This document shows positions 1-64,000 of a stretch of DNA of 64,000 nt, piece by piece (position 1 is the stretch's first letter; every line of letters begins with the position of its first letter). The position numbers were made by a program, and so were the translations under genes. A model generated the notes under the pieces. It was not told the DNA's origin, did not search any database, and saw nothing but the letters and a program-made list of their open reading frames with translations. Source of the DNA: Nitrospira sp. LK70 (GTDB lineage Bacteria; Nitrospirota; Nitrospiria; Nitrospirales; Nitrospiraceae); contig PHGD01000005.1 of assembly GCA_011090425.1 (NCBI GenBank), positions 1 to 64,000 on the forward strand, given 5' to 3'.

Positions 1-143
1 TCGAAGGATTGAATAACAAGATTCGCGTGATTCAACGGCGCGCCTACGGCTATCGGGATGAGGAGTACCTGCGGCTCAAGATTCTCACCGCCTTCTTGCC
101 TCGGAAATGAGCAGTATTCACCCACACGAATCTGCGTTGAGCC
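1..143 (+). mobile_element. ISL3-family insertion sequence, right end
   Basis: The window opens inside an insertion sequence. It contains the last codons of an ISL3-type transposase (stop at 108-110) and a short tail ending CACGAATCTGCGTTGAGCC at 143, which resembles the right terminal inverted repeat of ISL3 elements (known ends finish in GAGCC). The left end is outside the window, so the target duplication cannot be confirmed. The sequence after 143 is the body of a different gene that has lost its start, as expected for an insertion. Confidence 0.6.
3..110 (+). CDS. ISL3-family transposase, C-terminal fragment (cut by window start)
   Basis: The 35 visible residues read through GLNNKIRVIQRRAYGYRD and end LTAFLPRK before TGA at 108-110. 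This matches the conserved C-terminal block of ISL3-family DDE transposases (the family signature is N-N-K-I-K-x-x-x-R-x-x-x-G-F/Y-R). The catalytic DDE residues would lie upstream of the window. Whether the full gene is intact cannot be seen. The reading frame is open to the window edge. Confidence 0.75.
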   Translation, partial: EGLNNKIRVIQRRAYGYRDEEYLRLKILTAFLPRK

Positions 144-543
144 TGTTTTTTACACCGGAGGATCCGCGATCCTGCAGGCCGGCGTCTTGACGTTTCGCCG
201 GATGAAAACCACCGTCAATCCACTCACTCCGGAAGCAACCACGACGATGGTCACCTCGGGCATCTACCGCTTCACCCGTAACCCGATGTACCTGGGCTTC
301 CTCTTGATTCTTGCCGGCTGGGCGATTGCTCTCTCTCACCTACTGGCCTTCGTAATCCTCCCGCTCTTCGTGTGGTACATGAATCGCTTTCAAATCCTGC
401 CCGAGGAGCGGGCCTTGGCCTCCAAGTTCCCGGAGGCATTTACAGCGCACAAGCGTTCAGTCCGCCGATGGTTAGGATTGCTCAATTCCCAGGCTTCCTG
501 CAAACGATCCCGCCTGAAAAAGGAGAGCTCGTTGAACCTGTAA
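144..543 (+). pseudogene. Isoprenylcysteine carboxyl methyltransferase-like protein, 5'-truncated by IS
   Basis: The frame from about position 144 encodes a membrane methyltransferase of the ICMT/PEMT group, which uses S-adenosylmethionine to methylate isoprenylcysteine or lipid substrates. The diagnostic C-terminal half is present: TSGIYRFTRNPMYLG (SAM-binding region), two hydrophobic segments, then ILPEERAL and FPEAF...RRW. The N-terminal part (about 40 residues and the first membrane segment) is missing and is replaced by the ISL3 end, and no start codon belongs naturally to this frame. After the usual RRWL ending the frame runs on for about 23 atypical residues. It is therefore a remnant, not a working gene. 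Confidence 0.7.
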
Positions 544-645
544 TCCCCAGATCCGTAGTCTGGTTCTCCAGCCCGCATTATTCATGAACGCTTCTACTGC
601 AATCGTCGATACGCCGCTGCGACAAGCCGTCATGAGTAATGTGAG

Positions 646-1500
646 TTAGAGGCCGATGGTTTCGATCTGTCGAACTTCCTCCGACAGCAGGGTAAATTGA
701 TCCGATTGCAGGTCTTCTTTCATATGCTGAGGATTCGTCGTGCCGGTCAGAGGCAGCATGCCGATTTGCATGGCAAAGCGGAAAATGAGCTGGGCCAGGG
801 TAATCTCATATCGCGCTGCCATGGCTCGGATCGTAGGATCGACGAACACGTCGCGATTCGCGGTCAGGAGCGAGAATCCTTGATAAATGATATGGTGCGT
901 CCGACAAATCTCTCTTACCTCTTTGTCCCATCCGAAGGCCGCATAGCAGCGATTCTGCACCACCATCGGCTTATGTCTTGCCTTCATGCAGAGTAAGGTC
1001 AGCTGATCGGCCGTGACGTTGCTGATCCCGATCATTTTCGTCTTGCCGACATCATAGAGGGACTCAATCGCAGTCCAAACTTCCCAATCTTCAGCCCCTA
1101 GGCCCCGCCGTGAATAGGGTCCATGCAATACGTATGAATCGAGATAGTCCGTATGCAGATGTTCGAGAGAACCGGTGAACGATTGCTGCACCTGCGTGGT
1201 AATGCTTGCTCGCGCGTCGTATGGAAGGCGATGATCCTGACCGTTGATGGGTGTGAACTTGGTTTGAAGAAACAGCTTGTCGCGGGTGATGCCTTGCTTC
1301 GACAAATGCAGCAGTGCATCCCCGACCCTTGCTTCATCGTAATGGACGAGTTGATTAGCCGTATCGATGGCGGTAAACCCCGCTTCGACCGCCTGCAGGA
1401 CCAGCTTTGTTGTCACCTCCTTCTTCCAGGCGGTACCGTACATAAAGGAGGGAATGGACACGTGATTGTAGGTGGTCAGTGGCATCAGAGCATCTCCCAT
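646..1500 (-). CDS. Aldo/keto reductase
   Basis: A 284-aa TIM-barrel oxidoreductase of the aldo/keto reductase superfamily, predicted to reduce carbonyl compounds with NADPH in the cytosol. The catalytic tetrad is visible: Asp46 (AIDTAN), Tyr54 (VHYDEARVG), Lys81 (FLQTKFTP) and His126 (YVLHGP). Later family blocks are IGISNVT and a C-terminal cofactor region around PLTGTTNPQHMKEDL. The length is normal for the family. It stands alone on the minus strand beside the broken methyltransferase, so context does not suggest a substrate. The second methionine (residue 6) is an alternative start. Confidence 0.85.
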   Translation of the reverse strand: MGDALMPLTTYNHVSIPSFMYGTAWKKEVTTKLVLQAVEAGFTAIDTANQLVHYDEARVGDALLHLSKQGITRDKLFLQTKFTPINGQDHRLPYDARASITTQVQQSFTGSLEHLHTDYLDSYVLHGPYSRRGLGAEDWEVWTAIESLYDVGKTKMIGISNVTADQLTLLCMKARHKPMVVQNRCYAAFGWDKEVREICRTHHIIYQGFSLLTANRDVFVDPTIRAMAARYEITLAQLIFRFAMQIGMLPLTGTTNPQHMKEDLQSDQFTLLSEEVRQIETIGL

Positions 1501-2002
1501 GAATTCCTACACCATACACAGTTCATGCTGATGGTCTCAACGTGGGAATTGCTGACACCCGCACATCCCCACGCTCTACCTCCATACCACCTTCGAGGCT
1601 CGCACAACGCGGCTCTCACCTAAACCGGGCATTTCTATTTGAGCTTGACATTGCCAAGTCCGAGCGTTGACTTACTGCCTCTATGAGAATAGGCTTAAGT
1701 CTGTTCCATGTGCCGGATGTCGTCGGCTAATCGTTCCGCGAGGAGGGGTACAATGGAACCGCTCAGTCCACCAATTCACAGTGGCCCGCCGATGTGACAG
1801 CGGGCTTCTGGTCGGTCGCTTGTCACGCGATCTTCAAGAATCATCATGATAGTCTTCCGATCAGGAGTCTGATCAGAACCCACGAGACGGGCCTCTTCTA
1901 CCACAACCGGTCGTCTTGCCTCCGACGCGCCTGACGCAGAATCCTTTCAAGAAAGAAGGGAGGAAGTGCGGCGAGAGACATAGACTTTCGTCATCCTGAG
2001 AA
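1501..2002 (+). other. 500-bp intergenic stretch, no supported gene
   Basis: No convincing coding region was found. A short frame at 1752-1796 (ATG, 14 codons, stop) is preceded by a strong ribosome-binding sequence, GAGGAGGGGTACA. It could be the start of a gene that has decayed, but nothing recognisable follows. A TTGACA-like hexamer occurs near 1641-1647 without a clear partner -10. Confidence 0.4.
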
Positions 2003-2572
2003 ATGGTGAACAGCATGGCTACGATAACCAAACCAGATGCATTGCCCTCGGCAGAACAGCAGGCCCACACGACCAGAACGTTCCCCAAGAAAATCCTCGT
2101 GGCCGTGGATGATTCGGATCAATCGCTTCATGCGGTGCATTACGTGGGTTCGTTGCTCCGCGACACCAGCGACGTGAACGTGACGCTGCTTCACGTGCTG
2201 AAACCGATGCCTCGTGAGTTGATGGAGCACGGCGGCTCCGAGAATCCGAAGGTCGAGGACAGTCTGGGAACGCAGTTACGCAAAGAGCAGGAGGAGTGGG
2301 TACGGATGGAGGGAGCTGTCGAATATCCCATCCTGCTCAAAGCGCTAGAACGACTGGGGCAGACCGGGTTCCCCATCGATCACGTCACGCTCAAGTTCGG
2401 GCATGAGCGCGATATTGCCGACACGATTATTGACGAGGCAAAATCCGGAGCCTATGGCACCATCGTCGTCGCACGTCATGAACCGACGGCCACCAAGCGA
2501 CTCTTTAGTAACAGCATCACCGATCGGTTATTGCGGGATCTGCCCGGAAGGGCAATCTGGGTGTTGGGATGA
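2003..2572 (+). CDS. Universal stress protein (UspA family)
   Basis: A 189-aa cytosolic protein with one Usp domain after a short N-terminal extension. The opening strand KKILVAVDDSDQSLHAV and the end SITDRLLRDLPGRAIWVLG are typical. The usual ATP-binding signature G-2x-G-9x-G-S/T is poor: the equivalent stretch reads IVVARHEPTATKRLFSNS, so ATP binding is doubtful and this may be a UspA-like non-binding form. Starts at 2003 or 2015 are both possible and neither has a strong ribosome-binding site. It is followed 50 bp later by a zinc-ribbon protein on the same strand. Confidence 0.85.
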   Translation: MVNSMATITKPDALPSAEQQAHTTRTFPKKILVAVDDSDQSLHAVHYVGSLLRDTSDVNVTLLHVLKPMPRELMEHGGSENPKVEDSLGTQLRKEQEEWVRMEGAVEYPILLKALERLGQTGFPIDHVTLKFGHERDIADTIIDEAKSGAYGTIVVARHEPTATKRLFSNSITDRLLRDLPGRAIWVLG

Positions 2573-2622
2573 ATCGAACAGAGTAACGGAAAAAGATTTC
2601 CGGCCCCGCGTGGGAGGTCGTC

Positions 2623-3399
2623 ATGAATTGCACACATTGTGATGCCGCGCTCCCGTTGAAAGCTCAGTTCTGTCCTTTCTGTGGCGCCAAGGTGAAGGCA
2701 TCGGACGAGATGAGATGCGAGGAAACCGTTTCAGGAACGCTCGATCAAGCAGGCGAGCAGAGCGGCCAGATGGGTGTTTTATCTCCGGAGAACAAGGAGC
2801 TGAGGGCAAGACTCATTGACTGCTATCTCAATTTTTCTATGTCCAAGGAGCTCTCCGAATGGCTGCAGGATCTCGGACTTCCTTCAACCGGCACGATGCA
2901 GGAAAAGCTCGCGCGGTTGCAGCAGCATGCCGACTCGCTGGTGCTTCCAGCCGAGAGTTTTCCCAGACAGACCATTTATTATCTGAACAAGTATGACGAG
3001 GGTATCCTCTCGGAGATCTGCCAGGACCTTGGAATCGACGGTACTGGGCAGAAAGATGTCCTGCTCCCTCGGATCTATCGGGAAGTGGGGCTCCGTGAAG
3101 GCTGGCTTCAGCCCCTCTCGCAGGATGCCCGGCTGGTCATCACGGAAACCTTCATCCCCATCCTCAAGAGCTTTGATCACAGGAAAGACTACTACCTCGA
3201 CATGTGGAGCGAATTATCCGATGTGCTCGGTGATGACACTCACTCTAGGCCTGATCGTAACGCCTATGGGAGTGCCGTTATGTCGGTGTTGATCCCAGGT
3301 TTATTTCAAGAGGGTCAGTTAGACTTACTTTGGAACGAAGTCAAGAAAAGAGCCTCGAAACACTCCTTACAACACAGAATGCCCGCTACGAGCCCATGA
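2623..3399 (+). CDS. Zinc-ribbon protein with SAP-like repeats
   Basis: A 258-aa protein of unknown role. It begins with a zinc ribbon (Cys3-x2-Cys6 and Cys17-x2-Cys20). After a short linker there are two helical blocks around residues 70-150 that resemble SAP-type motifs (SEWLQDLGLPSTGTMQEKLARL and EICQDLGIDGTGQKDVLLPR). SAP motifs often bind DNA, so a nucleic-acid role is plausible but unproven. The start at 2623 is supported by GGGAGGTCGTC just upstream. No signal peptide or membrane segment is seen. Confidence 0.6.
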   Translation: MNCTHCDAALPLKAQFCPFCGAKVKASDEMRCEETVSGTLDQAGEQSGQMGVLSPENKELRARLIDCYLNFSMSKELSEWLQDLGLPSTGTMQEKLARLQQHADSLVLPAESFPRQTIYYLNKYDEGILSEICQDLGIDGTGQKDVLLPRIYREVGLREGWLQPLSQDARLVITETFIPILKSFDHRKDYYLDMWSELSDVLGDDTHSRPDRNAYGSAVMSVLIPGLFQEGQLDLLWNEVKKRASKHSLQHRMPATSP

Positions 3400-3740
3400 A
3401 AGGACAGACCGGCTCGTTCATGAGCTGATGCACAGATTGGAAGACCTGCAATAGCAGGCTGTTGAAAAACCAACCTGACTGACCAGACTCCCCTCCCCAG
3501 GATGACCTCGCTTCGGATTTCGATAGAGGCAGGGTCATAGAGGTAACGCCGGATCTTGTACTGTGCATCACCACACAGGCGAAACCAGTCGGCCGCCGCA
3601 CCCAAGAGCATAAGCGGGACAGGTCTTGTACTATCCATAGCGGTTACAACGTGAATCTTCAGAAAGAAGAGAATGCACGATTCAAGATCAGCCCCCGGGA
3701 TTGGACCCAGGGACATGTTGCCGATTGAACCAGGACATCC
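3400..3740 (+). other. Intergenic stretch, no supported gene
   Basis: About 340 bp between convergent genes. Open frames exist on the minus strand but show no recognisable family or ribosome-binding site. The only distinctive element is the CAGGCTGTTGAAAAAC-like motif at 3454-3470, listed separately. Confidence 0.4.
3454..3470 (+). repeat. Dispersed intergenic motif, copy 1
   Basis: GCAGGCTGTTGAAAAAC. Related sequences occur just after the P450 stop codon (6343-6360) and after the PLP-enzyme gene (42861-42880), always between genes. It may be part of a dispersed, non-coding repeat family. Its function is unknown. Confidence 0.45.
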
Positions 3741-4883
3741 TCAGGCAAGTTCATCGAGATAGCTCGTAAGCCGATGATCGTCCAGCACCGCGTCAAGCCG
3801 CTGGCATGCCCGCTTCAACAAGTCGGTCCCCCGTTCGCTAGAGAAGTCGAGCATACCGCCGGCAATAACCCATGTTGTCAGCGGCGCACCGAGCCCGACT
3901 TGAACGTCACGACGGAGGTCTCCGGTCGAATACCCTTCCACACCGTTGATCTTCAGTGTCTCGTAGTACAAATCCAGCAGCGACTCCTCCAGAGTCCGGC
4001 GCAGCTCTACCGACAGCGAGCTGGACAGAAAATACGCCAGGTCGCGCGGGCCTCGGGAGCGCCTGGCCACCTGCCAATCAAATACGGTCAGGCCTCGTCC
4101 CTCACTTGTATGGGCAAATGCCAAATTGTTGGCTCGGAAGTCGCCGTGCGTGAGTGTCTGGGGAGGATGTGAGCACTGTTGAGAATATTCAGGAAACACC
4201 GATGCGAATCTTCGCGCCGCCTCACGTAAACCAGGCGTCAGAAACTCGGCGCACCGTTGTTCGAAGCGGGGCAACATGGCTTGGTAAATACCCGCTCTTG
4301 CCTGGACCTCATCGGTGAGCGCACGCAACCAAGACAAGGCCTTAAGGAGAGGGGCATCCCAATAGTGAGCATGCAAGAGACCGAGCTGCCCCACGGCTAT
4401 CTGGGCATCAGTTGCTGAACAACCAGTGAGATTGTCGCCGAACTCCGCCGCACTGAGATCTTCCAACAACAGAATACTCGCACTTGTGCCTTCATCATAC
4501 AGGCTCAGGTACGGACGGGGCACGCGTATAGGGAAGGCCGGCTGCAGAGCCATGTCCCTGTAAAAACCGGCCTCGATCTCGTAGATCCCTACTCTCCGTA
4601 GTTGCTGCCTGACGGCAAGATCCGCTGAGGACAATTTGGCAAAGACGGTAGGGGGCGCACTTGATTCCTGCTCGCTGTAGACAATGTGAAGGCGGGCTGT
4701 TTGCCCAACGAATCCACTGCCGGCTGCAATCGGAGTCACATCGATGGCGACCACCTCGGCGCGGTTGAGCACCCCTGCGTGACGTAACGCTCGCGTGAGC
4801 CAGTTGGGGCTGATCGCATCCGGCGTCGGCGGAATTGGGAGAGTACCGTCTGTCTCTGTTCTCACAACGACGGATCGTACCAT
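3741..4883 (-). CDS. Small-molecule kinase of the aminoglycoside phosphotransferase/EcKinase fold
   Basis: A 380-aa protein-kinase-like phosphotransferase. Visible motifs are a candidate nucleotide lysine (VFAKLSS, Lys83), the hinge-like LLLEDL at about 138-143, the catalytic loop LTHGDFRANN with His246, Asp248 and Asn253, and the metal-binding Asp269 in VFDWQ. The pattern and length fit the ecdysteroid-kinase-like branch of the family better than true aminoglycoside kinases, so antibiotic resistance is not implied. The substrate is unknown. It is divergent from the P450 gene with 77 bp between starts, so the two may share a control region and possibly a pathway. Confidence 0.75.
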   Translation of the reverse strand: MVRSVVVRTETDGTLPIPPTPDAISPNWLTRALRHAGVLNRAEVVAIDVTPIAAGSGFVGQTARLHIVYSEQESSAPPTVFAKLSSADLAVRQQLRRVGIYEIEAGFYRDMALQPAFPIRVPRPYLSLYDEGTSASILLLEDLSAAEFGDNLTGCSATDAQIAVGQLGLLHAHYWDAPLLKALSWLRALTDEVQARAGIYQAMLPRFEQRCAEFLTPGLREAARRFASVFPEYSQQCSHPPQTLTHGDFRANNLAFAHTSEGRGLTVFDWQVARRSRGPRDLAYFLSSSLSVELRRTLEESLLDLYYETLKINGVEGYSTGDLRRDVQVGLGAPLTTWVIAGGMLDFSSERGTDLLKRACQRLDAVLDDHRLTSYLDELA

Positions 4884-4960
4884 ACTCCTTCACATCCGCA
4901 GCAAGGGTTATCCTCAGCTCATTTGATACCCATGCCCTAGTTTGATACAGTCCTTTTCTT
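4884..4960 (+). promoter_or_regulatory. Divergent control region between kinase and P450 genes
   Basis: A 77-bp spacer between two divergent start codons. It contains two direct copies of TTTGATAC (4922-4929 and 4941-4948), centre to centre 19 bp. They could be half-sites for a regulator, or they may overlap a promoter (TTGATA as -35 with GATACA as -10). The P450 start lies only 12 bp after the second copy. This is inference from spacing only. Confidence 0.35.
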
Positions 4961-6343
4961 ATGCCGAACTCGGTTCCTACTTTTACGTTTGTCGACGTGC
5001 CCGGCGGCATGCCTCTCCTGGGCCACCTGGGTACGTTCAAGAAGCGCCCGTTGGAGACGATGTCGACGTGGTGGCACCGGCACGGCGATGCGCTGCGCTT
5101 TCGGCTCGGTCCGAAAACTCTCCACCTCTTCAGTCATCCTGATCTTGCCGAAGAAGTTTTGGTCCAGCAAGCCGACCGTTTCGTGAAAGTGTACGACCCT
5201 CGGCGGCCGGCCGGACTCGCACTGGTCCTGGGCAATGGATTGGTGACTAGTTCAGGGGAGATCTGGAAACGCCATCGCCGCATCATCCAACCGATCTTCC
5301 ATCGCTCTCGCATGGCGGCGATGGCCGATCGGATGGTCCAGGTGGGCGAGCAACGGATTGCCGACTGGGGAGACCACGAAGGAGAGTCGCTCGATATCGC
5401 AGCCGAAATGAGGCAGCTGGCGCTCGAGGTGATCTCGCAAACCATGTTCACCACCAGCACGGCGCAACACATCGATCAGATCAATCATGCACTGCGTGTG
5501 AGCCTGAAGTATGCATTCGACTCGTTTCAGAATCCATTGCGACTACCCGGCTGGGTACCGACTCCACGTAACCGTGAATTTCGTTCCGTCATGCAGTTCA
5601 TGGATGGACTGATCTATGGATTACTTGCCGAGCGGCGTCAAAGCGGGGTGCAGCATGGCGATCTCCTCGATCTGCTGCTCCAAGCCCGCGATGAAGAGAC
5701 CGGCGTCGGACTGACCGATCAGGAGTTGCGCGACGAGGCCTTGACGATCTTTGCAGCTGGACACGGGACGACTGCGAACGCGCTCGCCTGGACCTGGTAC
5801 CTCCTCGCAACCCATCCGGAGGCAAAGGCACGATTTCACGAAGAGGTGGATAGGGTTCTCCAGGGAAAAGCGCCAAACGTCGATGATCTTCAGCACCTCC
5901 CATATACTCGAGCCATATTTAACGAATCACTCCGGCTGTATCCGTCCGCACCAGTCCTCCAGCGCAAGGCGGCAACCAGCACCACTGTCCATGGATTACC
6001 GCTACATGCCGGCGCATTCATCATGGTCAGTACTTACAATCTGCATAGACACCCAGCCTTTTGGCCGAACCCCGAACAATTTCTGCCGGAGCGATGGTTG
6101 GACGGCGAGCGACCGGCTGCTCGTTATGCCTATCTCCCGTTTGGCGCAGGACCGCGCGCCTGCGTGGGAATTCATTTCGCATCGGTTGAAGGGCCGCTCC
6201 TGCTGGCTTTGATCGCTCGCCGCTACAATCTGCAACTGGATCAAAAGACTGTCGAGCCTGAGTTTTTCGTGACCTTGCGACCGAGAGGTGGCATCCGCAT
6301 GTTGCTCCAACCGCGGCAGGCGCCGGTCGTATCGGTCGCCTAG
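4961..6343 (+). CDS. Cytochrome P450
   Basis: A 460-aa soluble heme-thiolate monooxygenase. All core signatures are present: the I-helix oxygen-activation motif AAGHGTT (about residues 265-271), the K-helix ExxR (Glu322-Arg325, ESLRLYP), the meander PERW, and the heme loop PFGAGPRACVG with axial Cys401. There is no N-terminal membrane anchor and no fused reductase, so it needs separate redox partners, and none are adjacent. The sequence style (LLGHLG near the N-terminus, FLPERW) resembles fatty-acid or terpene-type bacterial P450s, but the substrate cannot be read. It is divergent from the kinase gene. Confidence 0.92.
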   Translation: MPNSVPTFTFVDVPGGMPLLGHLGTFKKRPLETMSTWWHRHGDALRFRLGPKTLHLFSHPDLAEEVLVQQADRFVKVYDPRRPAGLALVLGNGLVTSSGEIWKRHRRIIQPIFHRSRMAAMADRMVQVGEQRIADWGDHEGESLDIAAEMRQLALEVISQTMFTTSTAQHIDQINHALRVSLKYAFDSFQNPLRLPGWVPTPRNREFRSVMQFMDGLIYGLLAERRQSGVQHGDLLDLLLQARDEETGVGLTDQELRDEALTIFAAGHGTTANALAWTWYLLATHPEAKARFHEEVDRVLQGKAPNVDDLQHLPYTRAIFNESLRLYPSAPVLQRKAATSTTVHGLPLHAGAFIMVSTYNLHRHPAFWPNPEQFLPERWLDGERPAARYAYLPFGAGPRACVGIHFASVEGPLLLALIARRYNLQLDQKTVEPEFFVTLRPRGGIRMLLQPRQAPVVSVA

Positions 6344-6360
6344 CAGGCTGCGGAAGAACT
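6343..6360 (+). repeat. Dispersed intergenic motif, copy 2
   Basis: GCAGGCTGCGGAAGAACT begins on the last base of the P450 stop codon. It is a diverged relative of the motif at 3454-3470 and 42861-42880. The following 200 bp up to the next gene show no coding signal. Confidence 0.4.
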
Positions 6361-6573
6361 CTCTGTTCATCGCGACAACGCCCGACAGGACATCTTCTTG
6401 GATGACGAGGATCGACAACGGTTTCTCGATGTGTCGACGGCCATTTCTCCTACGCCCTCCGGAGGTGAGAAGATCAACCTATTCTTTGCATCGCCCCACA
6501 TCGCACCATAGACCAGTCCGGCCGGAACGAGTACAATACCGCCATGCATTTCACAAGTGAGAGAGGGATACAG

Positions 6574-7131
6574 GTGCATAAGTCCACTGTGATGCTCATG
6601 GCCGTTGGAATTGTAGTAGCAGCGGAACATTTCGCCATTTCCGGGATAGTACCGAATGCGCGGGCCGAGTCCTTAAACGTGAGACCCGGCGCGTGGGAGA
6701 TAACCACAAGCACAATCACCACCGGTTTGAAGATCTCACCGGAGCTGTCAACTGGGTTGAAACCGGAGCAACGGGCCAAGATGGAGCAGGTGCTCAAATC
6801 CCGCGACGGTAAGCCGATGACGATGACCTCTCAATTCTGTCTCACGAAAGAGGATGTATCTCATGACCGTATCATCAAGGAGATGGAAGATGAAGATGGC
6901 GATGCGGAAGCTCAGTGCAAGATCAAGGTGATCTCGAAATCCTCATCAAAATTGGTGCTTGATCGGATGTGTCCCGGCCCTCATGCCTCAACGACGCACT
7001 TTACCATCGATGCCAAGACAGCAGAAAGTTTTATGGCAACGGGAGACGGCGAACTCGTAGGATCAGGCAAGGCACGTATGGAAATCAGGGGCAAATGGCT
7101 CGGCGCCAGTTGTGAGGGAATTGAAGAGTAG
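6574..7131 (+). CDS. DUF3617-family exported protein
   Basis: A periplasmic protein of about 185 aa. The GTG at 6574 is preferred because GAGAGAGGG lies just upstream. The upstream in-frame ATG at 6544 lacks a ribosome-binding site. A signal peptide is visible (VMLMAVGIVVAAEHFAI...ARA). The mature part starts LNVRPGAWEITT, the hallmark opening of DUF3617, and has a conserved middle block MTSQFCLTKEDV. Four cysteines suggest disulfides. The function of the family is unknown. Its 3' end overlaps the next gene by 20 bp. Confidence 0.7.
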   Translation: MHKSTVMLMAVGIVVAAEHFAISGIVPNARAESLNVRPGAWEITTSTITTGLKISPELSTGLKPEQRAKMEQVLKSRDGKPMTMTSQFCLTKEDVSHDRIIKEMEDEDGDAEAQCKIKVISKSSSKLVLDRMCPGPHASTTHFTIDAKTAESFMATGDGELVGSGKARMEIRGKWLGASCEGIEE

Positions 7132-7576
7132 AGACGAACCGGATAAGACGCCCGGTAATGAGCGATCGCATGGCCTGGTGCAGGTGTTGAAAGCCGGCAC
7201 CATCTATTTTCTGGTCGCGGTCGGAGCGGAGTTTGTTCTCGAGGTCATTCGCCTACAAGTGGTGGCCCTACATATCGGTGAGAAGCTTGCCGAGATGCTG
7301 GAGATCCCGAACGTGCTTCTCGCCACCATGATCGGGGCACGGTGGGTGGTAGATCGATTCATCTTGCCTCCCCTGCCCGGCATTCGCCTTGGTGTTGGGT
7401 TTGTGGCTCTCTGCCTCCTGCTGATTTCGGAGTGGACAGTCATACAAGCCCTTCAGGCCTTGTCGTTCGAGGGGTACGTCACCAGTCAAGACGCGGCTGT
7501 TGAAACGATTCCTATCGGCGCGCTCAGCGTATTGGCGGTCATGCCGTTTCTCGTCGGGTATCGATGGGAGCGTTGA
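7112..7576 (+). CDS. Small integral membrane protein, unknown
   Basis: A 154-aa protein starting with GTG inside the end of the preceding DUF3617 gene, which suggests translational coupling. It has three or four hydrophobic segments (about residues 27-48, 60-80, 92-112 and 130-150) joined by short loops, and a charged N-terminus. No family motif was recognised. The close overlap suggests joint expression with the exported protein before it. Confidence 0.55.
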   Translation: MRELKSRDEPDKTPGNERSHGLVQVLKAGTIYFLVAVGAEFVLEVIRLQVVALHIGEKLAEMLEIPNVLLATMIGARWVVDRFILPPLPGIRLGVGFVALCLLLISEWTVIQALQALSFEGYVTSQDAAVETIPIGALSVLAVMPFLVGYRWER

Positions 7577-7653
7577 TTCGATTCTTCGTTCATTCCCGGG
7601 ATTGATGACCTACAGTGCGGAAACTTGAGTTTGCTGAGGAAAGGTAGTTCTCC

Positions 7654-8178
7654 ATGATCTGCCTCAGACCGTTTGCGTGGTGTAGCCTGGTACTGTTCAT
7701 CACGGTCTCGACCGTCGCAATCGCCTCCGAGCCCTCAGATGATCCAGAGTCGTCGATCCGTCGGATGGTGCGCGCCAACGCCGAAAAGGACCTGCCGACA
7801 CTTTCACGACTGATGGCCCACGATGCCGATATCATCAGTTACGCGGTCGCCGGACGGAAGTACATCGGCTGGACGGAGCTTGAGAATGGAATGCGGGAGG
7901 AATTCGCCAATTCCCAGAAGATCGAGATTCCGATTCGTGAACTCAAAGTGTGGACCAAGGGAGACGTGGCCTGGTATGCGATGGAACTTGACTATATCCG
8001 CTATGTCGCCGACGGACCTCAATTGAAACGGACCGTGCTCCCGATGCGGGAAACCGGGGTTCTCGAACGTCGCAACGGCAGCTGGCAATTGTTGTCGTGG
8101 CACGAGTCCTTTCGATCCGCTCAATTCGGCAGGACTCTCGCTTCACCACCCGCTACACCTTCCGGTCGAGATCAATAA
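7654..8178 (+). CDS. Exported SnoaL/NTF2-like protein
   Basis: A 174-aa protein with an N-terminal signal peptide (about residues 1-25, ending near IASEPS) followed by one NTF2-like cone domain. Typical features are the opening helix with RANAEKDLPTLSRLMAHDADI, the central KYIGWTELENGM and the closing strands LERRNGSWQLLSWHESF. Proteins of this type (SnoaL_3/DUF4440 group) often act as ligand-binding or accessory proteins, and no catalytic residue can be assigned. The start is supported by GAGGAAAGG 15-20 bp upstream. Confidence 0.65.
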   Translation: MICLRPFAWCSLVLFITVSTVAIASEPSDDPESSIRRMVRANAEKDLPTLSRLMAHDADIISYAVAGRKYIGWTELENGMREEFANSQKIEIPIRELKVWTKGDVAWYAMELDYIRYVADGPQLKRTVLPMRETGVLERRNGSWQLLSWHESFRSAQFGRTLASPPATPSGRDQ

Positions 8179-8236
8179 CACAGAAACTCCATTGAGGTAG
8201 TGGCAGTCTCATAGTCGGAATTGATAGAGTGCCGCG

Positions 8237-8557
8237 ATGGAATCTGAAGAGCAAGCCACGATGACGGAACTGCGGCTGAGTTACCGCTATATCAAGGAAC
8301 ATCCCTGGGTCGTGACGGCCGTGAACGGGTTTCTCTCCGCTTATTTCATGGAGCAGCCGGGGTTTCGCGTCCTGCGTCATTTTGATGAGCTGGAATCCGG
8401 CATGCACGTCTGGATCTGCGAAGTGCCCGGCACGATGAAGGTGACGATGCTCTTACGAAGACTGCAAGCCGATATTCCTCCCTGCCGGTACAGTCAGACG
8501 ACAACAGCACCGACCAACCGTCCGCAGTATGTCGTCGATGCTCTCGATCAACAGTGA
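8237..8557 (+). CDS. Hypothetical protein, 106 aa
   Basis: A short open frame of acceptable codon use between an exported protein and the saccharopine dehydrogenase gene, same strand. It has no signal peptide, no membrane segment and no recognised motif. The N-terminal half (ELRLSYRYIKEHPWVVTAVNGFL) looks folded, and the tail is polar. There is no strong ribosome-binding site. I do not recognise it. Confidence 0.4.
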   Translation: MESEEQATMTELRLSYRYIKEHPWVVTAVNGFLSAYFMEQPGFRVLRHFDELESGMHVWICEVPGTMKVTMLLRRLQADIPPCRYSQTTTAPTNRPQYVVDALDQQ

Positions 8558-8627
8558 CGACTCGGTCTGTCGACGCACCATTTCTCAAAGCGAGTGGTCA
8601 GAATTCCGGGGTAGAGTATAATGCGCC

Positions 8628-9719
8628 ATGATGAATCGTGTGCTCGTTCTCGGTGCCGGCAAGATCGGATCCCTGATTGCCTGCCTGCTCAATCAACATG
8701 GCCGGTACGAGGTTCATCTGGGCGACATGACCTTGGATGCCCCGAAACATCTCGTCGAAGATCTCGGTTTGGAACGGGTCACCCCATGTCTGCTGGATGT
8801 CAGGCATCCGGATGCCGTCGGCACCCATCTCTCAGCGCATCGATTCGATGCCGTTCTCTCAAGCCTTCCTTATTTTTGTAATGCAACCGTCGCCGGACTG
8901 GCCTTGACCCACAATCTGCACTACTTCGACCTGACGGAAGATGTCGAAGTGACGAATCAAATCAAGGTCTTGAGCAAAGGCGCCACCCATGCCTTTATGC
9001 CGCAATGTGGTCTCGCCCCTGGTTTCATCAGCATCGTGGCGCACGAACTGATGACCCACTTTGAAACGCTGGATACGGTCAAGATGCGGGTGGGCGCGCT
9101 GCCCGTCCATCCGAGTAATGCCCTCAAGTATTCGCTCACCTGGTCCACTGATGGACTCATTAATGAATACGGCAATGTGTGTTACGGCATAGAAGCAGGC
9201 GAGAAAGTCCAGCTGCAACCGCTCGAAGGCTACGAAACGATCGAGCTGGACGGGCTGCTGTACGAAGCGTTCAACACCTCTGGTGGGTTGGGGACCTTGG
9301 CCGACAGTTATGTGGGAAAAGTTCGAACGATGAACTATAAAACTCTCCGTTATCCCGGCCACTGTGAAAAAATCCATCTGTTGATGAAGGACCTCAAACT
9401 CAATGAAGACCGCGAGACCCTGAAGCGAATACTGGAACATGCCGTTCCACAGACCCTGCAAGATGTCGTCTTGATCTATGCCTCGGTCACGGGAAAGAAC
9501 GAGGATGGGTTCTTTGAGGAAAATTATGTGAAGAAAGTGTATCCGCAGTGCATCAAGGGCAAACTCTGGTCGGCGATCCAAGTGACGACCGCGTCCAGTG
9601 CCTGCTGTGTCATGGATCTTGTGTTGACCCATCCATCGGCGTACCATGGATTCGTCACTCAGGAATCCGTATTGTTGAAAGATTTCCTGGACAATGATTT
9701 TGGAGCTTGCTTCCGATGA
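8628..9719 (+). CDS. Saccharopine dehydrogenase family protein
   Basis: A 363-aa NAD(P)-dependent dehydrogenase. The N-terminal Rossmann motif is VLVLGAGKIGSLIA (residues 5-18), followed by the SSLPY and GLAPG blocks of the saccharopine dehydrogenase family. In lysine breakdown this enzyme class oxidises saccharopine to glutamate and 2-aminoadipate semialdehyde. The role is supported by the next gene, an ALDH7-type enzyme that consumes that semialdehyde; its ATG overlaps this stop codon as ATGA. Relatives also act on other amino-acid conjugates, so the substrate is an inference from context. Starts at 8628 or 8631 are equivalent. Confidence 0.8.
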   Translation: MMNRVLVLGAGKIGSLIACLLNQHGRYEVHLGDMTLDAPKHLVEDLGLERVTPCLLDVRHPDAVGTHLSAHRFDAVLSSLPYFCNATVAGLALTHNLHYFDLTEDVEVTNQIKVLSKGATHAFMPQCGLAPGFISIVAHELMTHFETLDTVKMRVGALPVHPSNALKYSLTWSTDGLINEYGNVCYGIEAGEKVQLQPLEGYETIELDGLLYEAFNTSGGLGTLADSYVGKVRTMNYKTLRYPGHCEKIHLLMKDLKLNEDRETLKRILEHAVPQTLQDVVLIYASVTGKNEDGFFEENYVKKVYPQCIKGKLWSAIQVTTASSACCVMDLVLTHPSAYHGFVTQESVLLKDFLDNDFGACFR

Positions 9720-11245
9720 GCACAACACACAGTGCGCTGAGAGACCTGGGTATCCAAGCCGTGAATTCCGGTGGGAGTACCGGCAACGGCTGGTGGTCCG
9801 GTCGTAACGATGGATCCCTTCTCCCTTCGATCAATCCTTCAACCGGGGAGCAAATCGCCGGTGTCTATCCCTGTTCATCCGATGATTACCAAAGGATCGT
9901 GAAAGAATCGGTTGAGGCTTTCCGCACCTGGCGAATGGTGCCGGCACCGAAGCGTGGCGAGATCGTTCGATTGATCGGTCAAGCCCTCCGCGAAAAGAAG
10001 GACCAATTGGGGACGCTGGTCTCGCTGGAAGTCGGCAAGATCAAGGCCGAGGGCGATGGGGAAGTGCAAGAGATGATCGATATGGCGGATTTCGCCGTCG
10101 GCCAGTCTCGGATGCTCTACGGCGTCACGATGCAGTCCGAGCGGCCGGCCCACCGGATGAGTGAACAGTGGCATCCGTTAGGACCGATCGGCGTCATCAC
10201 CGCGTTCAATTTCCCGGTGGCTGTCTGGGCATGGAATGCGTTTGTGGCGGCGATTGCCGGCGATACGGTCATCTGGAAACCCTCGCCGAAGGCGCCGCTC
10301 TGCGCCGTCGCGGTGCAACAGATCTGTAATCGTGTCATGCAGCAACAGGGCTATTCGGGCATTTTTTCGCTGTTCATTGCAGACCAACCGGCTCTTGCCG
10401 AACAGATGGTGCAGGATGAACGTTTGCCGCTCATCTCGTTCACCGGGTCGGTGCCGGTCGGTCGACGGGTCGCTTCTTTGGTCGGGCAGCGATTGGGTCG
10501 AACCCTCCTCGAACTCAGCGGCAACAACGCCGTGATCGTCGACGCAACTGCGGATCTCAACATGACGGTGCGTGCCATCCTATTCGGAGCCGTCGGAACC
10601 ACCGGGCAGCGATGTACAACGACGAGACGTTTGATCGTTCACGAATCACGCTACGAGGAATTAGTCGGCAGGCTCGTAAAGGCCTATGCCCAAGTGCAGA
10701 TCGGCAATCCGCTGGAAAAAGCCGTGCTCATGGGGCCGCTCATCGACCATGTGGCCGTGGAGGGCTATCGTGCCGCACTCGATGAAATCAAGAAGGAAGG
10801 CGGCGAGATTCTCTTCGGCGGACACGTGTTGAATCGACCCGGGTATTTTGTGGAACCGACGATTGTGCGAGCGAAAAACGAGTGGCCCATCGTGCAGCGT
10901 GAGACGTTCGCACCGATTCTGTACGTCATGACCTTCCAGACGATCGACGAGGCCCTTCAGATGCAGAACGGCGTTCCGCAGGGCCTCTCATCGGCGATGT
11001 TTTCGAACGATGTGCGCCACAGTGAGAGGTTTCTGTCGGCGGCCGGAAGCGATTGTGGAATCGCGAACATCAATATTGGAACCTCTGGAGCCGAGATCGG
11101 CGGAGCGTTCGGGGGGGAGAAGGACACAGGAGGAGGCCGGGAAGCAGGGTCTGACTCCTGGAAAGCCTATGTGCGCCGTCAGACCAACACGGTCAACTGG
11201 GGCACGGAATTACCTCTGGCGCAAGGGATTAAGTTTGGATCATGA
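9716..11245 (+). CDS. amaB: ALDH7-type aldehyde dehydrogenase (2-aminoadipate semialdehyde dehydrogenase)
   Basis: A 509-aa NAD-dependent dehydrogenase. The ATG at 9716 overlaps the preceding stop (ATGA) and is preferred over 9707. The catalytic Cys300 (GQRC) and general base Glu266 (ELSGNN) are present, with the substrate/cofactor block FTGSVPVGRRV. The C-terminal signature TSGAEIGGAFGGEK and LPLAQGIKF are characteristic of the ALDH7/antiquitin branch, whose members oxidise 2-aminoadipate semialdehyde to 2-aminoadipate. Together with the preceding gene it would carry lysine carbon from saccharopine to aminoadipate. The gene symbol follows the Pseudomonas naming. Confidence 0.85.
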   Translation: MSTTHSALRDLGIQAVNSGGSTGNGWWSGRNDGSLLPSINPSTGEQIAGVYPCSSDDYQRIVKESVEAFRTWRMVPAPKRGEIVRLIGQALREKKDQLGTLVSLEVGKIKAEGDGEVQEMIDMADFAVGQSRMLYGVTMQSERPAHRMSEQWHPLGPIGVITAFNFPVAVWAWNAFVAAIAGDTVIWKPSPKAPLCAVAVQQICNRVMQQQGYSGIFSLFIADQPALAEQMVQDERLPLISFTGSVPVGRRVASLVGQRLGRTLLELSGNNAVIVDATADLNMTVRAILFGAVGTTGQRCTTTRRLIVHESRYEELVGRLVKAYAQVQIGNPLEKAVLMGPLIDHVAVEGYRAALDEIKKEGGEILFGGHVLNRPGYFVEPTIVRAKNEWPIVQRETFAPILYVMTFQTIDEALQMQNGVPQGLSSAMFSNDVRHSERFLSAAGSDCGIANINIGTSGAEIGGAFGGEKDTGGGREAGSDSWKAYVRRQTNTVNWGTELPLAQGIKFGS

Positions 11246-11258
11246 ACGAGGAGCGACG

Positions 11259-11855
11259 ATGGACCAGGCTCATGAACTCGATGATCTTATCGGAAAAATG
11301 GTTGCAACCTACGTGGCTCGGAACCGAGCGGCAGGAGTCCTGAAGACGATGCTTGACGAGACCGGCGTAGGCTTTTCGCCTGTCATTGATCATGTCACCA
11401 TCCGAACGCTCGATATCGACCGTGGAGCTGACCTCTTCGTGAAACTTGGCTATGCCTATGATGAAACCCTGCAGTACGACGATTGGTACGCGAAGGTCTA
11501 CCGCAAGAGCGGCTACCCTGCCCTATTCGTAGACCAAGCCTATCCGGATGCACGAGGGAAGACCAGCATCATTCCCGGCTGGGTCAATACATTCGGTGAC
11601 AAGGTGTTTCACCATGTGGCTGTTCGGGTGGAAGATATCGAGCAGGCTGTCGCTCGACTGCAGCAAAAGGGTGTGGTGTTCGCCGGCAAGATCGTCGGAG
11701 CTGCGGGCGGGCCTCTCCGACAAATTTTTTCGGCGCCGGAAACCGTCAATGGGCAACCCTTCTCCGTCTTGGAGTTGGCCGAACGTCACCGAGGGTACCA
11801 AGGCTTCCTCCCGCCTCAGGCAGATAGCCTCATGAAATCTTCTACCGGACGCTAA
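11259..11855 (+). CDS. VOC-family metalloprotein, possible lysine-pathway dioxygenase
   Basis: A 198-aa protein with start at 11259 (GAGGAGCG directly upstream). It has a vicinal-oxygen-chelate fold: the first beta-alpha-beta unit starts IDHVTIRT (His45), the second starts FHHVAVRV (His118/119), and the closing strand is SVLELAER (Glu172). This gives a plausible His-His-Glu metal site. The gene follows the saccharopine dehydrogenase and ALDH7 genes by 13 bp. In other bacteria a VOC-type enzyme (HglS, DUF1338) turns 2-oxoadipate into 2-hydroxyglutarate. This protein is much shorter, so that role is only a hypothesis. Its 3' end is the sequence repeated at the borders of the accessory island. 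Confidence 0.65.
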   Translation: MDQAHELDDLIGKMVATYVARNRAAGVLKTMLDETGVGFSPVIDHVTIRTLDIDRGADLFVKLGYAYDETLQYDDWYAKVYRKSGYPALFVDQAYPDARGKTSIIPGWVNTFGDKVFHHVAVRVEDIEQAVARLQQKGVVFAGKIVGAAGGPLRQIFSAPETVNGQPFSVLELAERHRGYQGFLPPQADSLMKSSTGR

Positions 11856-11857
11856 GC
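11811..11857 (+). repeat. 47-bp island-border repeat, copy 1
   Basis: The last 45 bp of the VOC gene plus 2 bp. Diverged direct copies lie at 12906-12952 and 24633-24679. By eye copy 3 differs from copy 1 at about 7 of 47 positions. The copies bracket a MNT/HEPN pair and the restriction island, so this gene end looks like the insertion point. Confidence 0.7.
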
Positions 11858-11878
11858 ATCTCGGCTGCATTGCGGCGT

Positions 11879-12253
11879 CTATTCCAGCCTTTGTCCAAGC
11901 TCGGCGACAAATTGGCGCGCAGCTTCGATCCCTGATTCTGCCTGATCGCGGCTGATCTCGGCAAAACCGTAATCTCCCTCGGCACGATCCTCGAACCCAT
12001 CGCGGAGGAGATGGAAGAAGTGATCAGGCACATCGCCTGGTTTCACAAAGTACTCCTGAAAGGCGGCAATGACTCCTGAATGCTTGGAACGCCGAAGATC
12101 GCGCGTCAGCAACATAGCCTGTGCCACATAAAACATTCCGTAATAGGCGCGTGAAATCGCGAAGTCATAATCGCCATCACGCAGCAATCGTTCCGCAGCC
12201 TTGATGCTTCGCCGTGCCTTGGCCAGGAGACCCGCTATCTCCTTTTGACTCAT
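11879..12253 (-). CDS. HEPN-domain toxin-type protein
   Basis: A 124-aa helical protein of the HEPN family (PF05168 type). The hallmark stretch SRAYYGMFYVAQAMLL follows an N-terminal helix AKARRSIKAAERLL. The segment RDLRRSKHSGVIAAF offers an Arg-x(4-6)-His arrangement, typical of HEPN ribonucleases, though the match is by eye. Its ATG overlaps the stop of the upstream nucleotidyltransferase gene by 4 bp. Such MNT/HEPN pairs are toxin-antitoxin systems in which the transferase modifies the HEPN toxin. It sits directly inside the first island-border repeat. Confidence 0.8.
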   Translation of the reverse strand: MSQKEIAGLLAKARRSIKAAERLLRDGDYDFAISRAYYGMFYVAQAMLLTRDLRRSKHSGVIAAFQEYFVKPGDVPDHFFHLLRDGFEDRAEGDYGFAEISRDQAESGIEAARQFVAELGQRLE

Positions 12254-12591
12254 AGCGGAATCCCTTCCTCGCGAATGTTCGTCAAGATCGAGTAATCGCC
12301 GCGTTCACGCGCCTGGGCTCGATCGACGAGGAGAAACGAGATCACAAGACCGTGGTTCAACGATACCTCACCGGCCACCCGGCGGATGCGGCGCTTCGTC
12401 GCTAGATCGAGCCGCTCTACATCGAGTTCGAGCAGCACGTCCATGTCCGAGTCTGGCTCCGCATCGCCCCGCGCGCGCGACCCGAAGAGCGTCCACCGCA
12501 TAGACCGCCCGGGCAATGCTTCGCGCACTCGTTGCTGCAGATCGGCCAACGTTGCCTGTTCTCGGACCGAAAGCGTGTCGATCGTCCTCAT
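12250..12591 (-). CDS. Minimal nucleotidyltransferase (MNT-type antitoxin)
   Basis: A 113-aa protein with the polymerase-beta-type nucleotidyltransferase core. The motif LFGSRARGDAEPDSDMDVLL contains GS and the metal-binding SDxD pair, and a further acidic residue lies in the block ISFLLVDR. The C-terminus ends EEGIPL. In known pairs the MNT protein adds AMP or another nucleotide to its HEPN partner and silences it. It is the first gene of the pair and overlaps the HEPN gene by ATGA. Confidence 0.8.
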   Translation of the reverse strand: MRTIDTLSVREQATLADLQQRVREALPGRSMRWTLFGSRARGDAEPDSDMDVLLELDVERLDLATKRRIRRVAGEVSLNHGLVISFLLVDRAQARERGDYSILTNIREEGIPL

Positions 12592-12735
12592 GAAAAGACC
12601 CTATGTTTCATCGAATCGCCGATCTGCCGCACCATGTCCTTCCGCCATTCGTGGACGCTCGTTGTTCATTAGGCTATGAGCTATGTGCTGCTCCGTAGTA
12701 AGCCGCGCCTATCTTGACACAGCCTATCACATCGC

Positions 12736-12957
12736 ATCGAGCAGTCGCCCGATTGAAACAGAACGGCGTGGTGTTTTCCGGCAAGATCGTCGGAGCCGCT
12801 GGTGGGCCGCTCAGGCAAAGCTTTTCAACACCAGAGACGGTGGATGGGCAACCCTTCTCCGCCTTGGAGTTAGCCGAACGCCACCGAGGTTACCAGGGCT
12901 TCCTCCCGCCTTAGGTAGACAGTTTGATGAAATCCTCTATCGGACGCTAAGCAGCTC
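12736..12957 (+). pseudogene. Truncated second copy of the VOC gene 3' end
   Basis: The frame reads RLKQNGVVFSGKIVGAAGG and ELAERHRGYQGFLPP, closely matching residues 131-186 of the VOC protein at 11259-11855. The first two thirds of the gene, including His45 and His118/119, are absent. The frame ends at TAG (12912-12914) where the intact gene has CAG, and DNA similarity continues to about 12957. It is a partial, diverged duplicate, not an expressed gene. Confidence 0.85.
12906..12952 (+). repeat. 47-bp island-border repeat, copy 2
   Basis: A direct copy of the VOC gene end, contained in the truncated duplicate. It separates the MNT/HEPN segment (left) from the PIN/restriction segment (right). 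Confidence 0.7.
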
Positions 12958-13151
12958 AGCTGTGTTCACCCCCGTACTTCCTACTCTACAAAGCGAACTT
13001 CGTCTCGCTTGAGTATTCGTCCCTCATCAGAACCTGTCAGTCCCTTTTCTCCTGTTGGATGAGGGCAATGGCACATTCATCAGCATTGAACGCCCATTCT
13101 TCCCGAACTTCGGGGCATGACATCACGATTTGGTACCAGAGTTCCAGGGGG

Positions 13152-13340
13152 CTACCTATTGGCCGGCACGGGTTTCACCAGCGTCAACCCGTACTGCTTG
13201 GCCAGCCGTTCAGTCTCTTGCTTGGACAGTGGAGCTATTGGACGCCCTTCTCGTTCCGCCTGCCGGGCACGTCGCACCCGATGAATCCATTCCAGAGAAG
13301 GTGTTTCCCATGTCTCGTGTTCCGGCTTAGGCTCCTTCAT
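13152..13340 (-). CDS. Small protein paired with PIN fragment, putative antitoxin-like
   Basis: A 62-aa charged protein starting MKEPKPEHETWE, with the start supported by GGGAGGTCAGCC immediately upstream. It contains a basic helix (WIHRVRRARQAEREG) and a C-terminal block ETERLAKQYGLTL. Its start overlaps the end of the PIN-domain fragment by 14 bp, the arrangement of PIN toxin modules with a small downstream partner. I do not recognise the family. The antitoxin role is inferred only from position. Confidence 0.45.
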   Translation of the reverse strand: MKEPKPEHETWETPSLEWIHRVRRARQAEREGRPIAPLSKQETERLAKQYGLTLVKPVPANR

Positions 13341-13608
13341 GGCTGACCTCCCAGGGTGACACAATATCGATCAATGGAAACCCTTCGCGCAAGTTCACGC
13401 TGTTTATCTTACGCTTCCGTTCGACATTGACCATGTGACGAAAATTCCATGACACAATCACGGGAATATCGTTCACGATCGCAATGGCAATATGCCTGGC
13501 ATCGTCCTCATACTCGGCCGGAATCGCACATGCTTCCACACAGAATCGGGCAAGCGTCACGCTTTCGGGTGATTCTTCCAACACCATGAGCCGACTGTTC
13601 TCAAGCTC
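13327..13608 (-). pseudogene. PIN-domain (VapC-like) toxin, N-terminally truncated
   Basis: The frame carries the second half of a PIN ribonuclease: PAEYEDDARHIAIA with an acidic active-site residue, then PVIVSWNFRHMVN, and a C-terminal strand LIDIVSPWE. The first half with its essential Asp is missing. An in-frame TAG at 13609-13611 lies where the protein should continue, and the hsdR 3' end begins about 50 bp further. An 86-aa product could start at the ATG at 13587 but would lack part of the active site. It was probably cut when the restriction locus arrived. Confidence 0.65.
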
Positions 13609-13662
13609 CTAAGCGATCGTTTTCCGTATAGACTCATACCACTTGCATTCGCAACGTTCTCC

Positions 13663-16600
13663 TCACAGGACTTCACCGCACAACACCTCCGCCTGCTCCA
13701 ACACAGTTTGGGTCGCTCTCTCTTGCTTATCCGGTGGATAGCCATGCTTGCGGAGAATACGTTTCACAATGACGCGCAACTGGGCTCGCACGTTCTCCCG
13801 AACGGTCCAATCGATCGTCACATTTTTACGAACCGCCTCAGCCACCTCGCGTGCAATCGTTCGCAGCGTCTCATCGCCTAGTACGTTCACTGCGCTGTCG
13901 TTCGTTTCGAGCGCGTCATAGAACGCCATTTCTTCTTCGGTCAGGCCAAGCCGCTCTCCTCGTTCATGGGCACGGCGCATATCCTTGGCTAACCCGATCA
14001 TCTCCTCTATAACCTGTGCAGCCTCAATAGCCCGGTTCTGGTACTTCCGCACCGCCTGTTCCAGCATTTCAGCAAAGGACTTCGCCTGCACCACATTCTT
14101 GCGCGACCGTACCTTGATTTCTCCGCTCAGCAACTTCCGTAAGAGCTCGACTGCTAGATTTTTCTGCGGCATCCCTCGCACTTCGGCGAGAAACTCGTCG
14201 GAGAGGATCGAGAGATCCGGCTTCTTGAGCCCGGCCGCAGCAAAAATGTCCACGATCTCGTCGGACAGCACCGCCTTTGAAATGATCTGCCGAATCGCAT
14301 GGTCGAGTTCTTCATCCGTCTTCTGTTCACCCGACATACTCTTCGCCAGCACTGAACGCACCGCCTGGAAGAATCCGACATCATCTCGAATCCGGAAGGT
14401 CTCCCCGTGTGGCACGGCCAGCGCGAAGGCTTGCGAAAGGTCCGCCACCGCACGGAGCAGCCGTGCCTTCCCATCTTGCTGTTTCAAAATATGCTCTTGG
14501 GCTGTCGGCAACACGGAGAGACGTTCCTGAGGTTTTCCAGTCGTCCATTGAGACCAATTGAAGCCATGAAAGAAGCCTCGGCAGATTTCATACTTCTCCA
14601 GCATCACCGCAACGGCCTCCGCTTGGTCGATGGCCGTCTTACCGGTTCCACCACTTTCGGTGTAGGTCGCAAGAGCCTGCTTGAGTTCGTCGGCCAGGCC
14701 GAGGTAGTCCACAACCAAGCCACCAGGCTTATCTTTGAACACGCGGTTCACACGGGCGATCGTCTGCATCAGCCCATGCCCGCGCATCGGCTTATCGACG
14801 TACATTGTATGCAGGCTGGGGGCGTCGAAACCGGTCAGCCACATGTCACGAACAATGACGAGCCGAAAATGATCTTTGGGGGCACGGAACCGCAGCGCCA
14901 TATCTTCCCGGCGTTTCTTGTTCCGGATATGACCCTGCCACTCGACCGGATCGGACGCCGAGCCGGTCATAATCACCTTCATCGATCCCTGATCATCCGC
15001 ATCGGCATGCCATTGTGGGCGCAGCGCACCAATCTCGCGGTACAACTCGACGCAGATCCGCCGGCTCATGCATACCACCATCGCTTTGCCATCCATTGCC
15101 CCAAGGCGATCTTCGAAGTGATCGACGAGGTCTCGCGCGATCAATTTGATCCGATTCTCCGACCCTACCACGGCTTCCAGTTGCGCCCATTTTGTTTTGA
15201 GCTTCTCCTTGCGCTCGACTTCTTCCCCCTCAGTTGCCTCTTCAAACTTGGAATCGATCTTCGGCCACTCGGACGATTTCAGGTCGAGCTTCGCAAGCCG
15301 GCTTTCATAGTAGATGGGAACGGTCGCCTTGTCGACGACCGCCCGCTGGATATCGTAGATGCTGATGTAGTCGCCGAACACAGCGCGGGTGTTGGCATCG
15401 GTCTTTTCGATCGGTGTTCCAGTGAATCCGATGAACGAGGCATTTGGTAACGCATCCCGCATGTGGCGAGCAAAGCCGTCGATAAAGTCATACTGGCTCC
15501 GATGGGCTTCATCCGCGATCACGACGATATTGCGGCGATCCGAGAGCACAGGATGCCGGTCGCCTTTCTCCTCGGGAAAGAACTTCTGAATGGTGGTAAA
15601 TACCAGGCCTCCGAACGCCACGCTCAACTTCGCGCGCAGGTCAGTCCGGTCGGTCGCCTGAACAGGATCTTGGCGAAGCAGGTCACGGCACCGAGCAAAG
15701 GTACCGAAGAGTTGATCGTCGAGATCGTTGCGGTCGGTGAGCACGACGATGGTTGGGTTGGCCATCGTCGGATGCAGAATGACCCGTCCCGCATAGAAGG
15801 CCATCGTCAGGCTCTTCCCCGATCCCTGGGTATGTCATACCACTCCCACCCGCCTATCGCCAGGCTCGCCGCCTGGTTGGTGACCAGACCTGTACTCACC
15901 CAAGGCATCTGCAGCTTGGTGTTCTGTCACGCGTCGTGCAGCTCGTAATGTTTCCTCGACGGCAACATTCACCGCATGGAACTGATGGTAGCCCGCCATT
16001 TTCTTACTCAGCTTCCCATGTCCCTCGTCCTCGAACACAATAAGTGCCGCACCAGATCGAGAAACCGTCGTTTATCAAAAACTCCTTCCAGGATGACTTG
16101 CAGTTCAGAAATCGTGGGAGCTGAGTCCTGCACCCCTGCAATTGTTCGCCAGGGTTTAAACCATTCCTTCCCAGCCCCGAGCGTTCCAATACGAGCCTGG
16201 ACACCGTCAGAAATAACCAACGCTGCATTCGTGGCGAAGAAAGAGGGAATCTGGGCCTGGTAGGTCTGAAGCTGCTGATAGGCACTCCAAATCGTGGCAT
16301 CTTCGTCTGCCGGATTCTTCAGCTCGATGACTGCGAGAGGCAAGCCGTTGACGAACAGCACCACGTCCGGCCGTCTCGTGTGTTGTCCCTCCGACACCGT
16401 GAATTGGTTGACGGCGAGCCAATCGTTGTTCTCTGGCGCGTCGAAATCGATGACACGGGCCTGCGCGCCAGCAATCGACCCATCTTTCCGGCGATATTCG
16501 ACATTCACTCCATCCATAAGCATCCGATGGACGGCACGATTCCGTTCGACCAGAGCGGGCGCATCGGTCCGTATCAGTTTTCGAAAGGCATCTTCGAGCG

Positions 16601-16802
16601 CTTCTGCCGGGAGATTCGGATTCAGCCGGAAGAGAGCCTCCCGCAGACGTTTCTCCAGAATCACGTCGCGGTAGTTGGAATCAGTCCGCTCCGCGCCAGG
16701 TGCACCTACGGCAATGTCCGGCCCGTGGAGCACGACGTAGCCCAGGGCTTCCAACCAAGCAAGTGCAGCTGATTCGACGACGGATTCTGCAAATGCAGTC
16801 AT
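13663..16802 (-). pseudogene. hsdR: Type I restriction endonuclease subunit R, broken
   Basis: A nearly full-length HsdR (about 1,045 codons) split by two lesions. The N-terminal nuclease part (residues 1-250, with [19 protein letters not shown] carrying the D...ExK nuclease core) runs from 16802 and loses frame at about 16039-16044 by loss of one base. The next segment ([12 protein letters not shown] onward) ends at a TGA at 15835-15837 in the place of the Trp that precedes the Walker A motif ([11 protein letters not shown]). The remaining motor and C-terminal region is open to 13663 and contains [10 protein letters not shown] and [11 protein letters not shown]. Translation from either fragment cannot yield a complete motor, so restriction by this enzyme is presumably lost. 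Its ATG overlaps the AbiEii stop. Confidence 0.88.
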
Positions 16803-17669
16803 CGCATCTCCGGTAACTTCGATGCCGGCCTAAGCGGCGCATCGAGAAACGCGTGCACCTCGCGCACCACGACTTCCAGGGGCGGTCCTTCCAGGCGGTT
16901 TTTAGCGAGAAAAGCGTTCCACTGAGCTTGCTTGATCTTGTCACGGGCGAATTGATCTTCCAGCCCCGACAACATGCCCGCCGATAACGGCGTGCGGCGC
17001 CTTTCGAACGTTGCGCGAATCGCCTCGGAAAGGACACGCGAGTCGGTGGCACCTTCGTGTGCAAGCGCCAGCAGATCGAAGTAGTCTTTCATCCGGCTAT
17101 TAGCTATGCGCGAGGTTCGCGATCGTTTCGAGTTTTTCCGCGATCACCGTCTCGCGTGGATACACCCTCAATCGTGGCGCGGGCAGATCGTCGAGCAGCG
17201 TCGGATACAGCGCTTCTTCCGGCCCCGGTGTGACTGCGTCTCCATAGCCGACGTCGAGTTGCACTGGACAGCGTGCATTCTTCAGCTTGCCTGTCAACGT
17301 AACCCGCAATCCCGCGTAGCGCGCATCCTCACGGATCTCACGGACCCGCATTGAACCCGGCTCATAGCTCATGCCGTCCGGCGCCTCGATCACGCACGCA
17401 TCGCGAATGGTGGATTCCAGCGCGGCCTGATCCGCCGGTCCGAACCCGAGGAAATCCGCATCGCGCGTCGGTCGATGTGGCACGTCGAACCACAAATCAA
17501 AAAGCAGTGCACCCTTGAGCCATAGTGTGTCGCGTGCAGGGGTGAGGGAAAGCCGGTAGAGGAAGCGCTCGACGCCGTAGCGGGTGAGCACATCCTGAAA
17601 GATCTCATCGCGTGCCTTCGCACGGGCGGAGAGCCGGGCATGGATGGAGGCGGCAAGGTCTGCCTTCAC
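16799..17669 (-). pseudogene. abiEii: AbiEii nucleotidyltransferase toxin, frameshifted
   Basis: The toxin half of an AbiE type IV toxin-antitoxin system. It starts with GTG at 17669, overlapping the antitoxin stop (GTGA). The N-terminal part has the transferase motif WLKGALLFDLWFD then TRDADFLG (the DxD metal site). After EKLETIANL the frame stops at 17100. An extra base near 17105 shifts the frame: the expected continuation IANSRMKDYFDLLALA is open in the next frame and runs to 16799. The C-terminal part is thus separated from the catalytic core and the toxin is probably dead. Its end overlaps hsdR by ATGA. Confidence 0.8.
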
Positions 17670-18268
17670 GCGGTCGCCTCCAGGTACGGGCGCATCACAT
17701 TGGCAACCCGGTTCACCTCCGCGCAACGCCACAGCTCGTCGACCGTCGCCTTTCGTTCGCGCAGCACTTCCCTCAGCGCATCGAGTGCGACATCGAGCCC
17801 GACCTTGTTCCGAAATTTGAAACAATCCGCAACCGTCTTCGCCGGGCTGGTAATCCGCAGCGTCACACCTTCCACCTTTCTCACTTGCACACCGTACCGC
17901 AGCGAGGCTTCGGAAAAGCGTACGGTCCGCAGCGGCGGATATTCGAGGCGAGGCGGATGATCTTTGTTCGCAATGGCGATCCACACCTCGAAAGGCGATT
18001 GCGTCGTGATTTCGTGGAAGCGCAGCGCGGTGAGCAGACAGAACAGGGCTTTCGACGCCCGCTTTGCCACGGCAACGAGTGCGCTGTGTTCGGTGCCCTG
18101 ATAGTCCGGCAGTCCATACAGACCGCGCCCGATCCTTTGCAGCTTTCCAGCCGAAACCAGCCGCGCGATTTGTGTACGCGTGATTCCCACCTGCTCCAGC
18201 TCGCGCGTGCGCGCGGCGCCTGCCTTGCGCAGCGTCTTCTTCAGATGATCTTCCATGGAGCTCACCAT
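17666..18268 (-). CDS. abiEi: AbiEi antitoxin/transcriptional regulator
   Basis: A 200-aa protein with an N-terminal winged helix (LRKAGAARTRELEQVGITRTQIARLVSAGKL, about residues 13-43) followed by the AbiEi C-terminal domain (YPPLRTVRFSEASLRYGV, ITSPAKTVADCFKFR, GLDVALDALREVL). Antitoxins of this type bind inverted repeats in their own promoter and neutralise the AbiEii nucleotidyltransferase. Two starts are possible (18268 and 18256); the second has GGTGAG upstream. It appears intact although its toxin partner is frameshifted. Confidence 0.85.
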   Translation of the reverse strand: MVSSMEDHLKKTLRKAGAARTRELEQVGITRTQIARLVSAGKLQRIGRGLYGLPDYQGTEHSALVAVAKRASKALFCLLTALRFHEITTQSPFEVWIAIANKDHPPRLEYPPLRTVRFSEASLRYGVQVRKVEGVTLRITSPAKTVADCFKFRNKVGLDVALDALREVLRERKATVDELWRCAEVNRVANVMRPYLEATA

Positions 18269-18379
18269 AGCAACGTTACATAGTCGCGGTAGTTAACGAC
18301 AATTACCGAACAAAAGCAACAGTCTGGGCAGGGTTGAATGCAAGCCTTTAGGACGGCTGAACGCTAATATCCAGGTCGG

Positions 18380-18478
18380 CTATTCGCTAGTTTTCACAGG
18401 TCCGTGCAGCGCCTGATAGCCCAGCGCTTCGAGCCAGGCGAGTGCGGCGGATTCGACGATGGATTCGGTTATGGACAT
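18380..18478 (-). pseudogene. hsdR 5' remnant (33 codons)
   Basis: The frame [20 protein letters not shown] aligns with the first residues of the hsdR product at 16802 ([21 protein letters not shown]) and stops at TAG after 32 residues. It begins 5 bp after the helicase stop codon, where a resident hsdR would be expected. It marks the place where the original hsdR was cut and replaced by the AbiE module plus a diverged hsdR. Confidence 0.85.
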
Positions 18479-18483
18479 CAGTC

Positions 18484-20427
18484 TCAAACGTATCCGGCCT
18501 GACACCATTCGGCGCCAAGTCGGGGCTGCGGGGCTTGTGGCCCAAGGTCTGCGATGAACTGGCTCGTCATTGCGCGAACCGGATCGCCGGCTCCTTGAAT
18601 CTGTGTCCCAATCTTGAACGCGAAATTGCGCTGAAGCCGAAGTGCCGAGGAGAGCACTAGGATTTCAGTGCAGCGTGTGATGGCGACGTAGAAGAGGCGT
18701 CTCTGCTCCAGAAGAACCTGCACTTGCTCTGCCGGTGTCTCGTCGAAGTTCTGAAACGGGATGAGGCCTCGAATACATCCGGCAATGACTACGACCCTGC
18801 TCGTCAGCCCCTTCGACTTGTGGAGGCTCATGATTCTGACAAAGTCGCCTTCCTCCGGCATTTCAGGCTGTGTCACCGTAGTTCTCAGCGCGTCGAACAA
18901 ATCCGACACATCCTCGCACTGCTCAAGTGCCAATAGGGCTGCTTCGCGGAGAACCCTGCAGGCATCAAGGTCTCTTGGCAGAAGCGTATTCACGACGGTC
19001 TGCAGATCTTGGTCCCGCAATGAGTCAAGCAGCTGCGTCAACTCCCGGAATTTTTCGACCAAAGTCCCCGTGTTTGACAATTGCAGCTGACCGGAAGCGA
19101 GTGCTGTCATTGCTTCCCACGGCGATGCACCTGACTGCTCGCAGTGTTCACGTAGCCTCCTATACGGACCGACCCGTTCTGTCGAACCACCGTGGCCGAG
19201 CCACCAGCGGAGCGCAACTCGGTCTTCGTTGTCCACCAACAAACTCAGTGCAGCAAACGCTCGTTGCGCGTCGTCTTCCTCTAGGGCCTCTTCGTGGTAG
19301 AAGCTATGAACCAAGACGCCTGCGGTGGCGATTCGATCTCGGATTCGATAGCCGATTAGACGCCGCGGCGTCAGAATCAGAATTTCACCCGGCTCAACAT
19401 CTCGCTCGGTGACCAGCCACGATACATAATCGGCGATACCCTGGGCTTCGTCGTCGATGGATGGCCACTGAACAATGTGAACCTCGCCGTCGGCATTGCC
19501 TGGGCGCGGACGCAGTCGCGGCTGGTTTTGGCCTAGATGGTTTCGCCGAATCAGATGGTCCGCAATGGTGACGACTCGGATAGGACATCGTCTGCACTCA
19601 TCCAAGTTCTCATCATGAGTGTCGGGGTGGGTTTCGCCATAACCTGCGATGCCCTCCGGGTTTGCGTGTCGGAATCTGTATATGGACTGGTCAATGTCCC
19701 CGACGATCGCTGTTTGCCCGTTTCCTCCCAACAGATCGATCAAGTCTTGCTCGGCGCGATTCAGATCTTGGTATTCGTCAACGATCAGATGATCGAAAGA
19801 CGAAAGAGCATCACATGCGGGGTTGTCGCGCAGATATCGGTACGCTTGCGGCACAAGTTCGCCGATGAGCATTGCTCTGTGGAAGAGAAGCCAGTTCAGC
19901 AACGCGGTTTGAAACTGTGCATCAACTGGGTCCGCAGGCCAACCCGGATCCTCCGACTTCAACCTCGCCCATGCGGCCTCGAAAGCACGGATTCGCTTCG
20001 AGCAGTCTCGCTTACCGCCAAAGGCTCCAGCAGCAACCAGGTCCGCCAACATCGGGCTGGCCTCAAATTGCAGGACCTGTTTAGTCGTGAACGTCACTAC
20101 TGGTCGCGGCACACGGCCGGATAGGGCCAGCACTTCTTCTCCGCTGAGAAGTCCGAAGCAGAACCCGTGAAGCGTTCCGGCGACAATGTCCTCACATCCT
20201 TTAATATCAAGGTTGTTGAGGTCATCGACAACACTGGCGGCCGCATTGCGTGTAAAAGTCACGGCCAGTATCAGGCTTGGGTCGGCTCCCTCTTCGAGGA
20301 GTCTGGCAATACGCCGCTTTATCGCAAAAGATTTTCCTGTTCCCGGCCCAGCCATGACGCGCAGGGGACTCTCATTGGTGGCCGCAATATTAAATGCGGT
20401 TCCAGTCAGCGCGTCATTCCAGCCCAT
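18484..20427 (-). CDS. UvrD/PcrA-like superfamily 1 helicase in type I RM locus
   Basis: A 647-aa ATP-dependent DNA helicase. Motifs in order: Walker A AGPGTGKS (26-33), VTFTRNAA (Ia), the DEYQD Walker B, VGDIDQSIYRFR (III), SLHKSKGLT (V) and RLFYVAITRCTE (VI). It is shorter than UvrD/PcrA (about 720 aa) and lacks their C-terminal tail. It begins 1 bp after the hsdS stop and precedes the hsdR remnant, so it belongs to the restriction operon. A helicase between hsdS and hsdR is not part of a standard type I system and may be an accessory defence factor. Confidence 0.85.
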   Translation of the reverse strand: MGWNDALTGTAFNIAATNESPLRVMAGPGTGKSFAIKRRIARLLEEGADPSLILAVTFTRNAAASVVDDLNNLDIKGCEDIVAGTLHGFCFGLLSGEEVLALSGRVPRPVVTFTTKQVLQFEASPMLADLVAAGAFGGKRDCSKRIRAFEAAWARLKSEDPGWPADPVDAQFQTALLNWLLFHRAMLIGELVPQAYRYLRDNPACDALSSFDHLIVDEYQDLNRAEQDLIDLLGGNGQTAIVGDIDQSIYRFRHANPEGIAGYGETHPDTHDENLDECRRCPIRVVTIADHLIRRNHLGQNQPRLRPRPGNADGEVHIVQWPSIDDEAQGIADYVSWLVTERDVEPGEILILTPRRLIGYRIRDRIATAGVLVHSFYHEEALEEDDAQRAFAALSLLVDNEDRVALRWWLGHGGSTERVGPYRRLREHCEQSGASPWEAMTALASGQLQLSNTGTLVEKFRELTQLLDSLRDQDLQTVVNTLLPRDLDACRVLREAALLALEQCEDVSDLFDALRTTVTQPEMPEEGDFVRIMSLHKSKGLTSRVVVIAGCIRGLIPFQNFDETPAEQVQVLLEQRRLFYVAITRCTEILVLSSALRLQRNFAFKIGTQIQGAGDPVRAMTSQFIADLGPQAPQPRLGAEWCQAGYV

Positions 20428-20428
20428 T

Positions 20429-22060
20429 TCAGGTGCCTCCGTTCTTCACCCGCAGCTCACCGGAGATGAGCTTGGGTAGCAGCGTGTCGCGCAAGGCGGC
20501 GAGAGTGCGGGACTCATGGATGGAGGCGATAATTTGGTCAACCACTGGTCGGATTTGGGATGTAAATGCCTTTGCTACATTCTGCGGCGGGATTACCACC
20601 GTATAACGCGCCATGTCACTCCAGCTTGTTCGCGGCATCTTAGTACCAGTTGATCCCGCGTTCGTGTGTTCGACGAACGCATCACTTGATACATGGCCGA
20701 GAGTGAACCCGAACCATTCTTGCGCATGTGGTGCGACCACAACGATGTCCGTCGAGCAAACACCATCCAATGGTGCGACACCGACCTTGTGGAAGTATGG
20801 TCGGAGCTTGCCAAACAAGAGTTCGCCCCGGTGGAACTCGAACTTGTTGCTTCCGAGACCGTCGGCAGTTCCCCAGTCTGAGAGCGCGATGCAGCGCCTT
20901 GGCATGTGCTCCAGCGCGATGTAAGCAGTATCGGGGGCAATGCTGTTCGGCTGTACTCCGCGTCGGGGATGTTCTGCAATGTCGCCAAGCTTTCCCACCT
21001 CCCACCCCTCTGGAATCTCGCCGAGATCAGAGTCCACCAAGCGAGAAGGGAAGAGATCGGCAATGGGCTTGGGTAGCCCTGGGTCGCGGCCTTCGGCCTT
21101 GGCGCGGACTGGATCGCAATCAATGAACCACGACTTGAACAGCGCCCGCGCCATCGCCTCCAGTGTCTCGTTCATCCGCCGATTCAGCTCGATCTTATCG
21201 TCCAGTGTGCCGAGGATGTGAGCGATGACATGTTGCTCGTCGATTGGAGGAATCGGAACCCGGATCGAACGTAGCGATGTGAGAGGTTGGCCAATTCCTG
21301 GAGTCCCGACGGTCGACGCATGTTCGAGCAGTGAGTGGCGGCCAGCGGCCGAACGGAAGAAATAGAAGATAAACTGGGGGTCAACCAGCTCCCGGTTACA
21401 GGTCAGCTTCATAAGACTCGTAGAGAGCATGTACCGTGGGGTTCCATCGTCGGGAATGATCCCGACTTGCCCAATTGAGCCACGATGCGGAAACACCAAA
21501 TCGCCAGCGAACACGTTGCAGGAGCGCAGCTCATCGGCCGTTTCGTCTGATACAAATACAAAGTCGTCGACAAACACGCGCGTGTCTGAAATGTTGTTAC
21601 CCCGAACTACGGGCACGCCTTTCGCCACATAGGCGTCGGCCTTCATTCGCGAACCGAATGGGCCGATCGCAATCGCACGATCATCGTTCGCCTTGATTTG
21701 GTCGACAGTGAGAGTCAGCCACTCCCCCGGTATACTCGTTTTGCGTTCCGCCTCTTTCGCCTCCTGCACCACCACATACTCTTGACGGATGATTTCACGA
21801 AACCGTTCCGGCACGTCGTCCCAAACATGAAGATCCACCGGAAAGGGCAGATTGCTCTCAGCAAGGGCGTCTTTTAGATCACTGACTTGAGGGCGTTGTG
21901 CGGGGGCGGTAAAGGCGACGAGATCAAGATCTGAGTTGGGACGAGCGGTCCATTTCACGCGGGAGCCATAGGCCCACACAGCGACGCCGGGAAGGAACCG
22001 GCGCAAGAGCGCACTCAGCATAGTGCGCTGCTCTGTGGTGAGGTCTATCGCATCCGTCAT
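20429..22060 (-). CDS. hsdS: Nucleotidyltransferase-HsdS fusion (type I RM specificity subunit)
   Basis: A 543-aa protein with two parts. Residues 1 to about 100 are a MNT-type nucleotidyltransferase: WAYGSRVKWTARPNSDLDL has GS plus the Asp44/Asp46 pair, with another acidic residue in PVDLHVWD. The rest is a two-domain HsdS: target domain 1 (EWLTLTVDQIKAND...), a central helix ending SWFIDCDPVRAK, target domain 2 (IPEGWEVGKLGDIAE...) and a closing helix LRDTLLPKLISGEL. The ATG at 22060 overlaps the stop of the HEPN-like partner (ATGA), so the pair is coupled. The fusion ties a toxin-antitoxin-type enzyme to the DNA-recognition subunit. Confidence 0.85.
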   Translation of the reverse strand: MTDAIDLTTEQRTMLSALLRRFLPGVAVWAYGSRVKWTARPNSDLDLVAFTAPAQRPQVSDLKDALAESNLPFPVDLHVWDDVPERFREIIRQEYVVVQEAKEAERKTSIPGEWLTLTVDQIKANDDRAIAIGPFGSRMKADAYVAKGVPVVRGNNISDTRVFVDDFVFVSDETADELRSCNVFAGDLVFPHRGSIGQVGIIPDDGTPRYMLSTSLMKLTCNRELVDPQFIFYFFRSAAGRHSLLEHASTVGTPGIGQPLTSLRSIRVPIPPIDEQHVIAHILGTLDDKIELNRRMNETLEAMARALFKSWFIDCDPVRAKAEGRDPGLPKPIADLFPSRLVDSDLGEIPEGWEVGKLGDIAEHPRRGVQPNSIAPDTAYIALEHMPRRCIALSDWGTADGLGSNKFEFHRGELLFGKLRPYFHKVGVAPLDGVCSTDIVVVAPHAQEWFGFTLGHVSSDAFVEHTNAGSTGTKMPRTSWSDMARYTVVIPPQNVAKAFTSQIRPVVDQIIASIHESRTLAALRDTLLPKLISGELRVKNGGT

Positions 22061-22479
22061 TCCCACGTGGTTCCTGTCATCGTCTGATAAAGGCCGATGG
22101 CATCGTCGATGAAGTCGCCCATGAGGGCGAGGGTCTGTTGTGCTTTTTCTCCACTATAGTCATGGGCGGTGTCGGTACGGGTGTCAGCGTACTTCAGCCA
22201 CTCCTCGACCGGCGATGCAAGAAGACTGTTCTGCCCGGCCAGCTTCCAGAGTGGCTTGGGACTGTTGGGGACCTCCGCTAGACCGATTTCTTCAATGAGA
22301 TAGCGCTTGAGGTCTTTCCATAACGTGTCATAGCAGGTTTCAAATCGCTGAATGACGGATTCTGCGATAGCCTCACGATCGATGTCGGTCAGTTCGGGTC
22401 GGCTCTGCGCCCGCTTGTGGTTGGCGTATTGTAGCTCCAGATGCTTAAGTGCTTTCTGAAGCTTGTCGTAATCGATCAT
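22057..22479 (-). CDS. HI0074-type nucleotidyltransferase substrate-binding protein (HEPN-like)
   Basis: A 140-aa all-helical protein of the HI0074 family (KALKHLELQYANHKR, FETCYDTLWKDLKRYLIEEIG, WLKYADTRTDTAHDYSGEKA). HI0074 forms a complex with a separate small nucleotidyltransferase, HI0073. Here the transferase is fused to HsdS and encoded by the next, overlapping gene. The block RTDTAHDY contains an Arg-x4-His pair as seen in HEPN proteins. It lies 45 bp after hsdM. Confidence 0.8.
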   Translation of the reverse strand: MIDYDKLQKALKHLELQYANHKRAQSRPELTDIDREAIAESVIQRFETCYDTLWKDLKRYLIEEIGLAEVPNSPKPLWKLAGQNSLLASPVEEWLKYADTRTDTAHDYSGEKAQQTLALMGDFIDDAIGLYQTMTGTTWE

Positions 22480-22524
22480 GTGGCTCGCCCTTGTGATCCG
22501 AGTCTCATCAATACCGCAGACTCC

Positions 22525-24141
22525 CTATACCTCCCCTCCATACCCCAGTTCCTTCAAATTCGCAGCGATGGCGGCATCGAGCTTCGCGGATTCCTTCTGT
22601 TGCTCGCGCAGCGTCGCGGTGAGGCGCTTCATCTTCTCTTCGAAGGGCTCGTCGTCATCTTTAGCGGCCTCGGCACCGACGTAGCGGCCTGGGGTAAGCA
22701 CGTGACCGTGTTTGCGGATATCATCCAGCTTCGCTGCCTTGCAGAAGCCGGGAATGTCTTCGTAGGTGGTTCGCCCTTCGACATGCTCAGGACGAACGGC
22801 TGCTTGATCTCCGCGCCAGAGGTGATAGGTCCCAGCAACCTTGGCAATATCGGCATCGGTCAGCTCGCGATGCACGCGGTCGACCATGGTCCCGAGTTTG
22901 CGCGCGTCGATGAAGAGGGTCTCGCCGCGCCGGTCACGGAAGCCCTGCCCTGAGCCTGCCGAACGGGGGCCGTTCCTCTTATTACGCGCAATAAACCACA
23001 GACACACCGGAATCTGTGTCGAGTAAAACAACTGGCCCGGCAATGCCACCATGCAATCCACGAGGTCAGCTTCGATGATGGCCTTGCGGATTTCGCCCTC
23101 ATTGGATTGATTGGAGGACATGGAGCCATTGGCGAGCACGAAGCCGGCAAGTCCGGTCGGCGTGAGGTGATGGATGAAATGTTGCACCCAGGCAAAGTTG
23201 GCGTTCCCCGTGGGAGGGACGCCATAGACCCAGCGCTTGTCGTCCTTGAGTAACTCGCCGCGCCAGTCGCTGTCGTTGAAAGGCGGGTTCGCCAGCACAT
23301 AATCGGCCTTGAGGTCGGGATGCTTGTCGTTGTGGAAGGTGTCGCCATGCGCGATCTGCGCATCGATGCCCCGGATGGCTAAGTTCATCTTCGCGAGTCG
23401 CCAAGTGGTGTAGTTCGATTCCTGCCCATAGATTGAGATATCTCCGAGCTTGCCGCTGTGGGCTTCGATGAACTTCTCGCTGCTGACGAACATGCCGCCT
23501 GAGCCGCAGCAGGGGTCATAGACACGGCCCTTGTATGGAGCCAGCATCTCAACGAGTACACGAACTACTCTTGATGGAGTATAGAACTGCCCACCCTTCT
23601 TGCCTTCAACGCTGGCGAATTGCGAAAGAAAGTATTCGTAAACCCGCCCGAGAATGTCTTTGGCTCGATCTGCCGGACTGCCGAGGCCGATATCGCTGAC
23701 CAGATTGATGAGCTGGCCAAGTCGCTGCTTGTCGAGACCAGGGCGAGCATAGTCTTTTGGGAGGACTCCTTTCAGCGACGGATTATCCCGCTCAATGACG
23801 CCCATCGCGTCATCGACCAGCGTGCCGATCGTCGGTTGGGGTGCGTTCGCCTTGAGATGGGACCAGCGCGCTTCCTTCGGCACCCAAAAAATACTCGCGG
23901 CTTTATATTCGTCCGGATCTTCGGGATCAGCACCCTGCTTCCTTTCCGCCTCAAGTTCAGCGTGCTTCGCCTCGAAGGCGTCGGAAATGTACTTGAGAAA
24001 GATCAGACCGAGCACGACATGCTTGTACTCCGCTGCATCCATATTGTTGCGCAGCGCATCGGCGGCCGCCCAGAGCTTCGCCTCAAGTCCAGACGACTCG
24101 CCGTTCTTGGGCTTCTGTGATTCTTTCTTCAATTTCGGCAT
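22525..24141 (-). CDS. hsdM: Type I DNA methyltransferase subunit M
   Basis: A 538-aa N6-adenine methyltransferase, first gene of the type I operon. It has the N-terminal helical domain ([24 protein letters not shown]), the SAM-binding motif DPCCGSGG (209-216) and the catalytic NPPF (285-288). GGAGAG precedes the start. Two atypical insertions lie in the C-terminal third: a 9-residue insert (PRSAGSGQG) after KRNG and about 10 residues ([10 protein letters not shown]) before YEDIPGF. Both are encoded by REP-like palindromes that keep the frame. The protein otherwise looks intact, so DNA methylation with the fused HsdS may persist although HsdR is broken. Confidence 0.92.
22769..22799. repeat. 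REP-like palindromic element inside hsdM, site 1
   Basis: GTTCGCCCTTCGACATGCTC and the following AGGACGAACGG form an imperfect palindrome of the type usually found between genes. On the hsdM strand it encodes VRPEHVEG, a peptide typical of in-frame REP insertions. It accounts for about ten extra residues relative to ordinary HsdM proteins. Confidence 0.65.
22948..22974. repeat. REP-like palindromic element inside hsdM, site 2
   Basis: CCCTGAGCCTGCCGAACGGG followed by GGCCGTT: a variant of the same palindrome family as the element at 22769-22799. It encodes the insert around [10 protein letters not shown] between KRNG and FRDRRG in HsdM. The reading frame is kept. Confidence 0.55.
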
Positions 24142-24423
24142 GCACTACTCTCCAATTGATTGGAAGGAAAGCTTACAACAGGACCTTGGGAAAATTGGCA
24201 GGAAGCTTACCCGTTTTCTTCTAAGAAATCACGCTCCCACCTGGGAAGTGCTGAGCCGAAAGTACTGAGTGCTGAGTCTGCTCTAAGCACTGTCGAATGG
24301 TGCTGACTTTGGGCCGTGAGAAAGCGCTGAGAGTTACGTCCTCGCCGCGAGGCGAACTTCTCGTCTATGCCGCGAATGGGAACGAGAACCGAACGTATGG
24401 TCGAACTGCTGCACGGCGCAGAG
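24142..24423. other. Region upstream of hsdM, no gene
   Basis: This holds the hsdM leader and a run of degenerate heptads related to AGTGCTG (GAAGTGCTGAGCCG then AGTACTGAGTGCTGAGT, about 24247-24275). Similar heptads occur between nuoCD and nuoE. No coding frame can be supported. Confidence 0.35.
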
Positions 24424-24596
24424 GAAGGAAATGTTCGTACCCGGGATGATGACTTGAAGATGGAGGGGTCTCCCTCCAGCCACCCGCTACAGGTAAAGGG
24501 CAGTGCATCCAGAACGGTTTCCACATGGTACTCATGGCGAAGTCAGTATTGCAGTACATCGAACTGGAGACGACCGACCGACGCGAGCAGGGCTTC
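24424..24596 (-). pseudogene. Peptide chain release factor 3 fragment
   Basis: Read on the minus strand, the stretch EALLASVGRLQFDVLQY, then TGA (24543-24545), then LRHEYHVETVLDALPF and GWLEGDP matches the C-terminal domain of RF3 (signature L-Q-F-D-V-x-x-x-R-L-x-x-E-Y). The TGA replaces the conserved Arg codon. Nothing of the GTPase domain is present and the end is degenerate. It is a remnant lying between hsdM and the third island-border repeat. Confidence 0.6.
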
Positions 24597-24632
24597 CTAC
24601 TTATTGAGAATTCGCATGGTCTGTACCATGCC

Positions 24633-24679
24633 CCGCCTCAGGCAGACAGCCTTTTGAAATCCTCCACGGGACGTTAAGC
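24633..24679 (+). repeat. 47-bp island-border repeat, copy 3
   Basis: Direct copy of the VOC gene end, about 85% identical to copy 1 by eye. The stop codon of the convergent DUF202 gene (24674-24676) falls inside it. It marks the right border of the restriction island. Confidence 0.65.
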
Positions 24680-24943
24680 CGCTTTGTCGACCTGAGAACC
24701 GAATGCCTGCGCGATCATGGTGTTGACGGCCAAGAACCGACGTAAGCCCAGCACGAGACACACCGCTCCGGCCGCCAACGACAACCCGCCCAATGCCTGC
24801 ATGTACGGGTGGTCCAATATCCACATAGCCGGTATCCCGACAATCACAAAACCTAACGCCGTTCTGATATAGGCCAGCAACGTCCGCTCATTGGCCAACT
24901 CGGTCCTATGCCTGGACAACTGATTTCGAAGCTGTTCGTCCAC
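24674..24943 (-). CDS. DUF202 (YidH-like) membrane protein
   Basis: An 89-aa inner-membrane protein. The N-terminal signature LANERTLLAYIRTALGF is diagnostic for DUF202, followed by a second membrane segment (LGGLSLAAGAVCLVLGL). The GTG at 24943 is chosen because AAGAGGG stands just upstream and the protein then has the family's length. The frame stays open upstream to 25195 but that part (rich in Trp, Arg and Lys) does not resemble the family. The function is unknown. Its stop lies within the third border repeat. Confidence 0.7.
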   Translation of the reverse strand: MDEQLRNQLSRHRTELANERTLLAYIRTALGFVIVGIPAMWILDHPYMQALGGLSLAAGAVCLVLGLRRFLAVNTMIAQAFGSQVDKAA

Positions 24944-25187
24944 TGTTTTCCCTCTTGTGTTCTTATAACACACCTTAAGCCATGGGGTTCCGAGTTCGGT
25001 GTGGATGCTTGCAAGGGAGCCGTCTGCACCGACTGGAACTCGTGTAGCGCCTCTCAACAACCGTACCGTCAGCACCTGCATAGCCCGGTGAATCTTCCAG
25101 CGGATTTCCTCCCCTTTGGCTTTCCAGACGCCGGGCGTTGCGTTCGGCCAGAGGGTTTTTCCGTAGTCGGCTAGGGGTTTTGCGAGT

Positions 25188-25628
25188 GTGTTCAAGGGAA
25201 GAGATTTGTTTTACTCAACCGAGGTACAGACAACACATCGATCTATGGCTTTCAGCGGGGCGGCGCTCTTCGCCATCGTCGCATTGATCTGTGTCGGTGG
25301 ACTAGCGGGTAGTGACTGGATGCTTGAACTCTATCAGTTTGAAGGGTGCGAGTACAGCGCCCAGGTTCGTCGAAAGATGTCCGAATGGGGGATCGACTGT
25401 ATCTTGAGAAACGTCTCGAAAGACAAATCCGAGCGTGGACGTCTGAAACGATTATCCGGACACAACGAGACGCCGACGCTTGTCGATTCATCATGCGGGG
25501 TGATCATTGCCGGTGACGACAAGAAGATCATCGAACATCTTCGCAGATATCACCGCAGCAAAATGAGGGGTGTCGCGACTGAATGCAACGAAGTGTTGGA
25601 ACAGCCGAGTGACGGAAGCATGACCTGA
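25188..25628 (+). CDS. Membrane-anchored glutaredoxin-like protein
   Basis: A protein of up to 146 aa. A hydrophobic segment (FSGAALFAIVALICVGGLAG) near the N-terminus probably anchors it. The rest is a glutaredoxin/GST-N-type thioredoxin fold: LELYQFEGCEYSAQVRRKM with a C-x-x-S active site, ETPTLVD (cis-Pro loop) and DDKKIIEHLRRY. A monothiol C-x-x-S site suggests thiol-disulfide or Fe-S work. The start may be GTG 25188 or ATG 25245. It precedes nuoA by 78 bp on the same strand; co-expression is possible. Confidence 0.7.
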   Translation: MFKGRDLFYSTEVQTTHRSMAFSGAALFAIVALICVGGLAGSDWMLELYQFEGCEYSAQVRRKMSEWGIDCILRNVSKDKSERGRLKRLSGHNETPTLVDSSCGVIIAGDDKKIIEHLRRYHRSKMRGVATECNEVLEQPSDGSMT

Positions 25629-25706
25629 ACTGACTTGCGATGCTCGTAAGCCGCATATGCTGCGGCACAACCAACGACGCGACGCGTCTCATCCTGGAGC
25701 TAATCG

Positions 25707-26153
25707 GTGGCAGAATACTTCTGGGCTCTTGTCGGCTACTTTATCGCGGTTCTGATCGTTGCGGCGATCATGATCGGCGCTTCCGCTCTCTTGGGCGAGC
25801 GGCATCGCGAGAAGGCGACCGACGAACCATACGAATCCGGAATTGCCGTCACGGGCTCGGCGCATATCCGGTTGCCCATACAGTTTTACCTGGTCGCGAT
25901 GCTGTTCGTGATCTTCGATCTGGAAGCGGTCTATCTGTTCGCCTGGGCCGTGGCGGTGCCGGAGGTCGGCTGGCTTGGGTTCGGTGAAATGCTCGTGTTC
26001 ATCGCAGTGCTGTTCATCGCGCTGGCCTATGTGTGGCGGGTCGGCGCGCTGGAGTGGGGCACCTCTCAGCGGCGGGTTGAAGCGGCCAGACAGGAGCAAC
26101 GGGATGGGTTGGTGGCTCAGCAAGCCGATCTCCGGTCATCCGTCGGGGGATAA
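25707..26153 (+). CDS. nuoA: NADH-quinone oxidoreductase subunit A
   Basis: A 148-aa membrane subunit at the boundary of the membrane and peripheral arms of complex I. It shows three transmembrane segments and the conserved [20 protein letters not shown] loop followed by [12 protein letters not shown]. The start is GTG at 25707 with CCTGGAG upstream. It opens the nuo operon. The C-terminal tail ([14 protein letters not shown]) is longer than usual, and its last 50 bp overlap nuoB. Confidence 0.92.
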
Positions 26154-26787
26154 ATCGGAGATCGGCGACGGGACGCTCGATGAAGCGGTGCGTCGCAGCG
26201 TCGTCACGGCACGACTTCAGGACTTGATCGCCTGGGGCCGCAAGAACTCGCTTTGGCCGTTCAACTTCGGTCTGTCCTGCTGCTACATCGAGATGGCGAC
26301 AAGTCTCACGAGCCAGTATGACATCGCGCGGTTCGGCGCCGAAGTGGTCCGGGGCAGTCCGCGTGAAGCGGATGTAATAGTTATCGCCGGAACCGTCTTC
26401 ATGAAAATGGCGCCGATCATCAAGCGGCTGTACGAACAGATGATGGAGCCCCGTTGGGTGATCTCCATGGGATCCTGCGCCAATTCCGGCGGCATGTACG
26501 ACATTTATTCCGTTGTCCAGGGGGTCGATTCCTTCCTGCCGGTGGATGTCTATCTTCCCGGCTGTCCCCCTCCTCCACATACGTTTATGGAAGGCCTGTT
26601 GCGGTTGCAAGAACAGGTCGGCCGGGAGCGACGGCCGCTGAGCTGGGTGATGGGTGACCGGCAAGTATCGAGACCGTTGATGCCCTCACAACGCGATCAC
26701 AAACGAGCGGAGCGAGAACAAGCGACGGACTTGCTGACGATAGACAGGTTGCCGGTCACCGAGTTGAAACGGGAAAAGTGGAAATGA
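26104..26787 (+). CDS. nuoB: NADH-quinone oxidoreductase subunit B
   Basis: A 227-aa subunit carrying the last iron-sulfur cluster (N2) before quinone. Ligands are Cys59, Cys60 (SCCYIEM), Cys125 (GSCANSGG) and Cys154 (PGCPPPP). The ATG at 26104 with AGGAGCAACGGG upstream is chosen; a longer open frame upstream lies in nuoA and is not NuoB-like. It has a C-terminal extension of about 45 residues beyond the core. The next gene begins 10 bp before this stop. Confidence 0.95.
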
Positions 26788-28529
26788 CGCAGACTGCGAT
26801 CGTCGATGAGCTCCGTAATCAATTCGGGTCCGGCACGTTTGGTCGACAAGAGACGGGTGACGGAATTCCCACCGTCTGGACGACAAAGGAGAGGGCGCGC
26901 GAGGTGCTCGGCTACCTGAAGACTGAAGCGGAACGACCTTACAAAATGCTCTATGACCTCACGGCGATCGATGAGCGGGTCCGGCGGGTGAGGCAGGATC
27001 AATCTCCCAGCGATTTCACGGTGGTCTATCACCTGCTCTCGTTCGAGCGGAATGAAGACCTGCGCCTGAAGATCCCGCTTACGGAAAGAGCCGCTTCTCT
27101 TCCCACCATCACCGATCTCTGGCCCGCCGCCAACTGGTATGAGCGGGAAGTCTGGGACTTGTTCGGCATCACCTTCGTCGGTCACCCGCATCTCCGGCGG
27201 ATTCTGATGCCGCCGACCTGGCAAGGCCATCCCCTGCGGAAAGATCATCCGGCTCGGGCCACTGAGATGGGCCGGTTTTACCTGCCGGAGGACAAGCAAG
27301 AAGCGGAAGAAGCGGCCCTCAAGTTTCGTCCCGAAGAGTGGGGAATGAAACGTTCACGTGAGACATCCGATTTCATGTTTCTCAATATGGGACCGGCCCA
27401 CACCGGCACTCACGGGATCTTGCGTCTGGTTCTCCAATTGGATGAAGAGAGAATCGTCGATGTGGTGCCCGACATCGGTTACCACCATCGCGGGGCGGAG
27501 AAGATGAGTGAGCGGCAGACTTGGCACACATTCATTCCTTATACCGACCGGATCGATTATCTCGGTGGCGTCATGAACGAGTTGCCCTATGTCCTCGCCG
27601 TGGAGAAACTCGCCGGCATCGCTGTCCCGGATCGCGCCAAAGTCATTCGCGTCATGATGGCGGAATTCTTCCGGCTCGCGAGCCATCTCGTCTGGTACGG
27701 CACCTTTGCCCAAGACGTGGGCCAGCTCTCCCCGGTCTTTTACATGTTCACCGATCGTGAGCGCATTTTTCACATCGTGGAAGCGATCTGCGGCGGACGG
27801 ATGCACCCGGAATGGTTCCGCATCGGCGGCGTGGCGCAGGATCTCCCGGAAGGCTGGGACAAACTGGTCAGGGAGTTCCTGGATTACCTTCCGCCGAGGC
27901 TGACCGAATACGATGACATGGTGATGCGGAACGCCATCTTCAAGGCTCGCACGCAAGGTGTAGGCCGGTACTCAACCGAAGAGGCCATCGAGTGGGGCGT
28001 GACCGGTCCGGGGCTCCGTGCGACCGGATTCGAGTGGGACTTCCGGAAACAACGGCCCTATTCCGGCTACGATCAGTTCGAGTTCGACATACCAATCGCC
28101 CTGCACGGCGACTGTTACGATCGCGCCGTCGTTCGCGTTGAGGAGATGCGTCAGAGTCTCAGGATCATCGAACAGTGCCTCAACCATATGCCGGATGGTC
28201 CGTACAAGGCGGAACATCCGTTGACCACGCCGCCGATCAAGGAACGGACGATGCACGACATCGAAACGCTGATCACGCATTTTCTGAGCGTGAGCTGGGG
28301 GCCGGTCATTCCAGCGGGCGAAGCCTTCGTGGGGATTGAGGCCACCAAGGGAAATAATGGCTACTACTTAGTCAGCGACGGCACTCCATGGCCTTACCGC
28401 GTGCGTATCAGGACGCCGTCCTTCCCGCACATGCAGATGGTCCCATTGATCTCGCGCGGGCTGTTGCTGGCGGATCTCCTGGCCATCCTCGGCAGCGTGG
28501 ATTTCGTGCTGGCTGACGTGGACCGATAG
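26778..28529 (+). CDS. nuoCD: NADH-quinone oxidoreductase subunits C and D, fused
   Basis: A 583-aa fusion of NuoC (about residues 1-175, with [20 protein letters not shown]) and NuoD (from about 190, with [16 protein letters not shown] and [11 protein letters not shown]). The NuoD part forms the quinone pocket with NuoB; its conserved His and Tyr region and the C-terminal end [10 protein letters not shown] are intact. The fused form also occurs in E. coli. The start at 26778 overlaps nuoB by 10 bp. A 119-bp gap follows, the only long gap in the operon. Confidence 0.95.
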
Positions 28530-28648
28530 AAAGTGCTGAGTGCTGAGTTGGAAGTTCTGAGTTTCCTGAATCCAAAGCACGTCGTCACTCCGAAATCATG
28601 ATCGAGAACTCATAATTCAGCCCTCATGACTCAGAATTAATTTCGCCC
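28530..28648. other. Intra-operon gap with degenerate heptad repeats
   Basis: The left half has AGTGCTGAGTGCTGAGTT and AGTTCTGAG; the right half has the complementary-looking GAACTCATAATTCAGCCCTC and ACTCAGAATT. The two halves could pair into an imperfect stem. It may act as an attenuator or mRNA-processing site in the nuo operon, or be a passive mobile repeat. Confidence 0.4.
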
Positions 28649-29113
28649 ATGTTGTCCGACGCCGAACGAGCCGAGATCGAGGAGGAGCTCTCACATTATC
28701 CCGATAAGCAGGCCGGGTGTGTGGAGGCATTGAAGGTCGTCCAGCGGCATCGAGGTTGGGTCTCCGACGAGAATCTCAAGAGCGTCGCAGCCTTGCTCGG
28801 CATGACGAGCGACGAGCTGGACAGCGTGGCGACCTTCTATAACCTCATCCTTCGGAAGCCCGTCGGGAGACACGTCATCTTCCTGTGCGACAGCATCAGC
28901 TGTTGGGTATGCGGGTGCGACGCTATGCGTAAAAGTCTTCAGAGCCTACTGGGGATCTCGATGGGCGAGACGACACCGGACGGGCGATTCACGCTGCTCC
29001 CGATCGTCTGCCTCGGCGCATGTGACCATGCGCCGACCATGATGGTCAATGATGACTTGCACGAAGATCTGACGATCGAGAAAGTCGATCGGGTCTTAGA
29101 GCAGTATCCATAA
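28649..29113 (+). CDS. nuoE: NADH-quinone oxidoreductase subunit E
   Basis: A 154-aa thioredoxin-like ferredoxin subunit of the NADH module, holding a [2Fe-2S] cluster. Ligands Cys80, Cys85, Cys121 and Cys125 fit the family pattern (FLCDSISCW and CLGACDHAP). The N-terminal helical part (GCVEALKVVQRHRGWVSDENL) is typical. The presence of NuoE, F and G indicates a complex that takes electrons from NADH, unlike the 11-subunit ferredoxin- or F420-linked forms. Confidence 0.94.
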   Translation: MLSDAERAEIEEELSHYPDKQAGCVEALKVVQRHRGWVSDENLKSVAALLGMTSDELDSVATFYNLILRKPVGRHVIFLCDSISCWVCGCDAMRKSLQSLLGISMGETTPDGRFTLLPIVCLGACDHAPTMMVNDDLHEDLTIEKVDRVLEQYP

Positions 29114-29125
29114 GAGTAGGAAACA

Positions 29126-30469
29126 ATGGACCGGCCGCTGACACGCAATATCAAGCCGAAGGCCGAACCGCTGTGGCTCGCCGAATACGAGAAGGCCGGC
29201 GGCTACGAATCAGTGCGCAAGGCGCTGCGGACCATGGCTCCTCAGGAAGTGCAGAAGCTCGTCACCGAGTCGACGCTGCGTGGTCGCGGCGGCGCTGGGT
29301 TTCCGACCGGCAAGAAGTGGAGTTTCGTCCCGATGGGACCGGACACACCCCGTCCCAAATATCTTGTGGTCAATGCCGATGAAATGGAACCAGGCACATT
29401 CAAGGATCGTCTGCTCCTGGAGGGCGATCCTCACCAGATGATCGAAAGCATGATCGTCAGCGCCTATGCGATCCAGGCTGACGTGGGCTACATTTTTCTT
29501 CGGATGGAATACGGGATTGCCGCCGCCCGCCTGCGGAAGGCCATTAAGGAAGCGCGAGCCAAGGGGTACTTGGGCCGTAACCTGCTCGGCTCGGACTTCA
29601 GCTTCGAAATCTACTTACACAGCAGCGCCGGCCGGTACATCTGTGGAGAAGAGACCGCCTTGCTCAATGCGCTGGAAGGGAAGCGCGCGATCCCCCGAGC
29701 CAAACCACCCTTTCCGCAAGTCGTCGGACTCTGGGGCAAACCCACGATCGTCCAGAATGTGGAGACCCTCTGCAACGTCCCTCATATCATTACTCACGGC
29801 GTCGAGTGGTACAGGCGGCTGAGCCGAGGAAAGGACGGGGGGACCAAAATTTATGGCGTGAGCGGCAACGTGAAACGGCCCGGAGCCTGGGAGCTTCCGA
29901 TGGGCACCTCGATTCGTGAAATTCTGGAGGAGCATGCGGGAGGCATGCGCGACGGGTTTGCCTTCCGCGGCCTGTTGCCGGGGGGCGCCTCAACCGCGAT
30001 GCTCGTGGAAGAGCATCTTGATTTGCCGATGGACTTCGAATCGATCGCGCAAGGAGGCAGCCGCATGGGAACCGGCACGATGATCGTGTTGGACGATCAG
30101 ACCTGTCCCGTCGGGTTCGCCCAAAACTTGGAGCACTTCTTTGCGCAGGAGTCATGTGGCTGGTGCACGCCTTGCTGGGAGGGGCTGTCCTGGACGGAAC
30201 GAATTCTCCAGAGCCTGGAAGAGGGACAGGGAAGGATGGAGGAGCTCGATGTCCTAACCATGCACACGAAGCTGCTTGCCCCGGGACGAACCTTCTGCGC
30301 CTTGGCACCGGGGGCGATGGACCCTTTACAAAGCCTGTTGAAATATTGTCGGGTCGATTTCGAGCGACACATCCATGAGAAACGTTGCCCTTGGCGGGAC
30401 GGGCACAATGGCGCGGACGGAGCAAGAACATGGCCGGTATCATCGTCGATGATCGTCCCTACCAGGTAG
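29126..30469 (+). CDS. nuoF: NADH-quinone oxidoreductase subunit F
   Basis: A 447-aa flavoprotein that oxidises NADH. It has the glycine-rich GRGGAGFPTGKKW for FMN/NADH binding, the SSAGRYICGEETAL block, and a [4Fe-4S] site from ESCGWCTPC plus the Cys in GRTFCALAPGA. The last about 15 residues (beyond KRCPWRDG) are unusual and result from a 40-bp overlap with nuoG. It begins 12 bp after nuoE. Confidence 0.94.
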   Translation: MDRPLTRNIKPKAEPLWLAEYEKAGGYESVRKALRTMAPQEVQKLVTESTLRGRGGAGFPTGKKWSFVPMGPDTPRPKYLVVNADEMEPGTFKDRLLLEGDPHQMIESMIVSAYAIQADVGYIFLRMEYGIAAARLRKAIKEARAKGYLGRNLLGSDFSFEIYLHSSAGRYICGEETALLNALEGKRAIPRAKPPFPQVVGLWGKPTIVQNVETLCNVPHIITHGVEWYRRLSRGKDGGTKIYGVSGNVKRPGAWELPMGTSIREILEEHAGGMRDGFAFRGLLPGGASTAMLVEEHLDLPMDFESIAQGGSRMGTGTMIVLDDQTCPVGFAQNLEHFFAQESCGWCTPCWEGLSWTERILQSLEEGQGRMEELDVLTMHTKLLAPGRTFCALAPGAMDPLQSLLKYCRVDFERHIHEKRCPWRDGHNGADGARTWPVSSSMIVPTR

Positions 30470-33159
30470 ACGAGCACGAGAATCTCTTGCAGGCTTGCCT
30501 CTCGCTCGGCTTCAATCTGCCGTACTTCTGCTGGCATCCGGCGTTGGGCTCGGTCGGGGCCTGCCGGCAATGCGCAGTCAAGCAATTCAGGAATGAACAG
30601 GACCGCGAAGGACACCTGGTTATGGCCTGCATGACGCCCGCTGCCGACGGCACGCGCATCTCCATCGAGGATCCCGAGGCGAAAACGTTTCGCGCGAGCG
30701 TCATCGAATGGATGATGGCGAACCATCCTCACGATTGTCCCGTGTGCGACGAAGGCGGGGAATGCCATCTCCAGGACATGACAGTGATGACCGGCCATGC
30801 CTACCGCCGCTATCGATTCACCAAGCGTACCTTCCGCAATCAGGATTTAGGACCGTTCATCACCCATGAGATGAATCGATGCATTCAGTGTTATCGCTGC
30901 CTGCGCTTTTACCGGAATTATGCGGGGGGGCGGGATTTCGACGCGTTCGGCTCGCGCAACCATGTCTACTTCGGCCGACATGAAGACGGCACGCTTGAAA
31001 ATGAATTCAGCGGCAACCTGGTCGAAGTCTGTCCGACCGGGGTGTTCGACGACAAAACCTTGATGCCGCACTATACCCGCAAATGGGACTTGCAGACCGC
31101 CCCGTCCGTCTGCGCCCACTGCAGCCTGGGGTGCAACACGATTGCCGGAGAACGCTACGGCACGCTACGGCGCATCCTCAACCGGTACCACAGCGAGGTC
31201 AATGGGTATTTTCTCTGTGATCGGGGGCGCTTTGGCTACGGATTCGTCAATAGTAAAGAGCGAATCCGCCGTCCGATGTTCCGTCAAAACCGAGACGGCC
31301 AGACTATCCCGATGGACAAGGAGCTAATCCTTCGCGAGCTTGGACTGTTGCTGGCGGACAAGCCTTCCCGCATCATCGGCATCGGCTCACCCCGCGCCTC
31401 GCTGGAATCCAATTTCGCGCTTCGCGAGCTGGTCGGACCGGAACGGTTTTCTCTCGGGCTCTCTACTCGCGATGCCGGATTGGCTTCCCTCATCCTGGAT
31501 ATTCTCAGGCACAGCCCCGAGCCTTCAGCCTCAATCCATGATGTAGAGCAGGCGGACGCGGTGCTGGTCTTGGGCGAAGACCTGATCAACACCGCTCCAA
31601 GATTGGCCTTGGCTGTGCGGCAGTCGGTCTGTCAGCAACCGATGGAGATCGCCGACAAGCTGGGCATCCCACGCTGGCACGACGCAGCCGTCCGTGAAGC
31701 GGCTCACGCGAGGCCTGGTCCATTATTCATCGCCGCTCCACACAGTACCTCCTTTGCGGACGTCGCGACAGAAATCTATCATGGCGCGCCTGACGATCTG
31801 GCCCGTCTCGGGTTCGCGATCGCTCATGAATTGGACCAGGCGTCACCGACAGCCGCGACTCTGAATCCCGCCACAGTCTCTCTGGTAAAGCGCATTGCCG
31901 CTACCCTGCGTCAGGCGAAGCGTCCCATCGTGATTTCCGGAACCGCCTGCCGGAGCGAAGCGGTGATTCAATCGGCCGCGAACGTAGCCTGGGCGCTGTG
32001 CAAAACAGGAACGTCGGCGAAACTCTGCTATTGTCTCCCGGAGTCGAACAGCCTAGGGCTTGCCATGTTGGGGGGCAAGAGCCTCGAGGATGCGTTCAGT
32101 GTCGTGAAAGACGGCGCGGCGGACACGATTCTCATCCTGGAAAATGATCTGTATCGCAGGGCCGATACCCAATCAGTAGATGCATTTCTCAAGGCCGCTT
32201 CGAAGGTGATCCTCCTCGATCACCTGGAACATGACACCACGTCCAAAGTCGATGCGTTGCTCCCTGTCGGCACCTTCGCCGAATCAGACGGCACGCTCGT
32301 CAACAACGAAGGACGAGCCCAACGTTTCTACCAAGTCTTTCCTGCCGAGGGGGACATTCAAGAAAGCTGGCGTTGGATACGAGAGCTGGCAGTCGTGTCC
32401 GAGCATCCGAGACAATCGGACATGGCGGCCTGGCACAAGCTGGATGACATCGTGCTGGCTCTCGCTGACGCGATCCCTGCGTTTCAACGCCTCACAGAGG
32501 TGGCTCCGCCGGAGAAGTTTCGCATGGTCGGCCAGAAGGTACCGCGACAGACGCATCGTTTCACCGGGCGAACAACTATGCATGCTCCGTTAATGATGCA
32601 CGAACCCAAACCGGTCAAGGACTCCGATTCTCCGCTGGCCTTCTCGATGGAAGGGTACCTGGGTCAACCGCCCTCCCCGCTCATCACGCACTACTGGACC
32701 CCCGGTTGGAATTCGGTCCAGGCGTTGAACAAGTTTCAGAGTGAAGTGGGTGGGCCCTTACGACAGGAGATGCCGGGCGTTCAGTTGATCGAATCATCCG
32801 ACAAGAAAACGGTGACCTATTTCACCGATGTGCCGGTGTTGTTTCAGGGTCGCGACGACGGCTGGCTGATTCTACCCTGGTATCAGATTTTCGGCAGCGA
32901 GGAACTGAGCGTGCGGGCCTCCGTCATGGCTGAACGGATTTCACAGCCGGTCTTGATGCTGCACCCAGACGATGCGGCGAGACTTCGAGTGAAGTCCGGG
33001 GAGCAGGTGGAATTCACGATCGGTGACCGATTGCACCGTTTGCCGGTGAAGCTGGCGACCGCGGCTCCTCGCGGAACCGCGGCGCTGGCCATCGTTCCCG
33101 GCTTCACCGATACCGTCCTCCCGACATGGAGCCCGATCATTCGAGCGGTGGAGCCATGA
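30430..33159 (+). CDS. nuoG: NADH-quinone oxidoreductase subunit G
   Basis: A 909-aa iron-sulfur subunit of the peripheral arm. It has a [2Fe-2S] site with Cys34, Cys45, Cys48, Cys67; a His-Cys [4Fe-4S] site with His99, Cys103, Cys106, Cys112; a second [4Fe-4S] near RCIQCYRC; and an N7-type motif CAHCSLGC...FLC. A molybdopterin-oxidoreductase-like domain without an evident catalytic role makes up the rest. The ATG at 30430 is chosen since the N-terminus [13 protein letters not shown] starts the ferredoxin fold. Its stop overlaps nuoH by ATGA. Confidence 0.94.
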
Positions 33160-34118
33160 ACGAAACCGCCTCGAAGTTACTGATTATCATCGGTGTGCTG
33201 GTCACGCTCTTGACTCTCAGCGCTCTGTTGATCTGGCTGGAGCGGCGGCTCCTGGGCTTCTGGCAAGAACGCTACGGCCCGAACCGCGTCGGCCCGTTCG
33301 GCTTGCTCCAAGTGGTGGCCGACATGATCAAGATCTTCATGAAAGAAGATTGGGTGCCGCCGTTCGCCGACAAAGTGGTGTTCGTGATCGCGCCGGCCGT
33401 GATCATCGTCACGATCCTCATGTCCTTCGCCGTCGTGCCGTTCACGCCGTCGATCGTCGTGGCCGATCTGAACGTTGGGCTGTTGTTCTTTCTGGCCATG
33501 TCCTCCCTGTCTGCCTACAGTGTCGTGCTCGCCGGCTGGGCCTCGAACAACAAGTACTCACTGCTGGGTGGGCTCCGCGCCTCGGCCCAAATGCTGAGTT
33601 ACGAGGTCTTCATGGGCTTGTCGCTCATGGGGGTTGTGATGTTGGCAGGATCGTTTAGTCTTCAGGACATCGTCAAAGCTCAGCAAGGCGTCTGGTTCTG
33701 CATCCCTCAGATATTGGGCTTCGTCATTTTTTTGATCGCCGGTTTGGCCGAAACCAAACGAATTCCGTTCGATATCCCTGAGGCCGAAGCCGAACTGGTG
33801 GCCGGATTTCATACGGAATATTCCGGCATGAAGTTCGGCATGTTCTTCGTGGGAGAGTATCTCGGCGTTATCCTGATTTCAGCCATGATCACGGTGCTGT
33901 TCTTCGGGGGCTGGCAAGGACCCTGGCTGCCTCCGGTGGTCTGGTTCTCGATCAAGACCTTCCTCTTCATTTGTCTGTTTATCCTGCTGCGGGCCGCGCT
34001 CCCTCGTCTGCGGTTCGATCAACTCATGGGGTTCGGCTGGAAGGTCATGCTGCCGCTGGCTTTGGTGAATCTTGCGGTCACAGGTGCACTGGTGTTGGTC
34101 GGTCATCCGCTGGAGTGA
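33156..34118 (+). CDS. nuoH: NADH-quinone oxidoreductase subunit H
   Basis: A 320-aa polytopic membrane subunit that forms the quinone-access channel with NuoB/D. Conserved loops include [19 protein letters not shown] and the cytoplasmic [20 protein letters not shown], rich in essential Glu residues. About eight transmembrane helices are visible. The ATG at 33156 overlaps the nuoG stop (ATGA) and has GGTGGAG upstream. Confidence 0.94.
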
Positions 34119-34126
34119 GTCTCGAC

Positions 34127-34642
34127 ATGCTGAAACTGTTGAAAGGAATCTGGCTGGTCTTTCTTCACGCCTTCACGCGCCCTGTGACCGTGCAGTATCC
34201 GGAGGAGAAACCCTATCTGCCGCCGCGATGGAGAGGGCGAATTATTTTGTCCCGCGATCCGGATGGGGAGGAGCGCTGCGTCGGCTGTTATCTCTGCTCG
34301 GTCGCTTGCCCGGTTGGCTGCATCGCGCTCCAAGCAACGGAAGACGAGCATGGTCGTCGCTATCCGGCATGGTTCCGCATCAACTTTTCCCGCTGCATTT
34401 TCTGCGGGTACTGCGAGGAAGCCTGTCCGACCTATGCAATCCAGCTCACCACCGACTTCGAAATGAGCGAACACGACCGACGGAACCTCGTGTACGAGAA
34501 GGAGCATCTCTTGATCAGCGGAACCGGCAAATATCCGGGCTACAACTTTTACCGTGTCTCCGGCGTTCGGATCGGCGGGAAGGACAAGGGCGAGGCCGAG
34601 CACGAGGCTTCGCCCACTGATCTACGGAGCCTGATGCCATGA
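34127..34642 (+). CDS. nuoI: NADH-quinone oxidoreductase subunit I
   Basis: A 171-aa subunit with two [4Fe-4S] clusters (N6a, N6b): Cys51, 54, 57, 61 ([12 protein letters not shown]) and Cys90, 93, 96, 100 ([12 protein letters not shown]). An N-terminal amphipathic helix rests on the membrane. The start at 34127 follows GGAGTGAG. Its end overlaps nuoJ by ATGA. Confidence 0.94.
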
Positions 34643-35145
34643 CGGGAGCATTCTACCTGGCATCGCTGGTGGCGGCTGTTTCGACCGGGCTCGTGATCAC
34701 CAGTTTGAACGCGGTGCATGCACTGCTGTACTTGATCGTGTCCTTTCTGGCAGTGGCCGTGGTCTTCTTCATTCTCGGCGCACCGTTCATCGCCATGTTG
34801 GAGATCATTATTTACGCCGGGGCCATCATGGTCCTGTTCGTCTTCGTGGTCATGATGCTGAATCTCGGACGTCGGGCGATCGAGCAGGAAGCGGGCTGGC
34901 TCACGCCGAAGATATGGATCGGGCCATCGATCCTATCGGCGACCCTCCTCGGGGAATTGCTCTATCTGTTCGGCTCCGGAATCCTGAGTCAGGCGGGCGG
35001 TATCACGGTTCAGGCTCCCAAACAGGTGAGCGTCGTGCTGCTTGGTCCCTACCTGGTCGGGGTTGAGCTGGCCTCCATGCTCCTGCTGCCTGGGCTCGTC
35101 GGCGCCTATCATGTAGGACGACAGCTGAAGAGCGAAGATGCCTGA
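34639..35145 (+). CDS. nuoJ: NADH-quinone oxidoreductase subunit J
   Basis: A 168-aa membrane subunit with five transmembrane helices. The third helix carries the family block [20 protein letters not shown], whose pi-bulge couples quinone chemistry to proton pumping. It overlaps nuoI by 4 bp and nuoK by 8 bp. Confidence 0.92.
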
Positions 35146-35467
35146 GATGAACGCTGAGTCTCTGTCGATTCCACTGACCCAGGGCATGTTGTTGGCCGGG
35201 GTGTTATTTGCGTTCGGACTGATCGGGCTCTTGGTCAGACGAAACCTCATCTTCATGTTGATGTCGGTGGAAATCATGTTGAACGCCGCCGGGCTGGCGT
35301 TCATCGTGGCGGGCGCTCACTGGGGACAAGCGGACGGGCAGGTCATGTTTCTCTTTATCCTGACATTAGCGGCGGCGGAGGTGTCCGTCGGTCTAGCGCT
35401 GGTGCTGCAGCTCTACCGGCACTTCCAGACGCTCGATGCCGACGCGATGTCCCGCCTGTGGGGCTGA
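35138..35467 (+). CDS. nuoK: NADH-quinone oxidoreductase subunit K
   Basis: A 109-aa antiporter-like membrane subunit with three transmembrane helices. The conserved buried Glu residues are seen in [14 protein letters not shown] and [18 protein letters not shown]. Starts at 35138 and 35147 are both possible; the first overlaps nuoJ. Confidence 0.92.
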
Positions 35468-35468
35468 C

Positions 35469-37361
35469 ATGCTCAATCTCCTCTGGTTGGTCCCGACGCT
35501 TCCTCTCCTCGGATTCCTGGCCTTGGCCGTGGCCGGTGGATGGTTCTCGAGAAAGACGATCGCATTGATCGGAGTCGGGTCGGTGGGCCTGTCGTTGGCC
35601 GTAGCTGGACTCGTCGGATCAGCCTTCATCGGGTTATCAGGAACGGCTGATCGATCATACGATCAAGTATTGTGGACCTGGCTCCAGGTCTCCGGCTTCG
35701 GCCCGGCCATCGGCTTCCACTTGGACCCCCTGTCGTTGGTGATGATGCTGGTCATCACCCTGGTCGGCTTCCTCATTCATCTCTACTCCGTCGAGTACAT
35801 GATCGAGGACGAAGGATACCGGCGATTTTTCGCTTACATGAACCTGTTTGTCGTCGCGATGCTCACATTAGTGTTGGCCGACAATCTGTTGCTCTTGTAC
35901 CTCGGCTGGGAAGGAGTGGGGCTCTGCAGTTACTTATTGATCGGATTTTGGTATCGCGACCCGGCCAACGGCGCGGCTGCGCAGAAGGCCTTTATCGTGA
36001 CCAGACTCGGCGACGTCGCGCTGGCGATCGGGCTGTTCCTGCTCTTCACGCATCTCGGCACGTTCAACATTCAGGATCTTATGACACGCGCAACCGAACA
36101 ATGGCCGGTGGGCTCAAGCCTCGCTGCAATCGCGGCCTTCTTGCTGCTCGGTGGGGCGGTCGGCAAATCGGCGCAGCTCCCGCTGCAAACCTGGCTTCCG
36201 GACGCCATGGCCGGGCCGACACCGGTGAGTGCACTCATCCATGCTGCCACCATGGTGACCGCGGGCATGTATCTCATCGCGCGTACCCACGTCTTGTACA
36301 GTCTGGCACCGATTGCACAGACCGCCGTGGCCATGATCGGCGCCGGGACACTGCTGCTGGCCGCCTGCAGCGCTCTGGTGCAGCGAGACATCAAGCGAGT
36401 GCTGGCCTACTCGACGATCAGCCAAATCGGCTACATGTTTCTCGCGCTCGGGGTCGGAGCCTGGGGGGCGGCACTCTTTCATTTCACCACCCATGCCTTC
36501 TTCAAGGCCCTGTTGTTTTTGGCGGCCGGCGCCGTGATCCAGAGTCTCCACGAGGAACACGATATCTATAGAATGGGCGGCTTGCGGCAGGCGCTGCCTG
36601 TGACCTTCTGGACGTTCCTCATCGGCGCTGCCTCACTGGCGGGATTCCCGTTGGTGACAGCCGGATTCTACAGCAAAGATTGGATTTTGTGGGAAGCCTG
36701 GGCTTCGCCGCTCGGAAGTCCCTGGCTCTGGGGCGTCGGCGTGATCGGCGCATTCCTCACAGCCCTGTACAGTTTTCGTCTAGTGTTCAACGTCTTCTTC
36801 GGAGAAGCCAAGGCGGAAGTCGGCTCAAGACCCGGCTTGATGGTGGAGGGTCCGTTGATCGTGCTGGCTGCAGGTTCGCTGATCGCAGGATTCCTGGAGG
36901 TACCGAGGGTTCTCGGTGATGTGTCCCTGTTCAGCAAGTTCGTGAGCCCGGTTCTCCCGTCCTTTGAGGCGACGGCTTCGATCACGACTGAATCAGCGTT
37001 ACAGATCATAACGATGCTCGCCGCCTTGCTCGGGATCGCCGTCGCGTACGTTCTGTTTTTGCGCCGTCCCGCCTTGGTCACGGCAATGACAGAGACGGCA
37101 TGGGGAAGCACCCTGTCCCGATTTTGGATCGAGGGCTGGGGTTTCGATCGTCTGTACGACACATGGTTCGTACGTCCATTCCTCTGGGTGGCGCAGGCGA
37201 ACAAGGACGATCTGATCGATCGAGTCTACGAAGGTCTGGCATGGCTGATCCGGCAGTTCTTTGCCGTCCTCCACCGGACACAAACGGGACAGGTTCGTTG
37301 GTATGCGGCGGTCCTCGCCGCCGGCTCAGTCGTGATCGTCGCCTTGGTGGTGCTCTCATGA
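35469..37361 (+). CDS. nuoL: NADH-quinone oxidoreductase subunit L
   Basis: A 630-aa distal proton-pumping subunit. The antiporter core is recognisable from LYLGWEGVGLCSYLLIGFW (key Glu), QLPLQTWLPDAMAGPTPVSA and the Lys-bearing helices (QRDIKRVLAYSTISQIGYM). A long C-terminal segment provides the lateral helix. The ATG at 35469 follows the nuoK stop by 1 bp. One canonical NuoL is seen here, with no duplicated NuoM. Confidence 0.94.
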   Translation: MLNLLWLVPTLPLLGFLALAVAGGWFSRKTIALIGVGSVGLSLAVAGLVGSAFIGLSGTADRSYDQVLWTWLQVSGFGPAIGFHLDPLSLVMMLVITLVGFLIHLYSVEYMIEDEGYRRFFAYMNLFVVAMLTLVLADNLLLLYLGWEGVGLCSYLLIGFWYRDPANGAAAQKAFIVTRLGDVALAIGLFLLFTHLGTFNIQDLMTRATEQWPVGSSLAAIAAFLLLGGAVGKSAQLPLQTWLPDAMAGPTPVSALIHAATMVTAGMYLIARTHVLYSLAPIAQTAVAMIGAGTLLLAACSALVQRDIKRVLAYSTISQIGYMFLALGVGAWGAALFHFTTHAFFKALLFLAAGAVIQSLHEEHDIYRMGGLRQALPVTFWTFLIGAASLAGFPLVTAGFYSKDWILWEAWASPLGSPWLWGVGVIGAFLTALYSFRLVFNVFFGEAKAEVGSRPGLMVEGPLIVLAAGSLIAGFLEVPRVLGDVSLFSKFVSPVLPSFEATASITTESALQIITMLAALLGIAVAYVLFLRRPALVTAMTETAWGSTLSRFWIEGWGFDRLYDTWFVRPFLWVAQANKDDLIDRVYEGLAWLIRQFFAVLHRTQTGQVRWYAAVLAAGSVVIVALVVLS

Positions 37362-38860
37362 TCCTTGTCTGGCTGATCGGCCTTTTGCTTGCGACTGGTC
37401 CGGTTGCCTGGCTGCTCGACCGACGCGGATCGCAGTGGCCACGTTGGATCGCGCTGGGTGCGTTGGCGATCGATCTTATCCTGGCACTCATCCTCTGGAC
37501 CGAGCGAGACGCCCACCTGTCGATCTCGAGCCAGGGAGTCTGGATTGCCGACCTGAGCGCACCCTGGATTCCTCGCTTCGGCATCACGCTTCATCTCGCG
37601 TTGGACGGTCTCAGCTTGCTCCTGGTGCTCCTGACTATTTTTCTCGGCATCACGGCGGTGGTGGCCTCCTGGACCGAGATTCGGGAGCGCGCCGGATTTT
37701 TTTACTTCAATTTACTGTGGGTCTTGGGCGGCGTGCTCGGTGTCTTCCTGGCCATGGACCTGTTTCTGTTTTTCGTCTTCTGGGAAGTGATGCTGGTGCC
37801 CATGTATTTTTTGATCAGTGTCTGGGGCCACGAGCATCGTGTATATGCGGCCGTCAAATTCTTCCTCTTCACGCAGGCCGGCAGCCTGCTGATGCTGATC
37901 GCCATTTTAGGTCTGACGTTCATCCATGCTCAGCAGACCGGCGTGGTGACGTTCGACTACCAGCAATTGCTCGGCACCACGATGGACCAGACCGTAGCCC
38001 TGTGGTTGATGCTGGGATTCTTCGCCGCCTTCGCGGTGAAACTCCCGGCCGTGCCGTTCCACGCCTGGCTTCCCGACGCCCATACCGAAGCGCCGACCGG
38101 CGGGAGCGTGATCCTTGCGGGACTGCTGTTGAAGACCGGCGCCTACGGTTTGATCCGATTCGCAGTACCGCTTTTTCCCGCCGCTGCTCAGGCGTTCGCG
38201 CCGGTCGCGATGGCGTTGGGCGTGGTCGGAATCCTCTATGGAGCGCTGCTGGCTTTCGCGCAGACCGATCTCAAGCGACTCGTCGCCTACAGCAGCGTCA
38301 GCCACTTGGGATTCGTGCTCCTCGGCATCTTTTCCTGGAACACCATCGCGCTGGAAGGAGCGGTCATGCAGATGCTCGCCCATGGGATCACGACCGGCGC
38401 CCTGTTCATCCTGGTGGGCGCGCTGCAGGAGCGTCTGGGTACTCGTGACATGCGCCGCATGGGTGGCCTATGGGCGACCCTTCCCAGATTCGGCGCCATC
38501 ACGCTTGTGTTTGCGATCGCCTCCCTGGGGCTTCCCGGATCAGGAAACTTCATCGGCGAGTTTCTGGTGCTTCTGGGGAGCTATCGGGTCAATGTACTCA
38601 TGACCCTGTTCGCCGCCTTGGGGCTGGTGGCCGCCGTCATCTACTCTTTGGCGCTCATTCAGCGGACGTTTCACGGTTCGGCCGGCGAAAGCTGGACCGC
38701 ACCGGATCTCTCGACCCGATACCTGGTCACATTGGGCGCCATGATCGCCGTGCAAGTCTGGTTGGGGCTCTATCCGCAGCCGGTCCTCGACGCTGCAGGT
38801 CAGACCCTCCAGAACCTGCGCGGGTTCGGCGAGGCGATCGCCATGATCTCGAGGGGATAA
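37358..38860 (+). CDS. nuoM: NADH-quinone oxidoreductase subunit M
   Basis: A 500-aa proton-pumping antiporter-like subunit. Conserved blocks include FFVFWEVMLVPMYFLI (key Glu), VKLPAVPFHAWLPDAHTEAP and QTDLKRLVAYSSVSHLGFV. About 14 transmembrane helices. The ATG at 37358 overlaps the nuoL stop (ATGA). Confidence 0.94.
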   Translation: MILVWLIGLLLATGPVAWLLDRRGSQWPRWIALGALAIDLILALILWTERDAHLSISSQGVWIADLSAPWIPRFGITLHLALDGLSLLLVLLTIFLGITAVVASWTEIRERAGFFYFNLLWVLGGVLGVFLAMDLFLFFVFWEVMLVPMYFLISVWGHEHRVYAAVKFFLFTQAGSLLMLIAILGLTFIHAQQTGVVTFDYQQLLGTTMDQTVALWLMLGFFAAFAVKLPAVPFHAWLPDAHTEAPTGGSVILAGLLLKTGAYGLIRFAVPLFPAAAQAFAPVAMALGVVGILYGALLAFAQTDLKRLVAYSSVSHLGFVLLGIFSWNTIALEGAVMQMLAHGITTGALFILVGALQERLGTRDMRRMGGLWATLPRFGAITLVFAIASLGLPGSGNFIGEFLVLLGSYRVNVLMTLFAALGLVAAVIYSLALIQRTFHGSAGESWTAPDLSTRYLVTLGAMIAVQVWLGLYPQPVLDAAGQTLQNLRGFGEAIAMISRG

Positions 38861-38863
38861 CGT

Positions 38864-40318
38864 ATGGCCACGGATGATTTCATCGCGCTGCTTCCGCTGC
38901 TGGTGACGGCGCTGTCGTCGCTGATCGTGCTGCTGCTCGCGGCGTTTCATCGCGATCATGCGCTTGTCGCGGTCGTGACCTCGCTGGGGTTGACCGTGGC
39001 GTTCCTCACGCTCCCCGTTGCGGCCGGAGTCGCGCCTCGCCAAGTCACGCCGCTGCTCATCATGGACGCCTACGCGCTCTTTTACGCCGGGCTCATTCTG
39101 GTCGCGAGCCTCGCCGTGACGATTCTGTCCTACGGCTATCTTGAGAAGCAGGAAGGGCAACGAGAGGAATTCTACGCGCTCCTGCTGTTCGCGACCCTGG
39201 GAGCCATGACGTTGGGGGCCGCGTCGCATTTCGCCTCCTTCTTTCTCGGACTGGAATTGCTCAGTGTGTCTCTGTACGTCCTCATTGCGTATGTACGCAC
39301 CGACGGCCGTCCGCTCGAAGCCGGCATCAAGTACTTGATTCTGTCCGGCACCTCCTCGGCATTCCTGTTGTTCGGGATGGCCCTGATCTACTTTCAGTCC
39401 GGCACGATGGAGTTTGCCCGCACCGCAACCTTGTTGGCCGGCTCGGTCGAGTTTCCTTCAACCTTCCTTGTCGGTCTGGTGATGATCATGACCGGGGTGG
39501 GCTTCAAGTTGGCCCTCGTGCCGTTCCATATGTGGGCGCCGGATGTGTACCAGGGCGCACCGGCTCCTGTGACGGCCTTTGTCGCGACCGTCTCGAAAGG
39601 CGCCATGGTCGCCCTGCTGCTTCGTTACTTCGTGGAGATCGCGGCCTTTCGCTCCGAGATACTCTGGTGGGCTATAGCGGGAATCGCAACCTTGTCCATG
39701 TTCACGGGCAATCTGCTGGCATTGTTGCAGAGCAACATCAAGCGCCTGCTCGCCTATTCCTCGATCGCTCATCTTGGGTATCTGCTGGTCGCGTTTCTGG
39801 CCGCCGGTCCTTTGGCGGTCGAAGCGGTGACGTTCTATCTGACCGCTTATTTCGTCACAACCCTCGGCGCGTTCGGCGTCGTCGGCGTCCTTTCCAAGCC
39901 GGGAAACGAAGCTGAGGCGATGGACGACTACCGGTCTCTGTTCTGGACCAGGCCGTGGGTCGCCGGGGTCTTCACCATCATGTTGTTGTCGCTTGCGGGG
40001 ATCCCGCTGACGGCCGGCTTCGTCGGAAAGTTTTACGTATTCGCCGCGGGTGTCGATTCCTCTCTGTGGGTACTGCTCGTGCTGCTCGTCGTCAATAGCG
40101 TTATCGGCTTATTCTACTATTTGCGGGTGATCGTCGTCATGGCCGCCGATGGGCGCCGCGACGTTCGTCCAGGAGAGAACGCTCAAGCTCCACAAGTTTC
40201 ATACGCCGACAGTCTGGTACTCGCCGCGCTCAGCGGATGCTTGTTCTGGCTCGGCCTTTATCCAGCCCCGGTGATCCGTCTCGTTCAGGCGATACAGAAG
40301 GGTTTGATCGGATCATGA
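38864..40318 (+). CDS. nuoN: NADH-quinone oxidoreductase subunit N
   Basis: A 484-aa proton-pumping subunit closing the operon. Blocks include FFLGLELLSVSLYVLIAY, KLALVPFHMWAPDVYQGAP and QSNIKRLLAYSSIAHLGYL. It starts 3 bp after the nuoM stop. No clear terminator with a T-run was seen between its stop and the next small gene. Confidence 0.94.
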   Translation: MATDDFIALLPLLVTALSSLIVLLLAAFHRDHALVAVVTSLGLTVAFLTLPVAAGVAPRQVTPLLIMDAYALFYAGLILVASLAVTILSYGYLEKQEGQREEFYALLLFATLGAMTLGAASHFASFFLGLELLSVSLYVLIAYVRTDGRPLEAGIKYLILSGTSSAFLLFGMALIYFQSGTMEFARTATLLAGSVEFPSTFLVGLVMIMTGVGFKLALVPFHMWAPDVYQGAPAPVTAFVATVSKGAMVALLLRYFVEIAAFRSEILWWAIAGIATLSMFTGNLLALLQSNIKRLLAYSSIAHLGYLLVAFLAAGPLAVEAVTFYLTAYFVTTLGAFGVVGVLSKPGNEAEAMDDYRSLFWTRPWVAGVFTIMLLSLAGIPLTAGFVGKFYVFAAGVDSSLWVLLVLLVVNSVIGLFYYLRVIVVMAADGRRDVRPGENAQAPQVSYADSLVLAALSGCLFWLGLYPAPVIRLVQAIQKGLIGS

Positions 40319-40379
40319 CTCGCGTGAACAACACAACCCTGCGACATCGGTGTCGATGCATGCAAAAGGAGATTCGATC

Positions 40380-40595
40380 ATGGAGCAAGTGAACAGTATG
40401 GCCATTCAACTCGGAATGACTCCGCACTACCTGGATGCTCGTTGCCACGAGGCGCTCTATGAGGTCGACGTGGGGGTCAACGAAGTGCGTGGCCGGTTGG
40501 GTAAAGATGTTGCCCGTGAAGAACTCGTCGGGGTTCGAGGGTTGCAGATGGACACAACATGCATATCTTCGCAAGGAAGCTTCACTCATCGGTAG
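40380..40595 (+). CDS. Hypothetical small protein, 71 aa
   Basis: The ATG at 40380 is preceded by AAAGGAG with good spacing. The product is soluble and without recognised motifs (MEQVNSMAIQLGMTPHYLDAR...). It lies 61 bp after nuoN and may be read with the operon. Two Cys residues are far apart. I do not recognise it. Confidence 0.45.
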   Translation: MEQVNSMAIQLGMTPHYLDARCHEALYEVDVGVNEVRGRLGKDVAREELVGVRGLQMDTTCISSQGSFTHR

Positions 40596-40692
40596 AGTCC
40601 GACTGGGAAGGCCGGCACCCATCGCCCACCGACTTGATGGATTTGGAATCCTTGAAAGTCTGCATACAAACCGAGTGCGAAAGGAGTAACCC

Positions 40693-41523
40693 ATGAATGT
40701 CGTACGAATTCGATCGAAGAGGAAGCGCGGCCTTTCTTCATCGATCATGGTGGGCGTCGTGCTGGTTTTGTCCCTCATCTCATTCTCGCACACCTGGGCC
40801 GGAGGACCAGCCAAGACAGAGGTTTATCCCGGTCATCTGGTCCTGTTGCCTGGTGAACGGATCGTGCTCGGTACCGTGGAAGCGATCGAAGGCGAAATGA
40901 TCAGAGTCAATGTCGGCGAACTGCAGCCTCGATTCATTCCAACCAAGGGAACATTGGAAAAGGGAGAGTGGTCGCTCAAGAAAGGCGATCGGATTGAGCT
41001 TGCGGTGAGCGCCGAGAATCTTGTGGTCGACTATCATCCGGTGAATGCGCCGGGCTGGCATCGTATCATCAAAGGGCAATTGGCCCAGCCTCTCATCGTC
41101 GGATATGAATGGGCCGTAATCAGAACGGACAACGGCAAAGAAGAAGCATTCCCCGTGCGACCGTTGGCCCGTTTGAAGGTGGCGGCGCTGCCGATCGGGG
41201 TTCCAGCATTGTTTCTGATCGGTGAAGCCGGCAAAATTCTGGATGCGACCTTTGCGGACGATGATTTTGCTCACCGGCGAGTCCAAGAATGGAAGCGATC
41301 GGTGCCCAAATCTTCTGATCGACAGCTCGATGCGACGCTGGTCGCCCCACCGGTCTTGATGGTGACGGTTCGCACCAAGGACGGAAAAGAACAGCATGTG
41401 GAAGTCCGGCCTTTTGTCGAGGAAAAGCTCGGCAACCTGCCGAAGGGGAAGTCGGTGATCTTGCTCTTGGATGACGAAAACAAGGTCACTGATGTGGCGA
41501 TCCCGCCTGAGCCTCTACGATGA
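40693..41523 (+). CDS. Exported protein of unknown function
   Basis: A 276-aa protein with a basic N-terminus and signal peptide (IMVGVVLVLSLISFSHTWAGG, cleavage near residue 37). The mature part is beta-rich with two similar-looking stretches (HLVLLPGERIVLGTVEAIEG and EEAFPVRPLARLKVAALPIG), suggesting repeated small beta domains. GAAAGGAG precedes the start. No family was recognised. It stands between nuo and a PLP-enzyme gene. Confidence 0.6.
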   Translation: MNVVRIRSKRKRGLSSSIMVGVVLVLSLISFSHTWAGGPAKTEVYPGHLVLLPGERIVLGTVEAIEGEMIRVNVGELQPRFIPTKGTLEKGEWSLKKGDRIELAVSAENLVVDYHPVNAPGWHRIIKGQLAQPLIVGYEWAVIRTDNGKEEAFPVRPLARLKVAALPIGVPALFLIGEAGKILDATFADDDFAHRRVQEWKRSVPKSSDRQLDATLVAPPVLMVTVRTKDGKEQHVEVRPFVEEKLGNLPKGKSVILLLDDENKVTDVAIPPEPLR

Positions 41524-41564
41524 CCATGGCGCATTGCATGATATGACGGGAGGGTACGGCTAAG

Positions 41565-42761
41565 ATGGACCGACATGAACAGAGAAATCGACCCATGCAA
41601 GGCTTTACGACTCGGCAACTGCACGCCGACGGTCAGACGAAGCCCTTGAACGCCCATACGATGCCGATTTTTCTGACTTCCACGTTTGCGTTCGATTCTC
41701 CCGAATCCGGCGCGGATCTCTTTTTAGGGCGTCGCGCCGGACACGTCTATAGCCGGATGGGAAATCCGACGGTCGAAACCGTCGAGCGGGTGGTCGCTGA
41801 TCTGGAAAACGGAGCGGCAGCGGTCGCCTTTGGGTCGGGGATGGCGGCCATTCAGGCGAGCTTGTTGAGTGTTCTGAAAGCGGGCGATCATGTGATCTGC
41901 GGGGAAGCGCTGTATAGTCCAAGCCTCCATTTGATCACGGAACGTTTGGCCGATTGGGGGATTACCTCTACGGTCGTCGATACGTCGGATGTGCAGGCCG
42001 TCAAAGACGCCATCCAGGACAAGACCAAGGTGATTTTCTACGAAACGCCCGCCAATCCCACGTGCAAGATCACCGATATCCGGGCCATCGCCGAACTGGC
42101 CCGCCCCAAAAACATCGTGACGATCGTCGATAACACCTTCTCCAGCCCCTACTTTCAACGACCATTGGATCTGGGAGCCGATATCTCTCTCCATAGCGCG
42201 ACGAAATATCTGAACGGCCACGGCGACATGATCGGCGGCATCGCCGTGTCCGCCGCTGAACTGGCCGCCAAGATTCGCCTCTATCGCCGCGACACCGGGG
42301 GCATTCTCAGCCCGTTCGACGCCTATCTGCTGCTGCGTGGCATCAGAACCCTTTCCTTGCGCATGCAACGGCACCATGACAACGCGATGAAGCTCTTCGA
42401 ATTTCTTGCCAGCCTTCCCGCAGTCAGCAAGCTGTACTATCCCGGCGATCCCAAGTTCCCCGGACACCATGTGGCAGCCAGGCAGATGACCGGATTCGGC
42501 GGCTGCTTCAGCTTCGAGTTGGCCCGTGGGTACGAAGCGGCCAAGCGACTGTTGAAAGAACTGACCCTCTGCACGTTGGCTGTGTCCCTGGGCACGGTCG
42601 ATACGTTGATCGAGCATCCGGCCTCGATGACGCATGTCGCGGCGCCGGCAGACGTCATGAAGCGGCAAGGACTCACGAGCGGGCTCGTGAGGATCTCGGT
42701 CGGCTGCGAGGACATCGAGGATGTGATCGCTGATATCGAGCGTGCGTTGGCGATGATCTAA
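41565..42761 (+). CDS. Cys/Met-metabolism PLP-dependent enzyme (trans-sulfuration family)
   Basis: A 398-aa fold-type I PLP enzyme, of the group that includes cystathionine gamma-synthase, cystathionine gamma-lyase, methionine gamma-lyase and O-acetylhomoserine sulfhydrylase. The PLP lysine is Lys214 (SATKYLNGHGD), Asp189 pairs with the ring nitrogen (IVDNTF), and Tyr62/Arg64 (YSRMGNPT) bind phosphate from the neighbouring subunit. The active-site Cys of typical methionine gamma-lyases is absent (EALYSPSLHLI). The exact reaction cannot be read from sequence. A start at residue 11 is also possible. Confidence 0.85.
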   Translation: MDRHEQRNRPMQGFTTRQLHADGQTKPLNAHTMPIFLTSTFAFDSPESGADLFLGRRAGHVYSRMGNPTVETVERVVADLENGAAAVAFGSGMAAIQASLLSVLKAGDHVICGEALYSPSLHLITERLADWGITSTVVDTSDVQAVKDAIQDKTKVIFYETPANPTCKITDIRAIAELARPKNIVTIVDNTFSSPYFQRPLDLGADISLHSATKYLNGHGDMIGGIAVSAAELAAKIRLYRRDTGGILSPFDAYLLLRGIRTLSLRMQRHHDNAMKLFEFLASLPAVSKLYYPGDPKFPGHHVAARQMTGFGGCFSFELARGYEAAKRLLKELTLCTLAVSLGTVDTLIEHPASMTHVAAPADVMKRQGLTSGLVRISVGCEDIEDVIADIERALAMI

Positions 42762-42994
42762 ATATAGCGACATAAATAACGCCGCATAATAGACGATGAA
42801 ACACAGTATTCATGCGGTGTTTCTGTCGAAAATGCGGCAACACTTAGCACGTCGTGTTTAACAGGCCGTGGAAAAACTCGGTTGATGCCAACAATATGGT
42901 TGGAAGTTTCCGTTCTGGCCTAACGCTGGAATAGCTTCGGGCTACTCAACAAGGCTGTCCAGTAAGGCCGCAGCAAGGATGTTTCCTGCGCCAG
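42762..42994. other. Intergenic, contains dispersed motif copy 3
   Basis: An A/T-richer spacer between convergent genes. It holds the motif ACAGGCCGTGGAAAAACTCG at 42861-42880, a relative of the elements at 3454-3470 and 6343-6360. No coding signal was found. Confidence 0.4.
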
Positions 42995-43609
42995 TTACCC
43001 CTGGCAACCAGTTCTCACTTCCCACAGCTTTGTATACAGAGATCCCGTCGGCCGTAGTTCGCTTTTCATCAGCACAACCGACTCTACTGCCAGCGAGCCC
43101 AATGAAATCGGCCGGTCCATGACACCGCTCTTGGCCAGAGCCTGGCCGACCTGGCGTTCTCCTTGCTTGATCCGCGCGAGCGTCAGGTGTGGGCTCAAGG
43201 ACCTCCCTTCGGGCGCGAAGCCGAACGATCGGCAACCATCCTCCACGGCACGGTGCAGAGCCACTAATCGTTTCGCGTCATCACCCTGTTCCCACTGCTC
43301 CGACGGACCTACCCAAAGCACACGCGGCTGTTGAAGGCGAGGGAATAGGCCGAGCCGCTCGATCGGCATGTGGATAAGGCCATGGCCTGTCATGGCTCGT
43401 GCGACGGCCTCACGTAAGGGCTCGATCAGGTGTCCATCTGTGTCACCCAGGAACTTCATCGTGAGATGAATGGACGACGGCTGCACCCAGGTGATCCGAA
43501 TGTCTTTTGAGGAATCACGGCCGAGTCGTTGTCTCAATTCTTGTTGAAGCAGCATGACCCGGTTGCGGAGATCATCTCCTAGTTCCACAGCAAGAAATGT
43601 CCGTATCAT
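42995..43609 (-). CDS. thpR: RNA 2',3'-cyclic phosphodiesterase (2H family)
   Basis: A 204-aa enzyme of the 2H phosphoesterase family that opens 2',3'-cyclic phosphates on RNA. The two H-x-T motifs are His48-Leu-Thr50 (HLTMKFLG) and His141-Leu-Thr143 (HLTLARIK). The ATG at 43609 overlaps the cinA stop (ATGA) with AGAGGAGAGG upstream. The cinA-thpR pairing is common in bacteria. Confidence 0.9.
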   Translation of the reverse strand: MIRTFLAVELGDDLRNRVMLLQQELRQRLGRDSSKDIRITWVQPSSIHLTMKFLGDTDGHLIEPLREAVARAMTGHGLIHMPIERLGLFPRLQQPRVLWVGPSEQWEQGDDAKRLVALHRAVEDGCRSFGFAPEGRSLSPHLTLARIKQGERQVGQALAKSGVMDRPISLGSLAVESVVLMKSELRPTGSLYTKLWEVRTGCQG

Positions 43610-44898
43610 GCCTCTCCTCTGGCGATGAGCCATCGACGAAGCAAGTCGAGGGCCGCCTGAGCAGCACGCTGTCGAATGACGGACCGATCGCCGTGGAAGC
43701 GAAACTCTTTCGCCATGACGTCATCACCACCACCGTCGAGGCCGATGTAGACCAACCCGACTGGTTTGGTCTCTGTCGCACCGCCCGGCCCGGCGATGCC
43801 CGTGACGCTCAATGCCACCGACACACCAGCGTGATCTCGCATCCCTTTAGCCATGGCTTCAGCCACTTCTCGACTGACCGCTCCATGCTGCTCGATAAGA
43901 CGCGCCGGCACACCGAGCATGTCCGTCTTTGCTTGGTTGCTGTAGCAGAGCGCCCCGCGATCGACATAGGCCGAGGATCCCGGTACTTGTGTGAGCCGGT
44001 AGCCAATGAGACCTCCCGTGCAGGATTCAGCTACCCCGACAGTGAGCTTTTGCTGCTGTAGCAATCGACCGACCGCCTCTTCCAACGTGCCCTGCCCTTC
44101 GGCATAAATCCAATCGCACAACCTCGTACGGACACCTTCCACCAATGACAGAAGAACGGCTTCCTTGATCGATCGATGAGCCCTCGTCGTAAGCGACACC
44201 AGCACTCCTGTCGGCGAGGCCAGAAGCCCCAGCGCAACCGGCGTCCGTTTCTGTATGAGTCCCTGCAGTTTACTATCCACGTCGGACTCAGGTAATCCCC
44301 AGGTATGAAAGATCACTCGTGTGATGGGATGGGGATGTGCCTGCTTCGATCGATCGAGTTGATTCGACAAACCTGGAATTACCGATTGCTGCATCATGGC
44401 TTGCATCTCACTGGGGACACCAGGTAGGGCGACGACACGCGCGTTCCGCCACGTCAGGACAAAACCAGGCGCGGACCCAACCAGGTTCGGCAAGACCGTA
44501 GCCCCTGACGGGATCAAGGCTTGTCGCAACTGTCCTCGATTCGGTATTCGCCCCCACTGAGCCAACCTGGCCCTCATGCTCTCGAACGCGTCTTTGCGGC
44601 GAGCCAGTCGGAATCCCGTTACCGCTGCGACGGCTTCTCTGGTGCAGTCGTCGACCGTAGGACCTAAGCCTCCGGTCATAATCACGATCCCGGCCCGACG
44701 ACAGGCTGTTGTCAGGACTTCAGCAATGTCCGACTGATCGTCTCCAACAATTGTCTTGAACTTGACCTCGATGCCGATCCCGGCCAAAGCCTCTGCGATA
44801 AACAGCGAATTGCTGTCGGACCGGCCACCGACGATCAGCTCGGAACCGATTGCGATGGTTTCGGCGGTAGACATGCGCGCCGATGCTGTCATTGGCAT
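43606..44898 (-). CDS. cinA: CinA-type protein with nicotinamide-nucleotide amidase domain
   Basis: A protein of up to 430 aa. The N-terminal molybdopterin-binding-like domain starts TIAIGSELIVGGRSDSNS and contains MTGGLGPTVDD, the ADP-ribose pyrophosphatase part. The C-terminal PncC domain has VAESCTGGLIGYRLT with the catalytic Ser and SVTGIAGPGG; it deamidates nicotinamide mononucleotide to recycle NAD. The true start may be the third methionine (44874). It is followed by overlapping thpR. Confidence 0.92.
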   Translation of the reverse strand: MPMTASARMSTAETIAIGSELIVGGRSDSNSLFIAEALAGIGIEVKFKTIVGDDQSDIAEVLTTACRRAGIVIMTGGLGPTVDDCTREAVAAVTGFRLARRKDAFESMRARLAQWGRIPNRGQLRQALIPSGATVLPNLVGSAPGFVLTWRNARVVALPGVPSEMQAMMQQSVIPGLSNQLDRSKQAHPHPITRVIFHTWGLPESDVDSKLQGLIQKRTPVALGLLASPTGVLVSLTTRAHRSIKEAVLLSLVEGVRTRLCDWIYAEGQGTLEEAVGRLLQQQKLTVGVAESCTGGLIGYRLTQVPGSSAYVDRGALCYSNQAKTDMLGVPARLIEQHGAVSREVAEAMAKGMRDHAGVSVALSVTGIAGPGGATETKPVGLVYIGLDGGGDDVMAKEFRFHGDRSVIRQRAAQAALDLLRRWLIARGEA

Positions 44899-44901
44899 AC
44901 G

Positions 44902-45498
44902 CTAATCAATGTCGATGAAATTGAGCGAAAAGCGGACCTCTCCGCCGGTCGCAGGAAATACAATGATCGTTGTCTGCGCATGTGGATCGAAATCGGCATA
45001 GCTGAAAGTGGCGACGACTTTTGCCTGAAATTGTGGAGAATTTGGCCAGACCGAACTCCGACCGGCTTGACCATCGACCCGCACAGTAACAGGCTTGACC
45101 ATCCTTCCTCCTTGGTCGAGGACGATATAACTGTTGACAGCAAATGAAGGACTATCGCCAAGGATCACCGTGCTCACAAGCATCGTCGAAGTCTCGGTGA
45201 CTTGTGCGATATCAGCTGCGCTCGGTTCAAGCCCTCGTAAGGCCATGTGTGTGGCCAGGACCGACAATCCTCCGAGTTTCGTGACAAGAAACCCCGCGGG
45301 ATGCAGATCATCGCCGCTTCCGAATCGAACATAAAACGTCTCGGGAGCTTGACGGCGCGCCGCTGCCTCCTTCCCTCGGTCGAGTGCCAGCTGCACTTGT
45401 GCCTGTGCCGGCTGCACTTCAATCGCGGCAGACGGGCAGGCGAAGCCACAGGTCCAGATCACCGCTATCCACAAGGCCCAGTACACAGGAGATTTCAT
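44902..45498 (-). CDS. Exported hypothetical protein upstream of cinA
   Basis: About 198 aa when started at MKSPVYWALW (45498), which gives a clean signal peptide (WIAVIWTCGFACPSAAIE). An in-frame ATG at 45549 gives a less natural N-terminus. The mature part has an N-terminal helix (VQLALDRGKEAAARRQ), then beta-rich sequence. No family was recognised. It ends 3 bp before the cinA start, so the two are probably cotranscribed. Confidence 0.6.
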   Translation of the reverse strand: MKSPVYWALWIAVIWTCGFACPSAAIEVQPAQAQVQLALDRGKEAAARRQAPETFYVRFGSGDDLHPAGFLVTKLGGLSVLATHMALRGLEPSAADIAQVTETSTMLVSTVILGDSPSFAVNSYIVLDQGGRMVKPVTVRVDGQAGRSSVWPNSPQFQAKVVATFSYADFDPHAQTTIIVFPATGGEVRFSLNFIDID

Positions 45499-45654
45499 AG
45501 GACTGCGAGTAACAGAACCCTGGTGGCCTGTCAATGAATAGTCTTTCAAATATTCTTTCCGCCTTGCTCTCCCGTTGACAAGACCAAAGGGGAAATGCTA
45601 AACGAAGAAGTGTTTCCTTTTAATCTACTAAAGGAACTTTGAAAGGAGTTTTGA

Positions 45655-46377
45655 ATGTCGACCCCGGATACTCCTGCTGCCACCTCGACGCCTCGACGCC
45701 AGTATGTAAATTTTGTTTTTTATAAAGTGGACCCGGCCTGGCGGCGTCTACCGGAGGATGTGCGCACGCAGGGCAAACAAGAGTTTCTCCGGGCTGTGGA
45801 AGATTTCAACGGCAAGGTGCTGGTGGTCCCCTATTCCACCATCGGCATTCGGGGGGACTGCGACTTCATGCTGTGGCGTATCAGCTACGATCTCGACCTG
45901 TTCCAGGACATGGGCACCAAGATCCTCGCCTCCGGCCTCGGACAGTACCTCTCCACCCCCTATTCTTACTTGGCGCTGACCAAACGGTCCGTCTATGTCG
46001 ATCACCACTCGCACGCGGGACAGGAAGGAAAACGTCTGACGGTGGTGCCGGGAAAGAGCAAGTATATCTTTGTCTATCCGTTTCTCAAGACGCGAGAATG
46101 GTTTCTGCTGACGAAGGCAGCACGCCAGGGCATGATGGACGAACATATCGAAGTGGGGCATCGCTTTCCGTCCGTGAAGCTGAACACGACCTATTCGTTT
46201 GGTTTGGACGATCAGGAATGGGTCGTGGCGTTTGAAAGCGACAAGCCGGAAGATTTTCTGGACTTGGTGATGGCGCTGCGGGAGACCGAGGGATCGCGAT
46301 ATACCCTGCGCGACACCCCGATCTTTACCTGCATCCGACGCAGTCTCAAGGAAACCCTCGACACCCTCGGCGGCTAG
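45655..46377 (+). CDS. Chlorite dismutase superfamily heme protein, coproheme decarboxylase-like
   Basis: A 240-aa dimeric ferredoxin-fold heme protein; AAAGGAG stands ahead of the ATG. The proximal heme ligand is His164 (MMDEHIEVGHRF). At the distal site, where true chlorite dismutases have Arg (Arg173 in the N. defluvii enzyme) and Firmicute coproheme decarboxylases have Gln, this protein has Leu176. It has Tyr141 (FVYPFLKTREWF) at the catalytic Tyr position of coproheme decarboxylase. These residues argue against chlorite dismutation and for the final step of coproporphyrin-dependent heme synthesis. No signal peptide is seen. A rho-independent terminator follows. Confidence 0.8.
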   Translation: MSTPDTPAATSTPRRQYVNFVFYKVDPAWRRLPEDVRTQGKQEFLRAVEDFNGKVLVVPYSTIGIRGDCDFMLWRISYDLDLFQDMGTKILASGLGQYLSTPYSYLALTKRSVYVDHHSHAGQEGKRLTVVPGKSKYIFVYPFLKTREWFLLTKAARQGMMDEHIEVGHRFPSVKLNTTYSFGLDDQEWVVAFESDKPEDFLDLVMALRETEGSRYTLRDTPIFTCIRRSLKETLDTLGG

Positions 46378-46400
46378 AGATCCGGATCAGCGCGAGTGCT

Positions 46401-46440
46401 AGGGTCTTCGGTCGTGACGATCGAAGACCCTTTGTTTTTT
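46401..46440 (+). terminator. Rho-independent terminator after the heme-protein gene
   Basis: The arms AGGGTCTTCG (46401-46410) and CGAAGACCCT (46422-46431) form a 10-bp perfect stem with an 11-nt loop, followed by TTGTTTTTT. It is 24 bp past the stop codon and is the clearest terminator in the window. Confidence 0.9.
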
Positions 46441-46543
46441 GGCGGCAACGAACTCATCGCACAGCGTCTGCCGAGCGTCTCTGCGGCTTTGACAGCCCGA
46501 CGAGGCCTATGTTACCTGTACAATGTCACTTGCTGGAGTATCA

Positions 46544-46759
46544 ATGGCTGATACCACCGCTCTCTACGCCGTGCGCTTTCCCGATGGCTCAGTAAGCCTC
46601 TACATCGATGAACAATATGCCCAAGAGCGAGGGATCGATCCTTCCCGGCTTGTGAGGGTCGAGATCCCAAGAGAAATGTTCGTCAGCGGCAGCGTACAGG
46701 ACATCCGTGAATATGTGGCGCTCCAATTGGAACAGCAGCAACGCACCGGAACAGCATAG
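46544..46759 (+). CDS. Small hypothetical protein, 71 aa
   Basis: The start ATG at 46544 has GGAG five bases upstream; an in-frame ATG at 46523 has none. The product begins MADTTALYAVRFPDGSVSLY and looks like a short beta-hairpin protein with a C-terminal helix. No family was recognised. It is followed closely by the next unknown gene, probably in one transcript. Confidence 0.5.
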   Translation: MADTTALYAVRFPDGSVSLYIDEQYAQERGIDPSRLVRVEIPREMFVSGSVQDIREYVALQLEQQQRTGTA

Positions 46760-46764
46760 CTGGT

Positions 46765-47994
46765 GTGTGCGAAATCTTGAGAACGGTGGAGATTGAGGCT
46801 GACAAAGACATCATGCCACAAGCACTGGTAACCTCGCCGCTGACAACCGAGATGATTGAGGAGGTGATCGCAAACCTGCCGATCCAAGGCCGCATTATCC
46901 TCCGGCTCCTGTTGATTCAATACCTGGACATCACTCACGAGGAAATCCTCTATATGGTGGCTGACAGACCGGATCCTCGATGCGTGTCCGGCAAGAAACC
47001 TGTCACGACGATGACGCAGGAATCGATCACGGCGATGATCGACCGCCGGAATGAATACCGGCGGCGCGCGCGACTTCGCCGAGAACGAACATGGCTTCAG
47101 TGTGTTGCGCTCGACAATCAGGCTCATATGGCAAGGGCGCTGGCCGCCCGGGCTGCCGCGTTGCTGAGCGCGCGTGGAGTATCCTCAGAGACCATCGAAC
47201 GACTCAGAACGCAAGCTCGTTCCGCCGTCCCAGCGACGACGTTGCGACTATTGGAGGAAAGTTGGGACCGAAATGAGATCCCTGCGGAGGAATATCAGAA
47301 GCATCGATTGGTCGTTGAGATGCAGACGCAACTTCGCTTTGCCGAGCGGTTCAAGAAACGTCTGGAGCTGGCGCAGCGTGAGCAGCGCACGTCGGATCGT
47401 ACAACCTTGGCTGATCATGAGATCGGCCATATTTGGGGAATCCCGGCCGGCACCTTGGCGGCCCGCAAGGTGAAGTTCTTGGCACAGTATCTCACCCTTC
47501 TCCAATCCAAATGCTCCGGCGTTGCGGCAGAACTTGGAAACAGAGTCTCTCTTGATTTCTGGAATGAAACCATGCAGGTACTGTCTCGTACCTCCATCGA
47601 ACGATCGATAGCCACCTATGATGGTCTTGAGGGGACAGAGTCGGCCTTGCTCGAAAAACTCACGGCCTATGCTCAGATTCGAATACCGGAGACCGTTGAA
47701 ACGAAACTTTGGAATTCGCTCGTGTTTGGAGCCAGTTCCAACGCCATGCACAGCGAAACGACCCGGACATTGTTCGGTCTCCAGCGGCTGGTCTCTATAC
47801 AAAAAGATTTGGACCACAGCGACGAGACGCTGGATGAAGAACTCCTCAAACGCACGACGCGCATTTCGAAGGAGCCGGAGTCGCTCACAACAGAGCACCA
47901 GGCCGGCCCCTCCGAACTGACTGAGCTGCAGCAACACATTCTTCGCAGTTTTACCGGAGAAGACAGCAGCGGCAGAGCTTCCGACAAATGGTAA
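46765..47994 (+). CDS. Hypothetical protein, about 400 aa, helical
   Basis: A charged, mostly helical protein of 409 aa from GTG 46765, or 393 aa from ATG 46813. It has no signal peptide or membrane segment. Long basic helices (NEYRRRARLRRERTWL, RFAERFKKRLELAQREQR) and a possible helix-turn-helix-like stretch (DHEIGHIWGIPAGTLAARKVKFL) might mean nucleic-acid binding, but this is weak. It begins 6 bp after the small gene before it. I do not recognise it. Confidence 0.55.
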   Translation: MCEILRTVEIEADKDIMPQALVTSPLTTEMIEEVIANLPIQGRIILRLLLIQYLDITHEEILYMVADRPDPRCVSGKKPVTTMTQESITAMIDRRNEYRRRARLRRERTWLQCVALDNQAHMARALAARAAALLSARGVSSETIERLRTQARSAVPATTLRLLEESWDRNEIPAEEYQKHRLVVEMQTQLRFAERFKKRLELAQREQRTSDRTTLADHEIGHIWGIPAGTLAARKVKFLAQYLTLLQSKCSGVAAELGNRVSLDFWNETMQVLSRTSIERSIATYDGLEGTESALLEKLTAYAQIRIPETVETKLWNSLVFGASSNAMHSETTRTLFGLQRLVSIQKDLDHSDETLDEELLKRTTRISKEPESLTTEHQAGPSELTELQQHILRSFTGEDSSGRASDKW

Positions 47995-48044
47995 CCTTTC
48001 ATGGTTGCCAATCACCGGGAGTTCGGTATAATTGCTCAGTCGCA

Positions 48045-48470
48045 ATGACAACACAGCCTGCCATCCAACGAATCTCTTTTGCGTGGGCGGTTGTCTGCTT
48101 TCTTCTCCTTCTGCCCATGAGTCTGTTATCATCTCCAGCTGCAGCTGCAGGCCTGATCGAGATTGCAGAGCTTTTGGCACATCCTGAGCTGTACGACCAT
48201 CAAGATGTCGTCGTCACAGGAAAGGTCATGAACGTGCAGTTGGCGACGAATCGTCAGGGTCAGCCTGCCTATGGCTTCTTGCTGCAGGACCAGGCCGGCA
48301 CTCTCAAAGTCGTGAGCCTTGGGCAACTGGAAGTCCACGAGGGTGATCAAGTGATTGTCGAGGGTGTCTTCAGTCGCCTCAGACAAGTCGGCCGCACGAT
48401 CGTCTACAATGAAATCAAGGCTCTTTCTGTAAAACCTCTGACTCGCCTCAATCCGGATTTCGTCGGCTGA
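48045..48470 (+). CDS. Exported OB-fold protein
   Basis: A 141-aa protein with a signal peptide (AVVCFLLLLPMSLLSSPAAAA). The mature part is a single OB-fold-like beta barrel: ELYDHQDVVVTGKVMNVQ, YGFLLQDQAGTLKVVS, EGDQVIVEGVFSRL. Such tRNA_anti/CcmE-like barrels occur in exported cofactor- or ligand-binding proteins. No heme-binding His of CcmE was found. The role is unknown. Confidence 0.65.
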   Translation: MTTQPAIQRISFAWAVVCFLLLLPMSLLSSPAAAAGLIEIAELLAHPELYDHQDVVVTGKVMNVQLATNRQGQPAYGFLLQDQAGTLKVVSLGQLEVHEGDQVIVEGVFSRLRQVGRTIVYNEIKALSVKPLTRLNPDFVG

Positions 48471-48659
48471 TTCGTCACATTCCTCATTTGCATATCATCC
48501 TTCCGACCGGTTTGAAATGCAAGAGACGTTCTCTCAGAAGCGGACGGAGCGCCGTTGAACATCTCGTCGAGGAATCACAGCTCGAGGGGGAACGTGATCA
48601 CGTCAAACGATCGGAAGCGACCGGATTCTCGGTCATTTGGAAAAGGGTTGCTTGGGCAT

Positions 48660-49523
48660 TCAGCGTGGAAGCTTTAAGATCCAAGTGAGCATCCGATCCG
48701 ATATCCGATCGGAAAGAAGCCTCACCATAAGCGCTCGAAACTTTGCATCGGCTCCAACGAGATACCGCGTCTTGGGAGTCGGCGCGATCAACGCGTCTTC
48801 AACCGCTTTTGCTACCGCATCAGGCGAGATCGCTCGCTTCGACGCTTCTCCAACCACCTTCCTCACAGCGGCTACAATAGGCTTATAGAGCGTTCGAAGC
48901 TCAGCCTCCATCGCCGTCTCTCTCTCGGCAGCCTCTATGGCCGACTTGTTCCAAATGGGCGTGGCGATCGCACCCGGCTCGATAATCGCGACATGAATGC
49001 CCCATTGTTGAACTTCCAAGCGTAACGCGTCGGTAATCGCTTCCAGTGCGAACTTCGATGCCGAGTAGGGTCCCATGAGCGGCATCGTCGAGAGTCCAGC
49101 GATGGAACCCATGTTCACGATCCGGCCCCGTGCCTGTCGGACTAAGGGAAGAAACGTCTGCGTGACTGCCACCTGCCCGATGACATTGACCTCAAGCTGC
49201 TGGCGGAGGTCGGAGATCGGTACGGCTTCAAGCGGCCCCACCACCGCGATCCCGGCATTGTTGATGAGTCCGAATAATCCGCGGTCTCTCGTCGCTTCTA
49301 AAACTACCGCGTGGGATTTCTGAATGGCCGTCAGATCCGTCACATCGAGTTCCACCGGGACCAGCCGATCGGAACTTGCCTTTTGAAGGGACTCGCCGTC
49401 TTCCGGTTTCCGTACTCCTGCAAAAACGGCGAACCCCAATCGATCGAGATGCAGCGCACAGGCCGCTCCAATTCCTGTGGACGCTCCCGTGATGACCACC
49501 GCACGATTGTCTCCGATCGACAT
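48660..49523 (-). CDS. Short-chain dehydrogenase/reductase
   Basis: A 287-aa NAD(P)-dependent oxidoreductase of the classical SDR type. Motifs: TGASTGIG (12-19), NNAG (88-91), catalytic Ser140, Tyr153 and Lys157 (YSASK), and the post-Rossmann PGAIATPIW. The ATG at 49523 gives the usual N-terminus; a longer frame reaches 49556. The C-terminal extension (RKVVGEASKRAISPDAVAKAV) resembles fatty-acyl or retinol-type SDRs. The substrate is unknown. Confidence 0.88.
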   Translation of the reverse strand: MSIGDNRAVVITGASTGIGAACALHLDRLGFAVFAGVRKPEDGESLQKASSDRLVPVELDVTDLTAIQKSHAVVLEATRDRGLFGLINNAGIAVVGPLEAVPISDLRQQLEVNVIGQVAVTQTFLPLVRQARGRIVNMGSIAGLSTMPLMGPYSASKFALEAITDALRLEVQQWGIHVAIIEPGAIATPIWNKSAIEAAERETAMEAELRTLYKPIVAAVRKVVGEASKRAISPDAVAKAVEDALIAPTPKTRYLVGADAKFRALMVRLLSDRISDRMLTWILKLPR

Positions 49524-49670
49524 CTGATTCCTCTTGAATCCCGGTCGGAGGACCATACCAGGTTTCGAGCACCTTCATCTATACAATGAAACCGCTCGAC
49601 GGCTCGTATAAACCAGTCTTCGGTGTATTCACCTGGCAATGGCATCAGCCGTTCGCAAGTCATTGCACCA

Positions 49671-49718
49671 CCTATCGCGGAGGATCGCGACAATCTTGGT
49701 CTCGGTGAACTTCGACTG
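49671..49718 (-). pseudogene. IS3-family OrfA remnant
   Basis: On the minus strand the 16 codons QSKFTETKIVAILRDR match the usual N-terminus of IS3-family OrfA (K-F-T-E-x-Q-I-V-A-I-L-R-E). The frame then leaves the family and ends after about 11 more codons. Only the first few codons of the transposase survive. Confidence 0.5.
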
Positions 49719-49768
49719 CGCACGGGAATCTCTTGGCTCAGTTGGCTATTCTGTCAGCAAGTTCTCCT

Positions 49769-49782
49769 CTGTGACTGTGTCA
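49769..49782 (+). repeat. 14-bp direct repeat flanking hicBA, left copy
   Basis: CTGTGACTGTGTCA, identical to 50290-50303. It is 80 bp upstream of hicB, where an autoregulatory operator could lie. The two copies bracket the module. Confidence 0.5.
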
Positions 49783-49861
49783 ACTTACGGGGAGCATATA
49801 AACACTGTCTGTTGCCTCTGCTTTGTACTACAATAACACGCATTGCCAGGAGGACTACACA

Positions 49862-50074
49862 ATGCGGTACCGCGTCGTTCTTGAACAAGATGAAGATGGG
49901 GTCTATGTAGCCGAATGCCCTTCTCTTCCGGGTTGCGTGAGCCAAGGGAACACACGGGAGGAGGCCTTGACCAATATCAAGGATGCCATGGCGGGTTACC
50001 TCGAAAGCTTAAGAATCCACAATGAACCGATCCCTCCGTCAATTTGGGAAGAAACCGTGGACATCGCACTATGA
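49862..50074 (+). CDS. hicB: HicB-family antitoxin
   Basis: A 70-aa HicB-type protein with the partial RNase-H-like fold typical of the family: RYRVVLEQDEDGVYVAECPSLPGC then TREEALTNIKDAMAGYLES. The start is supported by CCAGGAGG. It binds and inhibits HicA. Here hicB comes before hicA, and they overlap by ATGA. The short form has no C-terminal DNA-binding domain. Confidence 0.85.
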   Translation: MRYRVVLEQDEDGVYVAECPSLPGCVSQGNTREEALTNIKDAMAGYLESLRIHNEPIPPSIWEETVDIAL

Positions 50075-50295
50075 GCAAATTGCCTGTAGCGTCAGGCCAA
50101 GAAGCAGTTCGTGCATTGAAGAAGGTCGGCTATTTGGTGGATCACCAAACCGGAAGCCATATCATCTTGCGACAATCTGATCCTCCTTATCGGAGGCTCA
50201 CCGTCCCTCATCACACCGAGCTGGCAAAAGGTACGTTACGTAGCATCATACGACAAGCCGGTCTTACGGTTGAAGAATTTAGCGCGTTGCTGTGA
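50071..50295 (+). CDS. hicA: HicA-family mRNA interferase toxin
   Basis: A 74-aa double-stranded-RNA-binding-like toxin that cleaves mRNA. The core GYLVDHQTGSHIILRQ contains the catalytic His in GSH, followed by LTVPHHTELAKGTLRSIIRQAGL. It looks intact. The stop codon lies in a perfect 9-bp stem-loop. Confidence 0.85.
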   Translation: MSKLPVASGQEAVRALKKVGYLVDHQTGSHIILRQSDPPYRRLTVPHHTELAKGTLRSIIRQAGLTVEEFSALL

Positions 50296-50308
50296 CTGTG
50301 TCACAGCA
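50288..50308 (+). promoter_or_regulatory. Perfect stem-loop at the hicA stop codon
   Basis: TGCTGTGAC and GTCACAGCA form a 9-bp perfect stem with a 3-nt loop, covering the hicA stop. It has no T-run after it, so termination is uncertain. It includes the right copy of the 14-bp repeat (50290-50303). Confidence 0.5.
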
Positions 50309-50401
50309 CACATCACCATTCAGGTCCCTTTTCTGCCGCGCACTCGGTGGACACCGGCCTCAATCTTCAGCTATCATCTGATTTCTTTTCAGTGATGTTG
50401 T

Positions 50402-50477
50402 GGCGGTGTAGCTCAGTTGGCAGAGCAGCGGACTCATAAGCCGCGGGTCACCCGTTCGATCCGGGTCACCGCCACCA
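50402..50477 (+). tRNA. tRNA-Met (anticodon CAT)
   Basis: Cloverleaf read by eye: acceptor GGCGGTG (50402-50408) pairs with CACCGCC (50467-50473), D-arm GCTCAGTTGGCAGAGC, anticodon loop CTCATAA with CAT at 50435-50437, T-arm around CCCGTTCGATCCGGG, and an encoded CCA end at 50475-50477. The G-C first pair argues against initiator tRNA. A CAT anticodon could also belong to tRNA-Ile2 with lysidine, but the body resembles elongator Met. Its 3' end is repeated at 50622-50649. Confidence 0.93.
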
Positions 50478-50524
50478 TACCGCATGAATACGCCAACATT
50501 ATCGAACGGGGGACCGGGGGTTCC

Positions 50525-50546
50525 CGAAGGGGGTGTGCCCCCTTCG
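50525..50546 (+). other. GC-rich hairpin 1 downstream of tRNA-Met
   Basis: CGAAGGGGG and CCCCCTTCG form a perfect 9-bp stem with loop TGTG. Together with the next hairpin it fills the interval between the two tRNA 3' ends. No T-run follows. Confidence 0.7.
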
Positions 50547-50558
50547 TGGGGAGCGTAC

Positions 50559-50576
50559 GAGGGGGCTGGCCCCCTC
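50559..50576 (+). other. GC-rich hairpin 2 downstream of tRNA-Met
   Basis: GAGGGGG and CCCCCTC form a 7-bp stem with loop CTGG, only 12 bp after hairpin 1. Its role is unknown; candidates are tRNA 3' processing or transcription stop, or part of the inserted element. Confidence 0.65.
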
Positions 50577-50621
50577 AGTAAGAGCCGGTGAGGGAGGTTT
50601 CAGACCCGAACTGGCGAGGGA

Positions 50622-50649
50622 ACCCGTTCGATCCGGGTCACCGCCACCA
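50622..50649 (+). repeat. 28-bp duplicate of the tRNA-Met 3' end (att-like)
   Basis: Exact copy of 50450-50477 (ACCCGTTCGATCCGGGTCAC then CGCCACCA), 172 bp downstream in direct orientation. A direct repeat of a tRNA 3' end is the classic trace of site-specific integration. There is no 5' half, so it is not a second tRNA. The accessory defence cluster begins about 0.7 kb further. Confidence 0.85.
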
Positions 50650-50677
50650 AATCAATCCCGCAACTTATGGCTCGGCT

Positions 50678-50798
50678 GCTCCTCACGACTCTTTCGCTGT
50701 CACGGTCGCAGTCACGGTAGGATCGAAGATCAACACATCGGCTCCTAGAATAGCGTCAAGTAGCGAGACAGAAGCAGGCCGTTTCTGTCGTGAGGAGC
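50678..50798. promoter_or_regulatory. 12-bp inverted repeat upstream of the lipoprotein gene
   Basis: GCTCCTCACGAC (50678-50689) and GTCGTGAGGAGC (50787-50798) are perfect inverse complements separated by 97 bp. The right arm contains the GAGGAG ribosome-binding site of the next gene, so in a transcript covering both arms the site would be masked. Confidence 0.45.
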
Positions 50799-50799
50799 G

Positions 50800-51207
50800 A
50801 TGATCTCCCCCTTGAACGTCTGTCTCAGAACCGTCCTGGCACTGTTTCTGCTCCTCACCCTCGGTTGCATCACACCCCCCGTTCCCGTCACTCCCGAACA
50901 AATCGCGAGTGCTGACTATGGGGCTGTCCCAGTCTCACCCGCTTATCAGGATGCCATCAAACGCTTGATGCACGGGATTCTGCTTGACCCGGACGCCGCT
51001 CGATATCAATTTGTCGGAGAGCCACAAAGAGGCTACGTGTATCTCTCAGGTAAGAAGCCGCCAGTGTTTGGGTACCTCGTGCATGTGGAGATCAATGCGA
51101 AGAGCATGATGGGCTTTTATGTGGGCAAGAAACCATATCGATTCCTTATTAAGAATGGATCACTGTATATGCTGCCTCCATTCGTCAAGGCGGAAGCGGT
51201 GCAGTAG
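50800..51207 (+). CDS. Putative lipoprotein
   Basis: A 135-aa protein with a lipoprotein signal: VLALFLLLTLGC, lipobox Cys at residue 23. GAGGAG lies just upstream of the start. The mature part is small and basic, with a possible beta-sheet core (YQFVGEPQRGYVYLSGKKP, FGYLVHVEINAKSMMGFYVG). It resembles small exported proteins found singly in many bacteria, with no known role. Confidence 0.65.
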   Translation: MISPLNVCLRTVLALFLLLTLGCITPPVPVTPEQIASADYGAVPVSPAYQDAIKRLMHGILLDPDAARYQFVGEPQRGYVYLSGKKPPVFGYLVHVEINAKSMMGFYVGKKPYRFLIKNGSLYMLPPFVKAEAVQ

Positions 51208-51357
51208 GCTCTCTCAACAGAACCTCCCTACCTTGCAGATCTCTCATGATGCGAGGAGGCTGAAACCACACAGGACAGGTAGCGAAACAAATGTGACTTA
51301 GAAAGTTGATTGTACCGCTTCTGCCCTATTGGACATGGGGTGAAGGGGACCTGGCGA

Positions 51358-54036
51358 TCAACCTACGACAAACTGCTTCACCAGCCCCGCCAGCGTCATG
51401 TTCTCGGCGATCACGTCGTGTGGAATCAGCAGATACTTCCAAGGTTTGCCGCCATTGGTGAGCGAGTGGGTCGTGGCGCGTGAACACCAGAGAACGGCGG
51501 CGCCTTTCTTGGCCAGTACCTCAGGGGAGTTCATTTCATTCTTGGCTTTTGGTTCGAGCATGTAAATGCAGTCTGCTGTTTCAGCCACGAAATCAGGCTG
51601 GTATTCATGCTGTGACACGCCCAATTTATAAAACATCTGGAATTGTCCGGAAGCGGGCCTGAACCACTTCCGCGAATCACGGTCAAGAATAATAGCGAGC
51701 TTCCGTTCAGGGTCAGATTGAAACTTGAGTTCTTTGAATAGGCACCGCTCAAACCCACCGAAAAGCATCTGGGGAATGCGCCCCTTGTCTTGAACCGTTT
51801 CACGAAAGTTGTGAACCGGCTCGCCTTCTTTCACGGTAAAAGCTGGCTTCTTGAGATCAGTAAAACCCGTCGTGACGACCACGTCATAGCCCCCAGCTTT
51901 TTCCCACTGGTGTTCTTGCATTTGCGCATGAACGAAGGCTGCAAGAGGCTTCTGGTGGTAGATGAGTACATTCCTGGTATCTTCCTCTGGCAGATACGAC
52001 CGGAGGTGGTTCACCAATTGGTCTGCGATGTCATAGAGCAGATCAGAGTGCTCGTCGTAGCTAATGTCATCGAAGTCCACAAGGCCCCGAACGACATAAT
52101 CTTCGAGCCGTTGCTCCGGCCGCATCTGTCCCCCGAAGCTCAAGGTTTCTTGCTCATAGGTCCGCAGATGCTGAATCAGGAGATCCCGCTCAACAGGCTG
52201 ATAGTTGATGCTTGAACAATCCAGCGAAAAGGCATGAAAGCCTGTCGTGATCTCACCCTTCGGCACGATCAGAATCCTCGGAATATCGATCGATTGTTGC
52301 ACGACCAGCTGAGCAGTCTTCGCGACGACCGATGCGATATTCGGAGTTGGAGCCATACCAGGCAAGGCCTGTTGGCTTGGGGTGACAGATTGCTTCACCT
52401 CTTCAACAATTTTGGCCTGAATCTCCGGCTTTAGAAGATCGGAAGAGGACGGAAGGTTTTCATATTTTTGGATGATCTTGTACACCGTCTGCGCAATCCC
52501 TCGTTCCAGCTCACCGGAAAAGATCGGAGTGGCTTGTGCGGCTCCACCAACAGCACCAGTGACAGAAGCCCCATGCAGTTGCTCCTCGATTTTTGACTGA
52601 GCCACGACGGTTTTCGTCTTCTGGAGGTCGGTTGTCGGATCAAGTTCCACCTTCGTCAATCGGATCACGGAGTCCGGCTTATTGGCCTCATCCACGATTT
52701 CCTGAAACCGGTCATGGGCCACGATGTTCAGCCGATCGACCGTGCTCACGCCGGTACGCTTACCATAGGGAAGCCGAAGACCACGGCCGATGGATTGCTC
52801 GATCAGTGTTCGCGCGTTTGCGGCTCTGAGCGGTACGATTGTGTAGAGATTCGTCACATCCCAGCCTTCTTTCAGCATGTTCACGTGAATCACGATTTCG
52901 GTGGGCTCATCCGGGCTTTCCACTGCCAGCAGACGCTGAACCATCTCGTCCTCTTCCGCACCGGTCTTGCTGGAGTCCACCTGAATGGCCTTGTCCTTGT
53001 AACGACCTTCGAAGAACTGGAAGGACTGGATCAACTGCATCAATTGGCTGGCATGGGTCGTGTCGCGGGCAATGATCAACATGAATGGCTTTACGATCCG
53101 CTGCCCTACCTGCCTCGCGTAGGTTTCCAGTTCCACTTTGGTGTTCTCGTGGAGGCGTATGCCGTCTTCCAGTTTGATCTGTTCGAGCTGTGCAACGTTG
53201 AACTGACTCGGATTAAAATTCTTCTGCGTCACCACAGCCGGCTCTTTGACAAAGCCGTCAGCCATCGCTTGAGATAATTGATAGGTGTAGATCACGTTCT
53301 TGAACCACACCGGCCCTTTGGATGATTCCACGAACGGAGTCGCTGTGAGTTCCAGCCCAAGAACCGGCTTGAGGTCATTGATGGCCCGGACACCGGCCGA
53401 GGCCCGATACCGGTGCGACTCGTCCATGATGAGAACGAGATCTTCAAGTCCTGCCAAATACTCGAAGTAACTCTGGCCGATGTACTCCGAGAGACGCTTG
53501 ATCCTCGGCGCTTTTCCACCACGGACTTCAGAATTGATCTTCGAGATATTGAAGATGTTGATGTGCACTTCTTGGCCGAATCCAGGTAGAGAAGTCATGC
53601 GAGCCGCCACGCCTGATTCATAGTTGTCACCGGTGATAATGGTCGGCGGGTCCGTGGCAAATTCGGCAATCCCGGTGAAGACGTACTTCGACGTGTTGGG
53701 CGTAAAGTCGGTGATCAGCTTGTTGTAGATCGTCAGGTTCGGGGCCAACACAAAGAAGTGATTGATTCCATGCGCAGCGTGCAAATAACTGATGAAGGCT
53801 CCCATGAGGCGAGTTTTGCCGACTCCGGTCGCGAGGGCAAAGCAGAGCGAGGGAAACTCCCGTTCAAAGTCGGTGACGGTCGGAAACTCACTCTTGATCG
53901 CCGCCAGCGCCGTGGCGATATCCGCCCCCTTCTTAGGCGAAACAACCTCCGTCACGCGATCGAGAATCTCCAGCGATTGCCGCTGCGGTGGCCGCAGACT
54001 CAACCGACCGGCAATGGCATTGACGTGGCGGTTCAT
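51358..54036 (-). CDS. res: Type III restriction helicase-nuclease (Res)
   Basis: An 892-aa SF2 helicase with C-terminal nuclease. Walker A is ATGVGKT (69-75), the DExH box is IMDESHRY (Asp205-His208), then LGLELTATPF (motif III) and EQSIGRGLRLP (motif VI). Near the end, YQPDFVAETADCIYMLEPKAK gives a PD...ExK nuclease core. It is the restriction subunit matching the Mod protein encoded upstream, from which it is separated by a two-gene DUF4258/DUF2283 unit. It starts 15 bp after DUF2283. It appears intact. Confidence 0.88.
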   Translation of the reverse strand: MNRHVNAIAGRLSLRPPQRQSLEILDRVTEVVSPKKGADIATALAAIKSEFPTVTDFEREFPSLCFALATGVGKTRLMGAFISYLHAAHGINHFFVLAPNLTIYNKLITDFTPNTSKYVFTGIAEFATDPPTIITGDNYESGVAARMTSLPGFGQEVHINIFNISKINSEVRGGKAPRIKRLSEYIGQSYFEYLAGLEDLVLIMDESHRYRASAGVRAINDLKPVLGLELTATPFVESSKGPVWFKNVIYTYQLSQAMADGFVKEPAVVTQKNFNPSQFNVAQLEQIKLEDGIRLHENTKVELETYARQVGQRIVKPFMLIIARDTTHASQLMQLIQSFQFFEGRYKDKAIQVDSSKTGAEEDEMVQRLLAVESPDEPTEIVIHVNMLKEGWDVTNLYTIVPLRAANARTLIEQSIGRGLRLPYGKRTGVSTVDRLNIVAHDRFQEIVDEANKPDSVIRLTKVELDPTTDLQKTKTVVAQSKIEEQLHGASVTGAVGGAAQATPIFSGELERGIAQTVYKIIQKYENLPSSSDLLKPEIQAKIVEEVKQSVTPSQQALPGMAPTPNIASVVAKTAQLVVQQSIDIPRILIVPKGEITTGFHAFSLDCSSINYQPVERDLLIQHLRTYEQETLSFGGQMRPEQRLEDYVVRGLVDFDDISYDEHSDLLYDIADQLVNHLRSYLPEEDTRNVLIYHQKPLAAFVHAQMQEHQWEKAGGYDVVVTTGFTDLKKPAFTVKEGEPVHNFRETVQDKGRIPQMLFGGFERCLFKELKFQSDPERKLAIILDRDSRKWFRPASGQFQMFYKLGVSQHEYQPDFVAETADCIYMLEPKAKNEMNSPEVLAKKGAAVLWCSRATTHSLTNGGKPWKYLLIPHDVIAENMTLAGLVKQFVVG

Positions 54037-54051
54037 TGAGACTCCGCCATC

Positions 54052-54276
54052 CTAACTAGCTGAAGCAAGTTTCTTGGGTCGAGTCTCGAACTGGAAATCC
54101 ATTAAATTAACCGGATGAGGCCTCTTCGAAAGATAGAGCACTTCAATGCCGACCACTTGATTGGCGTCGTCGTAGTCGACAATCACGCCAGGCGCCACCT
54201 CTTCTGACTCTTCCACCGGGACATCCACCAATTGGAGATGCAGCGCATCAGCTTCTTCATCCACCTTGAGTCTCAT
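54052..54276 (-). CDS. DUF2283 protein, putative antitoxin
   Basis: A 74-aa protein with the full DUF2283 pattern: MRLKVDEEADALHLQL, VAPGVIVDYDDANQVVGIEVLYLSKR. DUF2283 genes are commonly next to DUF4258 genes and the pair behaves like a toxin-antitoxin module. Here its ATG overlaps the DUF4258 stop by 4 bp. It lies between mod and res. Confidence 0.85.
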   Translation of the reverse strand: MRLKVDEEADALHLQLVDVPVEESEEVAPGVIVDYDDANQVVGIEVLYLSKRPHPVNLMDFQFETRPKKLASAS

Positions 54277-54542
54277 AACCGCCTCCTCATCTTTCGATCA
54301 AAATAAAACGTGATGATCCGTAGTGGATTGGTGCCTTTCTTGACGATCACGCGCAATACCCGTCCATCATACTCTTGAATGCGTCCCAGGCGATGCTCTA
54401 GTTCGGCATCGACAGAGTCCGGCTCCACACGCTCAGGATGTTGCAAAACCCGTTCAATCCATTCGATCCGAATGATCGGGCGTTTGCGCAAGCTCTCCCG
54501 GGCGTGATCCGACAGCTCATAGAACTTCCCATCCGCCATCAA
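54273..54542 (-). CDS. DUF4258 protein, putative toxin
   Basis: An 89-aa protein with the DUF4258 features: LSDHARESLRKRPI, the central WIERVLQHPERVEPD and a closing RVLRVIVKKGTNPLRIITFYFDR, similar in layout to RelE-type folds. It overlaps mod by 4 bp and DUF2283 by 4 bp, so all are read together. The toxin role is inferred from the pairing. Confidence 0.8.
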   Translation of the reverse strand: MMADGKFYELSDHARESLRKRPIIRIEWIERVLQHPERVEPDSVDAELEHRLGRIQEYDGRVLRVIVKKGTNPLRIITFYFDRKMRRRL

Positions 54543-56161
54543 GAGAATTCCAATCCTTGCTGCCCCGGTGGAGGTGGAGCCTTCGGCAAATTCTCGATCT
54601 TCAGGCTGTAATCGTCATGGCCCCATTCGCAGCGGGAGAGGACGGTCTTCGGAATCTTCTTGATCGTGAGATTGGGATACTTGCCGGGCTTGCCACGGAA
54701 GGCGGAACACATCACCAAGAGCGTCCGCTCTTCGCCCACTTCATCACTCAAGGCCTGCAATTGATCGTGGTTCAGGTTCTGCGTGGTCACATAGATGAAA
54801 TCCCGTTCCGTCGAATGACCCTGTTGCCAATAGACGGCATCACTCGGCGCATAGGTAAACCCTTCCAGCTTGCAGACCGCTTGAGCCAGCATGGCGGGGT
54901 TGTAAGCCTTGTTGATGACCCAGTTGCCCCACTTATCTTTCTCCAGCAGCGACGGCGCAAGGTGGTAGTAACGGAACCCTCCGCCGCCTTTCCAGCCAAC
55001 TGCCTCAGTGATACCACCCTTGTCTTCGCCATCGATGACTTTCTTGAGCCGGGGAATAATGTGCGTATGACAATGCTCGCCCAATTCGACCATGATCCAG
55101 CGCCGGCCCATCTTGTGGGCGACAGCCCCAGTGGTGCCCGAACCAGCGAAGGAGTCGAGTACCCAGTCGCCCTGATTAGATGCAATGTGAAGTATTCGCT
55201 CAATCAGTCCTTCGGGTTTGGGAGTAGCAAATCGTTCTATGTCGGGTAGGAGCTTGTTTAGGTGATCACGTTTCGCCTGCTGGTTGGTCCCAACTTCATC
55301 AGCCGACCACCATGTCCGAGGTGCAACGCCTTCGCGCACTTCGGTTAAATATCGTTTGATGATTGGTAATCGATCCCCATCAGCCCCGAAATACGCTCGG
55401 CCTTCGGCGCGAGCCTGTTCTAGGGTTTGAGGTGAAAAAGCCCAGTATCTTCCCGGTGGCGGCGTTACAACACGACCAGAGGGCAAAGTTACGGGGAACC
55501 GCTGTTTTTCCGTACCACTTTTTGCCGTGCCATCATCTCCCTGCCGCCATGCACCGCGCGGATCATTATCGAGATTCTTGAAGCGTCCTATCTGAACCTC
55601 GGAGCGGGGAAGAAGGTTTCGTGAATCGGACCAAATCGCGTGATCTTTCGAAAACACGAGAATGTTATCATGCGAAAGAGAGATGTCCGCATCACCTCGA
55701 CCACCTTTGTCCTTCTCCCAAACGCAAGTTGCAACAAAGTTGGTTCGGCCATATATCTCGTCACACAGTACTTTGAGGTAGTGTGCCTCATTGTCATCAA
55801 TAGTAATCCAGAGTGAACCATCGTCAGACAGCAGCCGTCGCATGATTTCTAGGCGATCACGCATCAGAGACAGCCAGATGGAATGTTCAACTCCGTCGTC
55901 GTAATGTTCGAACGCACTACCTGTGTTGTACGGAGGATCAATGAAGATACACTTGATCTTTCCGGTAAACTCTTGCTCCAACGCCTTGAGAGCCAGCAGG
56001 TTGTCGCCGAAGATGAGCCGGTTGTCGAAGATGTCGTGGTCGGTGACGCGGTGCGCCGCGTGATAGGACCTCTCCGGGTCCTCCAGCAGAATCCGCGGCT
56101 CCAGCTTCGGCCGGTTCTCCTTCCCGATCCAGGTGAGCTCGAGTTTTGTATTACCCTTCAT
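54539..56161 (-). CDS. mod: Type III DNA methyltransferase (Mod)
   Basis: A 540-aa beta-class amino-methyltransferase. The catalytic motif DPPY is at 75-78 (FIDPPYNTGSAF) and comes before the SAM motif DSFAGSGTTGAVAH (around residue 345), the order of the beta group. The middle holds the target-recognition region. The C-terminus ends GQQGLEFS. It overlaps the ATPase gene upstream by 11 bp and DUF4258 downstream by 4 bp. With res it should make a type III restriction system. Confidence 0.9.
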   Translation of the reverse strand: MKGNTKLELTWIGKENRPKLEPRILLEDPERSYHAAHRVTDHDIFDNRLIFGDNLLALKALEQEFTGKIKCIFIDPPYNTGSAFEHYDDGVEHSIWLSLMRDRLEIMRRLLSDDGSLWITIDDNEAHYLKVLCDEIYGRTNFVATCVWEKDKGGRGDADISLSHDNILVFSKDHAIWSDSRNLLPRSEVQIGRFKNLDNDPRGAWRQGDDGTAKSGTEKQRFPVTLPSGRVVTPPPGRYWAFSPQTLEQARAEGRAYFGADGDRLPIIKRYLTEVREGVAPRTWWSADEVGTNQQAKRDHLNKLLPDIERFATPKPEGLIERILHIASNQGDWVLDSFAGSGTTGAVAHKMGRRWIMVELGEHCHTHIIPRLKKVIDGEDKGGITEAVGWKGGGGFRYYHLAPSLLEKDKWGNWVINKAYNPAMLAQAVCKLEGFTYAPSDAVYWQQGHSTERDFIYVTTQNLNHDQLQALSDEVGEERTLLVMCSAFRGKPGKYPNLTIKKIPKTVLSRCEWGHDDYSLKIENLPKAPPPPGQQGLEFS

Positions 56162-58514
56162 CGTCTACAGTTCCTAGATCCGCTCCTGGATAGATTAGAG
56201 GGTACAGCTCAAGATCTCCGCACGAACATTGCCAATGGCTTCCAGAAGGCCTTCGTGTTGGGAGCCTTTGACAGTTCTGGCAAATCAGATTGTCCGCCAA
56301 AGAAAGCACCTGCGTGCAAAATGACCTCACGTCTGCATCACTGACCTCGCTCCCCAGCGTTGCGAAGTGACAACCTACGGAATTTCGAACCCAGCTACTT
56401 CCCGTAGTGGTCTCAATCAGAGGTTCCAACGCTAGATCTGCTTTTGCTGCTCCATTGGTAGGTGGCTTTCGCGAGCGCAGTTCTTTTCCCAATTTTGAGT
56501 CAATTCCTTGGGCTAACTCGCCCAGAGTGTACTCGTTGCGAGTATTTCGTGGCACACGGCATCTGTATTTCACAGTGAGAAAGTCCAGCAAAGATTCTAA
56601 AATGATTCCGGCCTTAGAGGCAGCGACCTGACGATCGGATGGCCCTTTTCTTAAGATATCCCGTAGCTCTGAAATGGCAGTCTTGAACTCGCCGACGTGA
56701 AGACCGCGCTCCAACGTCCAAGGACCGAGTTCAATTAACTGAGTGTTGGCAGTCGGTCCTCTTGCCCACCGATAAATGTCTCGCCAAGGTCGATAGTGGG
56801 TGGTCACAAAGAACTGACTGTAGTGAGAGGCCTCCTCGTGGAGAATCTTCATAAATCTGGTGAGGTGGGGACTATCGATCGAGGTTAAGACATCATCAAG
56901 TATGACTATCGTTTTGTCTGTCTTAAAGAATTTGGCTAGAGCTAGGAAGACACATATGCCTAGGGTATCAAGATGCGATTCGCTGTAATAAGCCTGTGGC
57001 GGAAGATCTGATCCATCGTAGAATTGTGCATCGAACTCTAAAGAGCCAATGGTATTAGGTTTGAGATAGAAGCTGACTTTGCCGATGTCTTCTCCAGGAT
57101 GAAGCATTGCATAGAGCCGTTCCACTTCACCGGATATGTTCTTCAGAATCTCCTCAACGTAGTCTTTTCTTTCTGTTGATACAATGTTAAGAATGGCTTT
57201 CAGCTTCTTGAGAAGCGCCTCGAGAGAAGCAGCCTGAGCCTGCTTCTGTTTCATCGTCTCAAAATAACTCTTAATTGCATTGTGCTGGTTAACTGATTTC
57301 TGGTCCGCATCTTTTCGAGACTGAAGAAGAGTCCTGCATGGGAAGATCACCTTCCACAGTTGCCTTGCTTGTCCCTCAGTGGATTCAGAATGACCTGCGC
57401 CTGATAATAGACCACTGAAGTCCTCCCACTTGACACTCAACGTTGTAATTTCCCCTAATGTGCTACTCTTGATGCTCGAGCCGAGGGTCTTTAACTTTTC
57501 GCAGGCCTCTTTCTGAGTTTGGTCTAGAAGGGATGCCTTTGCATGCAGAGTCGTCTTTGCAGTTGAGACCTTCTCCATCAGAACTCTGATCTCTTGCATC
57601 TCCTTGATTCGATCCTTTAGGCGCCGGACCAGGTCAGCAGACGTAATTAGCTGCTCGCATACAGGGCATTGGCTTATTGTTGGCCTACCCTCTATGTAGG
57701 CCCTTGCCTCATCTAGCAATTTCAGCAATTCAGCATTTTGCTGCGCCTGTTCCGATTCAGCTTTCTTCAGTTTATCTTCCTCGTCTCTTAGCGATTGTTC
57801 TGCCCCTTTGTGGGCCGTCCGGGCAGAGTCGAGTGATGGGAAGACAGACTCTCCAAGCTTAAACGCTGACTCTAACTTTTCAATCTCCTTGACCTGTGCC
57901 TGAAGCTTCGTGATGTCACAAGATGATTCTTTCTCTGCCCAAGCAATAGCATCTGAGCCTGGCTTGCCTTCTTTCATCCATAGATTTTCCAAGCCATCTT
58001 TTGCCTGGGAATATGCACGGGTACTTTCGTCGAACGACTTTTGTGCGGACTTAAACGCTTCGCGCAAACCTTCTTCGGATTTCTCGATATTCGGTATTGC
58101 GATGAATGTCTTCAATTCTTCGAAGCGATCTTTCGGTCGGGCATCGATAAGTTTAAGGATTGCTTTGCGTCGAAGAATGCGAGCGTCTGGATAGCCACTG
58201 TCGGGCGTAACTTCAGGGCCGTCCTTCCCGAAAACAGCAACCCATGATGACGAATCAGTGCTCAGGGTTATTTTGACCCCAGAGGCTGTCAATTTGAACG
58301 AAGGAACGTATTTCTTCGGCGATTCTCCAAAGTGGTAGTTTTCAAGGGAACCGTAAGTCCCATTGCAGAGAAAGTCGAATGCATCGGCAATGGTTGACTT
58401 GCCCGTTCCGTTTTCCCCAAAGATAAGAGTAACTGCCTTAGTAGTATCGAACGTTATTTCGACAGGGACCGTTGCTCCTCTGAATCCTGCCATTGAGACC
58501 TTAGTGATCTTCAT
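56151..58514 (-). CDS. Rad50-like ATPase with zinc hook and C-terminal HEPN-type motif
   Basis: A 787-aa SMC/Rad50-type ATPase. Walker A is GENGTGKST (33-41). Coiled-coil stretches flank a zinc-hook-like Cys283-Pro-Val-Cys286. The second lobe holds a signature-like YYSESHLDT (509-517), Walker B TIVILDDV (Asp540, Asp541) and His573 (H-loop). After the ATPase comes an extra C-terminal domain (about 630-787) with SWVRNSVGCHF: Arg710-x5-His716 fits the HEPN ribonuclease motif R-x(4-6)-H. A zinc ribbon follows (Cys745, 748, 763, 765). RloC has a related build but a different nuclease. An RNA-cutting effector gated by DNA sensing is a reasonable hypothesis. It is coupled to a 63-aa gene upstream by a 14-bp overlap. 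Confidence 0.75.
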   Translation of the reverse strand: MKITKVSMAGFRGATVPVEITFDTTKAVTLIFGENGTGKSTIADAFDFLCNGTYGSLENYHFGESPKKYVPSFKLTASGVKITLSTDSSSWVAVFGKDGPEVTPDSGYPDARILRRKAILKLIDARPKDRFEELKTFIAIPNIEKSEEGLREAFKSAQKSFDESTRAYSQAKDGLENLWMKEGKPGSDAIAWAEKESSCDITKLQAQVKEIEKLESAFKLGESVFPSLDSARTAHKGAEQSLRDEEDKLKKAESEQAQQNAELLKLLDEARAYIEGRPTISQCPVCEQLITSADLVRRLKDRIKEMQEIRVLMEKVSTAKTTLHAKASLLDQTQKEACEKLKTLGSSIKSSTLGEITTLSVKWEDFSGLLSGAGHSESTEGQARQLWKVIFPCRTLLQSRKDADQKSVNQHNAIKSYFETMKQKQAQAASLEALLKKLKAILNIVSTERKDYVEEILKNISGEVERLYAMLHPGEDIGKVSFYLKPNTIGSLEFDAQFYDGSDLPPQAYYSESHLDTLGICVFLALAKFFKTDKTIVILDDVLTSIDSPHLTRFMKILHEEASHYSQFFVTTHYRPWRDIYRWARGPTANTQLIELGPWTLERGLHVGEFKTAISELRDILRKGPSDRQVAASKAGIILESLLDFLTVKYRCRVPRNTRNEYTLGELAQGIDSKLGKELRSRKPPTNGAAKADLALEPLIETTTGSSWVRNSVGCHFATLGSEVSDADVRSFCTQVLSLADNLICQNCQRLPTRRPSGSHWQCSCGDLELYPLIYPGADLGTVDDEG

Positions 58515-58692
58515 CGGTTGCCTTTGCTTTATCCGTGAGATCTAGCTCAATCGCCAGTTTCCAGTCCTCTGCAGATAGTTTCCCAGCAACGAGTTGTGGT
58601 TTAAGTTTCCTGAGTGCAGATTCTGACAAGAGCTTCTGCTTGCGAAGTTGTTCAATGATTCGATCTGCTACTTGTTCATCTGGCTTGCTCAT
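58501..58692 (-). CDS. 63-aa partner of the Rad50-like ATPase
   Basis: A small acidic-to-neutral helical protein: VADRIIEQLRKQKLLSESALRKL then LVAGKLSAEDWKLAIELDL. It overlaps the ATPase gene by 14 bp, so translation is coupled. No family was recognised. It may be a subunit, inhibitor or antitoxin of the ATPase. The start ATG at 58692 is weakly supported. Confidence 0.6.
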   Translation of the reverse strand: MSKPDEQVADRIIEQLRKQKLLSESALRKLKPQLVAGKLSAEDWKLAIELDLTDKAKATDEDH

Positions 58693-58717
58693 TTGAAGTA
58701 TCCCTGCCGAAGGCCAA

Positions 58718-59995
58718 CTATTCTCCTGGCTCTCTCGGTGGTGCGTTCAAAGCTCGGATGTCCAGTCCTTCGATCTCCTTGAGAGATTTTCCGGCGATAC
58801 CCTGGAGATCCCCATACATACCAACAGTGGCCTGCATCACTCGTTCAATCTGCTCCTCACGTTTGGCCCATTGTTTGATGATGGCTTTCTTCTCTTTATC
58901 GAGATCCTCTTGCATGGATGAGAATGCTTCGACAATTGCTGAAACCCGATGTCGGAAGCGCGGGCCGGTTAGATATTGGTAAATCATTTCGGTCTTGGTG
59001 TGCTGCCCCTCGGAGGCTTGACGGGCTGAGGCGACTTCGATCAGCGTGTGGCGGAGGGTGACGGCCAGGGGGAGTATGGTCCTAGGATGAGTGACCCAGA
59101 CGCCTTCGACGACACCAAAAGTCTCGACTTCTTTCGGGAGTGATTGGCTCACAATGACCGCGATCTCCGCTTTGGCCGTCCGTTGGTCCTCACGGAGCTT
59201 CGCGAGCCAGCCATCGCTCCAGTTCTTGGTGCGCTTCGATTCCCAGATAATGGTCCCGCAGGGCTGCCCGCCAGGCCCGACAACATGCTGGAGCGCGTCA
59301 CCACCATGTTCGCCTTTGGGAACCGGTTCTATCGTGTCTCGTGGAAACTTTGCCCGCAACAAGGCTTCCAGTTCGAGCTCCTGCACTTCCCCCTGAAGCT
59401 GCTGCGAGCCCTGCTCGGCTTTTCGCTTGAGCTCCTCAATCTGCTTCTGCATCGATGCGATCGTTTGCTCTTTCTCCAATACTTTGAGCTTCAGTCCCTC
59501 CTCGGCTTCTTTCTTGGCCTGCTCCCTCGTCGCGGCGAGCCCTTCCTGGACTCGTTTTTCAACGGTCAGTTCCAGTTCACGCTTGGCATCGTCGAGTTCG
59601 CGTTGCTTCCGAAGGAGATCAGCCTGTACTTTCTGAGCCTCGACCAGCTTCGCGTCGCGTTGCCTGATGACTTCCTGTAGGTCGGCGAGGTCTTTAGCCT
59701 TTTGGTCAAGATCTGTCTGCAAGACGAGCTTGGCCTTCTTCGCTTCCTCGATGGCAATCTTTCCGCGCTCGAGTTTGAGCTTCTCAGCCACCTGCTCCTC
59801 GAGTGCCTGCTGCGCTTTAGAGAGTGTTTCTTCCCGCTCCCGCAATGCGGCATCGCGTTTCGCCACATCGGCATCTTTCTGGACGAGGCGCTTCTCGTAC
59901 TCACGTCGAGTGGACTCGATCAGCGGTGCTGCGAGCGACTCCGTGAGCTTGATCTCGGTCTTACAACTTGGACAGATGATGGTTGGTTCACTCAT
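58718..59995 (-). CDS. DUF2130 coiled-coil protein
   Basis: A 425-aa protein. An N-terminal Cys9-x2-Cys12 (half zinc ribbon) is followed by about 180 residues of heptad coiled coil (residues 30-215), then the DUF2130 core: ALLRAKFPRDTIEPVPKGEHGGD, IIWESKRTKNWSDGW, AKAEIAVIVS. The D...E-S-K-R arrangement resembles PD-(D/E)xK nuclease folds. Proteins of this family often occur near restriction and mobile genes. Its function is unknown. It lies 25 bp upstream of the 63-aa gene. Confidence 0.85.
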   Translation of the reverse strand: MSEPTIICPSCKTEIKLTESLAAPLIESTRREYEKRLVQKDADVAKRDAALREREETLSKAQQALEEQVAEKLKLERGKIAIEEAKKAKLVLQTDLDQKAKDLADLQEVIRQRDAKLVEAQKVQADLLRKQRELDDAKRELELTVEKRVQEGLAATREQAKKEAEEGLKLKVLEKEQTIASMQKQIEELKRKAEQGSQQLQGEVQELELEALLRAKFPRDTIEPVPKGEHGGDALQHVVGPGGQPCGTIIWESKRTKNWSDGWLAKLREDQRTAKAEIAVIVSQSLPKEVETFGVVEGVWVTHPRTILPLAVTLRHTLIEVASARQASEGQHTKTEMIYQYLTGPRFRHRVSAIVEAFSSMQEDLDKEKKAIIKQWAKREEQIERVMQATVGMYGDLQGIAGKSLKEIEGLDIRALNAPPREPGE

Positions 59996-60009
59996 AACCC
60001 CCCACGCCC

Positions 60010-60136
60010 TTACCGTACCTGCCAGCGAACAGAAAACAACTGCTGCGAGCTTACCTTTTGTTGCAGCTTTCCCTCAATCTCATTGATCAGTTGCTCGCGC
60101 CGACGGTCAATTTCTTCTCGGGCGTCACGCAATAAA
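60010..60136 (-). pseudogene. 3' remnant of an SNF2-type helicase
   Basis: The minus-strand frame DAREEIDRRREQLINEIEGK and QQKVSSQQLFSVRWQVR ends at TAA (60010-60012). It matches, with changes, the last 40 residues of the helicase at 61621-64000 (DAQDEIDRRREQLIAEIEGK...). No start or upstream helicase sequence is present. It sits on the far side of the AlbA_2 gene from the intact helicase end. Confidence 0.9.
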
Positions 60137-60142
60137 CACTGC

Positions 60143-61636
60143 TCACTCCCGCTTCGCCTTCAGCGCCTTCATCCCTTCCACTGTCAGCCGATACTTCTGC
60201 AACCGGCTCTGTGGCTTGTCGGGGATGGTCATCTCCAACCAGCCGGCGGCAAGCAGGCGCTTCAGGTAACTAAGCCGGAAATGCTCGCGATCCTTGATGT
60301 CTGCCGCGGTTTGGAGCGCCTCTCGCGTTTGCGGTCGCTGCGCAGCCTGCAATACCTTCGCCACTTGCGGGGTGACTTGCGGGGTCACCTGCGGGGTCAC
60401 CTGCGGGGTCACCTGCGGGGTGACTTGTTGGGGCCCGGCGACATTCACACGAAACGTCACGACTGCGGCGCCTGTGATTTCCTCGAATGTCGGGGCAGGG
60501 ATTTCCGCCTCCCGACACATGTCCACCACTCGATTCGTGCCGCGACCCCATTTCTCGATCAGGCCGGTGCGATGAAAGATGTCGGCGATGATCGGATTGC
60601 GTTGAACGGAAAGATGCTGCCTCGTCAATGACTCCGGCGTGATGCCATTGGGAAAAACACCCGCGCTCCAGATCTCCACCCGGTCGTCGAAGATCGCCAA
60701 AGACACCGCCCCTCCTGCTATGGCGTAGTCCCGGTGTATGAGTGCGTTGACCATGATCTCGCGCATGGCATCGGGAGGAATGAGGGGCGTTTCGATGCGT
60801 CGCATCTGTCCCGGCACAATCTTCGCCGGAAGGGGGAAGTGCCGCTGGCAAAACAATTCCGCTTCTTCCAGCAACTTGAACGCGGGCCCTCGGAGCTGGC
60901 GCTGATCGAGAAATTCCGTCTTGTCGGCACCACGGAAACGCGCCATGCGCAGTTCACATTGGGGATAGTCCGGCAGGAACGTCTTGCCGAACAGCACGAC
61001 GGCGGCCTGAAGGATCTGCCCGTTCTGCCGCAGCCCCAACCGATCGAGCACGTCCGACAGGCTCTTCCCCACCGGCCCCACCAATCGTCCAACGGATCGA
61101 GCGATCTCGACAATCCTGAACACCTCCTCACGATCGATGTCTTTCAGCGAAACCCCGTGCGCGGGCTGATTCTCCCACCGCCGCTTGCTATGGGATCGTT
61201 CGAAGAGCAAGTGCTCATAGCGATCTTGCGACATCTTCCGGGTGGTATTGCCGACTCGCTCATAGGGCCGTCCTTCGAAGGTGAAGGGGATCGCGTCCGA
61301 CGTACCTTCACTCCGCAAGACCAGCACAGCCCGGCCTGCCTCGGTCTGAATGCGTTCAACCGAGATGTTGACGGGTGGTTCGAACCGGTCCATCGCCTGG
61401 GCAATCTCCCGGAGGGTTTGTTCGGTGGCGTGCTGCCCTTCCGGTTTCCCATCCGGTCGTACTCCAAACAGGACCATTCCACCCGATCCATTCAGAAAGG
61501 CACAGACCGTCTGCAACCCCTCGCGTAATTCGCCGGTGGATCGCTTGAACTCCAACGTCAGCCCTTCCCCCTCCTTGAGAAGTCGGTTCAGTTCCTTGGA
61601 GCCTGCCGGTGCCCTTGGGATCATTTCACTGTCCAT
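60143..61636 (-). CDS. AlbA_2/Schlafen-like ATP-binding protein
   Basis: A 497-aa protein. The N-terminal AlbA_2 (Schlafen-like) domain has LTLEFKRSTGELREGLQTVC, NGSGGMVLFGVRPDGK and YERVGNTTRKMS. The middle has a GHKL-like ATP-binding part (ALIHRDYAIAGG, VEIWSAGVFPNGI, EKWGRGTNRV), and the end is a winged-helix domain. A run of five VTPQ units (about residues 405-425) links the parts. Such proteins act as transcription regulators or defence components. It overlaps the helicase stop by 16 bp. Confidence 0.82.
   Translation of the reverse strand: MDSEMIPRAPAGSKELNRLLKEGEGLTLEFKRSTGELREGLQTVCAFLNGSGGMVLFGVRPDGKPEGQHATEQTLREIAQAMDRFEPPVNISVERIQTEAGRAVLVLRSEGTSDAIPFTFEGRPYERVGNTTRKMSQDRYEHLLFERSHSKRRWENQPAHGVSLKDIDREEVFRIVEIARSVGRLVGPVGKSLSDVLDRLGLRQNGQILQAAVVLFGKTFLPDYPQCELRMARFRGADKTEFLDQRQLRGPAFKLLEEAELFCQRHFPLPAKIVPGQMRRIETPLIPPDAMREIMVNALIHRDYAIAGGAVSLAIFDDRVEIWSAGVFPNGITPESLTRQHLSVQRNPIIADIFHRTGLIEKWGRGTNRVVDMCREAEIPAPTFEEITGAAVVTFRVNVAGPQQVTPQVTPQVTPQVTPQVTPQVAKVLQAAQRPQTREALQTAADIKDREHFRLSYLKRLLAAGWLEMTIPDKPQSRLQKYRLTVEGMKALKAKRE
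60365..60424. repeat. 12-bp minisatellite in the AlbA_2 gene
   Basis: Five tandem units of (C/T)TGCGGGGT(C/G)AC in frame, giving five VTPQ repeats in the linker. Units differ only at the first base and at the C/G position. Copy number could vary by slippage without shifting the frame. Confidence 0.9.
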
Positions 61637-64000
61637 CGAATGATAAACAGCTGCTGCGTACCTACCTTTTGTTGCAGCTTGCCCTCAATCTCGGCAATGA
61701 GTTGCTCGCGCCGACGGTCGATCTCGTCTTGGGCATCGAAGAGGGCCCTGCGGCGCTTGCCTCGTTCGGCTTCGATCGCCTTGATCTGCTTTTGCCCGGC
61801 GAGCTTTTCTTCCAACGTGAGCGCGGCAACAGCGGCTTTCCGGGTCTCTTTGATCTGCCGGTCGAATTCTTTGATTTCGCGTTCTAAGCCCACCTTCAGG
61901 TCATCGGCCCATGAATCGAGTTTGTCGACTTCGACCTCAAAGAACTCTCCGTTGCGTGTTGATATCTGGCGGCGAATAGTCTCCTGACGCTCTTCCGCTC
62001 GGGAACGCATCGTCGGATAGTCAATCGAGGTGGTCACAGGTTGGGTAACAGTTCCCGGTAGGGAAAACAGCCGCTGGATGACTTCCTCATCCAAGACTTC
62101 GCCCGTATCGGTCACTCCCGTGCAGATGAGGTAGTCCTCTACTTGGTCCAGTGCCTCTACGGTGAAGAGTGACACATTCAACACTCCAGATTTGCCGATG
62201 AACGGCTCGACCACACTGACTTTCCCGTCATGCTTGCCATACTCGAAAGTCAGCTCTGCTGATTCCAAGGCACGATCTTTCGCTTGCATCAATACATGTT
62301 CGGCCAAAGGATGAGCGAGTCGATACAGGTGGGCTTCTCCTGTCCGACGAGGGAGTTCATACAGTCCAAGCGGAATGTCGCCTTCGAACGGACAGGACTT
62401 CAGCTTGAACGAGGAATCCGTGAGAAAGTCTGCGTGGTCGCGCAATTCATAGCGTGTCAGCTGCATCAAGATACGTTCGTAGCGATTCAGATAGAGCCGT
62501 GAGTGTTCGTCGCTGACGCGGAGCTTCTCCCGCACTTCGTCGTCAAAGTGCTCGAACAGGAGCTGTCGGGCGCGGGTCATGGCTTCATCAATCTGGGTGC
62601 CGAGTTCGCTCTGTAACTGGTCGAAGGAGGTTTTGATTTCCTGCGGAGTACGGCAACGCTGGTAGATGTCGGCAATGCGTTTCTCGAAATCCACGCCGGA
62701 CTCGATCGCGCCCAAGACTTCGTCGCTGGCGCCAAAGACTCCTTCGAAGAGCTGGAACTTCTCGGATAGTAGGCGGAAAACATGCTGGTCAGCTTCGTTG
62801 GTCTGATTCAGGAAATTCACGACCACGACATCGTGTTTCTGCCCATAGCGGTGGCATCGGCCAATGCGTTGCTCAATGCGTTGCGGGTTCCACGGAAGGT
62901 CATAGTTGACCACGAGGGAGCAGAATTGAAGATTGATGCCCTCGGCTCCCGCTTCCGTGGCAATCATAATCTGGCCCTGGTCTTTGAAGTAGTCCACGAT
63001 AGCGGAGCGCATATCGGCGGAGCGAGAGCCAGTGACCCGGTCTGTGCCTCGATGACGTTCAAGCCATGCCTGGTAGATCTGTTTCGACTTCTCGTCGTTG
63101 TTTGCGCCGTTGAACAAGACGATGTGGTCTTTCCACGGACTGTCCGCGAGAACCCGAAGCAGGTATTCCTGGGTTCGTCTGGATTCGGTAAAGATGATCG
63201 CTTTCTGAGCCGCTCCGAGTTCTGCCGCCTTCCCGAAGGCTGTTCGCAACGCGGTGAGGAGAGCCTGCCCCTTCGCGTTGTGGGTGATCGAGACGGCCAG
63301 TTTACTGAAGCCTTCAAGATCCTCGATCTCCTGTTGAATGGCCTTGCGATCCGCTTCGCTCAGGGGTTCAGATGGGGCCTCTTCCTCCTCCCATTCGTCT
63401 GCGATCTCGTCCAGGGCCTCGAAGTCCTCCTCCAGCGCTGCTTCCAGCGGATTTGGTCCGTCAGCCTGTCGAAGCCGTTCACGAAGGCGGGAACTCATGG
63501 AATCCAGCGCGCCAGCGATTGCGAAGGAGGAGGAGGCCAAGAGCTTGCGAAGCACGAGCGTCATCAGAGACCGTTGACTCGACGGGAGCGCTTGCAGGTT
63601 GTCTCGCCGGAGATAGTCGGACACCAGATGATAGAGCCGGTCTTCGCTCTCCGCCGGCGTAAACGGCTGCACCATAGGAAGGCGCTTGGTATAGCGCACA
63701 TAGGGCAAGACTTGGCGACGCAGGGTGCGCTTACAAAGCGGTTGTAGCCGGGCTTTCAGGGTGTCGAAGGTCGCCTGGTTGTGCAGATTTGCAAACTGGT
63801 CTTTAAAGCTCTTGAGGTCGCCGAAGATACGGTCGTCGACCACACTCACCAACCCATACAACTCCAGCAGCGAGTTCTGTAGTGGGGTGGCGGTAAGGAG
63901 CAGCTTCAGCGCGTCTCTGAGGGCATGCTTCAGCGTATTGGCGATGATGTTGGTCGGTTTATAAACGTTTCGTAGACGATGGGCTTCGTCGATCACAACC
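61621..64000 (-). CDS. SNF2-type helicase, N-terminus outside window
   Basis: At least 793 residues of an SF2 helicase of the SNF2/RapA type. The visible part starts at the DEAH box (VVIDEAHRLRN), followed by LLLTATPLQNS (motif III), AIIFTESRRTQEYLLRVL (IV), MIATEAGAEGINLQFCSLVVNYDLPWNP (V) and QRIGRCHRYGQ (VI). Walker A lies beyond the window edge. The C-terminus is a coiled coil (EEKLAGQKQIKAIEAERGKR) ending in WTVK. It heads the visible minus-strand defence run and overlaps the AlbA_2 gene. Helicases of this type occur in several phage-defence loci. Confidence 0.85.
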   Translation of the reverse strand, partial: VVIDEAHRLRNVYKPTNIIANTLKHALRDALKLLLTATPLQNSLLELYGLVSVVDDRIFGDLKSFKDQFANLHNQATFDTLKARLQPLCKRTLRRQVLPYVRYTKRLPMVQPFTPAESEDRLYHLVSDYLRRDNLQALPSSQRSLMTLVLRKLLASSSFAIAGALDSMSSRLRERLRQADGPNPLEAALEEDFEALDEIADEWEEEEAPSEPLSEADRKAIQQEIEDLEGFSKLAVSITHNAKGQALLTALRTAFGKAAELGAAQKAIIFTESRRTQEYLLRVLADSPWKDHIVLFNGANNDEKSKQIYQAWLERHRGTDRVTGSRSADMRSAIVDYFKDQGQIMIATEAGAEGINLQFCSLVVNYDLPWNPQRIEQRIGRCHRYGQKHDVVVVNFLNQTNEADQHVFRLLSEKFQLFEGVFGASDEVLGAIESGVDFEKRIADIYQRCRTPQEIKTSFDQLQSELGTQIDEAMTRARQLLFEHFDDEVREKLRVSDEHSRLYLNRYERILMQLTRYELRDHADFLTDSSFKLKSCPFEGDIPLGLYELPRRTGEAHLYRLAHPLAEHVLMQAKDRALESAELTFEYGKHDGKVSVVEPFIGKSGVLNVSLFTVEALDQVEDYLICTGVTDTGEVLDEEVIQRLFSLPGTVTQPVTTSIDYPTMRSRAEERQETIRRQISTRNGEFFEVEVDKLDSWADDLKVGLEREIKEFDRQIKETRKAAVAALTLEEKLAGQKQIKAIEAERGKRRRALFDAQDEIDRRREQLIAEIEGKLQQKVGTQQLFIIRWTVK

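Follow-up and report, generated by a model that had tools for sequence, protein, structure and literature searches.

Features of the chdC locus

The window, the whole 64,000-nucleotide stretch of Nitrospira sp. LK70 DNA analyzed here (contig PHGD01000005.1, positions 1 to 64,000), contains a putative coproheme decarboxylase gene with the following features:

45642–45648, + strand: Shine-Dalgarno-like box AAAGGAG, 6 nt upstream of the chdC ATG, read from the sequence
45655–46377, + strand: chdC (hemQ), predicted coproheme decarboxylase of 240 aa, PF06778, ATG start, from profile and alignment
46006–46014, + strand: codons for His118-Ser-His120 in the domain-linking loop, one of them a candidate distal base, from alignments
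46075–46077, + strand: Tyr141 codon, catalytic-Tyr position of ChdC, within Y-P-F-L-K, from alignments
46144–46146, + strand: His164 codon, proximal heme ligand position, from alignments
46180–46182, + strand: Leu176 codon, at the place of the chlorite dismutase (Cld) catalytic Arg, from alignments
46401–46431, + strand: terminator-like stem-loop of 14 pairs with a T tail, beginning 23 nt past the chdC stop codon

A preliminary description had placed a chlorite-dismutase-superfamily protein in this reading frame, and the match to PF06778 (Chlor_dismutase) bears this out (E=1e-57; 195 bits with a cut-off of 25). It had also anticipated that such a gene may be labelled chlorite dismutase, as the PF06778 name alone would dictate. 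No signal-like stretch can be made out by eye in the protein N-terminus, MSTPDTPAATSTPRRQYVNF, and a signal scan found no promoter-like site on the + strand in the surroundings of chdC. The terminator signal is weak, as the single terminator-like site observed at chdC does not exceed the mean of 1.4 in shuffled sequences.

Scanning named genomes yielded 562 chdC relatives, the best 80 of which are 83–100% identical over the best segment and have no stop codons within it; these 80 are titled Nitrospira, Nitrospirae, Nitrospiraceae, or Nitrospirales, with one Nitrosospira. At least one window-gene neighbor is kept in 60 of these 80 loci, and in 59 it is a cinA-like gene located upstream on the other strand, so the window gene is the copy at a conserved locus. 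The other 20 have none of these neighbors, and some of them are second copies. In a phylogenetic tree the window gene adjoins L049, to which it is 98% identical, in the group of primary copies; we made no use of the deep tree order because of long branches and unsettled bootstrap values.

Elsewhere in the window there is a defense-type cluster (51358–63996) that includes a type III restriction enzyme and methyltransferase, an LmuB-like AAA protein, DUF2130, an AlbA_2/HATPase protein, and a DrmD-like SNF2 helicase. Positions 13663–15804 encode a 713-aa protein that resembles type I restriction R subunits and has T1RH-like_C.

Active-site residues

Residues were counted in a MAFFT alignment with 61 rows of ChdC and 16 of Cld. 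The ChdC rows were drawn from the 65 ChdC-type matches in the phylum and class samples (those of G159, G171, G176, and G177 fall outside), and the Cld rows from 40 Cld-type matches in the phylum sample; duplicate rows L001 and L080 and three PDB reference rows were left out, and five degenerate PF06778 rows were counted separately. At position 176, where all 16 Clds have Arg, the ChdC rows have Leu (48 of 61, as in the window protein) or Ile (13 of 61). All 61 ChdC rows have Tyr at position 141, which is Ile, Leu, or Val in the 16 Clds, and His is present at position 164 in all 77 rows (61 ChdC and 16 Cld). The preliminary description had named Leu176 as the residue at the distal Arg position and assigned Tyr141 and His164 to the catalytic Tyr and proximal His positions of coproheme decarboxylase; all three placements hold with the numbering unchanged, and the distal Arg that it would have taken as contrary evidence is Leu in the alignment. 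Two further markers, Arg66 and Asn177, are conserved in 61 of 61 ChdC rows, and the 16 Clds have Ser or Val at the first of these positions and Lys at the second.

The catalytic Tyr of ChdCs lies within a Y-P-M/F-x-K/R motif, which Y141-P-F-L-K145 of the window protein fits, and Tyr141 aligns with the Tyr of Corynebacterium diphtheriae ChdC (CdChdC). Tyr141, His164, and Leu176 are unchanged in all of the best 80 of the 562 relatives. The alignment with the NdCld chain 4m09, which we take to be a mutant at the Arg position, is gapless from Val174 onward. Positions were assigned by sequence alignment to solved chains and rest on it, because an AlphaFold model built from 39 close sequences was too poor for use (mean pLDDT 50, pTM 0.45). 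Published work describes Clds with a conserved Ile at the catalytic-Tyr site of ChdCs, and reports that proteins lacking this Arg 'proved to be coproheme decarboxylases'.

The domain-linking loop

Typical ChdCs are pentamers with two ferredoxin-like domains in the subunit. In the loop predicted to link such domains, the window protein has His118-Ser-His120, and both His residues are kept in each of the best 80 of the 562 relatives and in 55 of the 61 class rows. By-eye inspection of the columns aligns the loop His of solved chains with His118 (in the MAFFT and profile alignments and for 9mhq) but with His120 for 6xub. By analogy with the family, His118 or His120 would be the distal base. The other six of the 61 rows (families f27 and f29) have neither His and instead have another three residues on, in K-I-N-P-E-H. 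The distal base may have moved to this His in f27 and f29, as both loop His residues are absent, the other lies nearby, and the two members scanned have a PCP_red domain.

This domain (PF08369), named for a protochlorophyllide reductase subunit, is fused N-terminally to ChdC in those two members, L084:3618–4592 (f27) and L086:3656–4618 (f29). A different situation is seen in phylum family f14 (L072–L076), where the PF06778 frames, 340–551 aa long, have neither the catalytic Tyr nor the proximal His; L076, the one f14 member scanned, also has PCP_red, and all five f14 genomes have HemN over its cut-off. Conventional heme-enzyme function is improbable for the f14 PF06778 proteins.

A separate chlorite dismutase in the same genome

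The three top PDB matches of the window protein are all named coproheme decarboxylase (the best at 6.8e-25), and a profile search scores ChdC chains at 89 bits and Cld chains at 84 bits. Since Cld chains score nearly as high, the ChdC call rests on the active-site residues and the pathway. The protein misses the cut-off of the HemQ_actino model NF042928 (129 versus 235 bits).

Two PF06778 matches are present in the genome (G000), the window chdC and L002. L002 is a Cld, with the distal Arg, Ile at the Tyr position, and an N-terminus that is leader-like by eye, and it shares 26% identity with the window protein. Chlorite detoxification in this Nitrospira genome is served by a gene of its own.

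G117 has two Cld-type genes in tandem (L067) and three Cld-type matches besides its ChdC. In the amoA-bearing draft genome G105, in-frame stops interrupt the Cld gene, and chdC is present as a 56-residue fragment, at the end of a contig, that shares 98% identity with the window chdC. We considered G105 as an exception lacking ChdC but rejected it, as its chdC runs off the contig end; the pairing of Cld stops with a chdC fragment is weak evidence, coming from one draft genome.

Heme biosynthesis genes

The window chdC is not adjacent to heme genes, but hemE, hemH, and hemY are grouped together at L003 in the same genome, and hemH and hemY-type genes are what the preliminary description had proposed to look for as consistent with the coproporphyrin route. 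HemE, HemH, and HemY pass their cut-offs (TIGR01464, TIGR00109, and TIGR00562, respectively), of which the HemH and HemY models cannot separate CpfC from PpfC or CgoX from PgoX, and HemH and HemY fall below the stricter models listed for them. Against solved chains, HemH scores 195 bits with 2c8j (its best match), 187 with a chain named coproporphyrin III ferrochelatase, and 136 with the best chain named mitochondrial; HemY scores 331 bits with 3i6d, 278 with 2ivd, and 152 with 3nks. The cited section of PMC10427985 treats 3i6d as BsCgoX.

HemF has no match in the genome. HemN has none over the TIGR00538 cut-off; of two HemN-like matches below it, the better passes the HemW cut-off (244 versus 205 bits) and the weaker is known by score alone. 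The listed completeness of the genome is 99.98%, and its listed contamination 3.61%. With hemE-hemH-hemY present and HemF and HemN without a match over cut-off, coproheme can be made and no known protoporphyrinogen-making enzyme was found; the protoporphyrin-only pathway that would have spoken against the preliminary description is thus not what this genome encodes.

Distribution of ChdC across the class

Textbooks expect another heme route in this bacterial group. We scored ChdC in a class sample of 58 genomes as PF06778 at E 2.7e-40 or better, plus the G105 fragment, and found it in 47 (46 by score and G105 by fragment; G159 is counted by score alone). With HemN counted only over its cut-off, ChdC occurs without HemF/HemN in 46 genomes and with HemF in one (G148); HemF and/or HemN without a ChdC so scored occur in six (G119, G131, G151, G152, G154, and G156, with weak PF06778 matches in G151 and G154), and five have neither. 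This near-exclusion gives a Fisher p=7e-5 with relatedness ignored. The five genomes in which neither was found are G149 (85% complete), G153 (99%), G158 (65%), G165 (93%), and G166 (69%). Low completeness is no explanation for G153, which is also missing HemY over cut-off; in G165, hemY lies on a contig of 4,250 bases that lacks chdC. The ChdC of G171 and the partial matches of G176 and G177 are 67–73% identical to the window ChdC.

Linkage of chdC to other heme genes is seen in families f27 and f29: hemH, hemY, and chdC lie inside 7 kb in L088 (f29), and hemY adjoins chdC in L085 (f29) and L084 (f27). No hemE, hemH, or hemY was found near chdC in the fetched stretches of the f29 loci L086, L087, and L089, or in those of the remaining ChdC loci examined.

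Residues, pathway, and distribution together argue for the earlier proposal of heme synthesis over chlorite detoxification. From its sequence, the window gene very probably encodes ChdC/HemQ, acting at the last step of a coproporphyrin-dependent heme route in this Nitrospira.

Alternative functions

That the window protein is itself a chlorite dismutase, clearing chlorite from side reactions of nitrite oxidation, is hardly credible. It would account for the family name and for the gap of just a few bits between NdCld and ChdC chains in the profile search, but the distal Arg is missing, Tyr stands at a position that is Ile, Leu, or Val in all 16 Clds counted, the N-terminus differs from that of L002 in showing no signal-like stretch, and the genome has in L002 an Arg-bearing Cld of its own, at 26% identity. 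We also regard as very unlikely the alternative that the protein is a heme chaperone or peroxidase binding coproheme or heme, with decarboxylation carried out by an AhbD/NirJ2-like protein. An inactive archaeal ChdC homologue has reportedly been published, and the genome encodes a radical SAM protein (L184:1869–3254) that matches the AhbD model with 314 bits and might conceivably use coproheme as a substrate in the absence of oxygen. However, it is below the AhbD cut-off of 500 and those of all 25 NCBIfam models listed, with NirJ2 (320 bits) slightly above AhbD, and the window protein retains the ChdC catalytic residues. In the class sample, 50 of 58 genomes have an AhbD match at 1e-40 or better and 0 of 58 pass the cut-off; such proteins do not track the pathway, because they are also present in the HemF-bearing G119, G131, G148, G152, G154, and G156.

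A third reading, in which both routes operate in the genome and ChdC is a minor or stress enzyme, we give next to no credence. The co-occurrence of ChdC and HemF in G148 provides a precedent, and one of the two HemN-like matches in the window genome is known just by its score; against this, that nearly complete genome is without HemF, and HemN is below its cut-off.

The C-terminus of the L184 radical SAM protein is PCP_red-like by eye, as are repeats in an adjoining UspA-like protein, and close to the radical SAM gene is what by eye is a gene for a HalD-like oxygenase.

Second copies in amoA-bearing genomes

A second chdC copy without the window neighbors is present in 6 of 12 amoA-bearing and 0 of 20 amoA-lacking family genomes of the phylum sample (Fisher p=0.001, relatedness ignored). 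The second-copy loci are L134:4001–5778, L149:195–5778, L052–L056, and L046. At L134 a gap of 14 nt separates the second chdC from the Rieske/VanA_C oxygenase gene that follows it, and genes for HalD-like and SMBP-domain proteins are close by; L149 has the same gene order by eye, plus amoC. A Rieske protein of 84–100% identity was found in six genomes, all of them amoA-bearing, and by coordinates its gene is beside the second chdC in four of the six (G027, G036, G043, and G070); G135 has a second chdC but a Rieske match of only 34%. Some comammox bacteria may conceivably have a dedicated heme-modifying pair.

Relation to known systems

Like CdChdC (6xub) and 9mhq, the window protein has the Tyr of Y-P-F-x-K/R and the proximal His. 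It further resembles actinobacterial ChdCs at the Arg66 and Trp74 positions, in carrying a linker-loop His, and in the Asn-Thr that follows the distal position (V-R-A-N-T in the actinobacterial proteins and V-K-L-N-T here). It differs from them in having Leu/Ile rather than Ala at the distal position across its class, in a longer linker loop with His-x-His, and in falling under the NF042928 cut-off. The cited parts of PMC7611857 and PMC11761711 place the actinobacterial distal base, His118, on a flexible inter-domain loop. Firmicute ChdC/HemQ proteins (5loq, named lmo2113; 1t0t, named HemQ) are homologous through PF06778, but have a distal Gln and no base according to the same part of PMC7611857, whereas the window protein has Leu and the loop His. 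NdCld (from 'Ca. Nitrospira defluvii'; 3nn1 and mutants) and L002 belong to the same fold family and have the proximal His.

A further comparison is with the ChdC of 'Ca. Nitrospira defluvii', which differs from the window ChdC at 16% of the sequence as represented by G055; the G055 ChdC is 84% identical to it, and the tree places L060, the Cld row of G055, as the partner of the NdCld chain, with end branches of 0 and 0.016. By these sequence measures the two ChdCs are probably orthologs. Pfanzagl et al. 2018 reportedly found the 'Ca. Nitrospira defluvii' ChdC to be active. In the portion of the 2025 review PMC12670364 cited here, N. defluvii is a named exception in a sentence on the two routes; references 175–176 of that review are Pfanzagl 2018 and Maixner 2008, which presumably belong to this sentence. 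PMC8819088, in the passage relevant here, cites Pfanzagl 2018 for 'some diderm' users. The window gene is an ordinary ortholog, and ChdC in a diderm is already known. According to the cited section of PMC10427985 the coproporphyrin route is nearly confined to Gram-positive bacteria, and the only diderm phyla that the corresponding section of PMC10991733 names as reported to have ChdC in most analyzed genomes are Planctomycetota and Acidobacteria. In the excerpts of the literature searched we found no class-wide ChdC survey. As far as our searches show, the class-wide pattern, the loop His-x-His, and a second ChdC copy found solely in amoA-bearing genomes are new.

Proposed route and implications

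In the proposed route, HemE would form coproporphyrinogen III, which HemY (CgoX) would oxidize to coproporphyrin III, and HemH (CpfC) would insert the iron. ChdC would then use H2O2 to remove two propionates oxidatively via a Tyr141 radical, giving heme b, with His164 as the proximal ligand during decarboxylation and His118 or His120 of the loop as the distal base for H2O2. Peroxide-dependent oxidative decarboxylation via a Tyr141 radical is the best-supported mechanism; the reaction, the Tyr radical, a loop His as distal base, and which substrates HemH and HemY prefer are inferred from the family. More tentatively, and with rather less than even confidence, we suggest that the coproporphyrin route is the standard of this diderm class, with a ChdC site of its own in which Leu/Ile stands in for the distal Ala/Gln and the loop His-x-His provides the H2O2 base.

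For annotation, PF06778 by itself leads to the label chlorite dismutase for a gene such as the window chdC, when the true Cld sits elsewhere in the same genome. With ChdC in 47 of 58 sampled genomes, the coproporphyrin route looks like the rule in this class, and the His-x-His loop offers a directly testable candidate distal base outside the Actinobacteria.
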